Assembly (NCBI GenBank): GCA_900542985.1 | Contig: UQPQ01000004.1 | Location: 22,692-86,691, forward strand | Length of the DNA stretch: 64,000 bases | Direction: 5' to 3' | DNA from: an uncultured Bacteroides sp. | GTDB lineage: Bacteria > Bacteroidota > Bacteroidia > Bacteroidales > Bacteroidaceae | Notes under the pieces: generated by a model | Databases searched by the model: none | Told to the model about the DNA's origin: nothing | What the model saw: only the letters and a program-made list of their open reading frames with translations | Program-made: the position numbers and the translations under genes | Shown here: one piece after another, positions 1-64,000 of the stretch | Layout of the letters: every line of letters starts with the position of its first letter | Position numbering within the stretch: the first letter of the stretch is position 1

Positions 1-177
1 AAGAAGAAAAACCTTGTGATACCAGTTCTTTTTCAGTCAATAAACCATATGAAAAATATGTTGAATAGCATGAATTTAAGAGAACTTTTCGTAAAGAAAA
101 GCATCCTTTCCCCTCAGGAAGGAGATTTTTTCTCAAAGTGTCGGTTAGCGGAAAAAACGAAATCGGGAAAATATGAT
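1..177. other. Left edge, no supported gene
   Basis: No convincing gene is seen here. A 63-codon frame starting at 16 is open but has no family resemblance and runs into the terminator of the neighbouring leftward gene. A weak stem (TCCTTTCC with GGAAGGA, about 109-124) followed by a T-run may end a rightward transcript coming from outside the window. Confidence 0.4.
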
Positions 178-213
178 ATAAAAAAAGGCTTTTCAATAAC
201 ACTTTGAAAAGCC
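178..213 (-). terminator. Rho-independent terminator of the DUF4250 gene
   Basis: GGCTTTTCAA (187-196) and TTGAAAAGCC (204-213) form a perfect 10-bp stem. Read leftward it is followed by a run of T (A-run at 180-186 on the + strand). It sits 36 bp past the stop of the leftward DUF4250 gene. Confidence 0.75.
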
Positions 214-248
214 GGTACTCCACATTTGTCTTGCAAAAAAAGGAAAGA

Positions 249-425
249 TTACCAGAATTTATTCATTTCTGCATTGTATTCAAATCCGGCTTCTTTCAAT
301 TGATTTACAATTTCTTCTTTGCTGACATTTAAATCTTCACACAACGCGTCGAGTGAAGGGTAGAAGTCGCGTAGCTTCATGTTGATGAGGCTGAACAGCA
401 TCATCGGATCTTTGGGTAATTCCAT
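249..425 (-). CDS. DUF4250 domain-containing small protein
   Basis: This 58-residue protein starts MELPKDPMMLFSLINMKLRD and ends in NKFW. The pattern of a short LPKDP opening, then NMKLRDFYPSLDALCEDL, matches the small uncharacterised DUF4250 family, which is about this length. The C-terminal half looks like a small helix-turn-helix-like or UBA-like fold (DLNVSKEEIVNQLKEAGFEY), but that is inference. It has no signal peptide and is probably cytoplasmic. It is monocistronic, with its own terminator downstream, and lies head-to-head with the secreted PepSY-like gene. Confidence 0.85.
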   Translation of the reverse strand: MELPKDPMMLFSLINMKLRDFYPSLDALCEDLNVSKEEIVNQLKEAGFEYNAEMNKFW

Positions 426-583
426 ATTCTTTGTACCTTTTTATTGAAAACCGTGCAAAAGTAGCAAATTTATTTTTGATGAGGATGAGAAAAAGTAGAT
501 TATTCCTATTTCTTTTCAGAATTGGTGCTTTAGTTTGCAGTATGAAAAATAAAACGAGTATTAATTTAAAAATGAAAAGCGAT

Positions 584-1027
584 ATGAAAAAGTTTATGTT
601 TTTACTGATGTGTGTGTTGACAATGCAAGTAGCTATGGCAGATAATGACAAGCCGATTACTTTTGAGCAGTTGCCCCAGACTGCTCAGCAGTTTGTAAAA
701 CAGAATTTCCCGGATTTGAAAATTGCTTTTGTCAAGATGGAAAAAGATTGGTTCGATACCGAATATAGCGTGATGTTCCTGAATGGCGATAAAATTGATT
801 TCCAAAAAGATGGTCAGTGGAAAGAAATTAAATGCCGCCGTAGCACAGTGCCTATGCAGGTTGTACCGGCTCAAATCCGTAATCATGTAAAAACCAATTA
901 TCCGGATGCAAATGTATTGTCCATTGAAAAAGACCGCTACGAATACGAAGTAAGACTCTCGAATTTCTGGGAGCTGAAGTTTGACTTGAAGTACAACTTG
1001 ATTGACATGGATCATGAAAATGACTAA
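584..1027 (+). CDS. Secreted PepSY-like (DUF2874-type) protein
   Basis: The protein has 147 residues from the ATG at 584. That start is chosen because it gives a clean signal peptide (MKKFMFLLMCVLTMQVAMA, cut before DNDK). An upstream in-frame ATG at 572 is possible; starts further upstream would bury the signal peptide. The mature part resembles two PepSY-like repeats of about 65 residues, each opening with a motif such as LPQTAQQFVKQNFPD or VPAQIRNHVKTNYPDA and ending in a beta strand rich in acidic residues. Such proteins are periplasmic in Bacteroidales and of unknown role. A strong terminator follows at 1072. Confidence 0.8.
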   Translation: MKKFMFLLMCVLTMQVAMADNDKPITFEQLPQTAQQFVKQNFPDLKIAFVKMEKDWFDTEYSVMFLNGDKIDFQKDGQWKEIKCRRSTVPMQVVPAQIRNHVKTNYPDANVLSIEKDRYEYEVRLSNFWELKFDLKYNLIDMDHEND

Positions 1028-1071
1028 ATAGGATGCCGTTGGCTTCTGATGCTACCTCTAATTGATAGATT

Positions 1072-1119
1072 CACCCCTGTTGATATCTGATATAGTTATT
1101 AACAGGGGTGTGCTTTTTT
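1072..1119 (+). terminator. Strong rho-independent terminator
   Basis: CACCCCTGTT (1072-1081) pairs with AACAGGGGTG (1101-1110), and the stem extends four more pairs inward with one G-U. A TTTTTT run follows at 1114-1119. It ends the PepSY-like transcript and insulates the DnaA-box cluster to its right. Confidence 0.85.
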
Positions 1120-1236
1120 GTTGATAAGTAGAGTGGATAAATCGGTTGATAACTTTATAAGTGCTAGATAAACAATGAGTTTTAAGTTATTAACAAGTTT
1201 GTGCTACTTGTTAATAACTTGTGGATAAATGGATAA
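1096..1236. other. Candidate replication origin: cluster of DnaA-box-like 9-mers
   Basis: Eight 9-mers of the form TTATnnACA or its complement lie in 141 bp: TTATTAACA (1096), TGTTGATAA (1119), AGTGGATAA (1132), GGTTGATAA (1144), TTATTAACA (1187), TGTTAATAA (1209), TGTGGATAA (1220, an exact complement of the consensus TTATCCACA) and a weak AATGGATAA (1228). An AT-rich stretch follows (1233-1285) and could be an unwinding element. The genes to the right run rightward for 9.5 kb and include ribosomal protein genes, as expected for a leading strand. dnaA itself is not nearby, so the call rests on the box cluster and gene orientation. Confidence 0.55.
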
Positions 1237-1285
1237 TTGAAGTATTATGCGTATATTTACATTCCATTGAGTAAAATATACGACT

Positions 1286-1885
1286 ATGAAAAAGAATATT
1301 CTTATGTTTGCTGCTGCGGCGGCTTTGTGTCTGGCGGTTTCCTGCCAGTCTGAACAGAAAAATCAGGAGTCTCAACCGGTGGATGCTTTACAAACCATAG
1401 CACAGCGTACCAGTGTGCGTAAATATGTGCAGGGAAAGGCGGTAGAGCAGGAAAAGGTGGATAAAATATTGCGTGCGGCAATGGCTGCACCCAGCGGAAT
1501 GGATCGCCGGCCTTGGGAGTTTGTGGTGGTGAACGACCGTGCTTTGCTGGATTCTCTGGCTGCTTCTTTGTCGAATGCCAAGATGCTGGCTACTGCTCCG
1601 ATGGCCATAGTAGTGGCGGCTGATACAACCAAGTCGGAATATTGGTATCTGGACTGCTCTGCAGCAGCTCAGAATATTCTTCTTTCTGCTAAGGCTCTGG
1701 GCTTGGGAACTGTATGGACAGCGGCTTATCCTTATCAGGACAGAATGGGAATTGTGAAAAAATACCTGCAGTTGCCTGAGCAAATCAGTCCGTTGTGCGT
1801 CATACCGGTAGGCTATCCCGACGGCTCTTTTACTCCTAAGGATAAGTGGGATGAAACTCGGGTTCATTACAACAAATGGAAATAA
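1286..1885 (+). CDS. Nitroreductase-family lipoprotein
   Basis: The 199-residue protein begins with a lipoprotein signal peptide (MKKNILMFAAAAALCLAVSC, lipobox AVSC), so it should be anchored in the envelope. The body is a nitroreductase-type flavoprotein: an N-terminal RTSVRKYVQGKAV, then AAMAAPSGMDRRPWEFVVV (FMN and substrate region), and LLSAKALGLGTVWTAAYP followed by IPVGYPDG near the end. Members use FMN and NAD(P)H to reduce nitro compounds or quinones; the substrate here is unknown. A lipidated, exported nitroreductase is less usual than the cytosolic form. It is the first gene to the right of the origin candidate. Confidence 0.85.
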   Translation: MKKNILMFAAAAALCLAVSCQSEQKNQESQPVDALQTIAQRTSVRKYVQGKAVEQEKVDKILRAAMAAPSGMDRRPWEFVVVNDRALLDSLAASLSNAKMLATAPMAIVVAADTTKSEYWYLDCSAAAQNILLSAKALGLGTVWTAAYPYQDRMGIVKKYLQLPEQISPLCVIPVGYPDGSFTPKDKWDETRVHYNKWK

Positions 1886-1942
1886 TTGTAAAATAAATAC
1901 TAAAGTTTTCTGTATTAGAGCTGTTAACTCGGGAAAAAGCAT

Positions 1943-1950
1943 TATTTTTG
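1943..1950 (+). promoter_or_regulatory. Bacteroidetes -7 box before purB
   Basis: TATTTTTG fits the TAnnTTTG -7 element and lies 71 bp before the purB start. No good TTTG -33 box is seen at the right distance. Confidence 0.45.
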
Positions 1951-2020
1951 CAACCTCATAGACTGCAAATGAAAGGCAGTTTTGTATACCGAATTTTAAT
2001 TTGTAAAGTAAAGTATTATA

Positions 2021-3367
2021 ATGGAGCTTGATTTACTCACGGCTATATCACCTATTGATGGGCGATACAGAGGCAAAGCGGGAGCTTTGGCTGCTTATTT
2101 TTCAGAATATGCACTGATTAAATATCGTGTGCAGGTAGAAATTGAATATTTTATTACTTTATGCGAACTGCCTTTGCCGCAGTTGAAATCATTGGATCCT
2201 GCTCGCTTTGAGTCTTTGCGTGACATCTATCGTAATTTCTCGGAAGCAGATGCCGGACGTATCAAGGAGATTGAGAGTGTAACCAATCATGATGTAAAAG
2301 CGGTTGAGTATTTCATCAAGGAACAGTTTGATAAACTGGGAGGACTGGAGGCTTATAAGGAGTTTATCCACTTTGGCCTGACTTCACAGGATATCAACAA
2401 TACTTCAGTGCCTTTGTCAATCAAGGATGCACTGGAAGAAGTGTATTATCCTCAAATTGAAAAACTGATTGCTCAGCTTACCGCATATGCAGAAGAATGG
2501 GCAAATATTCCGATGTTGGCTAAAACTCACGGACAGCCGGCTTCTCCGACTCGTCTGGGTAAGGAAATTATGGTTTTTGCATATCGCTTGAACCGTCAGT
2601 TGGCTGTATTGAAAGCTTGTCCTATCACCGCGAAATTTGGTGGTGCAACCGGAAACTATAACGCACATCATGTGGCTTATCCGGAATTCGACTGGAAAGC
2701 ATTCGGTAATCGTTTCGTGGCTGAAAAATTGGGATTGGAACGTGAAGAATATACAACCCAGATTTCCAACTACGACAACTTGGGAGCAATCTTCGATGCA
2801 ATGAAGCGTATCAATACCATTATGATTGATATGAACCGCGACTTCTGGCAATATATTTCTATGGAATACTTCAAACAGAAGATCAAAGCCGGAGAAGTTG
2901 GTTCGAGTGCAATGCCTCACAAGGTGAATCCGATTGACTTTGAAAATGCAGAAGGAAACTTGGGTATGGCTAATGCAATCTTTGAACACTTGTCAAGCAA
3001 GTTGCCGGTATCTCGTTTGCAGCGCGACCTGACAGACTCTACAGTATTGAGAAACATCGGTGTGCCGTTCGGACATACTATCATTGCTATTCAGAGTTCT
3101 TTGAAAGGATTGGGCAAACTGCTGCTGAACGAACATAAGATTTATGAAGATCTGGATAACTGCTGGAGTGTAGTAGCCGAAGCTATACAGACTATTTTGC
3201 GCCGTGAGGCTTATCCTCATCCTTATGAAGCACTGAAAGCGCTGACTCGTACTAATCAGGCTATCAATGAAGCTTCAATTAAAGATTTTATTGAAACACT
3301 GGAAGTGAGCGAGGATGTGAAGAAAGAATTACGTGCAATTACTCCTCATAACTATACAGGTATGTAA
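2021..3367 (+). CDS. purB: Adenylosuccinate lyase
   Basis: The 448-residue protein is the usual length for the Bacteroidales enzyme. It splits adenylosuccinate to AMP and SAICAR to AICAR, both with release of fumarate, in purine synthesis. Visible marks are LTAISPIDGRYR at the start, the TSQDINNT motif, KTHGQPASPTRLGKE, and the fumarase/aspartase-superfamily signature GSSAMPHKVNPIDFENAEGN (the flexible catalytic loop). The protein is cytosolic. It has its own -7 box, and rluB follows after 49 bp and may be co-transcribed. purA, which makes its AMP-branch substrate, is also in the window at 51426 but far away. Confidence 0.97.
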   Translation: MELDLLTAISPIDGRYRGKAGALAAYFSEYALIKYRVQVEIEYFITLCELPLPQLKSLDPARFESLRDIYRNFSEADAGRIKEIESVTNHDVKAVEYFIKEQFDKLGGLEAYKEFIHFGLTSQDINNTSVPLSIKDALEEVYYPQIEKLIAQLTAYAEEWANIPMLAKTHGQPASPTRLGKEIMVFAYRLNRQLAVLKACPITAKFGGATGNYNAHHVAYPEFDWKAFGNRFVAEKLGLEREEYTTQISNYDNLGAIFDAMKRINTIMIDMNRDFWQYISMEYFKQKIKAGEVGSSAMPHKVNPIDFENAEGNLGMANAIFEHLSSKLPVSRLQRDLTDSTVLRNIGVPFGHTIIAIQSSLKGLGKLLLNEHKIYEDLDNCWSVVAEAIQTILRREAYPHPYEALKALTRTNQAINEASIKDFIETLEVSEDVKKELRAITPHNYTGM

Positions 3368-3416
3368 AAAAACAGCCCGAGAGGGTTTAATATTAATTAT
3401 ATAAGAAAAAGAAATT

Positions 3417-4736
3417 ATGATGCCAGAAAGAGAAAACAGACAAGACGGAGGTGAAAACACCCAGTATAACCGTGATGGTTACAAGTCTTACAACAGAGAA
3501 GGATATAACAAATACAACAGAAGTGAAGGTGGAAACAGCTATGGCCGCCGTTCTTATGGTGCGAATCGTGAGAATGGAGATCGTCCTTATCGCTCTTCTT
3601 ATAATCCTCGCTTCAATAATAATAATGAGGACCGTCCGCAGCGTTCTTACGGTAACAATCGTCCGCAGCGCTCTTACGGAAATCGTCCGGCTTATGGTAA
3701 TAATGAAAACGGTGAGCGTTCTTCTTATAACCCGCGCTTTAACAATGGTAACCGTCCGCAGCGTTCTTATAATCCACGCTTTAATAATAATGAAGGAGGT
3801 GACCAGGCACAACGTGCTTATCGTCCGCGTTTTAACAATGGTGGCGAACAGCAGGGTTATGGAAACCGTCAGCCGCGTCCGCGCTTTGCTCCCGGACAGC
3901 AGGGGGGATATGGTCGTCAGCAGGGTAATTTCCGCCCACGTACTGCCGATTACAATCCGAATGCAAAATATAGCATGAAGAAACAGATTGAGTACAAGGA
4001 TATTCTGACTGATCCGAACGAACCGATCCGTTTGAATAAATTCTTGGCTAATGCTGGTATTTGCTCTCGTCGTGAGGCAGACGAATTCATTACAGCAGGA
4101 GTCGTTTCTGTAAATGGAGTGGTAGTTACAGAATTGGGTACTAAGATTAAACGTACGGATGAGGTGAAGTTCCACGACCAGCCGGTAAGCGTAGAGCGCA
4201 AGGTGTATGTGTTGCTGAACAAACCGAAAGACTGCGTAACTACTTCGGATGACCCACAGGAACGTAAGACTGTGATGGATTTTGTGAAGGGTGCCTGCAA
4301 GGAACGTATCTATCCGGTAGGTCGTCTGGACCGTAATACAACTGGTGTGCTGTTGCTGACAAACGATGGTGATCTGGCTTCTAAACTGACTCATCCTAAA
4401 TATCTGAAGAAGAAAATCTATCATGTATACTGTGATAAGAATGTAACAAAGGCTGATTTGGATCAGATTGTGCAGGGTATCACACTGGATGATGGAGAAA
4501 TTCATGCAGATGCTATCAGTTATGCTTCTGATACGGACAAGTCTCAGGTGGGTATCGAAATCCATTCAGGAAAGAACCGTATCGTGCGCCGTATCTTTGA
4601 ATCGCTCGGTTATCGCGTCATTAAACTGGACCGCGTATATTTTGCCGGACTTACTAAGAAGGGCTTGCGTCGTGGCGATTGGCGTTATCTGACAGAGCAG
4701 GAAGTGAACATGCTTCGTATGGGATCTTTTGAATAA
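3417..4736 (+). CDS. rluB: rRNA pseudouridine synthase (RsuA/RluB type) with Asn/Arg/Tyr-rich N-terminal extension
   Basis: The protein has 439 residues. The C-terminal part (from about residue 195) is a standard RsuA/RluB enzyme: an S4 RNA-binding domain (RLNKFLANAGICSRREADEFI), then the catalytic motif GRLDRNTTGVLLLTNDGDL with its Asp, and SGKNRIVRRIFESLGY. It should modify a uridine in large-subunit rRNA. The first 180 residues are low complexity, rich in Asn, Arg, Gly, Tyr and Ser, with repeats such as RPQRSYG, YNPRFNN and GNRPQRSY. This is probably a disordered, basic RNA-binding tail. The tail has no lysine-rich character, unlike many bacterial tails. The exact target uridine is not known. 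Confidence 0.9.
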   Translation: MMPERENRQDGGENTQYNRDGYKSYNREGYNKYNRSEGGNSYGRRSYGANRENGDRPYRSSYNPRFNNNNEDRPQRSYGNNRPQRSYGNRPAYGNNENGERSSYNPRFNNGNRPQRSYNPRFNNNEGGDQAQRAYRPRFNNGGEQQGYGNRQPRPRFAPGQQGGYGRQQGNFRPRTADYNPNAKYSMKKQIEYKDILTDPNEPIRLNKFLANAGICSRREADEFITAGVVSVNGVVVTELGTKIKRTDEVKFHDQPVSVERKVYVLLNKPKDCVTTSDDPQERKTVMDFVKGACKERIYPVGRLDRNTTGVLLLTNDGDLASKLTHPKYLKKKIYHVYCDKNVTKADLDQIVQGITLDDGEIHADAISYASDTDKSQVGIEIHSGKNRIVRRIFESLGYRVIKLDRVYFAGLTKKGLRRGDWRYLTEQEVNMLRMGSFE

Positions 4737-4777
4737 TTATTAATATATGAAATGATTTCACTATATTGAAAAACGGT

Positions 4778-4823
4778 AACGAAGAGTCTGTAGATCATTG
4801 GTTGGTTTTGCAGATTCTTCGTT
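4778..4823 (+). repeat. Inverted repeat between rluB and asnS
   Basis: AACGAAGAGTCTG (4778-4790) pairs with CAGATTCTTCGTT (4811-4823) over 13 positions with one G-U, around a 20-nt loop. No T-run follows directly, so it is a weak terminator at best or a structure in the asnS leader. Confidence 0.55.
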
Positions 4824-4886
4824 GGCGTTCGTAACGATGGGAAGTGTAGTGGGGTTGTTTTATTTCAATCATTAAATAACAGACAA

Positions 4887-6290
4887 ATGGAAACAATTCG
4901 TAGAACAAAAATTGTAGACCTTTTGAAACGCCGTGATTTCGGTGCAATGGTCAATGTGAAAGGTTGGGTGCGTACTCGTCGTGGTAGCAAACAGGTAAAC
5001 TTTATCGCGCTGAATGATGGTTCTACTATAAATAATGTACAGGTGGTAGTGGATTTGGCTAACTTTGATGAAGATATGCTGAAACAGATTACAACCGGTG
5101 CATGTATCAGTGTAAACGGTGAATTGGTGGAATCGGTAGGTGCCGGACAGGCTGCCGAAATTCAGGCTCGTGAGATTGAAGTGCTGGGCATTTGTGATAA
5201 TACTTATCCACTTCAGAAAAAAGGACACTCTATGGAGTTCCTTCGTGAAATCGCTCACTTGCGTCCTCGTACCAATACTTTTGGAGCTGTGTTCCGTATC
5301 CGTCACAATATGGCGATTGCTATTCACAAGTTCTTCCACGAACGCGGATTCTTCTATTTCCATACTCCGCTGATTACAGCATCCGACTGTGAAGGTGCAG
5401 GACAGATGTTCCAGGTTACTACCATGAACTTGTATGATTTGAAGAAAGATGAAAACGGTTCTATCATTTACGACAACGACTTCTTCGGCAAACAGGCAAG
5501 TTTGACTGTATCTGGACAGCTTGAAGGTGAGCTGGCTGCTACTGCATTGGGCGCTATCTATACATTTGGCCCTACATTCCGTGCAGAAAACTCGAATACA
5601 CCGCGTCACTTGGCTGAGTTCTGGATGATTGAACCGGAAGTGGCTTTCAATGATATCAATGATAACATGGATTTGGCTGAGGAATTTATCAAATATTGTG
5701 TGCAGTGGGCACTCGACAACTGCTACGATGATGTGAAGTTCCTGAATGATATGTTTGATAAAGGCTTGATTGAGCGTCTGCAGGGTGTGTTGAAAGAATC
5801 ATTCGTACGCTTGCCTTATACAGAAGGTATCAAGATTTTGGAAGAGGCTGTTGCGAAAGGACATAAGTTTGAATTCCCGGTATATTGGGGTGTAGACTTG
5901 GCTTCGGAACACGAACGTTATTTGGTGGAAGAACACTTTAAACGTCCGGTTATTCTGACTGATTATCCGAAGGAAATCAAGGCATTCTATATGAAGCAGA
6001 ACGAAGATGGTAAGACTGTCCGTGCAATGGATGTTTTGTTCCCGAAAATTGGTGAAATCATTGGTGGATCTGAACGTGAAGCTGATTATGACAAACTGCT
6101 GACTCGTATTCAGGAATTGAATATCCCAATGAAAGATATGTGGTGGTATCTGGATACTCGTAAGTACGGTTCATGTCCTCATTCTGGATTCGGACTTGGA
6201 TTTGAACGTTTGTTGCTCTTCGTAACAGGTATGGCTAATATTCGTGATGTAATACCATTTCCACGTACTCCACGTAACGCAGAATTCTAA
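4887..6290 (+). CDS. asnS: Asparagine--tRNA ligase
   Basis: The 467-residue class IIb aminoacyl-tRNA synthetase charges tRNA-Asn with asparagine in the cytosol. It has an N-terminal OB-fold anticodon-binding domain ([25 protein letters not shown]), motif 1 near [25 protein letters not shown], motif 2 around [21 protein letters not shown], and motif 3 [29 protein letters not shown]. The RAENS/RHLAEF context fits AsnRS rather than AspRS. Its presence implies direct Asn-tRNA charging. A terminator follows at 6319. Confidence 0.97.
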
Positions 6291-6318
6291 TAATCGTTTT
6301 TTTTGAATAAACTGTTAG

Positions 6319-6358
6319 GGCGTCTTGTTGGCTGAAAGGCCGGTAAGACGCCTTTTAT
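6319..6358 (+). terminator. Terminator after asnS
   Basis: GGCGTCTT (6319-6326) pairs with AAGACGCC (6345-6352), followed by TTTTATAT. It lies 29 bp past the asnS stop. Confidence 0.75.
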
Positions 6359-6480
6359 ATTTTCTGGATGAGAAAACAGAAGACTTTACGGGAAAAAGAG
6401 GATTGGGTGTATGTTGAAAAGAGAAATGAATTTATTGCTAATAATTTAATGAAAAACAGCGTATTTTAAAATGTTTTTGT

Positions 6481-6488
6481 TATATTTG
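6481..6488 (+). promoter_or_regulatory. -7 box before the DUF4488 gene
   Basis: TATATTTG matches TAnnTTTG, 41 bp before the ATG. The -33 position has no clear TTTG. Confidence 0.45.
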
Positions 6489-6528
6489 TGTGTGCTCCGT
6501 TAGCAGATGAACTCTAATACATATAATT

Positions 6529-7023
6529 ATGAAAATCCGTTATTTCTTATCATTGATGGTAGCTATGCTGCTGGGTACAATGAGTACGGTAGTAGCACAG
6601 GATATTGAGGAAAAAGTGCCGGTAACACTGAATGGTGTTTGGCAAATGTGTTTTTATCGTTCAAGTTCGCCCGATATACCCGGTGAATTAAAAACAAGTA
6701 ATTCTCTTAAGATTCTTTCCGACGACGGACGTTTCTGTAATTTGGTGATGATGCCGCAGGGGGCTATTATAATAGGTTATGGTACTTATAAGGTAGAATC
6801 GCCTGAAGTGTATTCTGAAACAATTGAAAAGAACATTCATCTTCCTCAATTGGATGGAAAAAAGAATGAGCTTCACTTTAAATTAGAGGATAATGGAAAT
6901 TTGATGTATATAAAATATTTCCTGGCTCAAGATAAGGATGGGAATCAGGTGGATTCATGGTGCTATGAAATATGGAAGCGGGTAGAAATGCCGGAAGAAT
7001 ATCCGGAGAACATTATCCGTTGA
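6529..7023 (+). CDS. Secreted DUF4488-type protein
   Basis: This 164-residue protein has a clear signal peptide (MKIRYFLSLMVAMLLGTMST, cut after VVAQ). The body has the LNGVWQMCFY opening, SLKILSDDGRFCNL, and a C-terminal YEIWKRV strand, like the lipocalin-like DUF4488 family seen in Bacteroides secreted proteins. It is probably a small periplasmic or surface beta-barrel that binds something, but no ligand is known. It stands alone, with its own -7 box and a strong terminator. Confidence 0.8.
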   Translation: MKIRYFLSLMVAMLLGTMSTVVAQDIEEKVPVTLNGVWQMCFYRSSSPDIPGELKTSNSLKILSDDGRFCNLVMMPQGAIIIGYGTYKVESPEVYSETIEKNIHLPQLDGKKNELHFKLEDNGNLMYIKYFLAQDKDGNQVDSWCYEIWKRVEMPEEYPENIIR

Positions 7024-7033
7024 TAAAATAAGC

Positions 7034-7076
7034 AAAGAGCGAAGTACAAAAGTCTTGGAAATGTACTTCGCTCTTT
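7034..7076. terminator. Bidirectional terminator
   Basis: AAAGAGCGAAGTACA (7034-7048) and TGTACTTCGCTCTTT (7062-7076) form a perfect 15-bp stem with T-runs usable in both directions. It separates the convergent DUF4488 gene and the leftward small membrane protein gene. Confidence 0.85.
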
Positions 7077-7098
7077 TTATGCTGGAAAGGAGGATGGG

Positions 7099-7299
7099 TT
7101 ATGCACGAGATGGATTGTCCCGTGGAGCCAATAAATAATAGATGGCTGCTCCTATGATTTGAAAAAGCAGGATTATTGCAATCCATAGCGCTTTGGCACC
7201 ATTACTCAGTTTCGTATTCTTCATGATGTCAAGGATGGCAATGATGAGGACTGCCAGAAACAAGAATAAGATAAGTATAAAAATACTGTAATTTGACAT
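7099..7299 (-). CDS. Small membrane protein with PLDc_N-type domain
   Basis: The 66-residue protein has two membrane segments (about residues 4-24 and 37-58) joined by a short loop NTKLSNGAKALW, and ends YYLLAPRDNPSRA. This is the pattern of the PLDc_N domain (the membrane anchor of cardiolipin synthases) standing alone, a common small inner-membrane protein in Bacteroidetes. It has no phospholipase catalytic domain. Its role is unknown. Confidence 0.75.
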   Translation of the reverse strand: MSNYSIFILILFLFLAVLIIAILDIMKNTKLSNGAKALWIAIILLFQIIGAAIYYLLAPRDNPSRA

Positions 7300-7602
7300 G
7301 GTGAAATATTTTAAGGTTTGTTTGTATCTGCGGTGTATTTAAAATTGCAATTGCATTTATAAGAATGGTGTGATGGAATGACCTTGTATTAAAATAAAGC
7401 CCAGATGTAACAAACATATCTGTTAAATTATCTTTGTTGCAAGATAAGGAAAAAAAGTGAAATATGCAATTTGAAATGAGATATTTTAGATTGGTGTATA
7501 GGGAGGAGCGCCTCTAGGGAAGAAGAGTGTCTGCAATCTGTGCTGAAATTGTGTATTCGTTAAAACTCAATCATTTGCAGAAAGAAAAAAATATATAAAA
7601 TC
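7300..7602. other. Intergenic stretch before the rplM promoter
   Basis: No gene is seen. TATCTTTG at 7429-7436 resembles a rightward -7 box but lacks a TTTG at the -33 distance. An upstream start of the rplM leader there is possible but unsupported. Confidence 0.35.
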
Positions 7603-7633
7603 TTTGAGGGTTCAAGGAAAAGTCGTACCTTTG
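7603..7633 (+). promoter_or_regulatory. rplM-rpsI promoter
   Basis: A textbook Bacteroidetes promoter: TTTG (7603-7606), a 19-base spacer, then TACCTTTG (7626-7633). It predicts a leader of roughly 115 nt before rplM. Confidence 0.8.
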
Positions 7634-7756
7634 CAAGCCGATTATTATCAAATAGTGATAAATTTTTAATTCTGAGCATCTTGTTCTTCATTGTCCGGAA
7701 GGATGAGATAGGAGGAAATTGTTTTTTAGTAGTAACATTTAAAAAAGAATTTAAGA

Positions 7757-8218
7757 GTGGATACTTTAAGTTACAAGACCATTTCTGCAAACAAGGAAAC
7801 TGCAACAAAAGAATGGGTTGTAGTTGATGCTACCGATCAGGTTGTAGGCCGTCTCGGTGCTAAAGTTGCAAAGTTGTTGAGAGGTAAGTACAAACCAAAC
7901 TTCACCCCTCATGTAGACTGCGGTGATAACGTAATTATCATCAATGCAGACAAAGTGAAATTTACAGGTAATAAGTGGAATGATAAAGTTTACCTGAGCT
8001 ACACTGGTTATCCAGGTGGTCAGCGTGAAATCACTCCTGCTCGCTTGATGGCTAAACCGAATGGCGCTGAAAAATTGATGAAGAAAGTAGTTAAAGGTAT
8101 GCTTCCTAAGAATCGTCTGGGAGCTAAGTTGCTGGGTAACTTGTATGTGTACGAAGGTGCTGAACACAAACACGAAGCTCAGACTCCGAAAGTAATTGAT
8201 ATTAACACACTTAAATAA
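7757..8218 (+). CDS. rplM: 50S ribosomal protein L13
   Basis: The 153-residue protein begins at a GTG (7757), giving MDTLSYKTISANKETATKEW, the usual start of this protein in Bacteroides. Core L13 motifs are WVVVDATDQVVGRLGAKVAKLLRGKYKP, HVDCGDNVIIINADKVKFTG and the late MLPKNRLGAKLLGNLYVYEGAEHKHEAQ. L13 is an early assembly protein of the large subunit. rpsI follows after 6 bp, the conserved rplM-rpsI operon, driven by the promoter at 7603. Confidence 0.98.
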   Translation: MDTLSYKTISANKETATKEWVVVDATDQVVGRLGAKVAKLLRGKYKPNFTPHVDCGDNVIIINADKVKFTGNKWNDKVYLSYTGYPGGQREITPARLMAKPNGAEKLMKKVVKGMLPKNRLGAKLLGNLYVYEGAEHKHEAQTPKVIDINTLK

Positions 8219-8224
8219 TAAAGA

Positions 8225-8611
8225 ATGGAAGTAGTAAATGCATTAGGTAGACGTAAAAGCGCTATCGCACGCGTTTTCGTAAGCGAAGGTACAGGAAAGA
8301 TTACTATTAACAAGAGAGACCTTGCACAGTACTTTCCATCAACTATTCTGCAGTATGTAGTAAAACAGCCGTTGAATAAACTGGAAGTGGCTGAAAAATA
8401 TGATATCAAAGTAAATCTTTGCGGTGGTGGTTTCACTGGTCAGTCTCAGGCTTTGCGTTTGGCAATTGCTCGTGCACTGGTTAAAATCAACCCGGAAGAT
8501 AAGAAAACTCTTCGTGCTGAAGGTTTCATGACTCGCGATCCTCGTGAAGTTGAACGTAAGAAACCAGGACGTCCTAAAGCACGTAGAAGATTCCAGTTCA
8601 GTAAACGTTAA
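8225..8611 (+). CDS. rpsI: 30S ribosomal protein S9
   Basis: The 128-residue protein has the S9 start VNALGRRKSAIARVFV, the central GGGFTGQSQALRLAIARAL, and the basic tail GRPKARRRFQFSKR that reaches the P-site tRNA in the decoding centre. It is the second gene of the rplM-rpsI operon. The final Lys-Arg is intact. Confidence 0.98.
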   Translation: MEVVNALGRRKSAIARVFVSEGTGKITINKRDLAQYFPSTILQYVVKQPLNKLEVAEKYDIKVNLCGGGFTGQSQALRLAIARALVKINPEDKKTLRAEGFMTRDPREVERKKPGRPKARRRFQFSKR

Positions 8612-8712
8612 GCTTTTGAGTTTATTAGTTTGTAAGTTGATAAGTTTGTTGCAAGTAATCGGTTTGTATACACTTATGACTAACTCAGAAAACTTAGAAA
8701 CTCAAAAACTTA
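8610..8712. repeat. Long inverted repeat of AAGTTTG-like heptamers
   Basis: TTTTGAGTTT (8614-8623) pairs with AAACTCAAAA (8698-8707). The inner arms are built of near-heptameric units (AGTTTGT, AAGTTGAT, AAGTTTG on the left; CTAACTC, AAAACTT on the right). It follows the rpsI stop directly and may end the rplM-rpsI transcript. The style matches the repeat after rpsB at 9681. Confidence 0.5.
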
Positions 8713-8731
8713 AATGAAAGCGTTTAGTATC

Positions 8732-8790
8732 TAAACCATCGGGATTTTCCTTACAAGGGTTTGTGGAGAAACTACCCGATAGTTGGTTTA
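8732..8790 (+). promoter_or_regulatory. Structured leader before rpsB (candidate autoregulatory element)
   Basis: TAAACC (8732-8737) pairs with GGTTTA (8785-8790), and ATCGGG (8738-8743) with CCCGAT (8775-8780), leaving a 4-nt bulge on one side and a 31-nt apical region. The stem ends 40 bp before the rpsB ATG. Ribosomal protein leaders often bind their own product. The placement fits this, but no match to a named leader family could be checked. Confidence 0.5.
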
Positions 8791-8830
8791 ATTAACAAAA
8801 AAGAAAGTAAACGATTTAAAGATTAAAACA

Positions 8831-9667
8831 ATGTCAAGAGTAAATTTTGATACATTATTGGAGGCTGGTTGCCACTTCGGACATTTGAAGAGAAAGTGGA
8901 ACCCTGCAATGGCTCCTTATATTTTCATGGAACGCAACGGTATTCACATCATCGACTTGAACAAAACCGTTGTAAAAGTAGAAGAAGCTGCTGAAGCTTT
9001 GAAACAAATCGCTAAATCAGGAAAGAAAGTCCTGTTTGTCGCTACTAAGAAACAAGCTAAACAGGTAGTAGCTGAAAAAGCTGCTTCTGTAAACATGCCT
9101 TATGTTATCGAACGCTGGCCGGGTGGTATGTTGACTAACTTCCCGACTATCCGTAAGGCTATCAAGAAAATGGCTACTATCGATAAGTTGACTAACGATG
9201 GTACTTACTCTAACTTGTCTAAGAGAGAAGTTCTGCAGATTTCTCGTCAGCGTGCTAAGTTGGAAAAGAACTTGGGTTCTATCGCTGATTTGACTCGTTT
9301 GCCATCTGCATTGTTCGTTATCGACGTATTGAAAGAAAACATCGCAGTTCGCGAAGCTAACCGTTTGGGTATTCCTGTATTTGCTATCGTTGATACAAAC
9401 TCAGATCCTTCAAACGTAGATTTCGTAATCCCAGCTAACGACGACGCTACTAAGTCTGTAGAAGTTATCTTGGATGCTTGCTGCGCTGCTATGGCAGAAG
9501 GTTTGGAAGAAAGAAAAGCTGAAAAGGTAGACATGGAAGCTGCTGGTGAAAACGCACCGAAAGCTGCTAAGAAAAAAACTACCAAAGCACGCATGGATAA
9601 AGCTGAAGAAGACGCAATCAATGCTGCTAAAGCTGCCGCTTTCATCGGTAAAGACGAAGAAGCTTAA
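8831..9667 (+). CDS. rpsB: 30S ribosomal protein S2
   Basis: The 278-residue protein has the S2 core: LLEAGCHFGHLKRKWNPAMAPYIF, IIDLNKTVVKVEEA, ERWPGGMLTNFPTIR, and LFVIDVLKENIAVREANRLGIPVFAIVDTNSDP. The last 50 residues form an Ala/Lys/Glu-rich tail typical of the longer S2 proteins in Bacteroidetes. tsf follows after 127 bp, the usual rpsB-tsf pair, but here a repeat that could act as a terminator or processing site lies between them. Confidence 0.98.
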   Translation: MSRVNFDTLLEAGCHFGHLKRKWNPAMAPYIFMERNGIHIIDLNKTVVKVEEAAEALKQIAKSGKKVLFVATKKQAKQVVAEKAASVNMPYVIERWPGGMLTNFPTIRKAIKKMATIDKLTNDGTYSNLSKREVLQISRQRAKLEKNLGSIADLTRLPSALFVIDVLKENIAVREANRLGIPVFAIVDTNSDPSNVDFVIPANDDATKSVEVILDACCAAMAEGLEERKAEKVDMEAAGENAPKAAKKKTTKARMDKAEEDAINAAKAAAFIGKDEEA

Positions 9668-9680
9668 TATACTTTAAGTG

Positions 9681-9754
9681 GAGAGTTGAGAGTTGAAAGT
9701 TGAGAGTTACTATAATAAAGCGATTCTCAACTCTCTGTTCTCAGCTCTCTTTTG
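9681..9754. repeat. Heptamer-built inverted repeat between rpsB and tsf
   Basis: The left arm (9681-9708) repeats a 7-base unit like GAGTTGA three to four times. The right arm (9724-9749) carries the complement (CTCAACT, CTCTGTT, CTCAGCT) and is followed by TCTTTT. Because the arms are tandem heptamers, the hairpin can form in several registers. It may end or attenuate rpsB transcription. Confidence 0.6.
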
Positions 9755-9794
9755 CTTTAAATAGATTTATTAACTCAATAAAAAAGAAATTACT

Positions 9795-10787
9795 ATGGCT
9801 GTAAGTATGGCTGATATCACCAAGCTTCGTAAAATGACTGGAGCTGGTATGATGGACTGTAAAAACGCTTTGACAGAATCTGAAGGCGATTTCGACAAGG
9901 CAGTAGAAATTATCCGTAAGAAAGGACAGGCTGTTGCTGCAAAACGTTCTGACCGTGAAACTTCAGAAGGTTGTGTATTGGCAAAATCAACTGGCGACTA
10001 TGCTGCAATGATTGCTTTGAAGTGCGAAACTGACTTCGTTGCTAAGAATGCTGACTTCGTTGCTTTGACTCAGGCTATTCTGGATGCTGCTATCGCAAAC
10101 AAATGTCAGACTTTGGATGAAGTGAAGGCTCTTCCGATGGGTAGCGGTACAGTTGCTGACGCTATTGTAGAACGTAGTGGTATCACTGGTGAAAAGACTG
10201 AATTGGATGGTTATAACTTCGTTTCAGGTGCTTGCACAGCTGTTTACAACCACATGAACAAGAACCAGCTCTGTACAATCGTTTCTTTCAACAAGGTTTG
10301 TGATGAAAAAGTTGCTCACGAAATCTGTATGCAGATTGCTGCAATGAACCCGATTGCTATCGACGAAGCTGGTGTTCCTGAATCAGTAAAAGAAGAAGAA
10401 ATCAAGGTTGCTGTTGAAAAGACTAAAGCAGAACAGGTACAGAAAGCTGTAGAAGCTGCTTTGAAGAAAGCTGGTATCAACCCGGCTCACGTAGACAGCG
10501 AAGAGCACATGGAAAGCAACATGGCTAAGGGATGGATTACTGCTGAAGATGTAGCTAAAGCTAAAGAAATCAAAGAAACTGTTGCTGCAGAAAAAGCTGC
10601 TAACTTGCCTCAGGCTATGATCGAAAACATTGCTAAAGGTCGTTTGGGCAAATTCTTGAAAGAAGTTTGTCTGTTGAACCAGGAAAGCATCATGGATCCG
10701 AAAAAGACAGTTTCAGAAGTATTGAAAGCTGCTGATCCAGAATTGGCTATCACAGAATTCAAACGTTTCACTTTGCGTGCTGAATAA
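9795..10787 (+). CDS. tsf: Elongation factor Ts
   Basis: The 330-residue protein is the nucleotide exchange factor for EF-Tu. The N-terminal UBA-like segment reads ITKLRKMTGAGMMDCKNALTESEGDFDKAVEIIRKKG, and the core has KCETDFVAKNADF (the TDFVAxN motif that contacts EF-Tu). It is longer than the roughly 280-residue E. coli protein, as is usual in Bacteroides. A terminator follows at 10816. Confidence 0.97.
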   Translation: MAVSMADITKLRKMTGAGMMDCKNALTESEGDFDKAVEIIRKKGQAVAAKRSDRETSEGCVLAKSTGDYAAMIALKCETDFVAKNADFVALTQAILDAAIANKCQTLDEVKALPMGSGTVADAIVERSGITGEKTELDGYNFVSGACTAVYNHMNKNQLCTIVSFNKVCDEKVAHEICMQIAAMNPIAIDEAGVPESVKEEEIKVAVEKTKAEQVQKAVEAALKKAGINPAHVDSEEHMESNMAKGWITAEDVAKAKEIKETVAAEKAANLPQAMIENIAKGRLGKFLKEVCLLNQESIMDPKKTVSEVLKAADPELAITEFKRFTLRAE

Positions 10788-10815
10788 TCTGATTTATTCT
10801 GTAAGATAAAGGAAG

Positions 10816-10849
10816 AGGCCATCTCAAATTCATTTTGAGATGGCCTTTG
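10816..10849 (+). terminator. Terminator after tsf
   Basis: AGGCCATCTCAAA (10816-10828) pairs with TTTGAGATGGCCT (10834-10846), followed by TTGTCTTTTTATTT. Confidence 0.85.
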
Positions 10850-10977
10850 TCTTTTTATTTCAGAGGGAATAATTGTGATTTCCTTTGAGTGTATGATTGG
10901 TCTCATCCCGATTATCTGTAGGAAGAGGCATTTATTATCATAGTTGTATGTTCATAATTTTATTCGCGAACTTCAGT

Positions 10978-11061
10978 CGACGACGTCGGCTGTACAATCG
11001 TCAGCGTTGATTATACAGCCAACGACGACAACTCTGCAATCGGCGACGGCGATTAAATCCT
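10978..11061. repeat. 84-bp element of four 21-bp units (copy 1)
   Basis: Four units start at 10978, 10999, 11020 and 11041. Each follows a pattern near C-R-N-CGNCGTYGG-N-TGTACAGC. Unit 1 is the best preserved (CGACGACGTCGGC, then TGTACAAT). It lies between the tsf terminator and the end of the leftward lytic transglycosylase gene. Three more elements of the same size and register are at 26296, 40093 and 52841. Confidence 0.85.
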
Positions 11062-11110
11062 TCTACACTTATCGTAGCCCTTCTATTCTTGCCACATAAT
11101 ATATGCCTGA

Positions 11111-12073
11111 TTATTCTACCACCCAGCGTTTATCGTATGGAATGATGATGCGTGGATTGTAGTGCATTCCTTCTTCATCCGGTATTCGGAGATAGTAAGC
11201 TTTGTTTCCGTGTACATGGAGTTCACTGCTTCTTAACCAGGGATTCATATTGCGGAGCAGTACGTAATTGATTCCTCTTCCTTTGGCAAAGCGTGCAAGG
11301 TTATCAATATCTTCTGTCACTTTTATTTCTCTATAAGGAATGATTGGATACAAGTCGGATGCTTTCAGATAAAATCCAAATTGCTGTGGGTTGCTGAACA
11401 TGATTTTTGCAGCAAAAATGCGATATACATAGCGGGATGTTTCCTCTACAAGCTGTAAGTCGAGTGAATTTTCTTCGAACTGCTTTTCCAGTTGCTGGGA
11501 AATGCGTCCTTGTCCGGCATTATAAGATGCTGCTACGTTTATCCAGTTGCCGAAACGCTTGTAGGCTTGTTTTAAGTATTTGCAGGCTGCCTCTGTTGAT
11601 TTCTCCACATGATATCGTTCGTCCACCGTATGGGCTACCTCCAGTCCGAACTCTTTAGCAGTAGCCGGCATAAACTGCCACAGTCCTGCTGCGCCTGCTC
11701 CGGAACGTGCCAGTGGGTTTAAGCTGCTCTCTATCGCCATCAGATATTTGAAATCATCAGGAATCCCATTTGCCTTTAAAATAGGCTCTACAATGGGGAA
11801 GTAGCGGTTAGCCCGTTTTATCATCTGTATGGAGGTACTATGCATATAAGTAAAGGCCAGAAGTTCTCTGTCCATCCGCTCTCTGCGATCGTATCGCGTC
11901 AGGTCGATGGTTTCATCACAGAAAACAATACTTTTTGGAACTTCTATGCAGCTATAATGATATGTATTGACAGGGGATGCTTCTTGCGCAGAAGCGCATG
12001 CCGTACTGAGAAAAGAAAAACTGCAAAGAAATAAATTGAAGATGCTTGTATGTATAAAATGGGTTATTTTCAT
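11111..12073 (-). CDS. Lytic murein transglycosylase (SLT/MltD-like)
   Basis: The 320-residue protein starts at the ATG at 12073. A further 12 codons upstream are open, but this start gives the better signal peptide (MKITHFIHTSIFNLFLCSFS, cut near CASAQ). The catalytic SLT domain shows the AIESSLNPLARSGAGAAGLW motif with the catalytic Glu, then QFMPATAKEFGL and the AASYNAGQGRI segment. It cuts peptidoglycan glycan strands in the periplasm, making anhydro-muropeptides. The C-terminal region (about 250-320) has no clear LysM motif. It is leftward and separated from the next gene by a large hairpin. Confidence 0.9.
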   Translation of the reverse strand: MKITHFIHTSIFNLFLCSFSFLSTACASAQEASPVNTYHYSCIEVPKSIVFCDETIDLTRYDRRERMDRELLAFTYMHSTSIQMIKRANRYFPIVEPILKANGIPDDFKYLMAIESSLNPLARSGAGAAGLWQFMPATAKEFGLEVAHTVDERYHVEKSTEAACKYLKQAYKRFGNWINVAASYNAGQGRISQQLEKQFEENSLDLQLVEETSRYVYRIFAAKIMFSNPQQFGFYLKASDLYPIIPYREIKVTEDIDNLARFAKGRGINYVLLRNMNPWLRSSELHVHGNKAYYLRIPDEEGMHYNPRIIIPYDKRWVVE

Positions 12074-12185
12074 AGTGTATGTTGTTTTATCTTTTCCGAA
12101 GGTACGCATAAACCTTGGTATCCGAAGAACTTGTTAAGGATATTTTTAAAAAAGCTCGTTTTCTTTTGGGATTTTGCAGAAAAGG

Positions 12186-12253
12186 ACAATCCGATATATA
12201 TAATAGCCTTGTAAGAGTATTCTCTCGCAAGGCTATTATATATATCGGATTGT
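12186..12253. terminator. 26-bp perfect hairpin between two leftward genes
   Basis: The arms 12186-12211 and 12228-12253 are exact complements over 26 bases (starting ACAATCCGATA, ending TAGCCTTG) around a 16-nt loop. TTTTT follows on the + side, and TCCTTTTC on the leftward side. Its likely job is to end the leftward pair of genes at 12267-12964. It is longer than ordinary terminators. Confidence 0.8.
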
Positions 12254-12266
12254 TTTTACCTTACCT

Positions 12267-12737
12267 TTAATCTTCCAGTGCAAAACTTTTCAATATACGC
12301 TCCGGATTAGGATCGTTCTCCTGTTTATATACAATGGATACATAAAATCCGCTTCCTCCGTCACGAGCCAGCAGATAGCTGTATATACATCGGTCTGTTT
12401 CACATTTTCCCTGCAACTGTACACCGTAAAAATGCGGCAGTTCGAATGTCCTTACAGGAGTCTGTTCTGTCACTTCATCGTCGGTTGCGATGTTTTTCAA
12501 CTCTGTAGCCAGTTCCGACTGTTTGATACCTTCTCCGTCCAGCATTTGAACGGTAATATAATATGTATCGTTGTATACAATATAACCTTCTTCCGAATCA
12601 TCCTCTATGCTGATGTCGGACGGAGCTTTAAACGATACCCCATAAGCCTTCCATTGAGTCGGTTTTAAATCCTGTGCACTCAGCTGGAATGCGATAAAAG
12701 ATAAGGCGGCAAATGCTGCAAATCCCTTTTTTCTCAT
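12267..12737 (-). CDS. Secreted protein of unknown function
   Basis: The 156-residue protein begins with a signal peptide (MRKKGFAAFAALSFIAFQLS, cut after AQ). The mature part contains PTQWKAYGVSFKAPSDISIEDD and an YIVYNDTYYITVQML strand pair, resembling small periplasmic proteins with an alpha/beta fold that recognise or stabilise something at the envelope. A pair of cysteines (CETDRC) could form a disulfide. Its start overlaps the stop of the DUF2007 gene by an ATGA, so the two are translated together. The function is not recognised. Confidence 0.7.
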   Translation of the reverse strand: MRKKGFAAFAALSFIAFQLSAQDLKPTQWKAYGVSFKAPSDISIEDDSEEGYIVYNDTYYITVQMLDGEGIKQSELATELKNIATDDEVTEQTPVRTFELPHFYGVQLQGKCETDRCIYSYLLARDGGSGFYVSIVYKQENDPNPERILKSFALED

Positions 12738-12964
12738 ACTTTTCTTTCTGCTACCACTTTTCTTGCAAATACTTCTTCTTCCTTATTAACCATTACAAGT
12801 ACTTTTCCTCCTGTATTGGAATAAGGAGAAGTGACCGCAGACAATGTCTCGTCTTTGATCATGGCATCTACACCCGCTGCGTTAAGCAAGCCTTTAACCA
12901 ATTCGGCTTCCCAAAGACTACCTCGGAAAACCTCTACTAATGAACCATACATCTTAGCTCCCAT
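12734..12964 (-). CDS. DUF2007 domain protein (putative signal-transducing protein)
   Basis: The 76-residue protein reads MYGSLVEVFRGSLWEAELVKG, then LLNAAGVDAMIKDE, and ends with KVLVMVNKEEEVFARKVVAE. This is the DUF2007 pattern, a small ferredoxin-like fold sometimes labelled a signal transducer and resembling PII-like domains. It has no signal peptide. It is the first gene of a two-gene leftward operon and overlaps the next by 4 bases. The ATG at 12952 (MYGSL) is an alternative start. The biological role is unknown. Confidence 0.8.
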   Translation of the reverse strand: MGAKMYGSLVEVFRGSLWEAELVKGLLNAAGVDAMIKDETLSAVTSPYSNTGGKVLVMVNKEEEVFARKVVAERKV

Positions 12965-13087
12965 AGTCTGTTTGTTTTAGGTTAATAAATCAGTTTTTTA
13001 CACTCTTCGTTGTATTTCAAAGATAATTAAAAAATCTGAATATCAAGATAATTTGTCGGGAAAAAGAGAAGATAACAGAAATAATGA

Positions 13088-13095
13088 TACTTTTG
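13088..13095 (+). promoter_or_regulatory. -7 box before proA
   Basis: TACTTTTG fits TAnnTTTG, 31 bp before the proA ATG. No TTTG is found at the -33 spacing. Confidence 0.4.
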
Positions 13096-13125
13096 TGTTC
13101 TGCTAACATGTGAAAAAGTAATAAT

Positions 13126-14370
13126 ATGAGGATTGAGGATTGGAAAGCTGTGCGTCTGGCTTCACGTACATTGGCTTTGCTGGAAGAGAAACAGATTAAT
13201 GCAATATTGATGGCTGTTGCAGAAGCTATACCCCATTATATGAATCGTATTCTGGAAGCAAATGAAACAGATTTGTCCCGGATGAATCCCGATAACCCGA
13301 AGTACGACCGTCTTCGGTTGACAGAGCAGCGCTTGCTGGATATTGCGTCGGATATCAGAAATGTGGCTGCACTGCCATCGCCTTTAAATCAGGTGTTGGA
13401 GGAGAGCGTACGTCCCAACGGACTGCGATTGAAGAAAGTGTCGGTTCCTTTTGGCGTAATTGGCATAATTTACGAAGCACGTCCTAATGTTACTTTCGAT
13501 GTGTTTTCCTTGTGCTTGAAAAGTGGAAGTGCCTGTGTGCTGAAAGGGGGAAGCGATGCGGCAGAATCGAATCGGGCTATTGTGGATCTCTTGCATAAGG
13601 TGCTGGCTGACTTGGGTGCAGATACTCGTTTGGTTACTTTACTTTCTCCGGGAAGGGAAGCGGCGGAAGAGTTGCTTCATGCCAACGGGTGGGTAGACTT
13701 GATTATTCCCCGTGGAAGTAGTGGACTGATAGATTATGTCCGCCAGAATGCAACGGTACCTGTCATTGAAACCGGTGCGGGTGTGTGTCATACGTATTTC
13801 GATGCATCGGGAAACCTGGAAAAAGGTATTCGTATTGTGAATAATGCCAAGACCCGGCGCGTCAGTGTATGTAATGCATTAGACTGTCTGTTGGTGCATG
13901 AATCGCGTATCAACGATTTGGCGCAGTTGTGTGCACCCTTGCAGGAAAGCAAGGTGACAATTTATGCCGATGAAGCAGCTTATGGAGCTTTATGTGGGCA
14001 TTATCCTGCTTCTTTACTTGTACAGGCTTTGCCGGAGGTATATGGAACAGAGTTTCTGGATTACAAGATGGCGGTAAAGACAGTAAAGAATATAGAAGAA
14101 GCTGTATCGCATATTTATACATATGGCTCTGGACATAGTGAGTGCATTGTGACAGAAGATAAACAAGCTTCCAATTTGTTTTGCCGACAGGTTGATGCAG
14201 CTTGTGTATATGTCAATGCACCGACCTCATTTACAGACGGAGCGCAGTTTGGCCTTGGTGCTGAGATTGGAATCAGTACACAGAAGTTGCATGCTCGCGG
14301 ACCGATGGGATTGAGGGAAATTACAACTTATAAATGGCTGATTGAGGGTGATGGACAAATCCGTCCGTAA
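13126..14370 (+). CDS. proA: Glutamate-5-semialdehyde dehydrogenase (gamma-glutamyl phosphate reductase)
   Basis: The 414-residue protein is the second enzyme of proline synthesis, reducing glutamyl-5-phosphate to the semialdehyde with NADPH. It carries the aldehyde-dehydrogenase-like fold with [42 protein letters not shown], and the catalytic Cys in [15 protein letters not shown] (near residue 249). Late motifs are [15 protein letters not shown] and [25 protein letters not shown]. proB is not in the window. The carbamoyltransferase of arginine synthesis follows 90 bp later with its own -7 box. Confidence 0.96.
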
Positions 14371-14420
14371 TATTCTTTCATTAAAAGCTGTAAAAATAAC
14401 GATATATTGTATTTTTATAG

Positions 14421-14428
14421 TATATTTG
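14421..14428 (+). promoter_or_regulatory. -7 box before the argF-like gene
   Basis: TATATTTG fits TAnnTTTG, 32 bp before the ATG, suggesting separate transcription from proA. The -33 box is unclear. Confidence 0.45.
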
Positions 14429-14460
14429 CTGCGCTAAATTAATTAATATACATTATTCCT

Positions 14461-15423
14461 ATGAAAACTTACACGAACGTATTTGATTTAGGAGATTTGA
14501 AGACCGCTCTGGCCGAAGCATTCGAAATAAAGAATGACCGTTATAAATATGAAACATTGGGTAAGCATCGTACTTGCTTGCTGATATTCTTTAACAACAG
14601 TTTGCGTACCCGACTTAGTACACAGAAAGCTGCCCGTAATCTGGGTATGGATGTCATTGTGCTGGATGTAAATCAGGGTGCATGGAAACTGGAAACTGAA
14701 CGTGGGGTAGTGATGGATGGTGACAAGAGTGAACACTTGTTGGAGGCTATTCCGGTGATGGCTTCGTATTGCGATATTATCGGAGTACGTTCGTTTGCAC
14801 AGTTTCAGAACCGTGAAGATGATTATACAGAAAAAATATTGAATCAGTTCATCCAGTATTCGGGTAAGCCGGTATTCTCTATGGAGGCAGCTACAGGACA
14901 TCCTCTGCAGGCTTTTGCCGACCTGATTACCATCGAAGAATATAAGAAGAAGGAACGTCCTAAAGTTGTATTGACTTGGGCACCGCATCCGCGTGCATTG
15001 CCGCAGGCTGTACCTAACTCGTTTGCCGACTTCATGAACGAGGCTGATGTGGATTTTGTCATTACGCATCCTCATGGTTATGAGTTGGATCCGAAATTTG
15101 TGCGTGGAGCTAAGGTGGAATACGACCAGATGAAAGCTTTTGAAGGAGCTGACTTCATTTATGCCAAGAACTGGGCGTGTCCGGGAGTAACCAATCCGGA
15201 AGACTATGGTAAGATTCTGTGTAAGGATATGAGTTGGACTGTAGATGCTGCGCATATGGCAGTAACCAACAATGCGTACTTTATGCACTGTCTGCCTGTG
15301 CGCCGTAATATGATTGTGACAGACGAAGTAATCGAAGCGCCTACTTCATTGGTTATTCCGGAAGCAGCTAACCGTGAGATTTCTGCTACCGTAGTGTTGA
15401 AGCGCATGCTGGAAAATCTTTAA
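14461..15423 (+). CDS. argF': N-succinylornithine carbamoyltransferase
   Basis: The 320-residue protein is closest to the unusual Bacteroides enzyme that carbamoylates N-succinyl-L-ornithine in arginine synthesis. The carbamoyl-phosphate motif is FFNNSLRTRLSTQKAARNLGM rather than the STRTR of ordinary ornithine enzymes, and the late motif is HCLPVRRNM. In this family residue 90 separates substrates, as I recall: Glu in the acetylornithine enzyme, Pro in the B. fragilis succinylornithine enzyme. Here residue 90 is Ser (MDGDKSEHLLEA), so a succinyl preference is likely but not proven. It is cytosolic and probably a trimer. Confidence 0.9.
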   Translation: MKTYTNVFDLGDLKTALAEAFEIKNDRYKYETLGKHRTCLLIFFNNSLRTRLSTQKAARNLGMDVIVLDVNQGAWKLETERGVVMDGDKSEHLLEAIPVMASYCDIIGVRSFAQFQNREDDYTEKILNQFIQYSGKPVFSMEAATGHPLQAFADLITIEEYKKKERPKVVLTWAPHPRALPQAVPNSFADFMNEADVDFVITHPHGYELDPKFVRGAKVEYDQMKAFEGADFIYAKNWACPGVTNPEDYGKILCKDMSWTVDAAHMAVTNNAYFMHCLPVRRNMIVTDEVIEAPTSLVIPEAANREISATVVLKRMLENL

Positions 15424-15477
15424 TTGCTGATTTTATTTTGTTTCCCTGCATTCATGAGTGAAACGGGGAGTCTCTAT

Positions 15478-15530
15478 AAAGCGAAAGTATGAACCAAGCT
15501 TAATCACAAGAGTTCATTCTTTCGCTTTTT
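15478..15530 (+). terminator. Terminator after the argF-like gene
   Basis: AAAGCGAAAGTATGAAC (15478-15494) pairs with GTTCATTCTTTCGCTTT (15512-15528) with a single T-T mismatch, followed by TT. Confidence 0.75.
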
Positions 15531-15609
15531 CTGTTCTTCTGTTTGTTCCGATTCTGGTATTGCGACTCGGTTCTTTTTGTACGTTTTCTTTCTTATGTAC
15601 AGATGCGTA

Positions 15610-15642
15610 GAAAATAAAAAAAGACAGATTTAATCTGTCTTT
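15610..15642 (-). terminator. Leftward terminator of the 15742-20739 gene run
   Basis: AAAGACAGATT (15620-15630) and AATCTGTCTTT (15632-15642) form an 11-bp stem with almost no loop. Read leftward it is followed by TTTTTTATTTT. The 318-bp gap between the argF-like and rhodanese genes holds only this and the previous terminator. Confidence 0.7.
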
Positions 15643-15741
15643 GTATTTCAATATACAAGCTATAGTATGCTGCAATTGGTGTGAAGGGGAAAACTGATGA
15701 TATAAAGAAATCGTACTTTCCCTATTGTATATAATATAGGG

Positions 15742-16140
15742 TTAGTATGCGATGTCTTTACCCAGTTCTTTCCAGTTTTCAAATCCCTTGTCCATGTTGT
15801 ATACCTTAAAGCCTTTCTTGTCCAAAATGCGTGCAGCATTCCGGCTGCGTTTACCGCTACGGCAATATACGGCTACAGGACGGTCTTTTTCCAATAAATC
15901 GTCTGCGACCTCCGGAAAATTATCATCCAGTACATTGATGTTGATACTTCCGGCAAGATGTCCTTTACTGTATTCGGCTACTGTCCGTACGTCTACTACT
16001 TGTATGTCATCGTCTTGTATCAGACGTTCGAATTCATCGGCAGAAAGATTCTTGAAATTATCTTTTGCCTTGCTGTTGCATGCGATGAGTCCGAGTGCAA
16101 AAGCGCAGACGAAGAACATGAAATAGAGTGTCTTTATCAT
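15742..16140 (-). CDS. Rhodanese-like lipoprotein
   Basis: The 132-residue protein has a lipoprotein signal (MIKTLYFMFFVCAFALGLIA with a Cys right after) and a single rhodanese domain: QVVDVRTVAEYSKGHLAGSININV and the active-site loop VYCRSGKRSRNAARIL with its Cys. Such domains carry a sulfane sulfur on that Cys; the acceptor is unknown. Being lipidated it should face the periplasm. It is the last gene of the leftward run and has its own terminator. Confidence 0.88.
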   Translation of the reverse strand: MIKTLYFMFFVCAFALGLIACNSKAKDNFKNLSADEFERLIQDDDIQVVDVRTVAEYSKGHLAGSININVLDDNFPEVADDLLEKDRPVAVYCRSGKRSRNAARILDKKGFKVYNMDKGFENWKELGKDIAY

Positions 16141-16173
16141 ATCTGAAATAGGAAATGAACAGTTGTTAATAAA

Positions 16174-16821
16174 TTAGTAGATAAATTCTCTTTGTGTATC
16201 TCCTTCCTCGTATGTGGAAATATGAAATACAATTTTGTCTCCTTGTTTCAGCTTTCCATCGTAAGCCCATAACGGAACAGACAAGTATACTTTACGCGTA
16301 AAAGCTTCGTAGTCGTTGTTCCGGTTGTGATAGAGTTGGAGATGAAGAGTTTGTGTACCATCTGCTTCTTTTTGTATCCCCTGGTCGATAAAATGATAAC
16401 TGTGGCTTTCTTCTTTTACCTTTGCCAGCAATACCATATTCAGATATTTACCCGACAACCACATGCGTTCAATGTCTACCGGGTCGGTTTTGATATCACC
16501 GATTATCTGCTTGGCACTGACTGGAATCATTGAAAGAACCAGTTCGCTGGAATACAGTTGTACGGTCTGGTTTTCCAGAGGTTGATAAATGGATATTGTG
16601 CGGTACAGAGTATCCTTCTTCAAGCCGTCCAAACCACTTCTTGCTTGTATCCGATATTCTTCTCCATTATCGGCTACCAAACGGGTAAGCGTACCGTTTT
16701 CATCAGTTGCTGCACCGATAAACTCGGTTATCACATCGGGGTATACATACTCTTCTTCTTTGCATGCTCCAAACAGGCACATGCAAAGAAGAAGAAAGGA
16801 AAATCGGGTCAATAACTTCAT
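16174..16821 (-). CDS. NigD-like lipoprotein
   Basis: The 215-residue protein has a lipobox signal (MKLLTRFSFLLLCMCLFGAC). The body matches the two-domain NigD-like family of Bacteroidales: an N-terminal OB-like part (ITEFIGAATDENGTLTRLVADNGEEY) and a C-terminal beta-sandwich (TLHLQLYHNRNNDYEAFTRKVYLSVPL). The family is named for a nigrescin bacteriocin cluster but is widespread, and its function is unknown. Its ATG overlaps the stop of the acyltransferase gene by 4 bases (ATGA), so the two are translationally coupled. Confidence 0.8.
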   Translation of the reverse strand: MKLLTRFSFLLLCMCLFGACKEEEYVYPDVITEFIGAATDENGTLTRLVADNGEEYRIQARSGLDGLKKDTLYRTISIYQPLENQTVQLYSSELVLSMIPVSAKQIIGDIKTDPVDIERMWLSGKYLNMVLLAKVKEESHSYHFIDQGIQKEADGTQTLHLQLYHNRNNDYEAFTRKVYLSVPLWAYDGKLKQGDKIVFHISTYEEGDTQREFIY

Positions 16822-17972
16822 GCTTCGAGGGCTTTCTGGTGATTGATAACCGGATTAGCATACATGGTGAGCAGGCATTGACGAAGGAATGCTTCATCTT
16901 TTTCCGGCAGGTTGACCAATTCGATTCTTTGCTGCAGGTAGTTTTCGAAGTGTACTTTTTCTTCTGCTGTGTAGCGGTCTGCAAATCGGTTGGTAGCAGT
17001 CAACAGATCATGTGCCACATAATTACCCGCATATAAGCGGTAGTTACGATGTATGTGCAGGTCTATCAGTTCGGATACTTTTGTAAACACCTCTGTTTTG
17101 GGCAATCCGCGAAGAGCTTCCAATTCGCTATTGATACACGATGCTGCCTGGAAGTGGACACGTCCCTTGTATCCCATGATACCTGTCTGCATGTTGTTCA
17201 AATCGTCTTGCTTGCTCTTTTTGAAACCTTCAATATCCCGTTTCTGTTGCATTTCCTGTGCTTTCAGATAATCGCATGGGTCGTATTCGTACGATAATGC
17301 CAGCGGGACAATATTCAGTTCCTGAAGACGGTCGATGATATCACCTTCGCCACCCATAGCCAACATTTTCAATACACTGTCCTGGGTACGGTCGTTTGAG
17401 TCTTTAGCTCGTCCTTCACGCTGTGCGATCCAGATATTTTCGTGCTTTTGTGTAACAGCAAAGTGAATATAGCGCGACATACGTGCCGATGATTCGAGCA
17501 TTTGGCGCATGGTCAATGCACGCTGTACGATAAAAGCTTTGTTTACGCGTACCAGTTTCTTGATCCAGTCGTAGATAAGCAGATTGTCACCGATGGCAAT
17601 TTCTACGGTTGTGGGGAACTGATTGTCGAGGAGCCCGACCGAAAGAAGTCCTGAGTCGAGTACGATATCGCGGTGGTTGGATATGAATGTATAGTTCTTG
17701 GTTTTGTCTGTCAAAGCTGTACAGTCCATATCAAATCCGTCAGTACGTTTGGCAATAAGGTCGTGTAGGAATTTGTAGCAGAATGCTTTCTGAAAGTCGA
17801 GATTGGTTTTGCATTGCTGCAACTGCAGCTTGAACATCTCCATGGATACTCCCGGCATAATGAAAGCCAATACTTGCTGGAATGCAGGATCTTCTGTCAG
17901 TTCCTTGAATATTTGCGGCAGCTCTTCAGGGCTGTAAGGACGAATCTCGTCAAACTCGGCAGGTATATTCAT
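16818..17972 (-). CDS. 1-acyl-sn-glycerol-3-phosphate acyltransferase-like protein
   Basis: The 384-residue protein has a PlsC-type domain in its middle: the HX4D motif FISNHRDIVLDSG, then IAQREGRAKDSNDRTQ corresponding to the glycerol-phosphate binding motif, and LNIVPLALSYEYDPCDYLKA. The N-terminal 90 residues and the C-terminal helical part are additions typical of a Bacteroidetes subfamily. It probably transfers an acyl chain to a lipid head at the inner membrane, but the acceptor is unsure. It follows ddl after 48 bp in the same direction. Confidence 0.8.
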   Translation of the reverse strand: MNIPAEFDEIRPYSPEELPQIFKELTEDPAFQQVLAFIMPGVSMEMFKLQLQQCKTNLDFQKAFCYKFLHDLIAKRTDGFDMDCTALTDKTKNYTFISNHRDIVLDSGLLSVGLLDNQFPTTVEIAIGDNLLIYDWIKKLVRVNKAFIVQRALTMRQMLESSARMSRYIHFAVTQKHENIWIAQREGRAKDSNDRTQDSVLKMLAMGGEGDIIDRLQELNIVPLALSYEYDPCDYLKAQEMQQKRDIEGFKKSKQDDLNNMQTGIMGYKGRVHFQAASCINSELEALRGLPKTEVFTKVSELIDLHIHRNYRLYAGNYVAHDLLTATNRFADRYTAEEKVHFENYLQQRIELVNLPEKDEAFLRQCLLTMYANPVINHQKALEA

Positions 17973-18020
17973 AATAATAAATTTTACGACGTTTATACGT
18001 ATTCCAAAGATACGGATTTT

Positions 18021-19007
18021 TTATTTTTCTGCAATAAAATGATCTTCTATAATGTCGGTCATCACTTCCTTGATGTCGAGTCCTGCCGCACGTACCTGCT
18101 GGGGAATGAAGCTGGTAGCAGTCATTCCCGGAGTCGTGTTGATTTCCAGCATGTTAATCTTCTCTCCTTCAGTGATGATGTAGTCTACACGTACAATGCC
18201 TTTACAACCTAAAATATCGTAGATGGCAGAAGTAAGTTGTTGCACACGTGCAGTCAGTTCCGGACTGAGACGGGCAGGAGTGATTTCAGTTACTTCGCCA
18301 TTGTATTTGGCATTATAGTCGAAAAAGTCATTCTTTGGAACTACTTCTGTGATAGGAAATACCACCGATTTATTGCGAGTCTTGTAACATCCGTTAGCCA
18401 GTTCGATACCGTCCATCAGAGCTTCAATCATCACATCGTCCGATTCTGCAAAGGCTGCCTGTAAAGCCGGCTGAATCTGTTCCTGGGTTTTTACTTTGGT
18501 CACACCGAAGCTGGAGCCACTGGCATTGGGTTTGATAAAGCAAGGCAAACCAATCTTTTCAATGACTTCCTCGTCGCTGATACCATGACGTTTGTTGACC
18601 AACATGGATTCCGCTACGCGAACACCGAATCCTTTCAGATACTGGTTCAGTGTAAATTTGCTGAAAGTAAGAGCTGAAATCAGTACATCACAAGTAGAGT
18701 AGGGAATACCAATCAGTTCAAAGTAACCCTGCAAGATTCCGTTTTCACCCGGAGTACCATGGATTGTGATGTATGCAAAATCGGGAATGATTTTCCTTCC
18801 CTGATCAGTGAAGCTGAAGTCATTCTTGTCGATTGCAGAGCGAGAACCGTCAGGAAGAATTGCTTCCCATTTCTGTTTAGTCAACTCTACAATGTAAAGG
18901 TCATATTTATCTTTGTCAATAAAAGAGTAGATACCTTCGGCGCTGCGCATGGATACTCCATGTTCTGAAGAGTCGCCTCCGGCTACAATTGCAATAATAC
19001 GTTTCAT
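18021..19007 (-). CDS. ddl: D-alanine--D-alanine ligase
   Basis: The 328-residue ATP-grasp enzyme makes D-Ala-D-Ala for peptidoglycan. Visible features are the start KRIIAIVAGGDSSEHGVSMRSAEGI, IHGTPGENGILQGYFELIGIPYSTCD, LPCFIKPNASGSSFGVTKV, and the metal and product region VRVDYIITEGEKINMLEINTTPGMTATSFIPQQ. Its start overlaps the stop of rluD by 4 bases, so translation is coupled. The order PASTA protein, RluD, Ddl is common in Bacteroidales. Confidence 0.97.
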   Translation of the reverse strand: MKRIIAIVAGGDSSEHGVSMRSAEGIYSFIDKDKYDLYIVELTKQKWEAILPDGSRSAIDKNDFSFTDQGRKIIPDFAYITIHGTPGENGILQGYFELIGIPYSTCDVLISALTFSKFTLNQYLKGFGVRVAESMLVNKRHGISDEEVIEKIGLPCFIKPNASGSSFGVTKVKTQEQIQPALQAAFAESDDVMIEALMDGIELANGCYKTRNKSVVFPITEVVPKNDFFDYNAKYNGEVTEITPARLSPELTARVQQLTSAIYDILGCKGIVRVDYIITEGEKINMLEINTTPGMTATSFIPQQVRAAGLDIKEVMTDIIEDHFIAEK

Positions 19008-20077
19008 ATTGATTCTCTGTTGCTAATATAGGTTCTCCATTTGTCCAATAGGGTAGTCATGTCTTCGGGAAGTTCGGAAGTGAAGAACATTTCCTTTCCG
19101 GTGCGTGGATGCACAAATCCCAGTGTCTTGGCATGTAAAGCCTGTCTCGGACAGATATCGAAGCAGTTGTTTACGAATTGTTTATATTTGCTGAAGTGAG
19201 TACCTTTCAGAATTTCATGTCCGCCATAGCGTTCATCGTTAAACAGCACATGTCCGATGTGTTTCATGTGTACACGAATCTGATGTGTACGTCCGGTCTC
19301 GAGTACGCATTTCACTAGTGTGACATACCCCAGTCGCTCCAATACCTGATAATGAGTAACTGCATGTTTACCCTGTGTAGGGTCGGTCATGACAGCCATC
19401 TGCATGCGGTCTTTAGGATTACGGCCGATGTTGCCGGTAACGGTACCTTCATCCTGCTCTACAATTCCCCATACCAGTGCGTTATACTCCCGCTTGGTAG
19501 TCTTGTTGTAGAACTGAAGGCCTAGACTCGTTTTTGCATCCGGAGTCTTAGCTACGACCAGTAGTCCGGAAGTATCTTTATCGATACGATGCACCAGTCC
19601 TACTTGGGGATCGTTAGGATCGTAGGTGGGCACGTTACGCAAATGCCATGCGATAGCATTGACCAATGTACCATGATAGTTACCGCATCCCGGATGAACG
19701 ACTAAACCTGCAGGCTTGTTGATAACCATCAGGTCGTCGTCTTCATATACAATGTCTAATGGAATGTCTTCGGGAATGATATCATTTTCGTAACGCGGAC
19801 GATCCATCATCACGGTCAGTACATCCAGCGGCTTTACTTTATAGCTGCTTTTTACAGGCTTGCCGTTGGCCATCACAAAACCATTGTCGGCTGCCGTTTG
19901 TATACGGTTGCGCGATGCATTGACAATGCGTTCGAAAAGGTATTTATCGATACGTACGGGAGTCTGACCTTTGTCTACTACCGTACGGAAATGTTCATAT
20001 AGTTCAGGAGATTCGTTTACTGGTTCTATGTCTTCCAGTGAATCCTCCAATTCATCATCAATATAATCTTCTGCCAT
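19004..20077 (-). CDS. rluD: RluD-type 23S rRNA pseudouridine synthase
   Basis: The protein has 357 residues from the ATG at 20077 (MAEDYIDDELEDS). An in-frame ATG at 20101 lies inside the upstream gene and is a possible alternative. An S4 domain (VRIDKYLFERIVNASRNRIQTAADNG) precedes the catalytic domain with LVHRIDKDTSGLLVVAKTPDA (catalytic Asp) and GRTHQIRVHMKHIGHVLFNDERYGG. RluD enzymes modify helix 69 of 23S rRNA. The acidic N-terminus (DDELEDSLEDIEPVNESPE) is an addition. The gene is coupled to ddl and follows the PASTA gene. Confidence 0.93.
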   Translation of the reverse strand: MAEDYIDDELEDSLEDIEPVNESPELYEHFRTVVDKGQTPVRIDKYLFERIVNASRNRIQTAADNGFVMANGKPVKSSYKVKPLDVLTVMMDRPRYENDIIPEDIPLDIVYEDDDLMVINKPAGLVVHPGCGNYHGTLVNAIAWHLRNVPTYDPNDPQVGLVHRIDKDTSGLLVVAKTPDAKTSLGLQFYNKTTKREYNALVWGIVEQDEGTVTGNIGRNPKDRMQMAVMTDPTQGKHAVTHYQVLERLGYVTLVKCVLETGRTHQIRVHMKHIGHVLFNDERYGGHEILKGTHFSKYKQFVNNCFDICPRQALHAKTLGFVHPRTGKEMFFTSELPEDMTTLLDKWRTYISNRESI

Positions 20078-20091
20078 GAATCTGATAGATT

Positions 20092-20739
20092 TTAAAACCA
20101 TGAGTCGTCTACTTCCGCTTCGTTTTCTGTCGGAATTTCCTGTGTATTCATACCGATAGAGTCAACACGAAGTGAATCTTGCATGGCAGTGCTACCTATG
20201 CAAAGGGTGAGCAATGCTTCATGAGGTACGCTTTCTCCCGAACGGAGCTGACGTCCTCTGTATTTGATGCCATATACCCAATCCTGTTCTCCGGGAACGA
20301 ACTCCGGTTCTGTCAGTTTGAAGCCCATCGCTTTTAGCTTTGCTGCTGCCTGACGCACCGAACTATTGTCGATAAGGTCGGGAAGTTTTACTTTAGGAAC
20401 TTCAAGTGTATTAATTGTAAGATAAATCGTTCTGTTTTCTTTTACTCTTGCCCCTCCTATAGGAGTCTGGTCGAGTACTATGCCGGCAGGAAGTCCTTTT
20501 ACAAAGTTGGAGTCAATTACTACAGCTTTCATCTGTTTGCTCTCCAACAGTGCCTTTGCCTGAGCAATGTGTTGGCTTTTTACATCGGGTACGATGTGTG
20601 ACTGACCATGGTGAGTGTATATATCCAGCCAGGTCAATGTACCCCAAATACAGCCAATCAGTACGACAATCATGGCTATTATGTTCAACCAGAAGAACCG
20701 GTTGTTCTTAAATGAGAAAAATTCTTTCAATGTTACCAT
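20092..20739 (-). CDS. PASTA domain membrane protein
   Basis: The 215-residue protein has one membrane segment (about residues 17-37, FWLNIIAMIVVLIGCIWGTL), so most of it lies in the periplasm. Three PASTA repeats follow: VPDVKSQHIAQAKALLESK, then LDQTPIGGARVKENRTIYL, and KLPDLIDNSSVRQAAAKLKA with GIKYRGRQLRSGESV. PASTA repeats bind muropeptides in Gram-positive kinases and penicillin-binding proteins. Here no kinase domain is attached, so it may sense or bind peptidoglycan. The position beside ddl supports a cell-wall role. The C-terminal DDSWF end is acidic. Confidence 0.85.
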   Translation of the reverse strand: MVTLKEFFSFKNNRFFWLNIIAMIVVLIGCIWGTLTWLDIYTHHGQSHIVPDVKSQHIAQAKALLESKQMKAVVIDSNFVKGLPAGIVLDQTPIGGARVKENRTIYLTINTLEVPKVKLPDLIDNSSVRQAAAKLKAMGFKLTEPEFVPGEQDWVYGIKYRGRQLRSGESVPHEALLTLCIGSTAMQDSLRVDSIGMNTQEIPTENEAEVDDSWF

Positions 20740-20841
20740 CTTGATAAACCAATTATTTCTGCAAAGATATAATTTTTTATGTAATTAGCATGAGGTGACT
20801 GCTTTATGAACATACTATATTTATCAGGAAGATGAGAACAA

Positions 20842-20890
20842 AAAGGTTGTCTATCCATGGACAGATTTATACCATTGACAGACAACCTTT
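20842..20890 (-). terminator. Terminator of the ECF/TonB operon
   Basis: AAAGGTTGTCT (20842-20852) pairs with AGACAACCTTT (20880-20890). Read leftward it is followed by TTTTGTTCTC. It lies 14 bp past the stop of the TonB-receptor gene. Confidence 0.7.
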
Positions 20891-20903
20891 ATTTATGGAA
20901 AAA

Positions 20904-23462
20904 TTACAGACGGTTCTTTTCATCCTGACCGGCACCAGTTCCTTTGTATTTGCTCTTGGTGGCATTGAATTTGTATGAGAACTGAATTCCGATACGTTGC
21001 CAGTCACGATAGATACGATTCCCGTTGTACGAGTCTATTCCATATACATTGAAGTGGTAATAGCCCGTTCGGAGGATATCGTTGGCTATAAGAGCTAAGG
21101 TAAGTGAATTGTCTTTTAGCATGGATTTGCTGAGCCGGGCGTTAATTTGTCCTTCTGTATGAGCTACAAAGAATCCCATGCGACCGCCGGTATGTAGATT
21201 GGCTTGTAGATTTAGAAACCATCCGTGGGGTAAGTTGAAGCTATTATCCCACCCAAAAGCAAAGAGAGGTTGTTTGTGATACACTTCAATTCCTAAATTT
21301 CGCCCATCGGGAGCGGAAAGCTGGGCTGATGCACTGAACAGTGGTTGCCAAATACCGATTTTAGGGGAGGCTGTAAGATTGAGCGAATAACCATTATAAG
21401 TGGCAAGATTCGCGGAAGAGAATAATAATACACCCGGGTGTGTATCATCGTTATAAGGCATGGTGATATTGGCTAAACTGTTTTTTGCACGAATATATTG
21501 GATATTGGCAAATAACCACTTATAGGATGCATTAAGTGATAGAATATTCGTTTGGCTTGGCTCTAATCGAGGATTTCCTGTAGTATAGGAATATTGTGTC
21601 CGATAGCTGATGGTGTTGGTCAGCATCTGGTAAGAAGGATTTCCTCTCAGCATCTTGTAGGCAAGGGCAAAGCTGACATCTTGATGATTCCAGTTTATGG
21701 TTGCCGTAGGAATAAGCTCATTATAAGTCGGACTTTGTTCGCTTTGGTATATACCATTGTCATAATAGTCGGTTTTACGATGCTCGTACCGTAAACCAGC
21801 CATTGCTTTCCATTTTCCTAACGTAACGGAATAGCCCGTAAATGCGCTTATGGCTTTTTGACGGATAAAGTTATCTGCATCTTCAGAAAATCCGTTTTGG
21901 GTGAAAATTGCATTACGTTCTGTTAATGTTCCCTCCGATCCAAGGACAAACTCTCCTTTTCCTAAGGTTACTTTTGCCTGCAGTTTAACCGCATAAAGTT
22001 TACTCTCTGAATTGGAGGTACTGCTGATATCCTTACTGTTGCCATCCATTGCATTTTGGTGGTTATTCATTTTACTGTTCAGATAATCAGCATTAAAATC
22101 AACAGTCCATTTCCCTATTTCACCTACATAATAAGTGTTGATGGCATGATTGATTCCATTTTTAACTTCAGAGTGCTGTTCAAATTCGGAGTGCTCTGTT
22201 TCGTTTCCATTACAGAATGTAGTGGTTTCGCCCCACGATTGTTGATGGATTGTTCCCAAACTGCTGTTAGGAGTATATCTCATACCCAAAGAGTGGTGTT
22301 CGTTTATTTCATAATTGAATCCGGTTTCGATTGATAAATTTTTACTTTTGGATGTCTGTGTGTCGTTGGCTATTGTTGTCCACTGATTTTTACCGTTTGT
22401 TTGGATGACAGCTGTGGTCTGGCCGTATGAGTTGTTTTCGTCAATATATCCGTTTACGAAGATGTCCAGCCCTTTTACCCGGTAGTTTAAGGCGATTTGT
22501 TGGTTGGCTCTTCCCCATCGTCCCTGGTCGTATCCCAAATTGACGCTACCACTCCATCCTTCTCCACGTTGTTTGATGGTACGGATACGAATAACGGCAG
22601 TTACATCTGCATCATATTCAGCTCCTGGGGTGGTAATTACTTCGGCTGAAAGAATTTCCGTGGCACGAAGGCGGTCGAGTTCACTGGAATCGTATACTTT
22701 TCTATTGTTGATATAAATTTCAGGACTTCCCCCATTCAATACGGATATGTTTCCGTTTTTGCTGGTAACAAAAGGAAGGTGTGTCAGCATTTCATTGGCT
22801 GTACCCATTTGAGCAAGTGATGTTCCGGAAACATTAACCTTTAGTCCGTTGGGTTGTGTCTCTATCAAAGGACGTTGTGCCGTCACCGTAACCCCTTCCA
22901 GAATCTGTGTGTCGGGAGAGAGCTGTACTATATTCTTCGTATGCACAGCCTGTATAGCTGTAGTATATCCTATGTAAGAGATTTTCAACAGATAAGGCTT
23001 GTCTGCTTCTCCCGACATTGAAAATGTTCCATCTTCTTGGGTCACACATCCGTTTACGAATGTAGAATCGGGTGTCAATAATAATACATTGCAATATGGC
23101 ATGGGCCGATTTCTTTCATCAATTACCGTACCATAAATGGCCGTAGCTTTTCTGTGGGTATGTTGGGGTAAAATAATGATATACTTCTCTCCTTTATGTG
23201 TATAAGTAAGAGGCTTGTTTTCTAATATTTTTTCTACTGCTCGGGTAATGTCGTCTTCTTTAATTGATGCGGTCACCCGATAGGACTGTATGTCACTATA
23301 TGTAAAAAGGATGTGATAACCCGAAATTTTTTCGAGTTTCTTCAGTGCGGTAGATAAGGCTTCATCCTTGAACTCGATGTTGATGCGATTGTTTGTTTGT
23401 GCCGATAAGGTTAATTCAATGCTTATGAATATCAGCAACAGAAAAATAATTTTTGTTCTCAT
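20904..23462 (-). CDS. TonB-dependent outer membrane receptor with STN domain
   Basis: The 852-residue protein has a signal peptide (MRTKIIFLLLIFISIELTLS, cut after AQ). It is followed by an STN domain (about 27-105, INIEFKDEALSTALKKL), a carboxypeptidase-regulatory-like domain (about 107-190, ATAIYGTVIDERNRPMPYCN), a plug region (VTVTAQRPLIETQPNGLKVN) and a beta-barrel of the CarboxypepD_reg/OMP_b-brl_3 type ending RIGIQFSYKFNA. The STN domain is the part that passes a signal to FecR, and the FecR and ECF sigma genes lie directly upstream. No SusD-like lipoprotein follows. The last residues (KSKYKGTGAGQDEKNRL) extend past the usual aromatic barrel end. The ligand is unknown. Confidence 0.88.
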   Translation of the reverse strand: MRTKIIFLLLIFISIELTLSAQTNNRINIEFKDEALSTALKKLEKISGYHILFTYSDIQSYRVTASIKEDDITRAVEKILENKPLTYTHKGEKYIIILPQHTHRKATAIYGTVIDERNRPMPYCNVLLLTPDSTFVNGCVTQEDGTFSMSGEADKPYLLKISYIGYTTAIQAVHTKNIVQLSPDTQILEGVTVTAQRPLIETQPNGLKVNVSGTSLAQMGTANEMLTHLPFVTSKNGNISVLNGGSPEIYINNRKVYDSSELDRLRATEILSAEVITTPGAEYDADVTAVIRIRTIKQRGEGWSGSVNLGYDQGRWGRANQQIALNYRVKGLDIFVNGYIDENNSYGQTTAVIQTNGKNQWTTIANDTQTSKSKNLSIETGFNYEINEHHSLGMRYTPNSSLGTIHQQSWGETTTFCNGNETEHSEFEQHSEVKNGINHAINTYYVGEIGKWTVDFNADYLNSKMNNHQNAMDGNSKDISSTSNSESKLYAVKLQAKVTLGKGEFVLGSEGTLTERNAIFTQNGFSEDADNFIRQKAISAFTGYSVTLGKWKAMAGLRYEHRKTDYYDNGIYQSEQSPTYNELIPTATINWNHQDVSFALAYKMLRGNPSYQMLTNTISYRTQYSYTTGNPRLEPSQTNILSLNASYKWLFANIQYIRAKNSLANITMPYNDDTHPGVLLFSSANLATYNGYSLNLTASPKIGIWQPLFSASAQLSAPDGRNLGIEVYHKQPLFAFGWDNSFNLPHGWFLNLQANLHTGGRMGFFVAHTEGQINARLSKSMLKDNSLTLALIANDILRTGYYHFNVYGIDSYNGNRIYRDWQRIGIQFSYKFNATKSKYKGTGAGQDEKNRL

Positions 23463-23549
23463 TGTTTTTAGGTATTTGATTTCTTTTGTCTGTAATACGG
23501 TTGCTGTCCAGAATCGGGTACCATAAAAACATAAAATTTTTCAGGATAT

Positions 23550-24569
23550 TCAAATTCCTACAATGACCTTATCGTTTTCTATTTGAGCTTTTATCTTTTG
23601 CATGCTGTTGAGCAACTCCAATACCTCTTGAAGAGAGCTGCTTCTATCTGCTTGAAAATGTAAACGTTCTGCCATGATTGATTTGTTGGTGAAAACAATG
23701 TCAATGTTATACCATCGGCCTAATTCGCGCATGATTTCTATAAGCTCTGTATTGTCAAAATAGAAACTTCCGGTAGTCCAGGCGCGATATTGGCTGACAT
23801 TCTCAACTTGACTTTTATGTAATTTTTCATTGGTATGTTCACCTGGTTTCAACAATATGTTGTTATGATGCTTGTCGCTTACCTTGATGCTTCCTTCCAA
23901 GAGTGTGACCTGAACATCTTTTTTAGAATAGGCCTTTATGTTAAAAGAAGTCCCCAGAACTTGGGTTTCAATAGCTGTGGTTTTGACAAGGAAGGGGTGC
24001 TGGGGATTTTTGCTTACTTCAAAATAAGCTTCTCCTTCCAGATACACTTCACGTTGTGCCTTTCCTTCGAAGGTATCCGGATATTTAAGTGAGCTTTCTG
24101 CATTAAGCCATATTCGGGTGCCGTCTGATAATGTCAGCTGTTTGGTCATTCCTCTTGGAATATGTATGGTGTTGATTCCTTTTTCTTTTTCAATTGAAAT
24201 GACTTGTGCAGTATGACTGGCTTCGAAGACTGTGTAGGATGAAGCTTCGAATGGATGCAACAGGAAGAATAGGGCAATGGAGGCTGCAATTAACAATGCA
24301 GCTCCAATTTGTAATATGTGTGTGCTCCTTTTGGAATGTGATAAGACTTGGGAAGAAAGCCGTTTCGATTTGAAGGATTCCCATTCGGCTTCTACATCAG
24401 GCGCTATGGAGTGAAGACGTGCAAAAGCTTCACGGCTGTCCAGTAAATCTTGGCAGATTTCTACACACTCCTTATCGCTCAATAAGACATCAAGCTCCTC
24501 CTGAGAAAAATTTTCCGGATGTTTTATAGCTTCCAGCGTTTGTAGTATTTTTTTGTCTTTATCTTCCAT
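23550..24569 (-). CDS. FecR-type anti-sigma factor
   Basis: The 339-residue protein has a cytoplasmic head (about 1-85), one membrane segment (about 86-106), and a periplasmic FecR domain (IHIPRGMTKQLTLSDGTRIWLNAESSLKYPDTFEGKAQREVYLEGEAYFEV). It ends in a DUF4974-type domain (FYFDNTELIEIMRELGRWYNIDIVF). It should hold the adjacent sigma factor inactive until the TonB receptor reports its ligand. It lies 32 bp after the sigma gene and 87 bp before the receptor gene. Confidence 0.93.
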   Translation of the reverse strand: MEDKDKKILQTLEAIKHPENFSQEELDVLLSDKECVEICQDLLDSREAFARLHSIAPDVEAEWESFKSKRLSSQVLSHSKRSTHILQIGAALLIAASIALFFLLHPFEASSYTVFEASHTAQVISIEKEKGINTIHIPRGMTKQLTLSDGTRIWLNAESSLKYPDTFEGKAQREVYLEGEAYFEVSKNPQHPFLVKTTAIETQVLGTSFNIKAYSKKDVQVTLLEGSIKVSDKHHNNILLKPGEHTNEKLHKSQVENVSQYRAWTTGSFYFDNTELIEIMRELGRWYNIDIVFTNKSIMAERLHFQADRSSSLQEVLELLNSMQKIKAQIENDKVIVGI

Positions 24570-24601
24570 CTTTATAATTGTTTCTTTGTATTATAATACG
24601 T

Positions 24602-25126
24602 TTAAGAGTTCTTTTGAGGTACCTTTTTGGTGCCAAATTCAGTTCTTAATAATTGTAAAGCTTTCATGATGTGTTTTTTGATGCCATTTACGCTGATACC
24701 GAACTCGTCTGCTACCTCCTGATATTTTTTGTTTTCGTAATAACATTTTTTCAAAATGGTTTTAGTCGGATCATTCAAGTCTTCGATGAAGCTTTCAATT
24801 TTCTGAATTCGTTTTTCTCTTTCTTCGAAAGAAGTATCAATATCCTCTTTTGTTACGGCTTTGTAAAAATCGGCGTATTGTTCTTCTACCTGCAAATGCC
24901 TTAAATAATCAATGCATTTGTTCCTCGTCTGAATATAAAGATAAGTGCTTGCCGTTTCCGGTTTCAGATTGTCGAAGTTTGTCCAGGCTTTTTCAAACAC
25001 ATCATTCACTATATCTTTACATGCTTCTGCATCTGGTATAAAGCGGTATGCATAATAATATAGTCGGGTATAATTTTCTTTATACAAACGTTCGAAGTCG
25101 TTGATTCTTGAGAGAGGCTTTTGCAT
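24602..25126 (-). CDS. ECF-type RNA polymerase sigma factor
   Basis: The 174-residue sigma-70 family factor has region 2 (FERLYKENYTRLYYYAYRFI, then DIVNDVFEKAWTNFDNLK and YLYIQTRNKCIDYLRH) and region 4 (YENKKYQEVADEFGISVNGIKKHIMKALQLLRTEF). With FecR and the receptor after it, this is a cell-surface signalling set. The target promoter is probably that of its own operon, 5' of 25126. It has no C-terminal hydrophobic tail, unlike the second sigma factor in this window. Confidence 0.92.
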   Translation of the reverse strand: MQKPLSRINDFERLYKENYTRLYYYAYRFIPDAEACKDIVNDVFEKAWTNFDNLKPETASTYLYIQTRNKCIDYLRHLQVEEQYADFYKAVTKEDIDTSFEEREKRIQKIESFIEDLNDPTKTILKKCYYENKKYQEVADEFGISVNGIKKHIMKALQLLRTEFGTKKVPQKNS

Positions 25127-25226
25127 TTTGTCAGGCTTTTGTCTTTTGGAGGTTACGTCTTATGCAATGCGGAGGACTTTTTCGACAGGATAAGGTTGCT
25201 GGGTTATGGGATGGATGACCGAAGAA

Positions 25227-25265
25227 AAAGCCGCAAAGAACTTTATATAGTTTCTTTGCGGCTTT
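25227..25265 (-). terminator. Terminator of rpmH
   Basis: AAAGCCGCAAAGAA (25227-25240) pairs with TTCTTTGCGGCTTT (25252-25265), read leftward beyond the rpmH stop. Confidence 0.75.
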
Positions 25266-25291
25266 ACTTAAATCTTATTTCGAAGAAAGGA

Positions 25292-25453
25292 TTAAGCCTT
25301 TACTCCGTTGTATTCGTCAGATACAGTTAATTTTTTACGGCCTTTAGCGCGACGTGCAGCCAATACTCGGCGACCATTAGCAGTAGCCATTCTTTCACGG
25401 AAACCGTGTTTGTTTTTTCTCTTTCTGTTAGAGGGTTGGTAAGTTCTTTTCAT
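25292..25453 (-). CDS. rpmH: 50S ribosomal protein L34
   Basis: This 53-residue gene runs leftward. The protein starts [20 protein letters not shown], with [22 protein letters not shown] following, the L34 signature. The C-terminal SDEYNGVKA is a Bacteroidales-type extension. It is very basic and part of the large subunit. It is transcribed alone, diverging from efp. The usual rpmH neighbours (rnpA, dnaA) are absent. Confidence 0.97.
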
Positions 25454-25497
25454 TTTCGTATATACTATTTATGTTATTATTCTATGCGTTCGGGCTG

Positions 25498-25528
25498 CAA
25501 AATTAGTGACTTTTTTTAAATAAACCAA
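25498..25528 (-). promoter_or_regulatory. rpmH promoter
   Basis: Read leftward: TTGG (25528-25525), a 19-base spacer, then TAATTTTG (25505-25498), close to TTTG-N19-TAnnTTTG. It is divergent from the efp promoter. Confidence 0.6.
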
Positions 25529-25555
25529 GAGCTAAATCATTTTTAGACAAATCTT

Positions 25556-25587
25556 TTTGTGTTTTTTCTCGATTTAGATTAATTTTG
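25556..25587 (+). promoter_or_regulatory. efp promoter
   Basis: TTTG (25556-25559), a 20-base spacer, then TAATTTTG (25580-25587), a consensus Bacteroidetes promoter 59 bp before the efp ATG. Confidence 0.75.
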
Positions 25588-25646
25588 CACCTGCGTTCGA
25601 AATAGAATAATCAGTAATTAGAATATAAATATAAAGATTTAAAGTT

Positions 25647-26213
25647 ATGATTAATGCTCAAGACATTAAAATCGGAACAGCAATCCGTATGGATGGCAAG
25701 CTGTATTTCTGTATTGACTTCTTGCATGTAAAACCGGGTAAAGGTAACACTTTCATGCGTACTAAGCTGAAAGATGTGGTAGACGGTTATGTATTGGAAC
25801 GTCGTTTCAACATCGGTGAAAAACTGGAAGATGTACGTGTAGAACGTCGTCCTTATCAGTATCTGTATAAAGAAGGAGAAGATTATATCTTCATGAACCA
25901 GGAAACATTCGAACAGGTACCTATCGCTCACGATTTGATCGAAGGTGTAGATTTCTTGAAAGAAGAAATGGTAGTTGAAGTGGTTTCTGATGCTTCTACT
26001 GAAACTATCCTGTTTGCAGAACTTCCTGTTAAAGTTCAGTTGAAGGTTACTTACACTGAACCGGGATTGAAGGGTGATACTGCTACTAACGCTACTAAAC
26101 CTGCTACTGTAGAAACTGGTGCAACTGTACGTGTTCCTTTGTTCATCAACCAGGATGAAGTAATCGAAGTTGATACTCGTGACGGTTCATACGTAGGTCG
26201 TGTAAAAGCCTGA
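25647..26213 (+). CDS. efp: Elongation factor P
   Basis: The 188-residue protein helps ribosomes form bonds at polyproline stretches. The KOW-like domain I has DIKIGTAIRMDGKLYFCIDFLHVKPGKGNTFMRTKLKDV. The tip loop reads KPGKGNTF with the Lys that receives modification in many species. OB domains II and III follow, ending FINQDEVIEVDTRDGSYVGRVKA. The modification enzymes are not in the window. A strong terminator follows at 26235. Confidence 0.98.
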   Translation: MINAQDIKIGTAIRMDGKLYFCIDFLHVKPGKGNTFMRTKLKDVVDGYVLERRFNIGEKLEDVRVERRPYQYLYKEGEDYIFMNQETFEQVPIAHDLIEGVDFLKEEMVVEVVSDASTETILFAELPVKVQLKVTYTEPGLKGDTATNATKPATVETGATVRVPLFINQDEVIEVDTRDGSYVGRVKA

Positions 26214-26234
26214 GACTAATAAATAAATGGAGAG

Positions 26235-26269
26235 CGGCTGTTATCTGCAAAGGTAACAGCCGTTTTTTT
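26235..26269 (+). terminator. Terminator after efp
   Basis: CGGCTGTTA (26235-26243) pairs with TAACAGCCG (26254-26262), then TTTTTTT. Confidence 0.85.
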
Positions 26270-26295
26270 GTGTATGAACAGTTGCATACTTTATT

Positions 26296-26379
26296 CACCG
26301 TCGTTGTCTGTACAGCCGGCGGCGTTGGTTATGCAGACAGCGATGTCGGCTGTACAGCCGACGACGTCGGACGAAGCAT
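26296..26379. repeat. 84-bp element of four 21-bp units (copy 2)
   Basis: Units start at 26296, 26317, 26338 and 26359. Units 1 and 3 end with TGTACAGC, and unit 4 starts CGACGACGTCGG. The junction of units 3 and 4 holds the odd palindrome AGCCGACG-A-CGTCGG. The element follows the efp terminator by 27 bp and precedes the glycosyltransferase gene. Confidence 0.88.
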
Positions 26380-26545
26380 GAATTCTGTAGTGGGAAGAGA
26401 TGCAAAGAGTCGTGTGGAGCTTTGTTTTCAAATATGTATGTCGGGAATGTGGACCGCTTCTGCCATCTTTCTTGAAATAAATGCTGACAGAAGATAGGGA
26501 TAGGAAAGAAAGTTTTTATCTTTGTTTGTATAAATGTAAGATACT

Positions 26546-27535
26546 ATGCGATATTCTGTAATTATTCCCGTGTATAATCGTCCGGATGAAGTGGACGAAC
26601 TCTTGCAAAGTCTGGTTTCCCAGAGTTTGAAAGATTTTGAAGTGATTGTAGTAGAAGACGGTTCGTCTGTACCTTGTGAGGATGTGGTAAACAAGTACCG
26701 GGATAAACTGGATGTGCATTATTACAGTAAACCCAATTCCGGTCCCGGACAGACACGCAATTATGGAGCAGAACGCAGCAAAGGAGAGTTTCTGCTGATA
26801 CTGGATTCGGACTGTATTTTGCCGGAAGGATATTTACAGGCAATAGAGGATGAACTTCATAGAGAAGAAGCGGATGCCTTTGGTGGTCCGGACCGTGCGC
26901 ACGATTCGTTTACCCGTGTGCAGAAAGCCATTAATTATGCCATGACTTCTTTCTTTACTACGGGGGGGATCCGGGGAGGAAAGAAAAAGATGGATAAATT
27001 CTATCCGCGCAGCTTCAATATGGGTGTACGTGCAGAAGCATATCGGGCTTTAGGAGGTTTTTCGAACATGCGTTTTGGCGAAGACATCGACTTTAGTATC
27101 CGTATCTTCAAAGCCGGTTACCGCTGTCGTCTGTTTCCGGAGGCGTGGGTGTGGCATAAGCGCCGTACCGATTTGAAGAAGTTCTTCAAGCAGGTGCACA
27201 ATTCGGGTATCGCTCGTATCAATCTGTATAAAAAATATCCGGAATCATTGAAACTGGTACATCTGCTTCCTGCTGTCTTTACGGTAGGAGTCGTCTTTTT
27301 GCTGCTTTGCTCACTGCTTTGTGTGTGGAGTCTGCTGCCTTTGGCTTTGTTTGTACTCATCGTGTTTATAGATGCTTCTCTTAGCAATAAAAGTGTTGTA
27401 ATTGGTATACTTTCTGTCGTAGCTTCGTTTATACAGTTGACGGGGTATGGAACAGGCTTCCTGCGTGCATGGTGGAAACGCTGTGTCTTGGGAAAAGATG
27501 CCTTTTCTGCCTTCGAGAAGAATTTCTATAAATAA
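26546..27535 (+). CDS. Family 2 glycosyltransferase with C-terminal membrane segments
   Basis: The 329-residue protein has the GT-A fold start MRYSVIIPVYNRPDEVDELL, the DSD-type metal motif (LLILDSDCILPEGY), the acceptor-side GGFSNMRFGEDIDFSIRIFKAGY (an ED acid pair), and WVWHKRRTDLKKFFKQ. Two or three hydrophobic segments (about 240-310) should place it at the inner membrane. It probably adds a sugar to a lipid-linked or surface glycan; donor and acceptor are unknown. A -7 box TATCTTTG lies at 26517-26524. radC starts 4 bp after its stop, so the two form an operon. Confidence 0.85.
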   Translation: MRYSVIIPVYNRPDEVDELLQSLVSQSLKDFEVIVVEDGSSVPCEDVVNKYRDKLDVHYYSKPNSGPGQTRNYGAERSKGEFLLILDSDCILPEGYLQAIEDELHREEADAFGGPDRAHDSFTRVQKAINYAMTSFFTTGGIRGGKKKMDKFYPRSFNMGVRAEAYRALGGFSNMRFGEDIDFSIRIFKAGYRCRLFPEAWVWHKRRTDLKKFFKQVHNSGIARINLYKKYPESLKLVHLLPAVFTVGVVFLLLCSLLCVWSLLPLALFVLIVFIDASLSNKSVVIGILSVVASFIQLTGYGTGFLRAWWKRCVLGKDAFSAFEKNFYK

Positions 27536-27539
27536 CTGT

Positions 27540-28229
27540 ATGAAAGAAAAACTGTCAATCAACCATTGGGCGGAAGAAGACCGTCCGAGGGAGAAAATGA
27601 TGGCGCATGGGGCGGCTGCACTGAGTAATGCAGAACTTCTTGCTATCTTGATAGGTTCGGGTAATGTGGAAGAATCGGCCGTAGAACTGATGCGGAAAGT
27701 ACTGAACGATTACCGGAATAGCTTGAGTGAGTTGGGAAAATGTACGGTAGAAGACCTGTGCCGGTACAAGGGAATCGGAACAGCGAAAGCCGTTACTATT
27801 TTAGCGGCTTCGGAACTGGGCAAGAGAAGAAAGGCGGAGGAACCGGGAGAACGTAAGCAGATACGTTGCTCGCAGGATATTTATTCGCTTTGCCATCCTT
27901 TTATGTGCGATTTGCCGGTGGAGGAATGCTGGGTTTTGCTGTTGAACCAGGCTTCCCGCGTGATAGACCGTGTGCGGATAGGGCAGGGAGGACTGGCGTC
28001 GACGGTGGTCGATGTGCGTTGTGTATTGCGGGAAGCACTTCTGAAACGGGCTTCTTCGCTGGTACTTTGTCATAATCATCCTTCGGGAAATATTGCTCCC
28101 AGCAGGGAGGACGACCGCTTGACGCAATCGTTGTTTCAGGCTGCCCAAACAATGAATATCCGTATGCTCGACCATGTGATAATATCCGACGGGGCTTATT
28201 ATAGTTATGCCGATGAAGGGAGATTGTAA
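27540..28229 (+). CDS. radC: RadC family JAB-domain protein
   Basis: The 229-residue protein starts at the ATG at 27540 (MKEKLSINHWAEEDRPREK), 4 bp past the glycosyltransferase stop. An N-terminal helix-hairpin-helix part (LCRYKGIGTAKAVTILAASELGKR) precedes an MPN/JAB1 metalloprotease-like domain with HNHPSGNIAPSREDDRL, the H-x-H and Ser/Asp metal ligands. The old link to DNA repair is weak and the biochemical role is unknown. The TAA stop is overlapped by the first copy of a 48-bp repeat. Confidence 0.92.
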   Translation: MKEKLSINHWAEEDRPREKMMAHGAAALSNAELLAILIGSGNVEESAVELMRKVLNDYRNSLSELGKCTVEDLCRYKGIGTAKAVTILAASELGKRRKAEEPGERKQIRCSQDIYSLCHPFMCDLPVEECWVLLLNQASRVIDRVRIGQGGLASTVVDVRCVLREALLKRASSLVLCHNHPSGNIAPSREDDRLTQSLFQAAQTMNIRMLDHVIISDGAYYSYADEGRL

Positions 28230-28275
28230 AAGCAAGCTTTTGCTTTGGTACTGCGCTCACCTTTCACTATATTTG
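28228..28275 (+). repeat. 48-bp promoter-bearing repeat, copy 1
   Basis: It begins inside the radC stop codon. It carries the palindrome AAAAGCAAGCTTTT, then TTTG (28244-28247), a 20-base spacer, and TATATTTG (28268-28275), a full Bacteroidetes promoter. Copy 2 is at 28312, differing at only two positions. Confidence 0.85.
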
Positions 28276-28311
28276 AAGAATATAGGATGCGGCTTGGCAT
28301 TACCTTCGTTC

Positions 28312-28359
28312 AAAAGCAAGCTTTTGCCTTGGTACTGCGCTCGCCTTTCACTATATTTG
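28312..28359 (+). repeat. 48-bp promoter-bearing repeat, copy 2
   Basis: The same element lies 84 bp on, with CTTG (28328-28331) in place of TTTG, a 20-base spacer, and TATATTTG (28352-28359). It stands 29 bp before the SufT-like gene and would drive it. The TGCGCTCRCCTTTCACTAT part recalls a sequence often seen in Bacteroides promoters (from memory). Confidence 0.85.
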
Positions 28360-28387
28360 CAGCTATACATTTTTAAATATTCAACGT

Positions 28388-28711
28388 ATGATGGATAACG
28401 AAACAAAACTGAAGATTGAAGAAAAAATTATAGAAATACTGAAGACTGTATACGACCCTGAAATTCCGGTGAATGTATACGATTTGGGATTGATTTATAA
28501 AATTGATTTGCAGGACAATGGAGAACTGATTCTGGATATGACGCTGACTGCTCCCAATTGTCCGGCTGCCGATTTCATCATGGAGGATATCCGCCAGAAA
28601 GTAGAATCGGTGGAAGGTGTGGTGTCTGCACAGGTCAATCTGGTATTCGAACCGGAATGGGATAAGGATATGATGACCGAAGAGGCAAAACTTGAACTTG
28701 GATTTCTGTAA
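28388..28711 (+). CDS. SufT-like (DUF59/MIP18) iron-sulfur assembly factor
   Basis: The 107-residue protein shows the DUF59 pattern: IIEILKTVYDPEIPVNVYDLGLIYKI and LTLTAPNCPAADFIMEDIRQKV with the conserved Cys. Family members help mature iron-sulfur proteins (SufT, the eukaryotic MIP18). It is cytosolic and not in a suf operon here. The next ATG (28391) is an equally possible start. Expression probably comes from the repeat-borne promoters just upstream. Confidence 0.9.
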   Translation: MMDNETKLKIEEKIIEILKTVYDPEIPVNVYDLGLIYKIDLQDNGELILDMTLTAPNCPAADFIMEDIRQKVESVEGVVSAQVNLVFEPEWDKDMMTEEAKLELGFL

Positions 28712-28764
28712 TCAAGACAGAATTCTTCCTGAAGAAACAGATGTGGTTATAAAAATCGGATAAA

Positions 28765-29532
28765 ATGAAGAATGTATATTTTCTTTCGGATGCTCATTTA
28801 GGTTCCAGGGCTATTCCTCATGGACGTACTCAGGAGCGCCGGCTGGTCAACTTTTTGGATAGTATCAAGCATCAGGCAGCAGCTGTTTATCTGTTGGGTG
28901 ATATGTTTGACTTCTGGTATGAATTCAAACTGGTGGTTCCTAAAGGTTATACCCGCTTCTTGGGAAAATTGTCGGAACTGACGGATATGGGGGTTGAAGT
29001 GCATTTCTTCATTGGAAATCATGACATCTGGTGCGGAGACTATCTGGAGAAGGAGTGTGGGGTAATTATTCACCGCAGACCGCTGACTTGTGAAATTTAC
29101 GGGAAAGAGTTTTTCCTGGCTCATGGAGACGGATTGGGTGACGGCGACCGGAAGTTTAAGTTGCTGCGGACAATGTTTCATAGTAAGACTTTGCAGAAGA
29201 TGTTTTCCATGTTGCATCCGAGATGGAGTATAGACTTCGGCTTGGAATGGGCGAAGCATAGTAGAATGAAACGGGAAGGAGGAAGAGAGCCGGAATATAT
29301 GGGAGAGGATAAGGAAGCTTTGGTGCTCTTTACTAAGGATTACCTGAAGACTCATCCGGATATTAACTATTTTATTTATGGACACCGGCATATCATGCTC
29401 GACCTGATGTTAAGTCGTTCTGTGCGGATGATGATTCTGGGAGACTGGATTACGGAGTTCTCGTATGCTGTATTCGATGGTGAGAATCTTTTTCTTGAAC
29501 AATACATTGAGGGAGAAACTACAGTAGGATAA
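28765..29532 (+). CDS. lpxH: UDP-2,3-diacylglucosamine diphosphatase
   Basis: The 255-residue metallophosphoesterase has all five motifs: FLSDAHLGSRAI, LGDMFDFWYE, IGNHDIWCGD, LAHGDGLGDGD and YGHRHIM. It removes UMP from UDP-2,3-diacyl-glucosamine to give lipid X in lipid A synthesis, acting at the inner membrane face. The length fits the Bacteroidetes LpxH group. It is separated from the SufT-like gene by 53 bp. A terminator-like hairpin lies at 29673. Confidence 0.92.
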   Translation: MKNVYFLSDAHLGSRAIPHGRTQERRLVNFLDSIKHQAAAVYLLGDMFDFWYEFKLVVPKGYTRFLGKLSELTDMGVEVHFFIGNHDIWCGDYLEKECGVIIHRRPLTCEIYGKEFFLAHGDGLGDGDRKFKLLRTMFHSKTLQKMFSMLHPRWSIDFGLEWAKHSRMKREGGREPEYMGEDKEALVLFTKDYLKTHPDINYFIYGHRHIMLDLMLSRSVRMMILGDWITEFSYAVFDGENLFLEQYIEGETTVG

Positions 29533-29633
29533 TATTGTGGATTATTTTAGTGACGTCGCGCGGAGGTTGTTGGACTTTTATAAGGCCGTGGTGCAGCCTG
29601 TGTGCGACGATTCTTTTTTTGATACATAGGGAT

Positions 29634-29970
29634 ACAAAAAAAGCGAAGTTCTTAAGAACCCGCCGATCTCCTAAAGAACCCCCATTTAAGGGTTCTTTTC
29701 ATCTCTTCTTCGTTCAGTTGTTGTCTTTGTTATCCTTTTCTCTCTTATACCTTAAGCAATTTTACATCTTAATACCTATATCAACTATTCCTGAAAACAA
29801 TTACCTTTTTACTAATACCTTAAAAACTAAACCTTATCAAAATTCTAATACCTTTGAATAAAATTGCTTTTTTACCTTAATCTAATACCTTATTTTACCT
29901 TAAACTAAGTAAGTCTAATACCTTTTGTGCTTTTTCTTATTGTTTTAATATCTTATCGGTTTCACAACCA
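29634..29970 (-). ncRNA. Candidate small RNA with repeated AAGGTATTAG motifs
   Basis: This about 335-nt leftward transcript is predicted from a promoter at 29976-30006 to a hairpin plus T-run at 29636-29662. The leftward strand repeats AAGGTATTAG (+ strand CTAATACCTT at 29812, 29845, 29882 and 29914), with more degenerate forms at 29745, 29769 and 29945. Shorter AAGGTAA motifs lie between (29801, 29872, 29895). The whole stretch is nearly free of G on the + strand. It has no plausible open frame. A second RNA candidate at 53028 shares the motif core. It could alternatively be the 3' tail of the nrdDG transcript. Confidence 0.55.
29673..29700 (+). terminator. Terminator after lpxH
   Basis: AAAGAACCC (29673-29681) pairs with GGGTTCTTT (29690-29698), followed by TC. 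A second GTTCTTAAGAAC palindrome at 29649-29660 gives alternative pairings. It may serve both lpxH and the leftward RNA. Confidence 0.6.
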
Positions 29971-29975
29971 CGATG

Positions 29976-30006
29976 CAAAGGTAAGGCTTCTTTGTTTAAA
30001 AACAAT
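29976..30006 (-). promoter_or_regulatory. Promoter of the leftward RNA candidate
   Basis: Read leftward: ATTG (30006-30003), a 19-base spacer, then TACCTTTG (29983-29976). This is close to TTTG-N19-TAnnTTTG and lies 57 bp past the nrdG stop. Confidence 0.6.
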
Positions 30007-30062
30007 GCTTAATAACATGTTTTTGCATGTTTTGTGCGTTTTCATGATTTATATCAATTCTT

Positions 30063-30548
30063 TTAGAAATGGGAACTTATTTTTCCTGATTTCAGCACTA
30101 GAATTCGCTGGTTGCTGCTTCCCCGAAACTCCAGATAAGGAGAATATAATGCTTCCTCAAAACGTCCGTCTACCAGCACGTCGATATAGTGCAGGATGGC
30201 TTCTTTTTCGGGGCAGGCAATCAGTTCTTCGTATGTATATCCGGTATAGCACCATACATTCATGCCGGTCTCTTCTTTGATACGGCGAATGAGAGGTAAA
30301 AACTCTTGTGGATTATAAAAAGGATCTCCTCCGGAGAAAGTGATTCCATCGAGTAGAGGGTTAGCCTTAATTTCCCGGATGATGGCAGTGAGCTTTTCCT
30401 CTGTCAGTGGAAAGCCTGCTGCGGGATTCCACGACGAGGGGTTATGACATCCTTTGCAACGGTGGCTGCATCCGGCAAGATAGATGGAATACCGGATGCC
30501 GTCACCGTCGACAATTGTTTCTGGATAAGTGTAAAGATAATGTAGCAT
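30063..30548 (-). CDS. nrdG: Anaerobic ribonucleotide reductase activating enzyme
   Basis: The 161-residue radical-SAM enzyme has the cluster motif [15 protein letters not shown] (CxxxCxxC) near residue 27, then [13 protein letters not shown] (SAM-binding GGDP region). It uses a 4Fe-4S cluster and S-adenosylmethionine to put a glycyl radical on NrdD. nrdD ends 7 bp upstream in the same operon. The C-terminus ([12 protein letters not shown]) is typical. Confidence 0.95.
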
Positions 30549-30555
30549 ATTCGGG

Positions 30556-32946
30556 TTAACCGTGTTTTACGCGGTCTTTTTCTTCTGCACGTTTGGCTGA
30601 GTTCCAACTGTTCAGGTCTCCGGTCAGATAGCCGGTGATACGGCGCATGCGCATGATGTTTTCACTGTTACAGATTGGACATTTATCGTAAATTACTCCT
30701 TTGTATCCGCAGTTGTGGCAAGTGTCTACAGGATGATTGATGGAACCGTATCCTATACCTTCATCGTGCATTACTTTTACAATCTTAGCAATAGCCTTGA
30801 TGTTTTTCTGGGCTTCACCGTCGAGTTCTACATAAGTGATGTGTCCTCCGCGGGTAAGCGCATGGAACGGTGCTTCGCATTTGATTTTTTCGATAATGCT
30901 GATAGGCTCTTTCACATCTACATGGAATGAATTGACATAATAGTCTCTGTCTGTAACTCCTGGGATAAGGCCGTATTTGCGTTTGTCCATGCGTGTGAAG
31001 CGTCCGGAAAGTCCTTCGGCTGGAGTAGCAAGTACAGAGTAGTTCAGATGGTATTTTTGTTTGTATTCATCGGCTACTTTATTCATTTCTTCAATTGCTT
31101 CGTAAAGCGTTTCCCATGCTTTGCGATTATGACCGTGTCCTTGTCCGTAAAGTGCTACCATTGCATTGTGTCCGCCAATGAAACCAATACCCAGTGTTCC
31201 TTGTTTCAAGGTGTCGCCCACTTCGTCGTTCGGGTTCAGACTTCCTCCTCCTTTCCATACATTGTTACTCATCATGAAAGGAAACTGGCGGGCCAGTGCG
31301 GTACGTTGGTATTGATACCGGCTATAAAGTTGTTCGGCAATGAGTTCCGACATCTCGTGTACTGACTGAAGGAAGATGTCCTTGGCCAGTTGTTCGATGG
31401 CGGTAGGATGCGTGTGCTCGGCCATATTTTCAGCTTTGATGCGTGCTTCAATGGCCAGACGGGGTAGGTTCATAGTAGTGAACGAGAGATTGCCTCGTCC
31501 CAGTGATGTCTTTTCTCCGTTCAGATTTTCGAATACACGTGTACGGCATCCCATGGTTGCCAGTTCGTAACGATAGCGCTTCGGATCGTTCTTGTCCCAT
31601 TTCTCGTGCTGGTTGAAAGGGGTATCCAGGAACATAAAGTTAGGGAACAGTGCCTTGGCAGTGGTACGACATGCTTTTAAGAATAAGTCAAAGTTGGGAG
31701 CTTCGAACTGTATTTTTCCTTCAAGTGCTGCATCAAAATCCTGGATAGCCAACTGGTAATCGGCTTCTGAATAAGATACTCCATCTTTTATTTTGAAAAT
31801 CTGGATAGGGAATACCGGAACTTCTCCTCTTTGTCCCAGGCCTTCTACGGTAGCTTTCAGCAGTTCTTCTATCACCATGCGTCCTTCGGCTGATGTATCA
31901 GTTCCGTAGTTGATAGAACTGAATACAACTTGGTTTCCTCCTCGCGAGTGCATGGTGTTCAAGTTATGGATGAATCCCTCCATGGCTTGGTGGGTTTCTT
32001 TTCTGGTTTGAGCATATGCTTTATGCAGAATATGTTCAAGTTCTTCAGCATTGATTGTAATTGCAGATGCCTGTAATGCTTTTACTAACCCCTTTTTCAT
32101 TTCGGAGTTAGGTTCAATGGAGGTCAGATATTGATGTATGGCTTCGGAGAGACTTTCTTCTTTTACGGTTGTTTCTCCTTTTACTTCCAGATAGAAGGAC
32201 AGAATGGATGTGACTGCTTTCTGATAGCTTTTCAATACTCCCTTTGCCATAAAGAAGTCGAAAGCAGGGATAGCTTGTCCTCCGTGCTGTTCGTTCTGAT
32301 TGGTCTGGAAAATGATTGTAGCCAGTGTTGCATAGCTCTGGATTGATTGAGGAGTACGGATGCTGCCGTTTTTGGTGTGGAACCCCCGTTCGAACAAATC
32401 ATCCAGGTCGTACTGGATGCAAGTTGTCGTTTTGGTAGGATAATAGTCCAAATCGTGGATGTGGATATCTCCCAACTGATGTGCTTCTGCATACTTTTTA
32501 GGAAGAAGATACTTATAAGTATAATCTTTGGTGATTTCCGAAGCAAATGTCATCATCTGCCCAGCCGGAGTATGGCTTGACATATTGGCATTGCTCAGGT
32601 TGACATCATTTTTATCGATGGCGACAATGCCGTCCATGATATGCTTGATTTGCGTTTTTCTTTCGCGCTCGGTGTTTCGCCATTGACGATAGATGATGTA
32701 CTTTTTTGCCACTTCTGGTTGTACTTTCATTAGCTCAGTCTCGACGATGTCTTGTATATCCTCTACTCCAATGGTAGGTTGGTTGATTTGGAGGATAACG
32801 CGCTGGGTAATCTCTTCTATTAAGGTACGGTGGTTGTTGAGGCCTGTGGCTTCGAATGCTTTGCCTATGGCATTAGAGATTTTTACTGCCGAAAAGTCTT
32901 CCCGCTTTCCGTCTCGTTTGATAATGCAGATTTCTTTTGTGTTCAT
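30556..32946 (-). CDS. nrdD: Anaerobic (class III) ribonucleoside-triphosphate reductase
   Basis: The 796-residue protein makes deoxynucleotides without oxygen. The N-terminal ATP-cone (about 1-95, [21 protein letters not shown]) senses dATP/ATP. The C-terminal part has a zinc site (CHNCGYKG with CPICNSEN) and the glycyl radical region [12 protein letters not shown], where the central Gly carries the radical. Its leader holds a cobalamin riboswitch (32988-33150), so it should be turned down when B12 is available. NrdD itself does not need B12. The gene ends 7 bp before nrdG. Confidence 0.96.
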
Positions 32947-32987
32947 AACAGCTTTTTGAAAAAGTAATGGATATAAATGGCTTTTTC

Positions 32988-33150
32988 ATGGCAGGTCTTC
33001 TGACTGATTCCTCCCCAAAGGCGACCTTCCCGCAAGTGTATTGCAGTGGCTGTATATGATACTTGGCCTTGGTTCTTTGGAAATCACAGCAGCGGGTACT
33101 GTTACCGATTTTCACGATATTCCCTTTTGAAACGCTTGTGTTACCATTAA
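32988..33150 (-). promoter_or_regulatory. Cobalamin (B12) riboswitch
   Basis: The leftward strand shows, in order, AAAAGGGAATATCGTGAAAA, CCCGCTGCTGTGATT (33096-33082), GCCACTG (33050-33044), CGGGAAGG and the B12 box AGTCAGAAGACCTGCC (33005-32990). These match the conserved core of cobalamin riboswitches. The box ends 44 nt before the nrdD start. No clear intrinsic terminator is seen between, so control may act on translation. Confidence 0.9.
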
Positions 33151-33158
33151 AAGCTGTA

Positions 33159-33166
33159 CAAAGATA
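33159..33166 (-). promoter_or_regulatory. -7 box for the nrdDG transcript
   Basis: Read leftward, TATCTTTG matches TAnnTTTG and would start transcription just before the riboswitch. At the -33 distance there is only TTTT. Confidence 0.5.
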
Positions 33167-33480
33167 GAAAAAGAGTTTTGCTTGATAAAATAGACTATCT
33201 CTTGGTTGTCTAAATTGGGAAATAAAATTTCAGTAAAAATGTTCTTAGAATGTATCTGAATGGGGTAAATGGATAACTGTAATTTAAAATGGTTTTTCTT
33301 TTTGGAAATTCTTCCGTTATTTCTTGTAATATTCCTTCTTTTATATAATAGGCTTTTGGAAACGTTTTTGGAAGAATTAAAGACCAAAAAGATGAGATGA
33401 TTTGTAGTTGTGTATGCAGTAATCTTAAAGTTGAAAACGGGTACTGCATACACATTATAATAAGTGTGATTAGTCTTGGC
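33167..33480. other. Intergenic stretch with no supported gene
   Basis: This stretch is AT-rich. Open frames on the leftward strand (up to 113 codons) look like chance: they span the riboswitch promoter and have no family features. AATTCTTCC (33307) and GGAAGAATT (33370) are inverted but 54 bp apart. Confidence 0.45.
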
Positions 33481-33750
33481 TTAATCTTTTATTTCTTCAA
33501 ACTCGATGTATTCCCCTTCATCACTATCAAATACTTTCTTTTTTCGTGCAGGAGACTGTGAAGAAGAACCGTAAGAAGAACGTTCCTGATAAGTGCTTTC
33601 TTTTTCTGTATACTGTGAAGAAGATGTCATCTTTTCTGTCATACGCTTTCCTGTACGGAATATGCTTCCTACAACTTTAGCTGCGGCCGACAGTAAAAGA
33701 ATAAGAATAATAAATATAAATATGAATATGAAACTCAAAAATCCAAACAT
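33481..33750 (-). CDS. DUF4834 family small membrane protein
   Basis: The 89-residue protein opens with one membrane segment (MFGFLSFIFIFIFIILILLL), then a polar tail: RTGKRMTEKMTSSSQYTEKE, a Ser/Tyr-rich part, KKKVFDSDEGEYIEFEEIKD. The acidic EYIEFEEIKD end is the hallmark of this Bacteroidetes family. Its role is unknown. It is last in the psd-pssA run, 58 bp after pssA, in the same direction. Confidence 0.8.
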   Translation of the reverse strand: MFGFLSFIFIFIFIILILLLSAAAKVVGSIFRTGKRMTEKMTSSSQYTEKESTYQERSSYGSSSQSPARKKKVFDSDEGEYIEFEEIKD

Positions 33751-33808
33751 AGTTATTGTCGTTATATTTTATAATGATATTAACAACAACCGTGCCATAA
33801 TTGTTGTT

Positions 33809-34516
33809 TTATGATTTTTTACGAGTTACAATAGAGAGTAGGATATACCATAAAATAACTGCTGCAAAACCACTGAGCTGGAAGATAATCAGTAAAGGGA
33901 TGCTGACAGCCAGGAAGATATAACTGATTTTATTGCTTTTCCATGAAAGGTTTTTAAATTTCAATGAAAACATGGGTAGTTCAGCAACCAGCAATAATGA
34001 CATGACAACTACCAACAGAAAAAGGTAGATTGCATTAAAGTATTGAGATACCAAGAAATTGTGGGCTCCTACGGTCAGTGAACCCCAAAACAAAGCATTG
34101 GCTGGAGTCGGCATACCGATAAATGAACTGGTTTGTCGTACATCGATATTGAATTTGGCCAATCGCAATGCCGAAAAGACTGCAATCAGAAAAGCAGTAT
34201 AAGGTATATATTCGGCAATTGGAGTCAGAAACTCGGGATAATATACTTCTTTGAATAAGGAAAAAACAATCGCAGCAGGAGCAAATCCAAAAGTAATATC
34301 ATCAGCCAGTGAGTCCAATTCTTTTCCTATCGGACTTGATACATGCAACAGACGAGCTGTCATTCCATCGAAAAAATCAAAGCCTGCCCCAATTACGATA
34401 AAGAGGAATGCAAGCGTATAACAGCCTTGCAGTGCCATGTAACTGGCAATACATCCGGAGAACAAATTGCAGCAAGTGATTGTATTCGGAATGTTTCGGA
34501 TGATAACATTGGCCAT
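33809..34516 (-). CDS. pssA: CDP-diacylglycerol--serine O-phosphatidyltransferase
   Basis: The 235-residue membrane enzyme makes phosphatidylserine from CDP-diacylglycerol and serine. The CDP-alcohol motif FDFFDGMTARLLHVSSPIGK followed by ELDSLADDITFG holds the metal-binding Asp residues. Several hydrophobic helices span the inner membrane. It follows psd by 23 bp, so synthesis and decarboxylation to phosphatidylethanolamine are encoded together. Confidence 0.95.
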   Translation of the reverse strand: MANVIIRNIPNTITCCNLFSGCIASYMALQGCYTLAFLFIVIGAGFDFFDGMTARLLHVSSPIGKELDSLADDITFGFAPAAIVFSLFKEVYYPEFLTPIAEYIPYTAFLIAVFSALRLAKFNIDVRQTSSFIGMPTPANALFWGSLTVGAHNFLVSQYFNAIYLFLLVVVMSLLLVAELPMFSLKFKNLSWKSNKISYIFLAVSIPLLIIFQLSGFAAVILWYILLSIVTRKKS

Positions 34517-34539
34517 AATCGTATCTCCTCCTTGTCTTT

Positions 34540-35226
34540 TTATTTTAATTTAGCAATTACGGTTTGGTTTCCTGTTGTGGCCTGTCCCATTTTTACGCAG
34601 ACTTCTGTTCCTACAGGAAGATATACGTCAACTCGTGAGCCGAACTTGATGAATCCCATGTGTTCGTCGATGTAGCATTCTTCTCCTTTTGTAGCGTAGG
34701 TAACAATACGACGGGCAATAGCACCGGCAATTTGGCGTGCCATGACAGTATGACCTTCCGGAGTTTCAATAACTACCATTGAACGTTCATTTTCGGTACT
34801 TGCCTTGGGAAGCCATGCCTTCATAAAACGTCCGTTATGATGATCTACATGTTTTATGGTACCATCTACCGGATACCAGTTGGCATGCACATTGGTCACA
34901 CTCATGAATATAGAAATCATCAGTCGGCGATCATGAAAATATTCATGTTCGTCTACTTCTTCGATTACAACGATTTTTCCATCCGCCGGAGCAACGACAA
35001 TCTTCTCTGTATTACCGTTGAATAAACGGATTGGGCATCGGAAAAAATTGACCATCAGTAAATAAAGAATTAAACTGATGACCGAAACCACATAAAATGG
35101 AATTTTACACTCCAATCCCCAATATAGTGCGGCATTGATAAGCAATAATAAAGCTGCGCTGATAATAAGGATGTGAGTGCCTTCGTGATGTATTCTGATT
35201 TTTTTTATTTTATTCAATCGGGTCAT
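34540..35226 (-). CDS. psd: Phosphatidylserine decarboxylase
   Basis: The 228-residue proenzyme turns phosphatidylserine into phosphatidylethanolamine. The self-cleavage site is in [13 protein letters not shown] (Gly-Ser, giving the pyruvoyl group). The short form with [31 protein letters not shown] and the HVDHHNGRF segment fits the Psd group of Bacteroidetes. An N-terminal membrane hairpin (about 17-60) anchors it. It is the first gene of psd-pssA. Confidence 0.94.
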
Positions 35227-35357
35227 AACAAAGTCTACATTTATCGTGCAAAAATAACGTTATTTTGAAAACCCTGCAAATAAACATTGATTAGAATTGC
35301 AACTTTCTTCCTTTTTCGCTAAAAAGTATTCATGATGGTTAAGTTTATATGTTACTT

Positions 35358-35389
35358 TTTGTTCGTTCTGTAAAACCTCGGTATCTTTG
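35358..35389 (+). promoter_or_regulatory. dnaE promoter
   Basis: TTTG (35358-35361), a 20-base spacer, then TATCTTTG (35382-35389), a consensus promoter 26 bp before the dnaE ATG. Confidence 0.75.
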
Positions 35390-35415
35390 ATACGATTTTA
35401 TTTTTTTACAACAAT

Positions 35416-38400
35416 ATGCAAGATTTTGTTCATTTGCACGTACATACCCAGTATTCTATCTTGGATGGTCAGGCTTCCATTTCCCGGCTGGTCGATAAGG
35501 CCATGGCGAATGGAATGCGTGGTATTGCAGTTACCGATCATGGAAATATGTTTGGTATCAAGGAGTTCTTTAACTATGTGAACAAGAAGAACGGAGGTAC
35601 AAATGGTGAGATAAAAGATTTGAAGAAGAAGTTGGCTGCATTGGAGGCGGGAAAAACAGAGACAGACAATCCGGAAGCGGAGATTGCAGCCTGCAAGGAG
35701 CAACTGGAAGCTGCAAAGAAACGTCTTTTTAAGCCGATTATTGGCTGTGAGATGTATGTGGCACGCCGCCGGCTTTTCAATAAAGATGGAAAGCAAGACC
35801 AAAGCGGTTATCACCTTGTTGTATTGGCGAAGAATCTGAAAGGTTATCATAACTTAATCAAATTGGTTTCGAAAGCGTGGACTGAAGGTTTTTATATGCG
35901 TCCGCGTACCGACCGTGCGGAACTGGAGAAATACCATGAAGGATTGATTGTCTGTTCGGCCTGTCTGGGTGGTGAAGTTCCCCGGAAAATCAGTGCAGGT
36001 CAGATAGAAGAAGCAGAAGAAACAATCCGCTGGTTCAAGAATCTGTTTGGCAGCGACTATTATCTGGAGTTGCAGCGTCATAAGGCTACTGTTCCACGTG
36101 CCAACCATGAAGTGTATCCCATGCAGCAAGTGGTAAACCAGAAGCTGATAGAGCTTGCCAAAAAGTATGATATCAAACTGGTTTGTACAAACGACGTCCA
36201 TTTTGTCGATGAAGAAAATGCCGAGGCGCATGACCGTCTGATTTGTTTAAGCACAGGTAAGGATTTGGACGATCCTAAACGTATGCTTTATACCAAGCAG
36301 GAATGGATGAAAACGCGGGAGGAAATGAATGAAATCTTTGCGGATGTGCCCGAAGCATTGGCCAATACGGCAGATATCTGCGATCAGGTAGAATTCTATT
36401 CTATTGACCATGCGCCCATCATGCCTACCTTTGCCATTCCCGAAGAGTTTGGAACCGAAGAAGAATATAGACGGAAGTTTACTGAAAAGGATCTTTTTGA
36501 TGAGTTTACTCGTGATGAAAACGGAAATGTAGTCATGAGTGAAGAGGACGGATTGAAGAAAATTGAGCGTTTGGGAGGATACGAAAAATTGTATCGTATC
36601 AAGCTGGAAGCCGATTATCTGGCAAAACTGGCTTACGACGGAGCACGCCGTCGCTATGGGGAAGTGTTGAATGAAGAAGTGCAGGAGCGAATCAGGTTTG
36701 AACTTCATATTATGAAGACAATGGGTTTCCCTGGCTACTTCCTTATTGTGCAGGACTTCATTACGGCAGCTCGCGAGAAACTGGATGTGTCGGTAGGACC
36801 GGGACGTGGTTCAGCTGCGGGATCTGCTGTAGCATATTGTTTGGGTATTACTCAGATCGACCCTATCAAATACGATTTGCTGTTCGAACGTTTCCTGAAT
36901 CCGGACCGTATCTCTTTGCCTGATATCGACGTCGATTTCGATGATGATGGCCGAGGACGTGTCTTGAATTGGGTAACGGAAAAGTATGGACAGGAAAAGG
37001 TGGCACATATTATCACGTATGGTACAATGGCTACCAAACTGGCCATTAAGGATGTGGCACGTGTACAGAAGTTGCCTTTGTCGGAATCGGACCGTTTGTG
37101 TAAGCTTGTACCCGATAAGATTCCGGATAAGAAACTGAACTTGCCCAATGCCATTGCATACGTGCCCGAACTGCAGGCCGCAGAAGTTTCGTCCGATCCG
37201 GTTTTGCGCGATACCATCAAGTATGCCAAGATGTTGGAAGGCAACGTGCGTAATACCGGTGTACATGCCTGTGGTACCATTATTTGCCGTGACGATATCA
37301 CAGACTGGGTGCCGGTCAGTACTGCTGATGACAAGGAAACCGGAGAAAAGATGCTGGTTACCCAATACGAAGGATCGGTCATTGAAGATACGGGACTTAT
37401 CAAGATGGACTTCCTCGGACTGAAGACACTGTCCATTATCAAGGAGGCTCTGGAGAATATTAAGGTCAGCAAACAGATTGTGCTGAATATTGACGAAATT
37501 CCTATTGATGACCCGGCTACTTATAAGTTATATAGTGAAGGAAGAACCATCGGTACGTTCCAGTTCGAATCTGCCGGTATGCAGAAATATCTGCGAGAAT
37601 TGCAGCCAAGTACCTTCGAAGACTTGATTGCGATGAACGCCTTGTATCGTCCGGGACCGATGGATTACATTCCGGATTTCATCGACCGTAAGCATGGACG
37701 CAAGCCTATCGAGTACGATATTCCGGTTATGGAAAAGTATTTGAAAGATACATACGGTATTACGGTGTACCAGGAGCAGGTGATGTTGCTGTCGCGTTTG
37801 CTGGCCGATTTTACCCGAGGCGAATCGGATGCCTTGCGTAAGGCCATGGGTAAGAAGCTGCGCGACAAGCTGGATCATATGAAACCGAAGTTTATCGAAG
37901 GCGGAAAGAAGAACGGACACGACCCTCAGGTGCTGGAGAAGATTTGGGCAGACTGGGAGAAGTTCGCATCGTATGCCTTCAACAAATCGCATGCAACCTG
38001 CTATTCGTGGGTGGCTTATCAGACTGCTTATCTTAAGGCTAACTATCCGTCTGAATACATGGCAGCCACAATGAGCCGTAACATTTCGAACATTACCGAA
38101 ATCACGAAACTAATGGACGAATGTAAGGCTACAGGGGTAAATGTATTGGGACCGGATGTCAACGAAAGTAGCCTGAAGTTCTCTGTCAACCGTAAGGGAG
38201 ATATCCGTTTTGGCTTGGGAGCAATTAAAGGAGTGGGAGAATCGGCGGTAATGAGTATTTTGACCGAACGTGAAAAAGGTGGACCTTTCAAAAATATATT
38301 TGATTTTGTCCAGCGTGTCAATCTCTCTGCCTGCAACCGTAAGAATATTGAAAACCTGGCTTTGGCCGGAGGATTCGACAGTTTCGATGGCATCAAACGC

Positions 38401-39213
38401 GAAGACTTCTTTGTGAAAAATGCAAAAGATGAAACATTTGTGGAGGTCCTGGTACGTTACGGAAACAAGTATCAGATGGACAAGGCTGCTGCAGTCAATT
38501 CATTGTTCGGAGGAGAGCATCAGGTCGAGATGGCTACTCCGGAAATTGTAAAAGCTCCATCGTGGGGAGCTTTGGAACGTTTGAATAAAGAACGTGAGTT
38601 GGTTGGTATCTATTTGTCTGCCCATCCGCTGGATGAATTTGCCGTCGTATTGGAAAATGTCTGCAATGCCCATATGGCCGAACTGGCCGACTTGACTCCT
38701 CTGCAGAATCGCGATTTGGTGTTGGGGGGTATTGTAACAGCTGTGCGCGAAGGTTATACCAAGACCGGAAAGCCTTATGGAGTAGCCAAAGTGGAAGATT
38801 ATTCGGGAGCAGCCGAGTTTGCTTTCTTTGGAAACGAATGGGTAGAGAAAAAGAACTTCTTTTCCGAAGGTATGTTCTTGTATATGCACGGTAAATGTCA
38901 GCCCAAAAAATGGAAGCAGGAAGAGTGGGAGGTTAAAATCAACCAGATTGAGTTACTTCCGGAGGTAAAGGAGAAAGTGGTAGAAAAACTTACCGTAACA
39001 GCTCCATTGTCTGCCATTACCGATGAGATGATTCTGGAATTGTCTGTTCTTATAAAAGAACATCCCGGAAATGCCGAACTGGGCTTCTTTATTCAAGATG
39101 AAGACGGACAGATGCATGTCAATCTTTTGTCGCACACTATAAAGGTAAGTGTGGGAAAAGAGTTGATAAATTATTTAAAAAGCCAGCCGATGTTGGACTA
39201 TAAGATAAATTAG
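35416..39213 (+). CDS. dnaE: DNA polymerase III alpha subunit
   Basis: The 1265-residue protein is the main replicative polymerase. The N-terminal PHP domain starts FVHLHVHTQYSILDGQASIS with the metal-binding His residues and GIAVTDHGNMFG. The catalytic palm has GPGRGSAAGSAVAYCLGIT and LPDIDVDFDDDGRGRVLNWV with the acidic metal ligands. The helix-hairpin-helix and C-terminal OB regions follow (RDLVLGGIVTAVREGYTKTGKPYG). An insertion in the PHP domain (about residues 65-105, Lys/Glu-rich, NGEIKDLKKKLAALEAGKTE) is longer than in E. coli. trxA follows after 47 bp. Confidence 0.98.
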   Translation: MQDFVHLHVHTQYSILDGQASISRLVDKAMANGMRGIAVTDHGNMFGIKEFFNYVNKKNGGTNGEIKDLKKKLAALEAGKTETDNPEAEIAACKEQLEAAKKRLFKPIIGCEMYVARRRLFNKDGKQDQSGYHLVVLAKNLKGYHNLIKLVSKAWTEGFYMRPRTDRAELEKYHEGLIVCSACLGGEVPRKISAGQIEEAEETIRWFKNLFGSDYYLELQRHKATVPRANHEVYPMQQVVNQKLIELAKKYDIKLVCTNDVHFVDEENAEAHDRLICLSTGKDLDDPKRMLYTKQEWMKTREEMNEIFADVPEALANTADICDQVEFYSIDHAPIMPTFAIPEEFGTEEEYRRKFTEKDLFDEFTRDENGNVVMSEEDGLKKIERLGGYEKLYRIKLEADYLAKLAYDGARRRYGEVLNEEVQERIRFELHIMKTMGFPGYFLIVQDFITAAREKLDVSVGPGRGSAAGSAVAYCLGITQIDPIKYDLLFERFLNPDRISLPDIDVDFDDDGRGRVLNWVTEKYGQEKVAHIITYGTMATKLAIKDVARVQKLPLSESDRLCKLVPDKIPDKKLNLPNAIAYVPELQAAEVSSDPVLRDTIKYAKMLEGNVRNTGVHACGTIICRDDITDWVPVSTADDKETGEKMLVTQYEGSVIEDTGLIKMDFLGLKTLSIIKEALENIKVSKQIVLNIDEIPIDDPATYKLYSEGRTIGTFQFESAGMQKYLRELQPSTFEDLIAMNALYRPGPMDYIPDFIDRKHGRKPIEYDIPVMEKYLKDTYGITVYQEQVMLLSRLLADFTRGESDALRKAMGKKLRDKLDHMKPKFIEGGKKNGHDPQVLEKIWADWEKFASYAFNKSHATCYSWVAYQTAYLKANYPSEYMAATMSRNISNITEITKLMDECKATGVNVLGPDVNESSLKFSVNRKGDIRFGLGAIKGVGESAVMSILTEREKGGPFKNIFDFVQRVNLSACNRKNIENLALAGGFDSFDGIKREDFFVKNAKDETFVEVLVRYGNKYQMDKAAAVNSLFGGEHQVEMATPEIVKAPSWGALERLNKERELVGIYLSAHPLDEFAVVLENVCNAHMAELADLTPLQNRDLVLGGIVTAVREGYTKTGKPYGVAKVEDYSGAAEFAFFGNEWVEKKNFFSEGMFLYMHGKCQPKKWKQEEWEVKINQIELLPEVKEKVVEKLTVTAPLSAITDEMILELSVLIKEHPGNAELGFFIQDEDGQMHVNLLSHTIKVSVGKELINYLKSQPMLDYKIN

Positions 39214-39222
39214 CTATATTTG
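39192..39222 (+). promoter_or_regulatory. trxA promoter overlapping the dnaE stop
   Basis: GTTG (39192-39195), a 19-base spacer, then TATATTTG (39215-39222). The dnaE stop TAG (39211-39213) lies between the boxes, so trxA can be made independently of dnaE. Confidence 0.6.
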
Positions 39223-39260
39223 TAATCAAAATGATTGTTAAACAATAAAATAATAAAACT

Positions 39261-39578
39261 ATGGCATTGAATATTAAAGACGATAACTTTGAAGCGATTG
39301 TAGCAGAAGGTAAACCTGTGGTGTTGGATTTTTGGGCTACTTGGTGTGGTCCTTGCAAGCAGATTGCTCCATACATTGAAGAATTGGCTGAAGAATACAA
39401 AGACAGCGTAAACATCGGTAAGTGCGATGTAGACGAAAACTCTGAATTGCCGGGTCAGTTCGGTGTGCGTAATATTCCTACTGTATTGTTCATCAAAAAC
39501 GGTGAAGTAGTAGACAAACAGGTAGGTGCTACAACAAAAGCTGCTTTGCAGGCAAAAGTAGAAGCATTGTTAAAATAA
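39261..39578 (+). CDS. trxA: Thioredoxin
   Basis: The 105-residue protein has the active site [14 protein letters not shown] (Cys29 and Cys32), the cis-Pro in [14 protein letters not shown], and the [16 protein letters not shown] helix. It is a cytosolic disulfide reductant. No thioredoxin reductase gene is seen nearby. A small acidic protein gene follows after 12 bp and probably shares the transcript. Confidence 0.97.
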
Positions 39579-39590
39579 AAAATAAAGACT

Positions 39591-39926
39591 ATGAGCTTGG
39601 AAGACGATTTCTTATTGGAAGATGAGGACGATGAAAGATGTGTAGAATTCATCAAGAACTATCTGCCTCAAGATTTGAAAGATAAGTTCTCAGACGACGA
39701 TTTGTACTACATGCTCGATCTGATTGTAGAGTATTATACAACCAGCGGATGTCTGGACGCGCAGCCTGATGAAGAAGGTTACATCAATATCGACCAGGAT
39801 GAAATTGTAAGCTACATCATGAAGGAAGCTCAGAAAGATGGTATGGGACCTTTCGAAGCCGATGATGTGTTCTTTGTCGTACAGGGAGAAATGGAATACG
39901 GAAATTCTCTTGGACAGGTAGATTAA
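39591..39926 (+). CDS. Small acidic protein of unknown function
   Basis: The 111-residue protein is strongly acidic (MSLEDDFLLEDEDDERCVEF, then DDDLYYMLDLIVEYYTTSG, and DQDEIVSYIMKEAQKDG). It has no signal peptide. I do not recognise a named domain; similar small acidic proteins follow thioredoxin genes in Bacteroidales, as far as I recall. The spacing of 12 bp to trxA suggests a shared role in redox or DNA replication context, but this is inference. A terminator follows at 39962. Confidence 0.8.
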   Translation: MSLEDDFLLEDEDDERCVEFIKNYLPQDLKDKFSDDDLYYMLDLIVEYYTTSGCLDAQPDEEGYINIDQDEIVSYIMKEAQKDGMGPFEADDVFFVVQGEMEYGNSLGQVD

Positions 39927-39961
39927 TCGGAGAAGAGGGGAGACCCGTTCCTATTGCAAGG

Positions 39962-40009
39962 AAAAACGTTACTACTATCGTGATTTACGGTATTAGTAAC
40001 GTTTTTTTA
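39962..40009 (+). terminator. Terminator after the dnaE-trxA group
   Basis: AACGTTACTA (39965-39974) pairs with TAGTAACGTT (39994-40003), followed by TTTTT. Confidence 0.85.
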
Positions 40010-40092
40010 TGTATACATTCTCTGTTTGTAAGAATAGTGTATAGATCTGCTACAGTTATAGCCGGTTGGTTGTACAGATATTTCCTTGAATC

Positions 40093-40176
40093 CGTCGTCG
40101 GTGAATGTAGAGCCGACGCCGTCGGATGAAGAGCCAATGTCGTCGGTTGTACAGCCGGTGCCGTCGGCTACACGAT
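40093..40176. repeat. 84-bp element of four 21-bp units (copy 3)
   Basis: Units start at 40093, 40114, 40135 and 40156. Unit 3 ends TCGGTTGTACAGC, and units 1 and 2 end AGAGC instead of ACAGC. It lies between the trxA-group terminator and the convergent end of the Imm17-like gene. Confidence 0.87.
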
Positions 40177-40249
40177 ACGACTTGTATGGATGGGCTGCAA
40201 GATTATAGTAGATATACGGCAAAGTCTGTTGCTATGCCTTCTGTAGAGA

Positions 40250-40471
40250 TCAGATGATTCCCTGTAGTGAGAGAAAAAAGAATATTCCGGTTGCCACCAT
40301 CATACATCCCAAAAGTGCGTAGAACAGACGTGCCTGTTTGCGTCCTACATTGCAAACGATGAATTGCGAATTGTGAGCATTGAAAAACCAGTCCCAATTG
40401 AATAGGGCTGCCAGAATAGCCAGCAGTCCTACTATCACAAATATCGCTTGTATGATATAATGCATTGTCAT
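40250..40471 (-). CDS. Imm17-like small membrane protein
   Basis: The 73-residue protein has two membrane segments (about 5-25 and 49-68) around LFNWDWFFNAHNSQFIVCNV and GRKQARLFYALLG. This FNWDWFF...GRKxAR pattern is that of the Imm17 family, first listed among immunity proteins of polymorphic toxins. No toxin gene is present here. It starts 2 bp after the tsaE stop in the same direction, so a housekeeping membrane role is as likely as immunity. Confidence 0.75.
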   Translation of the reverse strand: MTMHYIIQAIFVIVGLLAILAALFNWDWFFNAHNSQFIVCNVGRKQARLFYALLGCMMVATGIFFFLSLQGII

Positions 40472-40473
40472 GA

Positions 40474-40896
40474 TCAGGCCTCTTCAAATCGGATTGTACG
40501 GGTTCCGTCTTCGTTTTCTTCAATGGTTACGTTGACAGAATTTCCTGGAAGAAGTTCCTCAATCAGTTCCGGCCATTCAATGAAGCAAAGTGCACCGCTG
40601 TAGAAGTAGTCTTCGTATCCCATATCGTATACTTCTTCCAGTTTTTTGATACGGTAAAAGTCGAAATGGTAAATCAGTTCGCCGGCATCTTCCGAACGGT
40701 ATTCATTAACAATGGCAAAAGTTGGTGAGTTGATGACATCAGTTACTCCCAGCTCTTCGCATACAGCTTTGATAAAAGTGGTTTTTCCTGCTCCCATTTT
40801 ACCATAGAATGCAAATACGGTATTGTCGCCCATTGCTGCGATAAACTGTTTGGCTGCATCGTGGATTTGTTCGAGGGAATTGATTTTGATTTCCAT
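40474..40896 (-). CDS. tsaE: tRNA threonylcarbamoyladenosine synthesis ATPase TsaE
   Basis: The 140-residue P-loop protein has [19 protein letters not shown] (Walker A) and [15 protein letters not shown], with [18 protein letters not shown] residues and [13 protein letters not shown], the TsaE pattern. With TsaB, TsaD and TsaC it makes t6A at position 37 of ANN-reading tRNAs. The partners are not in the window. The Imm17-like gene follows directly. Confidence 0.95.
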
Positions 40897-41028
40897 ATTA
40901 TTTCTATATTACGTTTTTAGTAAAAGCAAATGTACGGATATTTTTTTGCTTTTGGGGAGTGATTTGTTGTTTTCTGGAGGTGTTTTTTATATGTGACGTT
41001 AAAAAGCAATGGAAGGAAAGAAGTATAG

Positions 41029-41409
41029 ATGTTTTTTCTTACTTTTATTGAAACCTTTTTGAGTGGTATGGAGAAAGAAAATAAAATCTGTAGGAATCAA
41101 GTTGGAAAGATAAAAGTCCCGTTTGTGATGATTCTTTTTAATATTGTTTTTTTACTGCCTGTCTTGGCTGCTCCTCTTGTGGCCTTAACCTCTGCTTTTC
41201 TTTTCGATAACCCATCGAACTTTCTGTTAACAGCATTAATTGCTTTGGCTTTGAATTCATACTCTTTTATTCTGATAGGGGCTGTATATTGGAGTATACG
41301 ATTGTATAAAAAAGGATATAAATTAAGGACGGTGTTGTGTCCTCAGCTCATAAGCGGACTAATTATATGGCCTCCTTTTTTATATATGGTTATCAGGTTG
41401 ATTTATTAG
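41029..41409 (+). CDS. Hypothetical membrane protein
   Basis: The protein has 126 residues, or 113 from the ATG at 41068 (MEKENKICRNQVGK), which is an equally good start. It shows three to four hydrophobic segments (VMILFNIVFLLPVLAAPLVA, LLTALIALALNSYSFILIGA, and a last one near LIIWPPFLYMVIRLI). No family is recognised. It ends 10 bp from the convergent metal transporter permease. Codon use is A/T rich, like its surroundings. Confidence 0.6.
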   Translation: MFFLTFIETFLSGMEKENKICRNQVGKIKVPFVMILFNIVFLLPVLAAPLVALTSAFLFDNPSNFLLTALIALALNSYSFILIGAVYWSIRLYKKGYKLRTVLCPQLISGLIIWPPFLYMVIRLIY

Positions 41410-41419
41410 GTTGATAGGT

Positions 41420-42232
41420 TTAGCCTTTTTGTTTTACGCAACTCTTGTATACTTTGGCTGCAGCATAAATGAGTATAGAGGTAAAGATAATGGCCGCTCC
41501 GGAAGGCACTTGAAGCTGGTAGGAAAGCCACAGTCCTCCCAGACAACTGAAATATCCGATAGCAATGGACAGCCAGATGATATATTTAAAACGGTAAGTA
41601 AACAGATTGGCTGTCATTTGTGGTAGTGTCAGTAACGAAATGGCCAATACGATTCCTACCATACGCAGGCATGATACGATAGTCAGAGCGATGAATCCCA
41701 TCAGAATATATTCGAACAATGCTACAGGAAGCCGTTGGGAACGCGCAAACTCCCGGTCGAAAGCGATGGCGACAATCGGTCGCATAAACAGGGTAAAGAA
41801 TGCTGTCAGTGCGATACTCAGTCCGGCTAAAAGATAAATGTCGGCATAAGTGATAGTCAGAATATTACCAAACAGAAAAGAAGACAAATCCGGTTTGAAT
41901 CCCGGAGCCAGGAAGCTGAAAATAATACCTACAGCCATACCGAATGTCCAGAATACGGCTATGGCCGAATCTTCACGCATGTCGTTGCGTTTACTCAGCC
42001 ATTCTACTCCAAAGGCCGATAAGATGGAAAAGACTGCTGCTGCCAGTATAGGGGATATTCCAGTATACAGTCCGATACCTATACCTCCAAAAGATGCATG
42101 GGTTATTCCACCACTGATAAAAACCAGCCGGCGTGTTACGATGTAGGTTCCGATAATACCACAGGCTATGCTTGCAAACAAACTGCCCAAAAGGGCATTT
42201 TGAAAAAAAGTGTATTGGAATAAATCTATCAT
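41420..42232 (-). CDS. Metal ABC transporter permease (ZnuB/MntB type)
   Basis: The 270-residue inner-membrane protein has about eight hydrophobic segments and the ABC-3 pattern: GIIGTYIVTRRLVFISGGIT, HASFGGIGIGLYTGISPILA, and LLTLPQMTANLFTYRFKYII. It would be the channel part of a zinc or manganese importer. No ATPase or binding-protein gene lies next to it, so its partners must be elsewhere. It is 40 bp from the next leftward gene. Confidence 0.88.
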   Translation of the reverse strand: MIDLFQYTFFQNALLGSLFASIACGIIGTYIVTRRLVFISGGITHASFGGIGIGLYTGISPILAAAVFSILSAFGVEWLSKRNDMREDSAIAVFWTFGMAVGIIFSFLAPGFKPDLSSFLFGNILTITYADIYLLAGLSIALTAFFTLFMRPIVAIAFDREFARSQRLPVALFEYILMGFIALTIVSCLRMVGIVLAISLLTLPQMTANLFTYRFKYIIWLSIAIGYFSCLGGLWLSYQLQVPSGAAIIFTSILIYAAAKVYKSCVKQKG

Positions 42233-42272
42233 TGCATTATGGGTTTTGGGGATAAAGGATGGAATAATGGAA

Positions 42273-42692
42273 TTAGTGGAAACGGCGCTCTCCTACAATG
42301 AGGAAGAGTTCGTCTTTCAATTCATCCGGCAGTTCGATTCCTCTTAACTGCAGGCTCCGGCTCCATCCGGCTACCTCTTCTTCTTTCATCGAGAAAAGTA
42401 TTTCGCGGAATTCATCTATTTCTTCTGCTGTGTAGCTGTCGGAAGCATGTCCTTTAAATCGGTCCAGCTCTTCGTCGTCGTAATACTCTATCTGTTTACT
42501 GACGGCAGCCAGCAGACTTTCTTTTTCACAAATCTGGTGCTGGCCGCAGCATTCACTGTCTACTTCTACAATTTCGGGAGCTTCGGTCAGTTCTCCGCGT
42601 TCTATTTTCTTTTGAATGTTTCGGTTGTAGAAATAACCGGCTGCAAGGCCGAACAATGCTACTCCGATTAATATAAGTACAAGTATCCACAT
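42273..42692 (-). CDS. Membrane-anchored protein with Cys motif, unknown function
   Basis: The 139-residue protein has one N-terminal membrane segment (MWILVLILIGVALFGLAAGY) and a cytoplasmic part. A short Cys/His motif (SECCGQHQICEKE) could bind metal. The rest is acidic and helical (YYDDEELDRFKGHASDSYTA, EEIDEFREILFSM, VAGWSRSLQLRGIELPDELK). I do not recognise the family. It lies between aroA (6 bp away) and the metal transporter permease, so a link to metal handling is possible but unproven. Confidence 0.7.
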   Translation of the reverse strand: MWILVLILIGVALFGLAAGYFYNRNIQKKIERGELTEAPEIVEVDSECCGQHQICEKESLLAAVSKQIEYYDDEELDRFKGHASDSYTAEEIDEFREILFSMKEEEVAGWSRSLQLRGIELPDELKDELFLIVGERRFH

Positions 42693-42698
42693 AATCTG

Positions 42699-43928
42699 TT
42701 ATTCTTCTGTTAGTTGAAATCCTGCGTTTTGTAAGTCTTCCCAATAGTGTGGGTATGATTTCGATACGACTTGGGGATTGTTTATCCGCAATTCATTTAA
42801 TTTGATAGCCGCCGGTGCAAAAGCCATTGCCATGCGATGGTCTTCGTAGGTATCGATGGCGGGATTTTCATCGGCTTGTGTACGTTCGCCTTCCCAAGAG
42901 AGTACGGAGCCGTCGGTTTCTTTCAGTAGATATCCTAACTTTCTCATTTCGGTAATAAGTGCAGCCATTCGGTCGGTTTCCTTAATTTTCAGACTTTGCA
43001 GTCCGGAAAAGCGGAAGGGAATATTAAGGAATGCACAGGTAACGACAAATGTTTGTGCCAGGTCGGGCTGGTTTACGAAGTCGTATTCCATACGTGCTAC
43101 ACATTTTCCTGTATGGGTGAGCGTTACAGTCTGTTTGTCGAAGCTTGTTTCAACTCCTAACATACGAAACAGTTCTGCTACTTTCGAATCACCTTGGTAA
43201 CTGGTTTCAAACAGGCCGGGAAGTTGGATAGTAGCTTCTGAAGACAATGCGGCTATTTCGTACCAGTATGAAGCTGCACTCCAATCGCTTTCTACGTAAT
43301 AAGGACGAGCTTTGTAGGGCTGAGACTTTACTTCCAGTTCATTATCCGACAACCAGTCGGCTTCTGCTCCGAAGTCGTGCATCAGTTGTAAAGTAAGATT
43401 GATGTACGGGCGTGAAACAATCTCTCCCGTCAGTTTCAGATGAAGTCCTTGGGGAAGTACCGGACCAATCATCAGCAGGGCAGAGATGTACTGCGAACTG
43501 ACGTGTCCGGGTAAGGTAATCTCTCTGTTTGTAAGCTTGCGTCCTGTGATGCGAAGCGGAGGGAAACCAGGATTTTCGGCATATTCGATGTCGGCTCCCA
43601 ACGAACGGAGAGCGTCTACCAGTATCTGAATGGGGCGCTGGCGCATCCGCTCTGTACCGGTAATAAGATGTGTACCTTCTGTTACCGATAAAAAGGCTGT
43701 AAGGAAGCGCATGGCTGTACCTGCAGCCATGATATCGATAGTAGGAGAAAGTTCTTGCAAGGCGCGTACCATCACGCGGGTATCGTCGCAATCCGACAAA
43801 TTCTCTAATGTACAATTCCCTTGAGCCAGTGCATGAATAAGCAAGGCGCGGTTGCAGATGCTCTTCGATGAAGGCAACTGGATGGTAGCATGTACTGTAT
43901 CGGGTGGTGTTATTTTTATCCGCTTCAT
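42699..43928 (-). CDS. aroA: 3-phosphoshikimate 1-carboxyvinyltransferase (EPSP synthase)
   Basis: The 409-residue protein starts at the ATG at 43928 (MKRIKITPPDTVHATIQLPS); the frame stays open 27 codons upstream but without conservation. It joins shikimate-3-phosphate to phosphoenolpyruvate in chorismate synthesis. Motifs seen are LPSSKSICNRALLIHALA, AAGTAMRFLTAFLS (in place of the NAGTAMRPL of class I), RPYINLTLQLMHDFG and DRMAALITEMRKLG, with EDHRMAMAFAPAAI. It is cytosolic. Confidence 0.93.
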   Translation of the reverse strand: MKRIKITPPDTVHATIQLPSSKSICNRALLIHALAQGNCTLENLSDCDDTRVMVRALQELSPTIDIMAAGTAMRFLTAFLSVTEGTHLITGTERMRQRPIQILVDALRSLGADIEYAENPGFPPLRITGRKLTNREITLPGHVSSQYISALLMIGPVLPQGLHLKLTGEIVSRPYINLTLQLMHDFGAEADWLSDNELEVKSQPYKARPYYVESDWSAASYWYEIAALSSEATIQLPGLFETSYQGDSKVAELFRMLGVETSFDKQTVTLTHTGKCVARMEYDFVNQPDLAQTFVVTCAFLNIPFRFSGLQSLKIKETDRMAALITEMRKLGYLLKETDGSVLSWEGERTQADENPAIDTYEDHRMAMAFAPAAIKLNELRINNPQVVSKSYPHYWEDLQNAGFQLTEE

Positions 43929-44253
43929 ATTTGTTTTTATGAGAGTACTCCGGCAAAGATAGTGAATTTTCTTTTTTGTTTGCAGGTAATATTTGTCTAT
44001 CTGCTTCACAGGAGAATATCCTCGGTAGAAGAATGGGGTAAAGTATTTTTTTTATATGGTATTCGTGGAAGCATAGGAGAAGGATATATATATTGTATAT
44101 GGGTAATGGAGTATCCAAATTGTAAGGTGTTATAAGGTGTAGTAAATATTTTGTGTTGAAAATTCTGTTAAAACAATATAATTTCTAGACTATTCCATGT
44201 TTGTCAATGAACATTCTGTTAAATTTGTTTCGACATAAACATGTTATTTATCT

Positions 44254-45555
44254 ATGGATGAAATTTTTATAATTATTGGACTTATCATTTTAAATGGAAT
44301 CTTTGCCATGTCTGAGGTGGCATTAATCTCTGCACGTAAATCACGACTTTCTACTGATGCAAAAAAAGGAAATAAAGCTGCTAATATAGCTTTGAAACTG
44401 GCTAACGAGCCTGACCGCTTTCTTTCAACCGTACAAATCGGTATTACTTTAATTGGAATTCTTACCGGTATCTATTCGGGAAATAAGATTGCAGTATCTT
44501 TGACCGATACAATGCTTGCATGGGGAGTGTCTGCTACTTATGCCTCTGCATTGGCACAAGGTGTGATTGTGGTTGTGGTGACCTATTTGACTATTATCTT
44601 CGGAGAACTGGTTCCTAAACGTATTGGATTAAGTGTTGCCGAAAAGGCTGCAAAACTGGTGTCCCGACCGATGAATGTTCTTTCGATTGTTGCTTCTCCT
44701 TTTGTGTGGTTGCTTTCAAAGAGTACTTCTGCCATGTTCAATTTATTGGGTATAAAGGATACGGACAGCAAAGTGACGGAAGAAGAAATTAAATCGATTA
44801 TACAGGAGGGTACAGAAGATGGAGAGGTACAGCCGGTAGAACAGGATATTGTGCAGCGTGTCTTTTTGTTGGGTGATTTGAAGATTGAATCAATCATGAC
44901 TCATAAAAACGACATTGTCTGGCTGGATACTGAAATGACTCCGGCAGAGGTGAAAGAAGTGGTACAAAGTGAACTGTATGAGTTTTACCCGATAGCAGAA
45001 GGCGATTTAGACCATGTCAAAGGAGTTGTCTTGCTGAAAGATTTGGTTCTTCATTTGTACAAACCCGATTTTGATCTTGCTTCATTAATCAGCGAACCTG
45101 TTTATTTTCACGAAGGTATGAATGTATATAAGGCGCTGGAACAGATGAAAATTCAGCGCGTTAGCCGTGCGCTGGTTTGTGATGAGTTTGGTGCTTGTAC
45201 CGGTATTATTACATTGAAAGATATTTTGGAAGGACTGGTTGGAACGATGGACAATGCAGAGGAAGAACCGGATATCATCAAGCGGGTAAATAAAGAGGGA
45301 TGGCTGGTAGAAGGACAATGTCCGTTTTATGATTTTCTATACTATTTTAACCGTTTGGATTTATTCGAGAATTCAGAATATAATACTGTGGGCGGACTTA
45401 TTCTTCAGCAGTTACAGCATATTCCGACGAGTGGAGAAACCATCGAATGGAATGGCTTTACGCTGGAGGTAGTAGATATGGATGGTGCTCGTATAGACAA
45501 GGTCCTTGTTACCACAACTCCAGTACGTGAAGACGAAGGAGACGAAGAAGCATGA
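44254..45555 (+). CDS. Hemolysin-family CNNM/CBS/CorC protein
   Basis: The 433-residue protein has a DUF21 (CNNM) membrane domain (about 1-190, LIILNGIFAMSEVALISARK), two CBS domains (about 205-325, IMTHKNDIVWLDTEMTPAEV, VSRALVCDEFGACTGIITLKD) and a CorC/HlyC domain (about 345-425). Relatives move or control Mg2+ or Co2+; the haemolysin name is historical. A 244-bp gap separates it from aroA and carries no clear promoter box. Confidence 0.9.
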   Translation: MDEIFIIIGLIILNGIFAMSEVALISARKSRLSTDAKKGNKAANIALKLANEPDRFLSTVQIGITLIGILTGIYSGNKIAVSLTDTMLAWGVSATYASALAQGVIVVVVTYLTIIFGELVPKRIGLSVAEKAAKLVSRPMNVLSIVASPFVWLLSKSTSAMFNLLGIKDTDSKVTEEEIKSIIQEGTEDGEVQPVEQDIVQRVFLLGDLKIESIMTHKNDIVWLDTEMTPAEVKEVVQSELYEFYPIAEGDLDHVKGVVLLKDLVLHLYKPDFDLASLISEPVYFHEGMNVYKALEQMKIQRVSRALVCDEFGACTGIITLKDILEGLVGTMDNAEEEPDIIKRVNKEGWLVEGQCPFYDFLYYFNRLDLFENSEYNTVGGLILQQLQHIPTSGETIEWNGFTLEVVDMDGARIDKVLVTTTPVREDEGDEEA

Positions 45556-45581
45556 GATATACTCATGCTTCCATATTAGTC

Positions 45582-47423
45582 TTATTTACTAGATTTATTC
45601 AGAAAACGGCGAATGACTTCTACAAAGTCTTTGCCGTATTTTTCTTTCTTGAACTCACCGATACCACTGATTTCTCCGAACGCTTCTATGGTAGTCGGCT
45701 TTGCAGAGGATAAGAGGTGAAGGGTCTTGTCGGACAACACAATGTAGGCCGGTATTGCCTGAGAGTCTGCCAACTTCTTTCGCAGCACACGTAATTCTTC
45801 GAACAGATATTCGTCTTCGTTTTCGAATACAGCCGGAGTAAGTACCGGTGCTTGTGGTTCTTGTATTTTGGTTTTCTTTTTTCCTTTTTTTGACTCTTGC
45901 CCCAGATGTTCCTCTCTTTTGATTACTACCAGTTGTGCCCGTTCTTTTCCAAACAGAACTTTTTTTCCTGCTTCTGTTATTTTCAAATGATTCTTTTCAT
46001 TGTAGGCCACTTCAAAATAACCGAGGTTTAGCATTTGGAGCAGATAGTCTTGCCAGTCGCGAGCAGGAATATCTCTTCCTACCCCATAAGTCTTCAGTTG
46101 GTCGTATTTCTTTTCAATGATTTCTTGCGTTGCGGCTCCTTTTAAAAGGTCAATTAAAGTGCTGATTCCGACTTGTTGGTCAGTACGAGCAATACCACTC
46201 AACGCTTTTTGTACGATGATGGTACCGTCAAACCGTTCAGGAGGATTCCGGCATACGTCACAATTACCACAATCGTGTGTCATCGTCTCTCCAAAGTAAT
46301 TCAGCAAAATACGACGTCGGCATATGTCTGCTTCAGCATATTGTTGCATACGGTTCAGCTTTTCCAAATTGATTTCCTGCTGATTACTTTCTGCTGCAAA
46401 CTTCGATAACATGACAATATCGCCGAACGAGTAGAAAAGCAGGGTGTCGCTGGGAAGTCCGTCTCTTCCGGCTCTTCCTATTTCCTGATAAAAGCTTTCA
46501 ATGCTTTTGGGCAAGTTGTAATGGATTACCCATCTGACGTTCGATTTGTCGATACCCATTCCAAAAGCAATCGTAGCACAGACCACTTGTACCCGGTCGT
46601 TGATGAAGTCATCTTGGGCAGCATCGCGTGCAGCAGTACTTAGTCCGGCATGATAGACAGCTGTCCGTATGCCTTGTGCTTCCAGTAAGTCGGCCACTTT
46701 CTCTGTATTGTTTCGGCTCATGCAGTAAATAATACCACTTTCGTTCTTATGTCGTCCGATAAAATCCAGAATCGTTCTGATTTTTTCTTTCTGCTGAAAT
46801 CCTCTTTTCACATCCAGACTCAGGTTGGGGCGGTCGAAAGATGATATGAATATTTGAGGATCTTTCATTGCCAGTTGTTGGATGATATCCTGCCGGGTGA
46901 TTTTGTCGGCTGTTGCAGTCAATGCAACAATCGGTACATGTGGAAATTGTTGGCGCAATGCTTTCAACTGCGTGTATTCCGGACGGAAATCATGTCCCCA
47001 TTGTGATATACAGTGAGCTTCATCAATAGCAAACAGTGAAATATTGATATCTTTCAGTAAGAAGTTCAATTCCGACATCAGTCTTTCCGGGGAAATATAA
47101 AGTAATTTTACCCTGCCTTGCATACATTCAAAGCGCAGGTTGGCATTTGTGGTTTCATCGTTAGTGCTGTTGAGTGCCCGGGCTATGATACCATTGGCTT
47201 GCAGTGCTTCTACCTGATCTTTCATCAGTGAAATAAGAGGTGATACCACTACTGTAGTTCCAGGCATAAGCAACGCCGGCAACTGATAGCAAATGGACTT
47301 TCCTCCTCCGGTAGGCATTAACACAAGCGTGTCTTTTTTACTTAAGATTCGGGTAATAATTTCTTCTTGTAGAGGACGGAAATGTGTGTATCCGAAATAT
47401 GCTTTTAAAGTCTTTAATATCAT
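45582..47423 (-). CDS. recQ: ATP-dependent DNA helicase RecQ
   Basis: The 613-residue superfamily 2 helicase has Walker A LMPTGGGKSICYQLP (about residue 36), the DEAH box FAIDEAHCISQWGHDFRPEY, and the QEIGRAGRDGLPSD arginine motif. A RecQ-type zinc site (CRRRILLNYFGETMTHDCGN, then CDVCRNPP) precedes the winged-helix region, and a C-terminal HRDC domain follows (LRVLRKKLADSQAIPAYIVL). It unwinds DNA in recombination repair. It converges with the hemolysin-family gene. Confidence 0.96.
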   Translation of the reverse strand: MILKTLKAYFGYTHFRPLQEEIITRILSKKDTLVLMPTGGGKSICYQLPALLMPGTTVVVSPLISLMKDQVEALQANGIIARALNSTNDETTNANLRFECMQGRVKLLYISPERLMSELNFLLKDINISLFAIDEAHCISQWGHDFRPEYTQLKALRQQFPHVPIVALTATADKITRQDIIQQLAMKDPQIFISSFDRPNLSLDVKRGFQQKEKIRTILDFIGRHKNESGIIYCMSRNNTEKVADLLEAQGIRTAVYHAGLSTAARDAAQDDFINDRVQVVCATIAFGMGIDKSNVRWVIHYNLPKSIESFYQEIGRAGRDGLPSDTLLFYSFGDIVMLSKFAAESNQQEINLEKLNRMQQYAEADICRRRILLNYFGETMTHDCGNCDVCRNPPERFDGTIIVQKALSGIARTDQQVGISTLIDLLKGAATQEIIEKKYDQLKTYGVGRDIPARDWQDYLLQMLNLGYFEVAYNEKNHLKITEAGKKVLFGKERAQLVVIKREEHLGQESKKGKKKTKIQEPQAPVLTPAVFENEDEYLFEELRVLRKKLADSQAIPAYIVLSDKTLHLLSSAKPTTIEAFGEISGIGEFKKEKYGKDFVEVIRRFLNKSSK

Positions 47424-47641
47424 GTTTTCTTTTCCGGTATTTCAAGCGGCAAAGATAAACTAATTTTTGTTGAATTATGCAATGTGTAGAAAGCAGAACT
47501 CTACCATGAAGTTTGCATAGTAAAGAAATAATGAAATAAAAATATCGCTTTTAAGTATTTTTGATGTCTAAATTAATTGCTAAATAAAAAAAACTTATCA
47601 AATTTGTACTACATAGCAAAAAATTAAATTAATAAAGACAG

Positions 47642-48106
47642 ATGAGAGACGAAACGAGTGTAATGGCAACGAATGAGGTTCTTGTGAAGAAACCTTATAA
47701 TTTGCGCGAAAAGAAGATTAAGGATGCCGCATATCGCAATATGATTAGGGCTGAGTTGGCAGATGAATTGTACGATAAAATTTTGCATATAATAGTGGTG
47801 CAAAAGAAGTACAAGGATGTGAATTTTTCGGCAAAAGATTTGGCGAAAGAGTTAAAAACAAATACCCGTTATTTATCGGCTGTTATAAATTCTCGTTTTG
47901 GTATGAATTATTCATGCTTGCTGAACGAATATCGTATAAAAGATGCATTGCATTTGTTGATTGATAAGCGCTATTTGGATAAGAATGTAGAAGAAATCAG
48001 TGCGATGGTAGGGTTTGCCAACCGCCAATCGTTTTATGCTGCATTCTATAAAAATGTAGGCGAAACACCCAATAGTTATCGTAAACGTAAATTGGAAAAC
48101 AAGTAA
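47642..48106 (+). CDS. AraC-type DNA-binding protein
   Basis: The 154-residue protein is almost only a DNA-binding domain: an AraC-type double helix-turn-helix from about residue 55 to 150 (FSAKDLAKELKTNTRYLSAV and VEEISAMVGFANRQSFYAAF, then YKNVGETPNSYRKRK). It lacks a ligand-binding domain. A later ATG at 47663 (MATNEVLVKK) is an alternative start. It lies alone, and its target genes are unknown. Confidence 0.85.
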   Translation: MRDETSVMATNEVLVKKPYNLREKKIKDAAYRNMIRAELADELYDKILHIIVVQKKYKDVNFSAKDLAKELKTNTRYLSAVINSRFGMNYSCLLNEYRIKDALHLLIDKRYLDKNVEEISAMVGFANRQSFYAAFYKNVGETPNSYRKRKLENK

Positions 48107-48138
48107 TATATAATTTATATAATTGTAAATCAGAACAG

Positions 48139-48196
48139 AACGAAGAATTTTGTGTACATCATACGTTTATGTATACAGGATTCTTCGTTTTTTGTT
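48139..48196 (+). terminator. Terminator after the AraC-type gene
   Basis: AACGAAGAAT (48139-48148) pairs with ATTCTTCGTT (48180-48189), followed by TTTTGTTTT. The inner part can pair further (TGTGTACAT with ATGTATACA). Confidence 0.8.
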
Positions 48197-48233
48197 TTAA
48201 TTTGTTCTTGTAGGTAATTTGAAATGATAAAGT

Positions 48234-50192
48234 ATGGAACAAAATTCTTTTAATTATACAGTGGAACAGTTTGCAGACTTGCAGTTGTTGAGGTATCGGG
48301 TAAATGGGTTTGAAGAGCTTTCATTGCCGCGTAAACAACTGATTTATTATTTGTCGCAAGCTGCTTTGGAGGGAAGAGATATTCTGTTCGATCAGAATGG
48401 TAAATATAATCTGCAAATTCGTCGTCTGTTGGAAGCTATATACCTTCATTATGAAGGTGAACGTTCTACTTCCGAATTTCAGGCTTTGGAAGTATATCTG
48501 AAGCGGGTTTGGTTTGCCAACGGTATTCATCACCATTATGCTTGTGATAAATTTATACCCGAATTTTCTGCAGCTTATTTACGTAGTCTGATCGATTCGT
48601 TAGACAGTTCTGTATTGCCCTTGGAAGAAGGAGAAAGCATAGACGAACTTTGTCATAAATTATTCCCGGTGATATTCGACCCTTCGGTGATGCCTAAACG
48701 AGTGAATCAGGCCGATGGGGAAGATTTGATTCTGACTTCTGCTGCCAATTATTATGAAGGAGTAACCCAACAGGAAGCAGAAGAGTTTTATGCTAGTCAG
48801 AAGTTGGCAGACGATGAAGAACCGGTAATGTACGGTATGAATAGCCGGCTGGTAAAAAAAGACGGAGTCGTGCAGGAAGAAGTATGGAAGATAGGAGGTA
48901 TGTATTCCGCAGCTTTAGAGAAGATTGTATATTGGCTGGAGAAAGCTATGGATGTGGCAGAAAACGATACGCAGAAAGAAGTGATTCGTTTGCTGATAGA
49001 ATTCTATCATACTGGTGATTTGAAGACATTCGATCGTTATTCTATCCAATGGCTTAAAGATACATCTTCGCTTGTCGATTTCGTAAACGGATTTATTGAA
49101 AGCTATGGCGATCCGCTGGGGATGAAAGCCAGTTGGGAGTCGATTGTAAACTTTAAAGACCTTGAAGCAACTCGCCGTACAGAGACAATCAGTGAGAATG
49201 CACAGTGGTTTGAAGACCATTCACCGGTAGACGCCCGTTTCAAGAAAGAACAAGTCAAAGGAGTGTCTGCTAAAGTTATCACAGCCGCAATGCTGGCGGG
49301 GGATCTGTATCCGGCTTCGGCTATTGGTATCAATTTGCCTAATTCCAACTGGATACGTAGTGTGCATGGTTCGAAATCGGTTACAATTGGTAACCTGACA
49401 GAAGCATACAATAAAGCAGCGCATGGCAATGGATTCCGTGAAGAATTTGTATACGGTCCGGAAGAACTCAGGCTGCTGGAAACGTATGCAGATATTACCG
49501 ATGATTTGCATACCGACTTGCACGAATGTCTTGGACATGGTTCGGGAAAGCTTTTACCCGGTGTCGATCCGGATGCCTTGAAAGCACATGGCTCAACCAT
49601 AGAAGAAGCACGTGCCGATTTGTTCGGTCTGTATTATCTGCCCGATGCCAAGATGGTAGAATTGGGATTGGTCCCCGATGCGGATGCTTATAAGGCAGAA
49701 TATTATTCGTATATGATGAACGGTCTGATGACACAATTTGTACGTATTGAGCCTGGATGTACGGTAGAAGAAGCACACATGCGTAACCGTCAACTCATCG
49801 CACGTTGGGCATTGGAGCAGGGACGTGAAGAACGGGTAGTGGAAATGGTAGTACGTGATGGAAAGACTTATGTAAAAATAAATGATTACTGCAAACTGCG
49901 TATGCTGTTCGGTAAGCTTCTTGCCGAAATTCAGCGTATCAAGAGCGAAGGCGATTACGAAGCAGCCCGTATGCTGGTAGAAAATTATGCCGTGAAAGTA
50001 GATGCAGTGCTGCATGCAGAGGTACTGGAACGCTATCGCAAACTGCATTTGGCTCCGTATAAAGGTTTTGTGAATCCAGTTTATACACCGGTATTGGATG
50101 CCGAAGGCAATATTACCGATGTAAAGGTTACTTACGGGGAAGGCTATGCCGAACAGATGTTACGCTATAGCCGCGAATATTCAAATTTATAA
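48234..50192 (+). CDS. Dipeptidyl-peptidase III family metallopeptidase (M49)
   Basis: The 652-residue zinc peptidase removes dipeptides from the N-terminus of short peptides. The M49 zinc motif is HECLGH (near residue 429) with the second motif EEARAD (near residue 456); the Glu residues and His form the metal site. There is no signal peptide, so it is expected in the cytosol. The family is also found in B. thetaiotaomicron. The next gene starts 22 bp later and may be co-transcribed. Confidence 0.9.
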   Translation: MEQNSFNYTVEQFADLQLLRYRVNGFEELSLPRKQLIYYLSQAALEGRDILFDQNGKYNLQIRRLLEAIYLHYEGERSTSEFQALEVYLKRVWFANGIHHHYACDKFIPEFSAAYLRSLIDSLDSSVLPLEEGESIDELCHKLFPVIFDPSVMPKRVNQADGEDLILTSAANYYEGVTQQEAEEFYASQKLADDEEPVMYGMNSRLVKKDGVVQEEVWKIGGMYSAALEKIVYWLEKAMDVAENDTQKEVIRLLIEFYHTGDLKTFDRYSIQWLKDTSSLVDFVNGFIESYGDPLGMKASWESIVNFKDLEATRRTETISENAQWFEDHSPVDARFKKEQVKGVSAKVITAAMLAGDLYPASAIGINLPNSNWIRSVHGSKSVTIGNLTEAYNKAAHGNGFREEFVYGPEELRLLETYADITDDLHTDLHECLGHGSGKLLPGVDPDALKAHGSTIEEARADLFGLYYLPDAKMVELGLVPDADAYKAEYYSYMMNGLMTQFVRIEPGCTVEEAHMRNRQLIARWALEQGREERVVEMVVRDGKTYVKINDYCKLRMLFGKLLAEIQRIKSEGDYEAARMLVENYAVKVDAVLHAEVLERYRKLHLAPYKGFVNPVYTPVLDAEGNITDVKVTYGEGYAEQMLRYSREYSNL

Positions 50193-50213
50193 TGCGCTTT
50201 TAAAAGAAAAACT

Positions 50214-50882
50214 ATGGCAGATGTACATGAAACAATAAAAGATATAAAGTCGAAATTCCGTTTGTTTATGAACGGGGTAATTTCGCAAAGCATGCGTGAG
50301 AAAGGTTTGGGATACAAACTGAATTTCGGTATAGAGTTTCCCCGTATCAAGGAGATTGCTGCTGCTTACGAACCCAATCATGAAGTAGCTCAGGCTTTGT
50401 GGAAAGAGAATATCCGCGAATGTAAGATTCTGGCAGGATTATTGCAGCCGGTAGATTCTTTTTGTCCGGAGATAGCAGATATCTGGATAGAAGACATGCA
50501 CTATCCGGAATTGGCAGAATATACTGTAATGAATCTTTTCCAGCGTTTGCCTTACGCGTCGGAGGTGGTATTCCGTTGGATGGCCGATGAACGTGAGTAC
50601 TTCCAGTTATGCGGCTTCCTGCTGATGGCCCGTCTGTTGATGAAAGGTCAGAAACTCAACGAGCGGGCAGAGGCCGAATTCCTGGATCAGGCATTTACGG
50701 CTTTGGAAGGAGATATCGTAAGTGTGCAGAAGGCCGCAGCATTGGCCTTGTGCAAGTTTGCATTGCAGTCGAAAGACAATGCACGCAAAATGGGTAAACC
50801 TTTGCAGGCCCTGCTAAAGTCGGAGAAAGAGAATGTACGGTTGCTGGCTGGTGAAATCAGATTGGAGATAGAATATTTATAA
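50214..50882 (+). CDS. DNA alkylation repair (AlkD-like) protein
   Basis: The 222-residue protein is helical, with HEAT-like repeats. KLNFGIEFPRIKEIAAAY and LWKENIRECKILAGLL, then WIEDMHYPELAEYTVMNLFQ, match the Bacteroidetes branch of the AlkD/AlkC-type alkylation repair proteins. These flip or recognise damaged bases, but the active residues of true AlkD glycosylases were not confirmed here. It follows the M49 peptidase gene by 21 bp. Confidence 0.75.
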   Translation: MADVHETIKDIKSKFRLFMNGVISQSMREKGLGYKLNFGIEFPRIKEIAAAYEPNHEVAQALWKENIRECKILAGLLQPVDSFCPEIADIWIEDMHYPELAEYTVMNLFQRLPYASEVVFRWMADEREYFQLCGFLLMARLLMKGQKLNERAEAEFLDQAFTALEGDIVSVQKAAALALCKFALQSKDNARKMGKPLQALLKSEKENVRLLAGEIRLEIEYL

Positions 50883-50911
50883 ATAATCTTTCCCAATTAC
50901 ATAAAAAAGGC

Positions 50912-50919
50912 TATCTTTG
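50912..50919 (+). promoter_or_regulatory. -7 box before the Fur-type gene
   Basis: TATCTTTG fits TAnnTTTG. It overlaps the TTG at 50917, which argues that the real start of the gene is the ATG at 50941. The -33 position holds TCTTTC, an imperfect TTTG. Confidence 0.5.
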
Positions 50920-50940
50920 ACGGCTGAACGGATTACTCAG

Positions 50941-51402
50941 ATGGAAGAGGATATAAGAGATAAGGCAAAGCAGATTCTGACAGAATACCTGCAAAAGAAC
51001 GGGCATCGAAAGACACCTGAACGATATGCTATACTCGATACCATTTATACCATCAAGGGACATTTCGATATTGATGAGCTATATTATCATATGGCAGAGA
51101 AAGAAAAGTTCCGTGTAAGCCGTGCTACCCTCTATAATACGATTATTCTTTTGATCGATGCCGGTCTGGTTATCAAACATCAGTTTGGCAATACTTCCCA
51201 GTACGAACGTTCGTACAACAATGAAACCCACCATCACATGATATGCACTTCGTGCGGCAAGGTCTCGGAGTTTGAAGACGAGGCTTTAAAGCAGGTAATA
51301 GCACAAACCCGTATGAAAGGGTTTCATGCACAACATTATTCGTTGTATATTTACGGACTCTGCAGTAAGTGTATGGGAGCCAGACGTAAAAAAAGTAAGT
51401 AA
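50941..51402 (+). CDS. Fur family transcriptional regulator
   Basis: The 153-residue protein starts at the ATG at 50941; an upstream TTG at 50917 is open but lies inside a promoter box. A winged-helix N-terminus (KTPERYAILDTIYTIKGHFD and RVSRATLYNTIILLIDAGLV) precedes a metal site with HHHMICTSCGKVSEFED and CSKCMG near the end (two Cys pairs). Fur proteins sense iron, zinc or peroxide; which one cannot be told. The purA gene follows after 23 bp. It may also regulate the metal transporter permease, but no operator was found. Confidence 0.93.
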   Translation: MEEDIRDKAKQILTEYLQKNGHRKTPERYAILDTIYTIKGHFDIDELYYHMAEKEKFRVSRATLYNTIILLIDAGLVIKHQFGNTSQYERSYNNETHHHMICTSCGKVSEFEDEALKQVIAQTRMKGFHAQHYSLYIYGLCSKCMGARRKKSK

Positions 51403-51425
51403 GAATTATAAAATAAAGAGAAATC

Positions 51426-52697
51426 ATGAAAGTAGATGTCTTGTTAGGTTTACAATGGGGCGACGAAGGCAAAGGTAAAGTAGTCGACGTATTGACTCCC
51501 CGCTACGATGTGGTAGCCCGTTTCCAGGGTGGTCCGAATGCCGGTCATACACTTGAGTTCGAAGGTCAGAAATATGTACTTCGTTCTATTCCTTCGGGTA
51601 TTTTCCAGGGAGATAAAGTGAACATTATCGGTAATGGCGTAGTACTTGATCCTGCTTTGTTCAAGGCTGAAGCCGAAGCGCTCGAAGCAAGTGGCCATCC
51701 ACTGAAAGAACGTTTACATATTTCGAAGAAAGCACATCTGATTTTGCCTACTCACCGTGTATTGGATGCTGCTTACGAAGCTGCCAAAGGTGCATCGAAG
51801 GTAGGTACAACAGGTAAGGGTATCGGTCCTACTTATACAGATAAAGTGAGCCGTAACGGTTTGCGTGTAGGTGATATCTTGCATAATTTCGAAGCAAAAT
51901 ATGCAGCTGCAAAGGCACGCCATGAACAGATTCTGAAGAGTCTGAATTATGAATACGATATTACTGAAGTGGAAAAACAGTGGATGGAAGGTATCGAATA
52001 CCTGCGTCAGTTCCCCTTGGTAGACAGCGAACACGAAATCAACAACCTGTTGAAAGAAGGAAAGAGCGTGTTGTGCGAAGGTGCACAGGGTACAATGCTG
52101 GATGTAGACTTCGGTTCTTATCCGTTTGTAACTTCTTCTAATACCATCTGTGCAGGAGCTTGTACCGGATTGGGATTAGGTCCTAACAAGATTGGTGAGG
52201 TATATGGTATCATGAAGGCATACTGCACCCGTGTAGGAGCAGGTCCGTTCCCTACAGAACTGTTCGATGAAACCGGAAAGACAATCCGTGATTTGGGTCA
52301 CGAATACGGAGCTGTAACCGGACGTGAACGTCGTTGTGGTTGGGTAGACTTGGTCGCTTTGCGTTATTCTATCATGGTGAACGGAGTTACTCAGCTGATT
52401 TTGATGAAGAGCGATGTGTTGGATGGTTTCGATACAATCAAGGCTTGTGTAGCTTACAAGGTGAATGGAGAAGAAATCGATTACTTCCCATACGATATCA
52501 CTGAAGGTGTAGAACCTGTATATGTAGAAATGCCAGGATGGAAGACCGACATGACTAAGATGACCAGTGAAGATGAATTCCCTGAAGAATTCAATGCATA
52601 CATCTCATTCTTGGAAGAACAGTTGGGTACACCTATTAAGATTGTTTCTGTAGGTCCCGACCGTGCACAGACTATCGAACGTTATACAGAAGAGTAA
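51426..52697 (+). CDS. purA: Adenylosuccinate synthase
   Basis: The 423-residue protein makes adenylosuccinate from IMP, GTP and aspartate. It starts VDVLLGLQWGDEGKGKVVDV (GTP-binding loop), with KVGTTGKGIGPTYTDKVSRN and the GAQGTMLDVDFGSYPFVTSS segment, then TGRERRCGWVDLVAL. purB, which uses its product, is at 2021 in this window. A terminator follows at 52727. Confidence 0.97.
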   Translation: MKVDVLLGLQWGDEGKGKVVDVLTPRYDVVARFQGGPNAGHTLEFEGQKYVLRSIPSGIFQGDKVNIIGNGVVLDPALFKAEAEALEASGHPLKERLHISKKAHLILPTHRVLDAAYEAAKGASKVGTTGKGIGPTYTDKVSRNGLRVGDILHNFEAKYAAAKARHEQILKSLNYEYDITEVEKQWMEGIEYLRQFPLVDSEHEINNLLKEGKSVLCEGAQGTMLDVDFGSYPFVTSSNTICAGACTGLGLGPNKIGEVYGIMKAYCTRVGAGPFPTELFDETGKTIRDLGHEYGAVTGRERRCGWVDLVALRYSIMVNGVTQLILMKSDVLDGFDTIKACVAYKVNGEEIDYFPYDITEGVEPVYVEMPGWKTDMTKMTSEDEFPEEFNAYISFLEEQLGTPIKIVSVGPDRAQTIERYTEE

Positions 52698-52726
52698 ACA
52701 GACTTTATAGTCTTTAAATAAGGGAT

Positions 52727-52769
52727 AAGCCCGGCAAATATCCGTATGGATGTATGCCGGGCTTTTTAT
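52727..52769 (+). terminator. Terminator after purA
   Basis: AAGCCCGGCA (52727-52736) pairs with TGCCGGGCTT (52755-52764), followed by TTTATTTT. Confidence 0.85.
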
Positions 52770-52840
52770 TTTGTGGCTTTTGGATGGATATATGAAGGAT
52801 TTAGCACAGAGGAATAATGAGATCTGTCGGAGGCTTTAAT

Positions 52841-52924
52841 CGCCGTCGTTGAATGCAGAGTTGCCGTCGTTGGATATATAATCAGCGTTGTCGGTTGTAC
52901 AGCCGACGTCGTCGTCTTGAATTT
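52841..52924. repeat. 84-bp element of four 21-bp units (copy 4)
   Basis: Units start at 52841, 52862, 52883 and 52904. Unit 3 ends TGTCGGTTGTACAGC, and unit 2 has decayed to TGGATATATAAT. It lies about 70 bp past the purA terminator, in the intergenic stretch that also holds the small RNA candidate at 53028. Confidence 0.86.
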
Positions 52925-53027
52925 ACGAATGGAAGGATAGATTTATATCTATGGTAGTGAATGCTTTTCTTGCTGATAAACTGGGTTAAAGAATACCGGT
53001 AAAAGAAGTCTGTTTACAAAAGGGCAT

Positions 53028-53089
53028 AAAAAAAGGAGTACCGCTGTACTCCAACCTTTGTTAACCTTAAATCTAATACTATGAAAAAC
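53028..53089 (-). ncRNA. Candidate short RNA, about 62 nt
   Basis: Read leftward: start near 53089 (after the promoter at 53096-53126), then a core GTATTAGATTTAAGGTTAAC, then a stem GGAGTAC with GTACTCC (53052-53035) and TTTTTTT (53034-53028). A complete promoter, about 60 nt, and an intrinsic terminator make a free-standing small RNA. The core resembles the repeated motif of the larger candidate at 29634. It may belong to a described Bacteroides RNA family such as Bacteroidales-1 or FopS, which I cannot check. Confidence 0.65.
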
Positions 53090-53095
53090 ACAGTG

Positions 53096-53126
53096 CAAAG
53101 GTACGGACTTTCGGCTTATCTGCAAA
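53096..53126 (-). promoter_or_regulatory. Promoter of the short RNA
   Basis: Read leftward: TTTG (53126-53123), a 19-base spacer, TACCTTTG (53103-53096), an exact Bacteroidetes consensus. Confidence 0.75.
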
Positions 53127-53270
53127 TAAAAGCTCAATAAAATGCTGTTTTATAACACTATTTAAGAAGCATAAATTTCCTTTTACTAAAATGCAGAGGA
53201 AAATGATGTGTGAATTGTCTCCGTGTCTGAAAAAAAGGACGTTAGCATATCAATCCTCAGATAAAAATTA

Positions 53271-53278
53271 TAACTTTG
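53271..53278 (+). promoter_or_regulatory. -7 box before the ABC-F gene
   Basis: TAACTTTG fits TAnnTTTG, 29 bp before the ATG at 53307. No good -33 box. Confidence 0.45.
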
Positions 53279-53306
53279 CCAACACTTTGTAAAGAAATTG
53301 AAGCCC

Positions 53307-55250
53307 ATGATTTCAATAGAAGGACTGAAAGTTGAGTTTGGAGTGACACCTTTGTTTGAGGATGTCTCGTTTGTGATTAATAAGAAAGACCGTATTGCGC
53401 TAGTTGGAAAGAATGGTGCCGGAAAGTCGACTATGCTGAAAATTCTGGCAGGTCTCCAGCAGCCTACCGAGGGGGTAGTAGCCGTACAGCGTGGAGTGAC
53501 TATCGGTTATTTGCCACAGGTAATGATTCTGAGTGATACGCGTACGGTGATGGCTGAGGCCGAGATGGCTTTTGAGCATATATTCGAATTGCAGGATCGT
53601 ATTGCGCGTATGAACCAGGAGTTGGCAGATCGTACCGATTACGATTCGGAAAGTTATCATGAGTTGATAGAACGTTTTACACACGATAATGAACGCTTCC
53701 TGATGATGGGAGGAACCAATTATAAGGCTGAGATAGAACGTACACTGACTGGGCTTGGTTTCAGCCGGAGCGATTTCGACCGTCCTACTTCCGAGTTCAG
53801 TGGCGGATGGCGTATGCGTATCGAGTTGGCGAAGCTGTTGTTGCGTCGTCCGGATGTATTGTTGCTCGACGAGCCTACCAACCACCTCGATATTGAAAGT
53901 ATCCAGTGGCTGGAGAATTTCCTCAAAGTCAGTCCGGGTGCAGTCGTGCTGGTAAGTCACGACCGTGCTTTCATCAACAATGTCACTAACCGCACAATTG
54001 AGATTTCCTGCGGACATATCTACGATTACAAGGTTGCATACGACGAGTTTGTGGTGTTGCGCAAGGAACGTCGCGAGCAGCAGCTCCGTGCGTACGAGAA
54101 TCAGCAGAAAGAAATAAAAGATACAGAAGACTTTATCGAACGTTTCCGCTATAAGGCTACCAAAGCTGTGCAGGTACAGAGCCGCATCAAGCAGCTGGAA
54201 AAGATTGTGCCGATTGAAATCGACGAAGAAGATACTTCTTCGCTTCGTCTGAAGTTTGCACCGGCCATGCGTTCGGGAAACTATCCGGTGATTTGTGAAG
54301 GAGTGAAAAAGGCTTATGGCGACCACGTAGTATTCCACGATGTCACACTGACTATCAACCGTGGTGAAAAAGTAGCGTTTGTAGGAAAGAACGGTGAAGG
54401 TAAGTCTACCCTTGTCAAGTGCATCATGGATCAGATTCCGTATGAAGGAAAACTGGTGATAGGTCATAACGTACAGATTGGCTATTTTGCACAGAATCAG
54501 GCACAGCTTTTGGACGAAAACCTTACTGTATTCGATACTATAGACCGTGTGGCCAAAGGAGATATTCGTCTGAAAATTCGTGATATACTGGGGGCTTTCA
54601 TGTTTGGAGGAGAAGCTTCCGAAAAGAAAGTCAAGGTGCTTTCCGGTGGAGAACGCAGCCGTCTGGCTATGATTAAACTGCTGCTTGAGCCGGTGAACTT
54701 CCTTATTCTGGACGAACCGACTAATCACCTTGATATGCGTTCAAAGGATGTGTTGAAAGAGGCTATCCGCGAATTTGATGGTACGGTGATTGTAGTTTCA
54801 CACGACCGTGAGTTCTTGGACGGACTGGTCACCAAAGTCTACGAATTTGGTGGGGGAGTCGTGAAGGAGCACATCGGTGGTATTTACGATTTTCTGCAGA
54901 AAAAGAAGATGGAGAGCCTGAACGAACTGCAGCTTTCCCAGTCGCCTACGGTGGCATCCAAGAAAGAAGAAACTGTACAGGCCAGCGAAAACAAGCTTTC
55001 TTATGAAGCGCAGAAAGAGCTGAATAAAAAGCTCCGCAAGGTAGAAAAACAGATTGCCGACTGTGAGAATCGTATAGAAAAACTGGAATCGCAAGTGGCA
55101 GAACTGGAATTAAAGATGGCTACACCCGAAGGTGCTTCGGATATGAAACTTTACGAACAGCATCAGCAGCTGAAACAGCAGATTTCTGAGGCGGAAGAAG
55201 AGTGGGAGGCAGCCTTGATGGAGCAGGAAAGCCTCACTGTAAAAGAATAA
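53307..55250 (+). CDS. ABC-F family ATPase (EttA/Uup-like)
   Basis: The protein has 647 residues from the ATG at 53307; an upstream TTG at 53298 is a possible start. Two ATP-binding cassettes: Walker A LVGKNGAGKSTMLKILAGL (first) and FVGKNGEGKSTLVKCIM (second), signatures SEFSGGWRMR and KVLSGGERSR, and LLLDEPTNHLD / LILDEPTNHLD. The linker of about 80 residues carries RYKATKAVQVQSRIKQLEK, the part that reaches the ribosomal P/E site in this family. There is no membrane domain. A C-terminal coiled coil (LNKKLRKVEKQIADCENRIE) fits Uup-like members. It probably acts on stalled ribosomes or DNA. Confidence 0.92.
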   Translation: MISIEGLKVEFGVTPLFEDVSFVINKKDRIALVGKNGAGKSTMLKILAGLQQPTEGVVAVQRGVTIGYLPQVMILSDTRTVMAEAEMAFEHIFELQDRIARMNQELADRTDYDSESYHELIERFTHDNERFLMMGGTNYKAEIERTLTGLGFSRSDFDRPTSEFSGGWRMRIELAKLLLRRPDVLLLDEPTNHLDIESIQWLENFLKVSPGAVVLVSHDRAFINNVTNRTIEISCGHIYDYKVAYDEFVVLRKERREQQLRAYENQQKEIKDTEDFIERFRYKATKAVQVQSRIKQLEKIVPIEIDEEDTSSLRLKFAPAMRSGNYPVICEGVKKAYGDHVVFHDVTLTINRGEKVAFVGKNGEGKSTLVKCIMDQIPYEGKLVIGHNVQIGYFAQNQAQLLDENLTVFDTIDRVAKGDIRLKIRDILGAFMFGGEASEKKVKVLSGGERSRLAMIKLLLEPVNFLILDEPTNHLDMRSKDVLKEAIREFDGTVIVVSHDREFLDGLVTKVYEFGGGVVKEHIGGIYDFLQKKKMESLNELQLSQSPTVASKKEETVQASENKLSYEAQKELNKKLRKVEKQIADCENRIEKLESQVAELELKMATPEGASDMKLYEQHQQLKQQISEAEEEWEAALMEQESLTVKE

Positions 55251-55279
55251 ATTACTTACTGTTTTAATAATATTGAAGT

Positions 55280-57316
55280 ATGAAAACAAAACATTGTGTA
55301 GCCGTTGCAGCGTTTGCTCTTACTGCAATGGCAAGTTGTACAGGCCAGAAAGGAGTACAGAGTACTTCGGGTATTGATCTGGCAAATATGGACACAACGG
55401 TAGCTCCTGGACAGGACTTCTTCCGTTATGCTTGTGGTGGATGGAATGACGCACATCCGCTGACTGCAGAGTATTCGCGCTATGGCACTTTCGACATGTT
55501 GTTCGAGAATAGTCAGAAGCAGGTACGCGAATTGATTGAAAGCTGTGCTGCACAGAAAGGAACTCCCGGAAGCAAGGAACAGAAGATAGGAGATTTATAT
55601 ACTTTGGCTATGGACAGTGTGAAACTGAACAACGACGGGGTTACTCCTATTAAGGCTCAGTTGGAAGAAATAGCTGCTATCACAGATAAAAGTCAGATTG
55701 TACCGATGATGGTAAAACTGGCAAATTGTGGTGTGGGTACTTATTTTAGCAGTTATGTGTATGCCGATCCTAAGAATAGTACTGTAAATATTTTCCAGAT
55801 TGCTCAGGGAGGTATCAACTTGGGTGAAAAAGAATATTATCTGGATCAGGATTCTGTGACAGTCAATATCCGCGAAAATTATAAACAATACATCTGTAAG
55901 TTGTTCCGTCTGGCTGGCTTTACAGAGGCCGAAGCACAGCAGAAAATGAATGATGTGTTGGAAATAGAGACTGCCATTGCACAGGCATCGTTCAGTGCAG
56001 TAGAACGTCGTGATCCGGAAGCCAACTATCATAAGATGAGTTATGCGGACTTGAAGAAAAACATTCCGGGGGTAGACTGGGATGCTTGTCTGAAAGGATT
56101 GGGAATACAGGAAGTGAAAGAACTGAACGTAGAACGTTTGGAACCGATTCAGAAAGTAGGTGATTTGATGAATACATTGCCTGTATCTAAACATATCTCT
56201 TACTTGCAGTATAATTTGATTGATGCAGCAGCTTCTTATCTGAGCGATGACTTTGTAGCTGCTCGTTTCGATTTCTATGGTAAGGTATTGTCTGGACGTC
56301 AGGTAAATCAGCCTCGCTGGAAACGTGCGGTCAACTCTGTAAACGGAATGTTGGGTGAGTTGGTAGGACAGATGTATGTAGAGAAGTATTTCCCTGCTGC
56401 CGCAAAAGAACGTATGTTGAAGCTGGTGAAGAATTTACAGGTAGCTTTGGGTGAACGTATCCAGGCACAGGAATGGATGAGCGACAGTACTAAAGTGAGA
56501 GCACAGGAAAAACTGAATGCTTTCCATGTAAAAATCGGTTATCCGGACAAATGGAAGGATTATTCTGCTTTGAAGGTGGAAAAAGATTCTTATTGGGCTA
56601 ACGTGTGTCGTGCAGCTAAATGGGGATTGGATGATATGTTGAGCCGTATCGGCAAACCGGTAGATAAGGATGAATGGCTGATGACTCCTCAGACTGTCAA
56701 TGCATACTACAATCCGTCTACAAACGAAATTTGTTTCCCGGCTGCTATTCTGCAATATCCGTTCTTCGATATGAATGCAGATGATGCTTGTAACTATGGA
56801 GCTATCGGTGTAGTAATCGGACATGAAATGACTCACGGATTCGATGACCAGGGACGTCAGTTCGATAAAGATGGTAACTTGAAAGACTGGTGGGCAGAAG
56901 GCGATGCAGAACGCTTTACAGAACGTGCAAAAGTAATGGTAGACTTCTTCAACAAGATTGAAGTATTGCCGGGATTGTATGCAAACGGTGCACTGACACT
57001 GGGTGAAAATATTGCCGATCACGGTGGTTTGAAGATTGCATACGCTGCGTTGCAGCATGCCATGAAGGAATCTCCTCTGGGTGTTGAAAATGGCTTTACT
57101 CCAGAACAACGTTTCTTCCTGTCGTATGCACTGGTATGGGCTGGCAATATTCGTGACGAACAGATTCGTGTTTATACTAAATCGGATCCTCACTCATTGG
57201 CAGAATGGCGTGTAAATGGTGCTTTGCCTCATATCCAGGCATGGTACGATGCTTTCGGTATCACTCCGAACGATTCGATGTATATTGCACCTGAAAAACG
57301 TGTCAATATCTGGTAA
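55280..57316 (+). CDS. M13 family metallopeptidase lipoprotein (PepO/endothelin-converting enzyme-like)
   Basis: The 678-residue protein has a lipoprotein signal (MKTKHCVAVAAFALTAMASC), so it is anchored in the envelope facing out or into the periplasm. The zinc motif HEMTHGFDDQGRQFD (HExxH near residue 515) and ENIADHGGLKIAYAAL (third ligand Glu) mark the neprilysin-like catalytic domain. The N-terminal half is the usual M13 lid. It cuts peptides up to about 30 residues. It follows the ABC-F gene by 29 bp. Confidence 0.94.
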   Translation: MKTKHCVAVAAFALTAMASCTGQKGVQSTSGIDLANMDTTVAPGQDFFRYACGGWNDAHPLTAEYSRYGTFDMLFENSQKQVRELIESCAAQKGTPGSKEQKIGDLYTLAMDSVKLNNDGVTPIKAQLEEIAAITDKSQIVPMMVKLANCGVGTYFSSYVYADPKNSTVNIFQIAQGGINLGEKEYYLDQDSVTVNIRENYKQYICKLFRLAGFTEAEAQQKMNDVLEIETAIAQASFSAVERRDPEANYHKMSYADLKKNIPGVDWDACLKGLGIQEVKELNVERLEPIQKVGDLMNTLPVSKHISYLQYNLIDAAASYLSDDFVAARFDFYGKVLSGRQVNQPRWKRAVNSVNGMLGELVGQMYVEKYFPAAAKERMLKLVKNLQVALGERIQAQEWMSDSTKVRAQEKLNAFHVKIGYPDKWKDYSALKVEKDSYWANVCRAAKWGLDDMLSRIGKPVDKDEWLMTPQTVNAYYNPSTNEICFPAAILQYPFFDMNADDACNYGAIGVVIGHEMTHGFDDQGRQFDKDGNLKDWWAEGDAERFTERAKVMVDFFNKIEVLPGLYANGALTLGENIADHGGLKIAYAALQHAMKESPLGVENGFTPEQRFFLSYALVWAGNIRDEQIRVYTKSDPHSLAEWRVNGALPHIQAWYDAFGITPNDSMYIAPEKRVNIW

Positions 57317-57348
57317 GAAACATAACCTTTAAGGTAATTATAGAATGG

Positions 57349-57386
57349 AATGTCCTCTTGGCGAAAGTCGGGAGGACATTTTTTTT
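57349..57386 (+). terminator. Terminator after the M13 gene
   Basis: AATGTCCTC (57349-57357) pairs with GAGGACATT (57372-57380), then TTTTTT. Confidence 0.85.
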
Positions 57387-57486
57387 ATATTTTTTGAAGA
57401 GAGGCATAGGGGTTTTTAAGTAATCCTGCGTTATGTCAGTGAAAAGAAAGAAAAAAGAATCATTAACTAACTAAACACATTGAATT

Positions 57487-58110
57487 ATGAAACTGAAATT
57501 TTTCGCATTGTCTCTCTTTATGGTAGCTGGTTTTAATGTAGTAAATGCACAGAGTACTACACAAGATTTTGTCGCAAATGATAAAAAACACGATTTGAGA
57601 ATCTCTGTGAGCGATGGATTGACACAAGGGAGTGTAGATATCCTTGGTATGGGAATAGAAGAGGCTATTACTGGAACGAAGCGTTCGGACAGTAAATACA
57701 GTATGATATATGGCTTGGGCTACAGATATTCTATCAACCGTTTCAGAGTAGGTGCTGACCTGGGATTCGGAATGTCGAGCAGTAAACTTTCTATAGCAGG
57801 AGAAAAGACTCCATCGATAAAGGAGAAAGATTTGCGTTTACTTGTTCTTCCTACTGCAGAATTTGTTTACTACAAGTGTAGACTAGTGGAGTTGTATGGA
57901 ACGGCTGCAGCCGGTGTAAACTTCTCAAGACACAGTGAAACTCCGGTTGATAAAAAAACACCTGAAAAAAAGGCAAACTTCAGTACTGATTTTGCTTATC
58001 AGGTAAATCCGATAGCTGTGAGAGTGGGAAACGAACGTGTAGGAGGTTTTGTTGAAGCCGGTCTTGGAAATAAAGGATTTCTTACTGCCGGATTAAGTTT
58101 TAAGTTTTAA
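57487..58110 (+). CDS. Outer membrane beta-barrel protein, unknown function
   Basis: The 207-residue protein has a signal peptide (MKLKFFALSLFMVAGFNVVN, cut after AQ). The rest alternates polar and non-polar residues, with YGLGYRYSINRFRVGADLGF, LVLPTAEFVYYKCRLVELYG and a last strand FLTAGLSFKF ending in Phe. This suggests a small eight-strand barrel. It lies between the M13 gene and the ECF sigma set. The link to that set is only positional. Confidence 0.75.
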   Translation: MKLKFFALSLFMVAGFNVVNAQSTTQDFVANDKKHDLRISVSDGLTQGSVDILGMGIEEAITGTKRSDSKYSMIYGLGYRYSINRFRVGADLGFGMSSSKLSIAGEKTPSIKEKDLRLLVLPTAEFVYYKCRLVELYGTAAAGVNFSRHSETPVDKKTPEKKANFSTDFAYQVNPIAVRVGNERVGGFVEAGLGNKGFLTAGLSFKF

Positions 58111-58131
58111 ACCTTGCAATTTAATATCACA

Positions 58132-58186
58132 GACAGGCAAAACGGAGCTGAAGTGAATGGTATATCACAAATCCAGCTTGCCTGTC
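58132..58186. repeat. Inverted repeat between the barrel gene and the sigma gene
   Basis: GACAGGCAA (58132-58140) pairs with TTGCCTGTC (58178-58186), with AGCTG/CAGCT pairing inside. No T-run follows. It may be a terminator without a tail, or an operator upstream of the sigma gene. Confidence 0.5.
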
Positions 58187-58230
58187 ATTAAAAAATGATT
58201 CCAATCATTAGGGTTTAAATTCATAATCTG

Positions 58231-58238
58231 TATATTTG
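58231..58238 (+). promoter_or_regulatory. -7 box before the second ECF sigma gene
   Basis: TATATTTG fits TAnnTTTG, 37 bp before the ATG. The -33 box is unclear. Confidence 0.45.
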
Positions 58239-58275
58239 TAATATACATCTGATACTCACAAATAAATGTCGTCCA

Positions 58276-58839
58276 ATGAATACTGACAGAAAAGAAATTT
58301 TCAAGTCCAGGTTCAATGAACACTACACTAGACTTTGTAGTCTTGCATATGAATATGTTTCCGATGCAGACGATTCGGAGGATATAGTGCAGGAGCTTTT
58401 CATTACTATATGGGATAAGGGAAAGGATGCTCTTCCCGACAAGGAGTTTGCTGCGTATATTACTACGGCAGTGAAAAATGCATGTATTTCATTTTTGCGT
58501 AAAAAAGACTCGTGTGTGATGTCTATAGAGGAAAATCCGTCGGCTGGAGCCTGTTTATGGGATGAGGAGGCTATGGATGATGAGAAAAAAACGCCTGAGG
58601 AAATCTTGAAAGAAGCACTTTCCGTGCTTCCTCCTAAGTGTAAAGAGATATTCTTGTTATCGAAACTCAAAGGAATGAAATATAAAGAAATAGCCCAAAC
58701 GCTGTCTTTGTCCGAAAAGACAGTAGAAAATCAAATGGGAAAAGCCATTAAGTTGCTTAGAGAATTTGCAGCGACCTATATAGTTACAGTTGTAGTTTTT
58801 ATCACTTTAGTTCTATCAATCATTACCAGCCATAAATAA
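58276..58839 (+). CDS. ECF sigma factor with C-terminal membrane tail
   Basis: The 187-residue sigma factor has region 2 (RFNEHYTRLCSLAYEYVSDA, DIVQELFITIWDKGK) and region 4 (LPPKCKEIFLLSKLKGMKYK, IAQTLSLSEKTVENQMGKAI). The last 20-25 residues (TYIVTVVVFITLVLSIITSHK, hydrophobic from TYIV) form one membrane-spanning helix, so the factor may be tethered to the inner membrane. Such tails are known in some Bacteroidetes ECF factors. The FecR gene starts 2 bp after the stop. Confidence 0.9.
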   Translation: MNTDRKEIFKSRFNEHYTRLCSLAYEYVSDADDSEDIVQELFITIWDKGKDALPDKEFAAYITTAVKNACISFLRKKDSCVMSIEENPSAGACLWDEEAMDDEKKTPEEILKEALSVLPPKCKEIFLLSKLKGMKYKEIAQTLSLSEKTVENQMGKAIKLLREFAATYIVTVVVFITLVLSIITSHK

Positions 58840-58841
58840 AG

Positions 58842-59828
58842 ATGAAATATACAGAAGACTATATTAATGAATTGTTAGCTAAATATATTGCAGGAGAAAC
58901 ATTGTCCAGGCAAGAAACTGATGATATTCAAGAATGGATTGCGTCGCATACGCAAGAATACAATCGGTTGGTAAAGCTTGTTTCTCCACAGAAGCCGCCG
59001 GTTTTCAATACCGAAAAAGCTTGGGAAAGAATAGAACAGCATATAGATAGAAGTATTTCTCAGAAGGAGGAAAAGGTTTATAGCATAACCGACGGAAAGA
59101 AAAAGAGAGTAAGTATGTCTGTGTTCTATGTAGCTGCTTCAGTAATAGTTCTCATGGTTGTTTCTACGCTCTTTTTCCTGAAAAGTCAGCAGACAGAGGA
59201 AATGTGGTATGCCAATCATTCTACAGTGAAAGAGAAAATCTATCTGCCGGACAGTTCGTTTGTTATATTGTATCCGAATGCCAATGTAAGCTATAAATCC
59301 CGTGGAGATAAATATGCACGAGAGATAAAGTTAAATGGTAAGGCTTTCTTTGATGTAAGGAAAATGAACGGAAGAGCCTTCAAAGTTGAAGCAGAACGCA
59401 TTTTGGTTGAGGTATTGGGTACATCGTTTCTTGTAGATGCGGCAAACGACGGAAAAGCTGGAGTCTATGTCAAAACGGGTATTGTAAGTGTCAAGTCGGA
59501 GAACAATAAGGTCGTGATAAAAGCCAATCAGAAAGCGGAATTAGAACATAATGTCTTAAAGACTGGAAGTATTGAAAATCCATTCCAGATTTTCGAAGAA
59601 CAACCTCGTTCTCTCTCGTTTACAAATGTGGATATAGCAGATGTTACTGCAAAAATAGAGCAGGTTATCGGGTTGAAAATTGATGTAGAAAAGAAATTGC
59701 AGAATAATAAAATTACAAGTAAGATAAACTTGGATGATGTAGACGCGATTGTAGTAGAATTAGCTTTTCTGTGCGATTGTAAATATGAGGTGATTGAACC
59801 GGGAAAACATTATAAACTTTATAAATAA
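58842..59828 (+). CDS. FecR-type anti-sigma factor
   Basis: The 328-residue protein has a cytoplasmic part (about 1-85), one membrane segment (about 90-110, VFYVAASVIVLMVVSTLFFL), a periplasmic FecR domain (TVKEKIYLPDSSFVILYPNA, VEVLGTSFLVDAANDGKAGV) and a C-terminal DUF4974-like domain (SLSFTNVDIADVTAKIEQVI). It couples the receptor at 59843 to the sigma factor. It is translated right after the sigma gene. Confidence 0.92.
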   Translation: MKYTEDYINELLAKYIAGETLSRQETDDIQEWIASHTQEYNRLVKLVSPQKPPVFNTEKAWERIEQHIDRSISQKEEKVYSITDGKKKRVSMSVFYVAASVIVLMVVSTLFFLKSQQTEEMWYANHSTVKEKIYLPDSSFVILYPNANVSYKSRGDKYAREIKLNGKAFFDVRKMNGRAFKVEAERILVEVLGTSFLVDAANDGKAGVYVKTGIVSVKSENNKVVIKANQKAELEHNVLKTGSIENPFQIFEEQPRSLSFTNVDIADVTAKIEQVIGLKIDVEKKLQNNKITSKINLDDVDAIVVELAFLCDCKYEVIEPGKHYKLYK

Positions 59829-59842
59829 AAGGGATTACTGGC

Positions 59843-62425
59843 ATGATGCAAAAGCCGATACAGGTAGTATTGTTTCTGTTCGTTTTTCTGAGTATAAGCA
59901 ATGTCTGGTCTGAGTCTTTGACAAAAGACTGGAATACTGAGCTTATAAGCATGGAAAATATAGGCAATTCTATCCAAAGTTCTGATAAAAAGTTGGTAGA
60001 TGAAGTTTTGTTTGTCAGAGCTTCATCGGCTTCTGTACTCCAATGGTTCCGGTTTATAGAAAAGCAAAAAGGAGTTTCAATTTCGTACAATCCGTCTAAT
60101 GTAGATTCTGAGAAGAACTGTATCGTACCGCAATCGGCCACAATGACTATATCGCAACTTCTTTCTATTTTGTTGAAAGACTATAAATTCAGTCTTACAG
60201 AAATGCCCGGAAGAAAAATTGTGATACGTATTGATTCAAAAAACGAATATATGGTTTCGGGTATCATTTCAGATAATACAACATCTGAAAGACTATATGG
60301 AGCCATGGTTGCAATTACAGATAGTGAAGGGAAGCGGTATTATACGGTAAGTAATGAAAATGGTATCTTTTATCAGGAGCTGACAGAAGGAGCGTATAAT
60401 TTGGAGGTTTCTTATATGGGCTTTGAAAAATATTCAACTTCACTTCATCTGTATGGAGAGAAAAGTGTGAATATAAAATTAAATCCTATGCTTTTTGAGG
60501 TTGGTGAGGTGACAGTACAGTCTATGAGAAATGAAGTAGAGTTGTCGGAAATCACATCTTCAGGAATGCTTTCGTTCAATGGCAATGATTTGTTCTCGCA
60601 AATATGGATCTTGCCTGGTGTAACAGGAATCCCTACCGGAAACAATTTTATGGTGAACGGGGGAAGCTATGATGAAAATATCATTCTTCTGGATGGAGTA
60701 CCTGTATTTCATCCGGGACATATCAGTGCTCAGTTGCCGCAGTTTTGTGGAGATGCCATCAAAAACATCGTTTTTCATAATGGTTTTTTCCCAATCAGGC
60801 TGGAAGGTGGCTTATCGTCTGTTACTGAGTTTAACTTGAAAGATGGTAACAAAAACGAGCATTTGCGGATATTTTCTATCGATATGCCGGCAGCATCACT
60901 TACTTTAGAAGGGCCTTTCATAAAAAATAAGTTATCTTATCTGTTCAGTGTAAGGAGAAGCTGGATGGATTTTTTTGATCAGTTACTTTCTGAGCAAAAT
61001 AAGCAAAATCATTATTCACTGGATTTTAATGCAAAACTTTCATATTATCTTTCTCCTACCAGTTCGATAAAACTTTTGGCATATAATACGTACGATGAAT
61101 TTAGAATCCCCATATATACTGAAGAAGCTATTCCTGTGGTGAAATGGAACAATCAGATTTATAAACTATCTTATAATGGGCAGTGGGGAAAACTGGGTAA
61201 TGTAACTTCTGCTTATTATTCGGCATATTCAAGCCGTGCCAATGCCGATGTGCTTGGCTTTGGTTCGGATAACGAGGAAAGTACCGATGGGGGGTGGGAT
61301 GTCGAATTGGGAGATGAATGGAATGGCAATGAATCAGCAAATTCTGAAATTGTTGATAATGAAATAGGTACCGGAATAAAAACATTCAATCTTTCTACAG
61401 AGTTCAGTTATAGTCCGGAGAATATTTATTCTGTCCGTTTGGGGGCAAAATATACATACGAGAGGTATGAAATGGCTGCTTTTGGAGGAACTCGTCAGAA
61501 GCAGGCTGAGGCTATAAACCAATATTCGGTTTACTATGATAATTATTTAAGATTGTCTGATAAAATTTCCACTCGTGTGGGTGTACATTTTGTGGCTTAC
61601 AGTCCGGTAAATTATCGGAATTATTACAGCATACAACCTCGGTTTGCGCTGAACTATACTCCGGATAATAATAATATGCTCTATCTTAATTTTTCAAAGA
61701 TGGAACAGTTTTATCATTATATAAGTTTTAATGGATTTGCTCTTCCGACAGATTTTAGAATGCCCAGTATCGAAGGATTTAAACCGCGTTCGTCGGAACA
61801 TTATGAAGTGGGGTGGAAAAATAACTTTGCGGGAAATAAAGGAAAGATAGAAACATCTGTGTATTATAAAACAAGACGGAATCTTGTGGCCTTGGGGCCA
61901 AGTGCAGTGGTAGTGGATAATGATTGGAGTAAATATATGATAACAGGGAAGGGAGATAGTTATGGTATAAAATTCTTTCTGTATTATATGTATGACAGAT
62001 GGACGTTCCAGCAGTCTTATACATATTCCCGTAGCAGGGAATGGTTTAATGGGCTTGAACATTTGGGAAAACTTCCGTCATTGTATGATATACCTCATTA
62101 TTCGGCGAGTGCTTTGTCGTATAAGCTAAATAAATCATCAGCTTTCTCTTTAGGTTGTATTATGAAATCGGGTAGGATTCAGGTTGAGGATAATTGGCTT
62201 GAGGAAGATAAAAAAATAGGTTTTAGGACAGATCGTGGAAAATTCAATTACAGACTGGATGTGGGATATACATTCAAGAAGGAATTTGATAATAAATTAT
62301 TGGTTCTCAGATGTGGATTGTATAATGTATTAGGTAATCCTCCTGAAGAAGATATTATAGACTTCTATTCTATACATATATCTAAAAACTGTTTTCCATA
62401 TGGAAGCATAAGTTTTAAGTTTTGA
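59843..62425 (+). CDS. TonB-dependent receptor with STN-like domain
   Basis: The 860-residue protein has a signal peptide (MMQKPIQVVLFLFVFLSISN, cut near VWS). It continues with an STN-like region (about 55-135, LQWFRFIEKQKGVSISYNPS), a carboxypeptidase-regulatory-like domain (about 135-215, YMVSGIISDNTTSERLYGAM), a plug (LFSQIWILPGVTGIPTGNNF, DENIILLDGVPVFHPGHI) and the barrel, ending CFPYGSISFKF. The STN-like domain should pass a signal to FecR. A SusD-type lipoprotein does not follow; an LRR lipoprotein does. The ligand is unknown. Confidence 0.87.
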   Translation: MMQKPIQVVLFLFVFLSISNVWSESLTKDWNTELISMENIGNSIQSSDKKLVDEVLFVRASSASVLQWFRFIEKQKGVSISYNPSNVDSEKNCIVPQSATMTISQLLSILLKDYKFSLTEMPGRKIVIRIDSKNEYMVSGIISDNTTSERLYGAMVAITDSEGKRYYTVSNENGIFYQELTEGAYNLEVSYMGFEKYSTSLHLYGEKSVNIKLNPMLFEVGEVTVQSMRNEVELSEITSSGMLSFNGNDLFSQIWILPGVTGIPTGNNFMVNGGSYDENIILLDGVPVFHPGHISAQLPQFCGDAIKNIVFHNGFFPIRLEGGLSSVTEFNLKDGNKNEHLRIFSIDMPAASLTLEGPFIKNKLSYLFSVRRSWMDFFDQLLSEQNKQNHYSLDFNAKLSYYLSPTSSIKLLAYNTYDEFRIPIYTEEAIPVVKWNNQIYKLSYNGQWGKLGNVTSAYYSAYSSRANADVLGFGSDNEESTDGGWDVELGDEWNGNESANSEIVDNEIGTGIKTFNLSTEFSYSPENIYSVRLGAKYTYERYEMAAFGGTRQKQAEAINQYSVYYDNYLRLSDKISTRVGVHFVAYSPVNYRNYYSIQPRFALNYTPDNNNMLYLNFSKMEQFYHYISFNGFALPTDFRMPSIEGFKPRSSEHYEVGWKNNFAGNKGKIETSVYYKTRRNLVALGPSAVVVDNDWSKYMITGKGDSYGIKFFLYYMYDRWTFQQSYTYSRSREWFNGLEHLGKLPSLYDIPHYSASALSYKLNKSSAFSLGCIMKSGRIQVEDNWLEEDKKIGFRTDRGKFNYRLDVGYTFKKEFDNKLLVLRCGLYNVLGNPPEEDIIDFYSIHISKNCFPYGSISFKF

Positions 62426-62675
62426 ACTCCCACGCAATGCTTTATGTTTGATTTTTATTTTGTCCTTCAGATATATGGCATGATAACTGTGATATTATTT
62501 TGAAAATCATCCGTATGTGACTTGTTCTGTTGAACAATTTGTTATTGTTTTTAGTTTTAATATAAATAACTGGATCTTGACTGACTTTTGTTGGCTATTG
62601 TGTCTATAAGATAAGTATACTTCGAATCACGAATTAGAAAAGATATTATTAATACAAAAATTAAACCATGTAGTT
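62426..62675. other. Intergenic stretch before the LRR lipoprotein
   Basis: No gene is seen. It is AT-rich, with no consensus promoter pair found. The lack of a terminator after the receptor gene leaves open co-transcription with the LRR gene. Confidence 0.4.
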
Positions 62676-63968
62676 ATGACAGACAAACTTTTTTATCCAT
62701 TTTTAATTTTATTATTGTGTACAACGGTGTTGTTTTCTTGCAAAAAAGAAAATATGAATGATGCCACCACCACTGCTGTAAGAATTTCAGTGGTGAATGA
62801 AAAAGGTGAAGTTCAACCTGATTGTATTGTGAAATTGTTTGATGAAGCTTCGTTCTTAAAATTTAAGGAAGATGTAAAAACAGAAACACCTTATAAAAGT
62901 ACAACCGATAAAAGCGGAATCGCTTATTTTACAATTGATAATGCTGCATGGTTTTCAACTTCTTCTACGAGAGAGCTGAACTTTGTTGTAATAGAAACTC
63001 AGACGGCCAGTCAGGTTTCATGGTCATCGGCAGGAGGTACGGTGATGAGAGGAAAAGATACTGCATTTAAAATTGTAGTGAAAAATGGGCAAACAATTCC
63101 GGATGAATCCACTAAATCACTCATTATAGAGGATGGAGTGGTAAAGGGTATTTCAGATGAAAACGTTTCTAAAGTTATTTTTCCAAATAATGTAAAAGCT
63201 ATTTCTGAATTTGCTTTTAGGGATAGTAAGATTGTAGAGGTTGTGTTGAATGAAGGAATAGAAAGAATCGGTAGATTTGCTTTTATGGATAGTAAAATAC
63301 AAAAGATCAACTTTCCTTCTACTTTGGTATCAATAGAAGAATCTGCATTTCAAGATTGTATCAATTTGTCTGAGGTGGATTTGTCACGAACAAAAATTGA
63401 AACGATCGGTGTTTCTGCATTTATTGATTGTGGAATCTCTGCTCTGTCATTGCCGGAAGGACTTAAGGAAATTCAAGACCAGGCTTTTTATGGAAATAAG
63501 AGTTTGAAGGAGGTGAAATTGCCTTTGGGTATCCAAGTGGTGGAAAATAGTGCTTTCTGTAGCTCTTCGATTGTGAAAGTAGAACTTCCTAATAGTGTGA
63601 CTCGTTTAGGATATAGAGCATTTGCGGACTGTGCCGATTTGAAAGACTTTATAGTGTATGATGCAACGGTAGATGGTAATGGAGAAACTATTGTGGAGAT
63701 AGGATGTTTTGAAAATTGTACTTCATTGAAAGAAATAAAGATTCCAGACAGCATAAAAAAACTTGAAGGACATACGTTTATCGGATGTAAGAGCCTTGAA
63801 AGAATTATTTTGTCTAAGAATCTTATTGAGGTAGGAAACTATGGAATAAGAACAAATTATCCTGTGAAATCTATTGAATTTACAGGAAAGGAATGCCCTA
63901 AATTTTTAACTAATCAAGTACTGCCTTTTATTGTAGATATAGATTACCCGTTGGCGGAATTAATTTAA
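62676..63968 (+). CDS. BspA-type leucine-rich-repeat lipoprotein
   Basis: The 430-residue protein has a lipoprotein signal (MTDKLFYPFLILLLCTTVLF with SC following). An Ig-like or CarboxypepD-like domain (about 30-140, RISVVNEKGEVQPDCIVKLF) comes first. Then come eight or so BspA-type repeats (LRR_5), such as SEFAFRDSKIVEVVLNEGIE, IGRFAFMDSKIQKINFPSTL, EEIGCFENCTSLKEIKIPDS. These are surface proteins that bind host or glycan targets. It replaces the usual SusD position next to a sigma/FecR/TonB-receptor set. The repeat pattern runs to about residue 410. Confidence 0.85.
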   Translation: MTDKLFYPFLILLLCTTVLFSCKKENMNDATTTAVRISVVNEKGEVQPDCIVKLFDEASFLKFKEDVKTETPYKSTTDKSGIAYFTIDNAAWFSTSSTRELNFVVIETQTASQVSWSSAGGTVMRGKDTAFKIVVKNGQTIPDESTKSLIIEDGVVKGISDENVSKVIFPNNVKAISEFAFRDSKIVEVVLNEGIERIGRFAFMDSKIQKINFPSTLVSIEESAFQDCINLSEVDLSRTKIETIGVSAFIDCGISALSLPEGLKEIQDQAFYGNKSLKEVKLPLGIQVVENSAFCSSSIVKVELPNSVTRLGYRAFADCADLKDFIVYDATVDGNGETIVEIGCFENCTSLKEIKIPDSIKKLEGHTFIGCKSLERIILSKNLIEVGNYGIRTNYPVKSIEFTGKECPKFLTNQVLPFIVDIDYPLAELI

Positions 63969-63978
63969 GTTGATAAAT

Positions 63979-64000
63979 ATGAGTAAAAAGTTGTACATGT
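63979..64000 (+). CDS. Start of a further gene, cut by the window edge
   Basis: An ATG at 63979 opens MSKKLYM with a basic start typical of a signal peptide. It lies 10 bp past the LRR gene stop. Only seven codons are seen, so the product is unknown. Confidence 0.35.

Follow-up and report, generated by a model that had tools for sequence, protein, structure and literature searches.

Palindromic four-unit arrays between the genes of gut Bacteroidales often lie upstream of long HU-HIG genes and are probably read by HU-HIG-type proteins

The window, the whole 64,000-nucleotide stretch of Bacteroides DNA analysed here, carries four copies of one family within a large class of gut Bacteroidales arrays, each made of about four back-to-back palindromes lying between genes. 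The class is apparently undescribed to date; a literature search, with most subscription papers outside its reach, returned no description of such arrays in Bacteroides. In other genomes, arrays of this build very frequently stand upstream of the genes for long HU-HIG proteins, and some of these upstream arrays belong to families that are also dispersed. We consider it fairly probable (roughly 0.6) that each array family serves one long HU-HIG paralogue as its cognate binding platform; this paralogue would regulate its own gene and control primase-helicase genes in trans, with solo arrays as derivatives. A DNA-binding protein of this lineage-specific HU type is probably the reader of the arrays. 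HU-HIG proteins are numerous in Bacteroidales, and we know of no DNA target for them. If the arrays are these targets, each long protein has its own binding site upstream, which makes the function of a large family directly testable, and a large share of the intergenic repeats in gut Bacteroidales would be explained.

The first-pass annotation had described four 84-bp elements, each of four 21-bp units, and all four were recovered. Their positions, and that of a possible further unit, are as follows.

10978..11061, no strand assigned: array copy 1, four 21-bp units; palindromic core at ~10978-11051; between convergent genes
26296..26379, no strand assigned: array copy 2; palindromic core at ~26296-26369; flanked by elongation factor P and glycosyltransferase genes, both on the + strand
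40062..40077, + strand: possible extra detached unit part (CCGGTTGGTTGTACAG), left of copy 3, identified by eye
40093..40176, no strand assigned: array copy 3; palindromic core at ~40093-40166; convergent ORFs on either side
52841..52924, no strand assigned: array copy 4; palindromic core at ~52841-52914; a + strand ORF on each side

The copies keep a common register, as the annotation had proposed: in 4/4, unit 3 starts with CA, and unit 4 starts with CG and lacks the TGTACAGC end. All four lie outside ORFs of at least 100 aa, in gaps of 50-374 bp, which bears out their intergenic placement. The similarity also withstood a comparison with shuffled DNA, leave-one-out profile scores being 47.0, 76.8, 64.4 and 65.6 for copies 1-4 against a maximum of 7.4 in 40 sets of Markov-shuffled window intergenic DNA per element. 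As to whether elements or units are copied, the whole element is favoured, because same-register identity (pairwise 0.57-0.75) exceeded identity at a one-unit shift in 4/6 pairs of window copies; the exceptions were copy 1 with copy 3 and copy 1 with copy 4. The palindromy, the class-wide spread and the HU-HIG association are new beyond the earlier description. Namely, each of the four elements aligns with its reverse complement when shifted by 10 bp, giving a palindromic core of ~74 bp, so that dyad symmetry and tandem repetition occur together. The array motif of the family is CGNCGNCG/TGTACA. No flanks common to the window copies were seen, and neither an HU-HIG gene nor a VapE/primase gene was found in the window. 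At the gathering threshold, Rfam matched the window only at a cobalamin riboswitch (32973-33162, minus strand) and at FopS, a family of paralogous sRNAs (53025-53091, minus strand, ~100 bp from array copy 4), with none at the array elements.

That the four-unit intergenic elements form a dispersed family is supported by another Bacteroidaceae genome (G037), where a sequence-only profile of the four copies gave 49 matches falling in at least 28 places, a lower bound since the search scored no more than 150 candidates per genome. Among the 30 other genomes searched with this profile, one besides G037 gave a single weak match (G091) and 28 gave none. Reading 20 of the 28 places in G037 yielded a consensus near YGNCGNCGNCRTYTGTACARA, repeated, with inverted outer arms that are absent from the window copies. 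G037 is not a close relative: glycosyltransferase identity is 68% there and reaches 83-84% in three genomes that lack the window family. Across 80 Bacteroidaceae loci around the glycosyltransferase gene the profile found no convincing match, the best scores (15.8 and 12.0) belonging to arrays of other sequence. A pattern search with the window unit gave at most 3 matches in any of 301 family genomes, similar to the backward control, and no match in viral contigs. Of the 11 HU-HIG matches in G037, two have an array of the window family immediately upstream:

C30:256-636, HU-HIG match, with a window-family array at 825-904
C29:104157-104552, HU-HIG match, with a window-family array at 103974-104054

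Beside an HU-HIG gene of the same genome (L275), further tandem repeats (GGGATGCGTGTGCATTCT) occur in addition to the window-type array.

A palindrome scan of the 80 glycosyltransferase loci revealed similarly built elements that differ in sequence. A detector combining a period of 20-24 with dyad symmetry returned 98 matches (score ≥8.5) in 1.47 Mb, some of them simple repeats or terminators, against 0 (score ≥8) in 0.75 Mb of Markov sequence. At a stricter threshold the density was 49.9/Mb in Bacteroidaceae loci (70 in 1.40 Mb), 33.1/Mb in P. massiliensis (53 in 1.6 Mb) and 30.0/Mb in B. xylanisolvens (12 in 0.4 Mb), and the window gave 3 matches, copy 1 falling below the threshold. The same threshold gave 6 matches in an order-wide sample (0.24 Mb), 4 in a phylum-wide sample (0.35 Mb), three of which resemble simple repeats, and 0 arrays in 0.20 Mb of E. 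coli. With a control period of 14-17 the counts were 9 in the loci, 4 in P. massiliensis and 2 in B. xylanisolvens; with one of 25-28 they were 2, 3 and 2. The palindromic unit is 21-23 bp long across the class, with about four units per array; run length peaks at four units (52/124 at eight half-units, 10/124 above ten), by a measure that begins from four central units and is hence biased towards four.

Array families are mostly genome-specific, some being common to several species. P. massiliensis has four main families of 6 to 16 copies each in 1.6 Mb, the listings of families A and D overlapping. Family A arrays of this species (G002:C1, L101-L180) lie within a ~340-380-bp element with terminal inverted repeats, and their copies differ by 87-88% transitions. 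A purine-pyrimidine code was considered and rejected: the excess of transitions seen in family A (914:131, where its flanks give 467:363 and 383:281) is not general, the transition fraction being 0.55 across all arrays and 0.41 in family C.

Long HU-HIG proteins (PF18291) consist of an HU domain and a winged helix. At a score of ≥9.5, an array was found ~70-270 bp upstream of 24/27 readable long HU-HIG genes, against 1/17 short or atypical genes, which include L289 and L290 (Fisher p 3.6e-8). This p value overstates the independence of the sample, because several of the 27 genes appear to be orthologues by array similarity (e.g. L291/L304; L321 and a P. massiliensis gene), and the cut between long and short was set on the first sample, after seeing it. 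With a lenient score of ≥8 the contrast is weaker (26/27 long, 3/17 short), short genes L289 and L310 being counted in at that level. In the first sample (3.47 Mb, 11 ORFs), an array lay within 500 bp upstream in 5/5 long genes (199-236 aa; two arrays weak, 8.2 and 8.3), in 0/5 short genes (145-170 aa) and in 0/1 of 431 aa, with a background of 72/1500 ORFs; two of the short genes have a detector match farther off, at 534 and 624 bp.

Among fresh genes from B. xylanisolvens, 11 long ones were taken, their length read from the open frame, of which 2 are hidden by N; 8/9 of the readable ones have an array, its middle 97-268 bp from the start, and the exception (L306) matches the domain only in part. 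Upstream of two long genes of this species, L300 and L302, N runs occupy the expected array position. The short genes gave an array in 1/9 (L312), with a hairpin of 8.5 at L310 and a match at 535 bp at L315. Elsewhere, short L289 has a weak upstream match (8.3) and short L290 a poorly periodic hairpin ~420 bp upstream. In plasmid-collection records, which carry chromosomal genes, a long HU-HIG query matched at 15 places distributed over 13 records. Only the best match per record was read, the query's own gene included, and 13/13 have an array of ≥9.5 upstream, one of them in Parabacteroides. Six array-neighbouring HU proteins were scanned and belong to the HU-HIG family, with PF18291 scores of 63.9-115.3 bits against a cut-off of 26.2. 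A structure model of the partner protein has an HU fold at 32-119 and a winged helix (pLDDT about 90) at 134-203. One B. xylanisolvens genome holds 34 PF18291 matches (E up to 0.001), the weakest of which are probably ordinary HU.

To relate upstream and dispersed arrays, nine B. xylanisolvens arrays lying upstream of HU-HIG genes were compared with dispersed arrays from 0.4 Mb of their own genome and from 1.6 Mb of P. massiliensis. Four of the nine have dispersed matches in their own genome (L297 0.81, L299 0.84, L301 0.69, L312 0.66) and 5/9 have no dispersed relative in the 0.4 Mb sampled; no P. massiliensis array exceeded 0.61, the shuffled maximum being 0.59. The L301 family has no match in seven other genomes; of its six places in B. 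xylanisolvens, one precedes the estimated start of a VapE primase-helicase gene, 3.3 Mb away, by ~0.2 kb. The L312 family likewise occupies six places in B. xylanisolvens, with weak matches in 2/7 other genomes. Family D of P. massiliensis stands upstream of a 207-aa HU-HIG gene and is also dispersed. The arrays at HU-HIG gene L316 and at primase-helicase gene L285, both of B. finegoldii TSDC17.2, were judged by eye to belong to one family. An HU-HIG gene is absent from the neighbourhood of most solo arrays.

Genes enriched near arrays in P. massiliensis and B. xylanisolvens carry VapE-like, DUF3874 and, mostly, BT4734-like primase domains; the same test also returned ORFs read out of the repeats themselves. 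An array lies upstream within 0.9 kb in 6/6 primase-helicase genes of the first sample, one of them weak (8.2). Among relatives found by protein similarity, 12 drawn from the 16 highest-ranked records (H6-H21), 10 have a canonical array upstream, the exceptions being L289 (weak, 8.3) and L290; for L293 and L295 the distance was counted from an internal match. A domain scan of four primase-helicase proteins found BT4734-like_N, VapE-like and DUF3874 together in two, while one lacks DUF3874 and one lacks BT4734-like_N. The gene adjoining the array in primase-helicase records is often a divergent HU-HIG gene. Because other primase-helicase genes carry an upstream array with no neighbouring HU-HIG gene (L285, L287 and three P. 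massiliensis genes), the partner of the arrays could be another protein. No relatives of the primase protein were found in viral contigs. Three VapE-type proteins of P. massiliensis (548-612 aa; L127:56 is an example) have adjacent arrays of families B and C upstream, and Pfam gave no primase domain in the one scanned.

The arrays are operator-like: about four dyad-symmetric sites, spaced two helical turns apart, would all present the same face of the DNA. Their cognate reader would be the long HU-HIG protein, in which an HU/IHF-type DNA-bending domain is fused to a winged helix. An HU-HIG gene bearing its own array upstream is probably autoregulated, and an array of the same family before a BT4734/VapE primase-helicase gene elsewhere, seen in two genomes, suggests control in trans. 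The remaining copies are solo intergenic arrays that may have arisen by some non-autonomous copying; the four of the window would be such solo copies, with G037 pointing to their cognate HU-HIG gene. A more speculative extension, which we hold only tentatively, is that each chromosome carries many mutually independent codes, every long HU-HIG protein and its own four-dyad array family co-diversifying by paralogue expansion. Nucleoprotein wrapping would then control the protein's own gene and, in trans, the primase-helicase mobile gene, and solo arrays would be relics or decoys in a genome-wide marking/restraining system.

Solo arrays look neutral once arisen, because orthologous copies diverge at the rate of their flanks: over eight orthologous pairs, 96/735 array sites differ against 333/2594 in flanks, with pairing lost at 23 sites and gained at 31, and two compensated pairs. 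Selection on the whole-element hairpin was rejected, with no sign of it in these orthologous arrays. Downstream of the glycosyltransferase gene in L042/L043, orthologous arrays differ at 31/92 sites, against 41/338 in flanks. Array presence varies among related species. Of 127 arrays, 17 overlap predicted ORFs. Both flanking genes could be assigned for 105; they are codirectional in 62 cases, convergent in 25 and divergent in 18, and spacers of these three kinds make up 57, 17 and 26% of the intergenic length. Insertion hot spots were rejected, as 15 pairs of unrelated arrays occupy the same spacer where 13.95 same-spacer pairs would be expected. A neighbour test over P. massiliensis, B. xylanisolvens and the window found no recurrent transposase beside arrays.

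Divergence at the flank rate, with two compensated pairs, would also be expected of plain selfish repeats (REP- or MITE-like) mobilised by some transposase, for which proximity to HU-HIG genes would be hitch-hiking or a target preference. The terminal inverted repeats around P. massiliensis family A and the inverted outer arms of the G037 copies favour this account, which we nevertheless regard as improbable, if worth serious weighing. It does not predict an array at 24/27 long HU-HIG genes against 1/17 others. No target-site duplication was seen in six paired copies. The hallmarks of a MITE, terminal inverted repeats with such a duplication, give a mixed picture: family A has the repeats but no duplication was seen, and most family B copies, like those of the window, have no common flanks. 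Unrelated arrays are not in excess in common spacers. The RAYT domain is absent from 7/12 genomes searched, 5 of which have an array in the single locus examined, and a detector match of ≥9.5 occurs in only 3/9 RAYT regions (one a simple repeat), more than 1 kb from the RAYT gene. The arrays upstream of primase-helicase genes (6/6 and 10/12) would instead fit iteron-like replication or control sites of the BT4734/VapE primase-helicase, to which HU-HIG is merely accessory. This is quite unlikely, given that G037 has at least 28 arrays but no VapE-domain match, and that several HU-HIG genes have an array with no annotated primase in their ~1-kb flanks (L316, L319, L322, L323).

Even spacing, same-face geometry, intergenic position and tens of copies could suggest conserved chromosome-organising sites (parS- or matS-like) under selection, but the eight orthologous pairs diverge at the flank rate, pairing is lost about as often as gained, compensated pairs number two, and presence differs between related species, which leaves this reading with very little probability. 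Arrays do fold well, with a mean MFE of -35.5 against -17.5 for control intergenic DNA, and the + strand of window copy 2 gives a long hairpin. Even so, that they act as RNA hairpins, whether terminators, mRNA 3'-end protectors or small RNAs, is the least probable of these accounts: the transcribed strand shows at most a slight surplus of G-U relative to A-C (390 against 337), sense exceeds antisense stability in 35/62 codirectional cases (p 0.15), and neither strand of window copy 4 folds better than shuffled sequence. A structured RNA family was likewise rejected, with no Rfam match at the elements at the gathering threshold and no clear strand bias.

The preferred reading, a long HU-HIG protein with its own array family, invites comparison with known pairings of a protein and dispersed DNA sites. 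ParB-parS, MatP-matS and Noc-NBS use dispersed short palindromic sites for one DNA-binding protein, and those sites are single and conserved. The arrays are similarly dispersed and palindromic; they differ in forming arrays that are for the most part genome-specific and no better conserved than their flanks. REP/BIME elements with RAYT are species-specific dispersed intergenic palindromes, and the protein gene is adjoined by its own copies of the repeat. The arrays share with them the dispersed intergenic palindromes and a protein gene carrying its own repeat nearby, whereas the REP/BIME protein is a Y1 tyrosine transposase, the candidate partner here is an HU-winged-helix protein, and the arrays, unlike REP/BIME, have about four tandem units ~22 bp apart. 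Membership of the REP-RAYT class was rejected: Y1_Tnp (PF01797) occurs in 5/12 genomes and is absent from 7/12, and in 0/9 RAYT regions is the RAYT gene flanked by arrays (within 1 kb, score ≥9.5).

The closest described element found is the BrickBuilt MITE of Porphyromonas gingivalis. In the parts of its description available to us (PMC4596501), BrickBuilt is always intergenic, has 23-nt tandem repeats within a dispersed element and occurs in 19 copies in ATCC 33277; repeat number ranges from 1 to 22.8, leader and tail parts with terminal repeats are included, and BLASTn matches were in P. gingivalis only, with none outside. As far as those parts go, it resembles the arrays in being a dispersed intergenic element of Bacteroidales with tandem units of ~23 nt, and differs from them in that 'palindrom' is absent from the main text and no cognate protein is mentioned (PMC4596501). 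Membership was rejected, since BrickBuilt has a 23-nt unit in strongly variable number and the arrays have units of 21-23 bp with a peak at four.

HU-HIG proteins have reportedly expanded in Bacteroidetes, with a predicted role in recognising invading elements. To our knowledge, the account of that expansion names no DNA target for them. The expansion (Burroughs et al. 2017) concerns the same Pfam family, PF18291, as the partner proteins, and the arrays would be its target. Three HU-HIG proteins (P0051, P0058 and P0074) resemble one paralogue in their N-terminal part and another in their C-terminal part, a chimaeric look that may reflect a domain swap or an assembly artefact.
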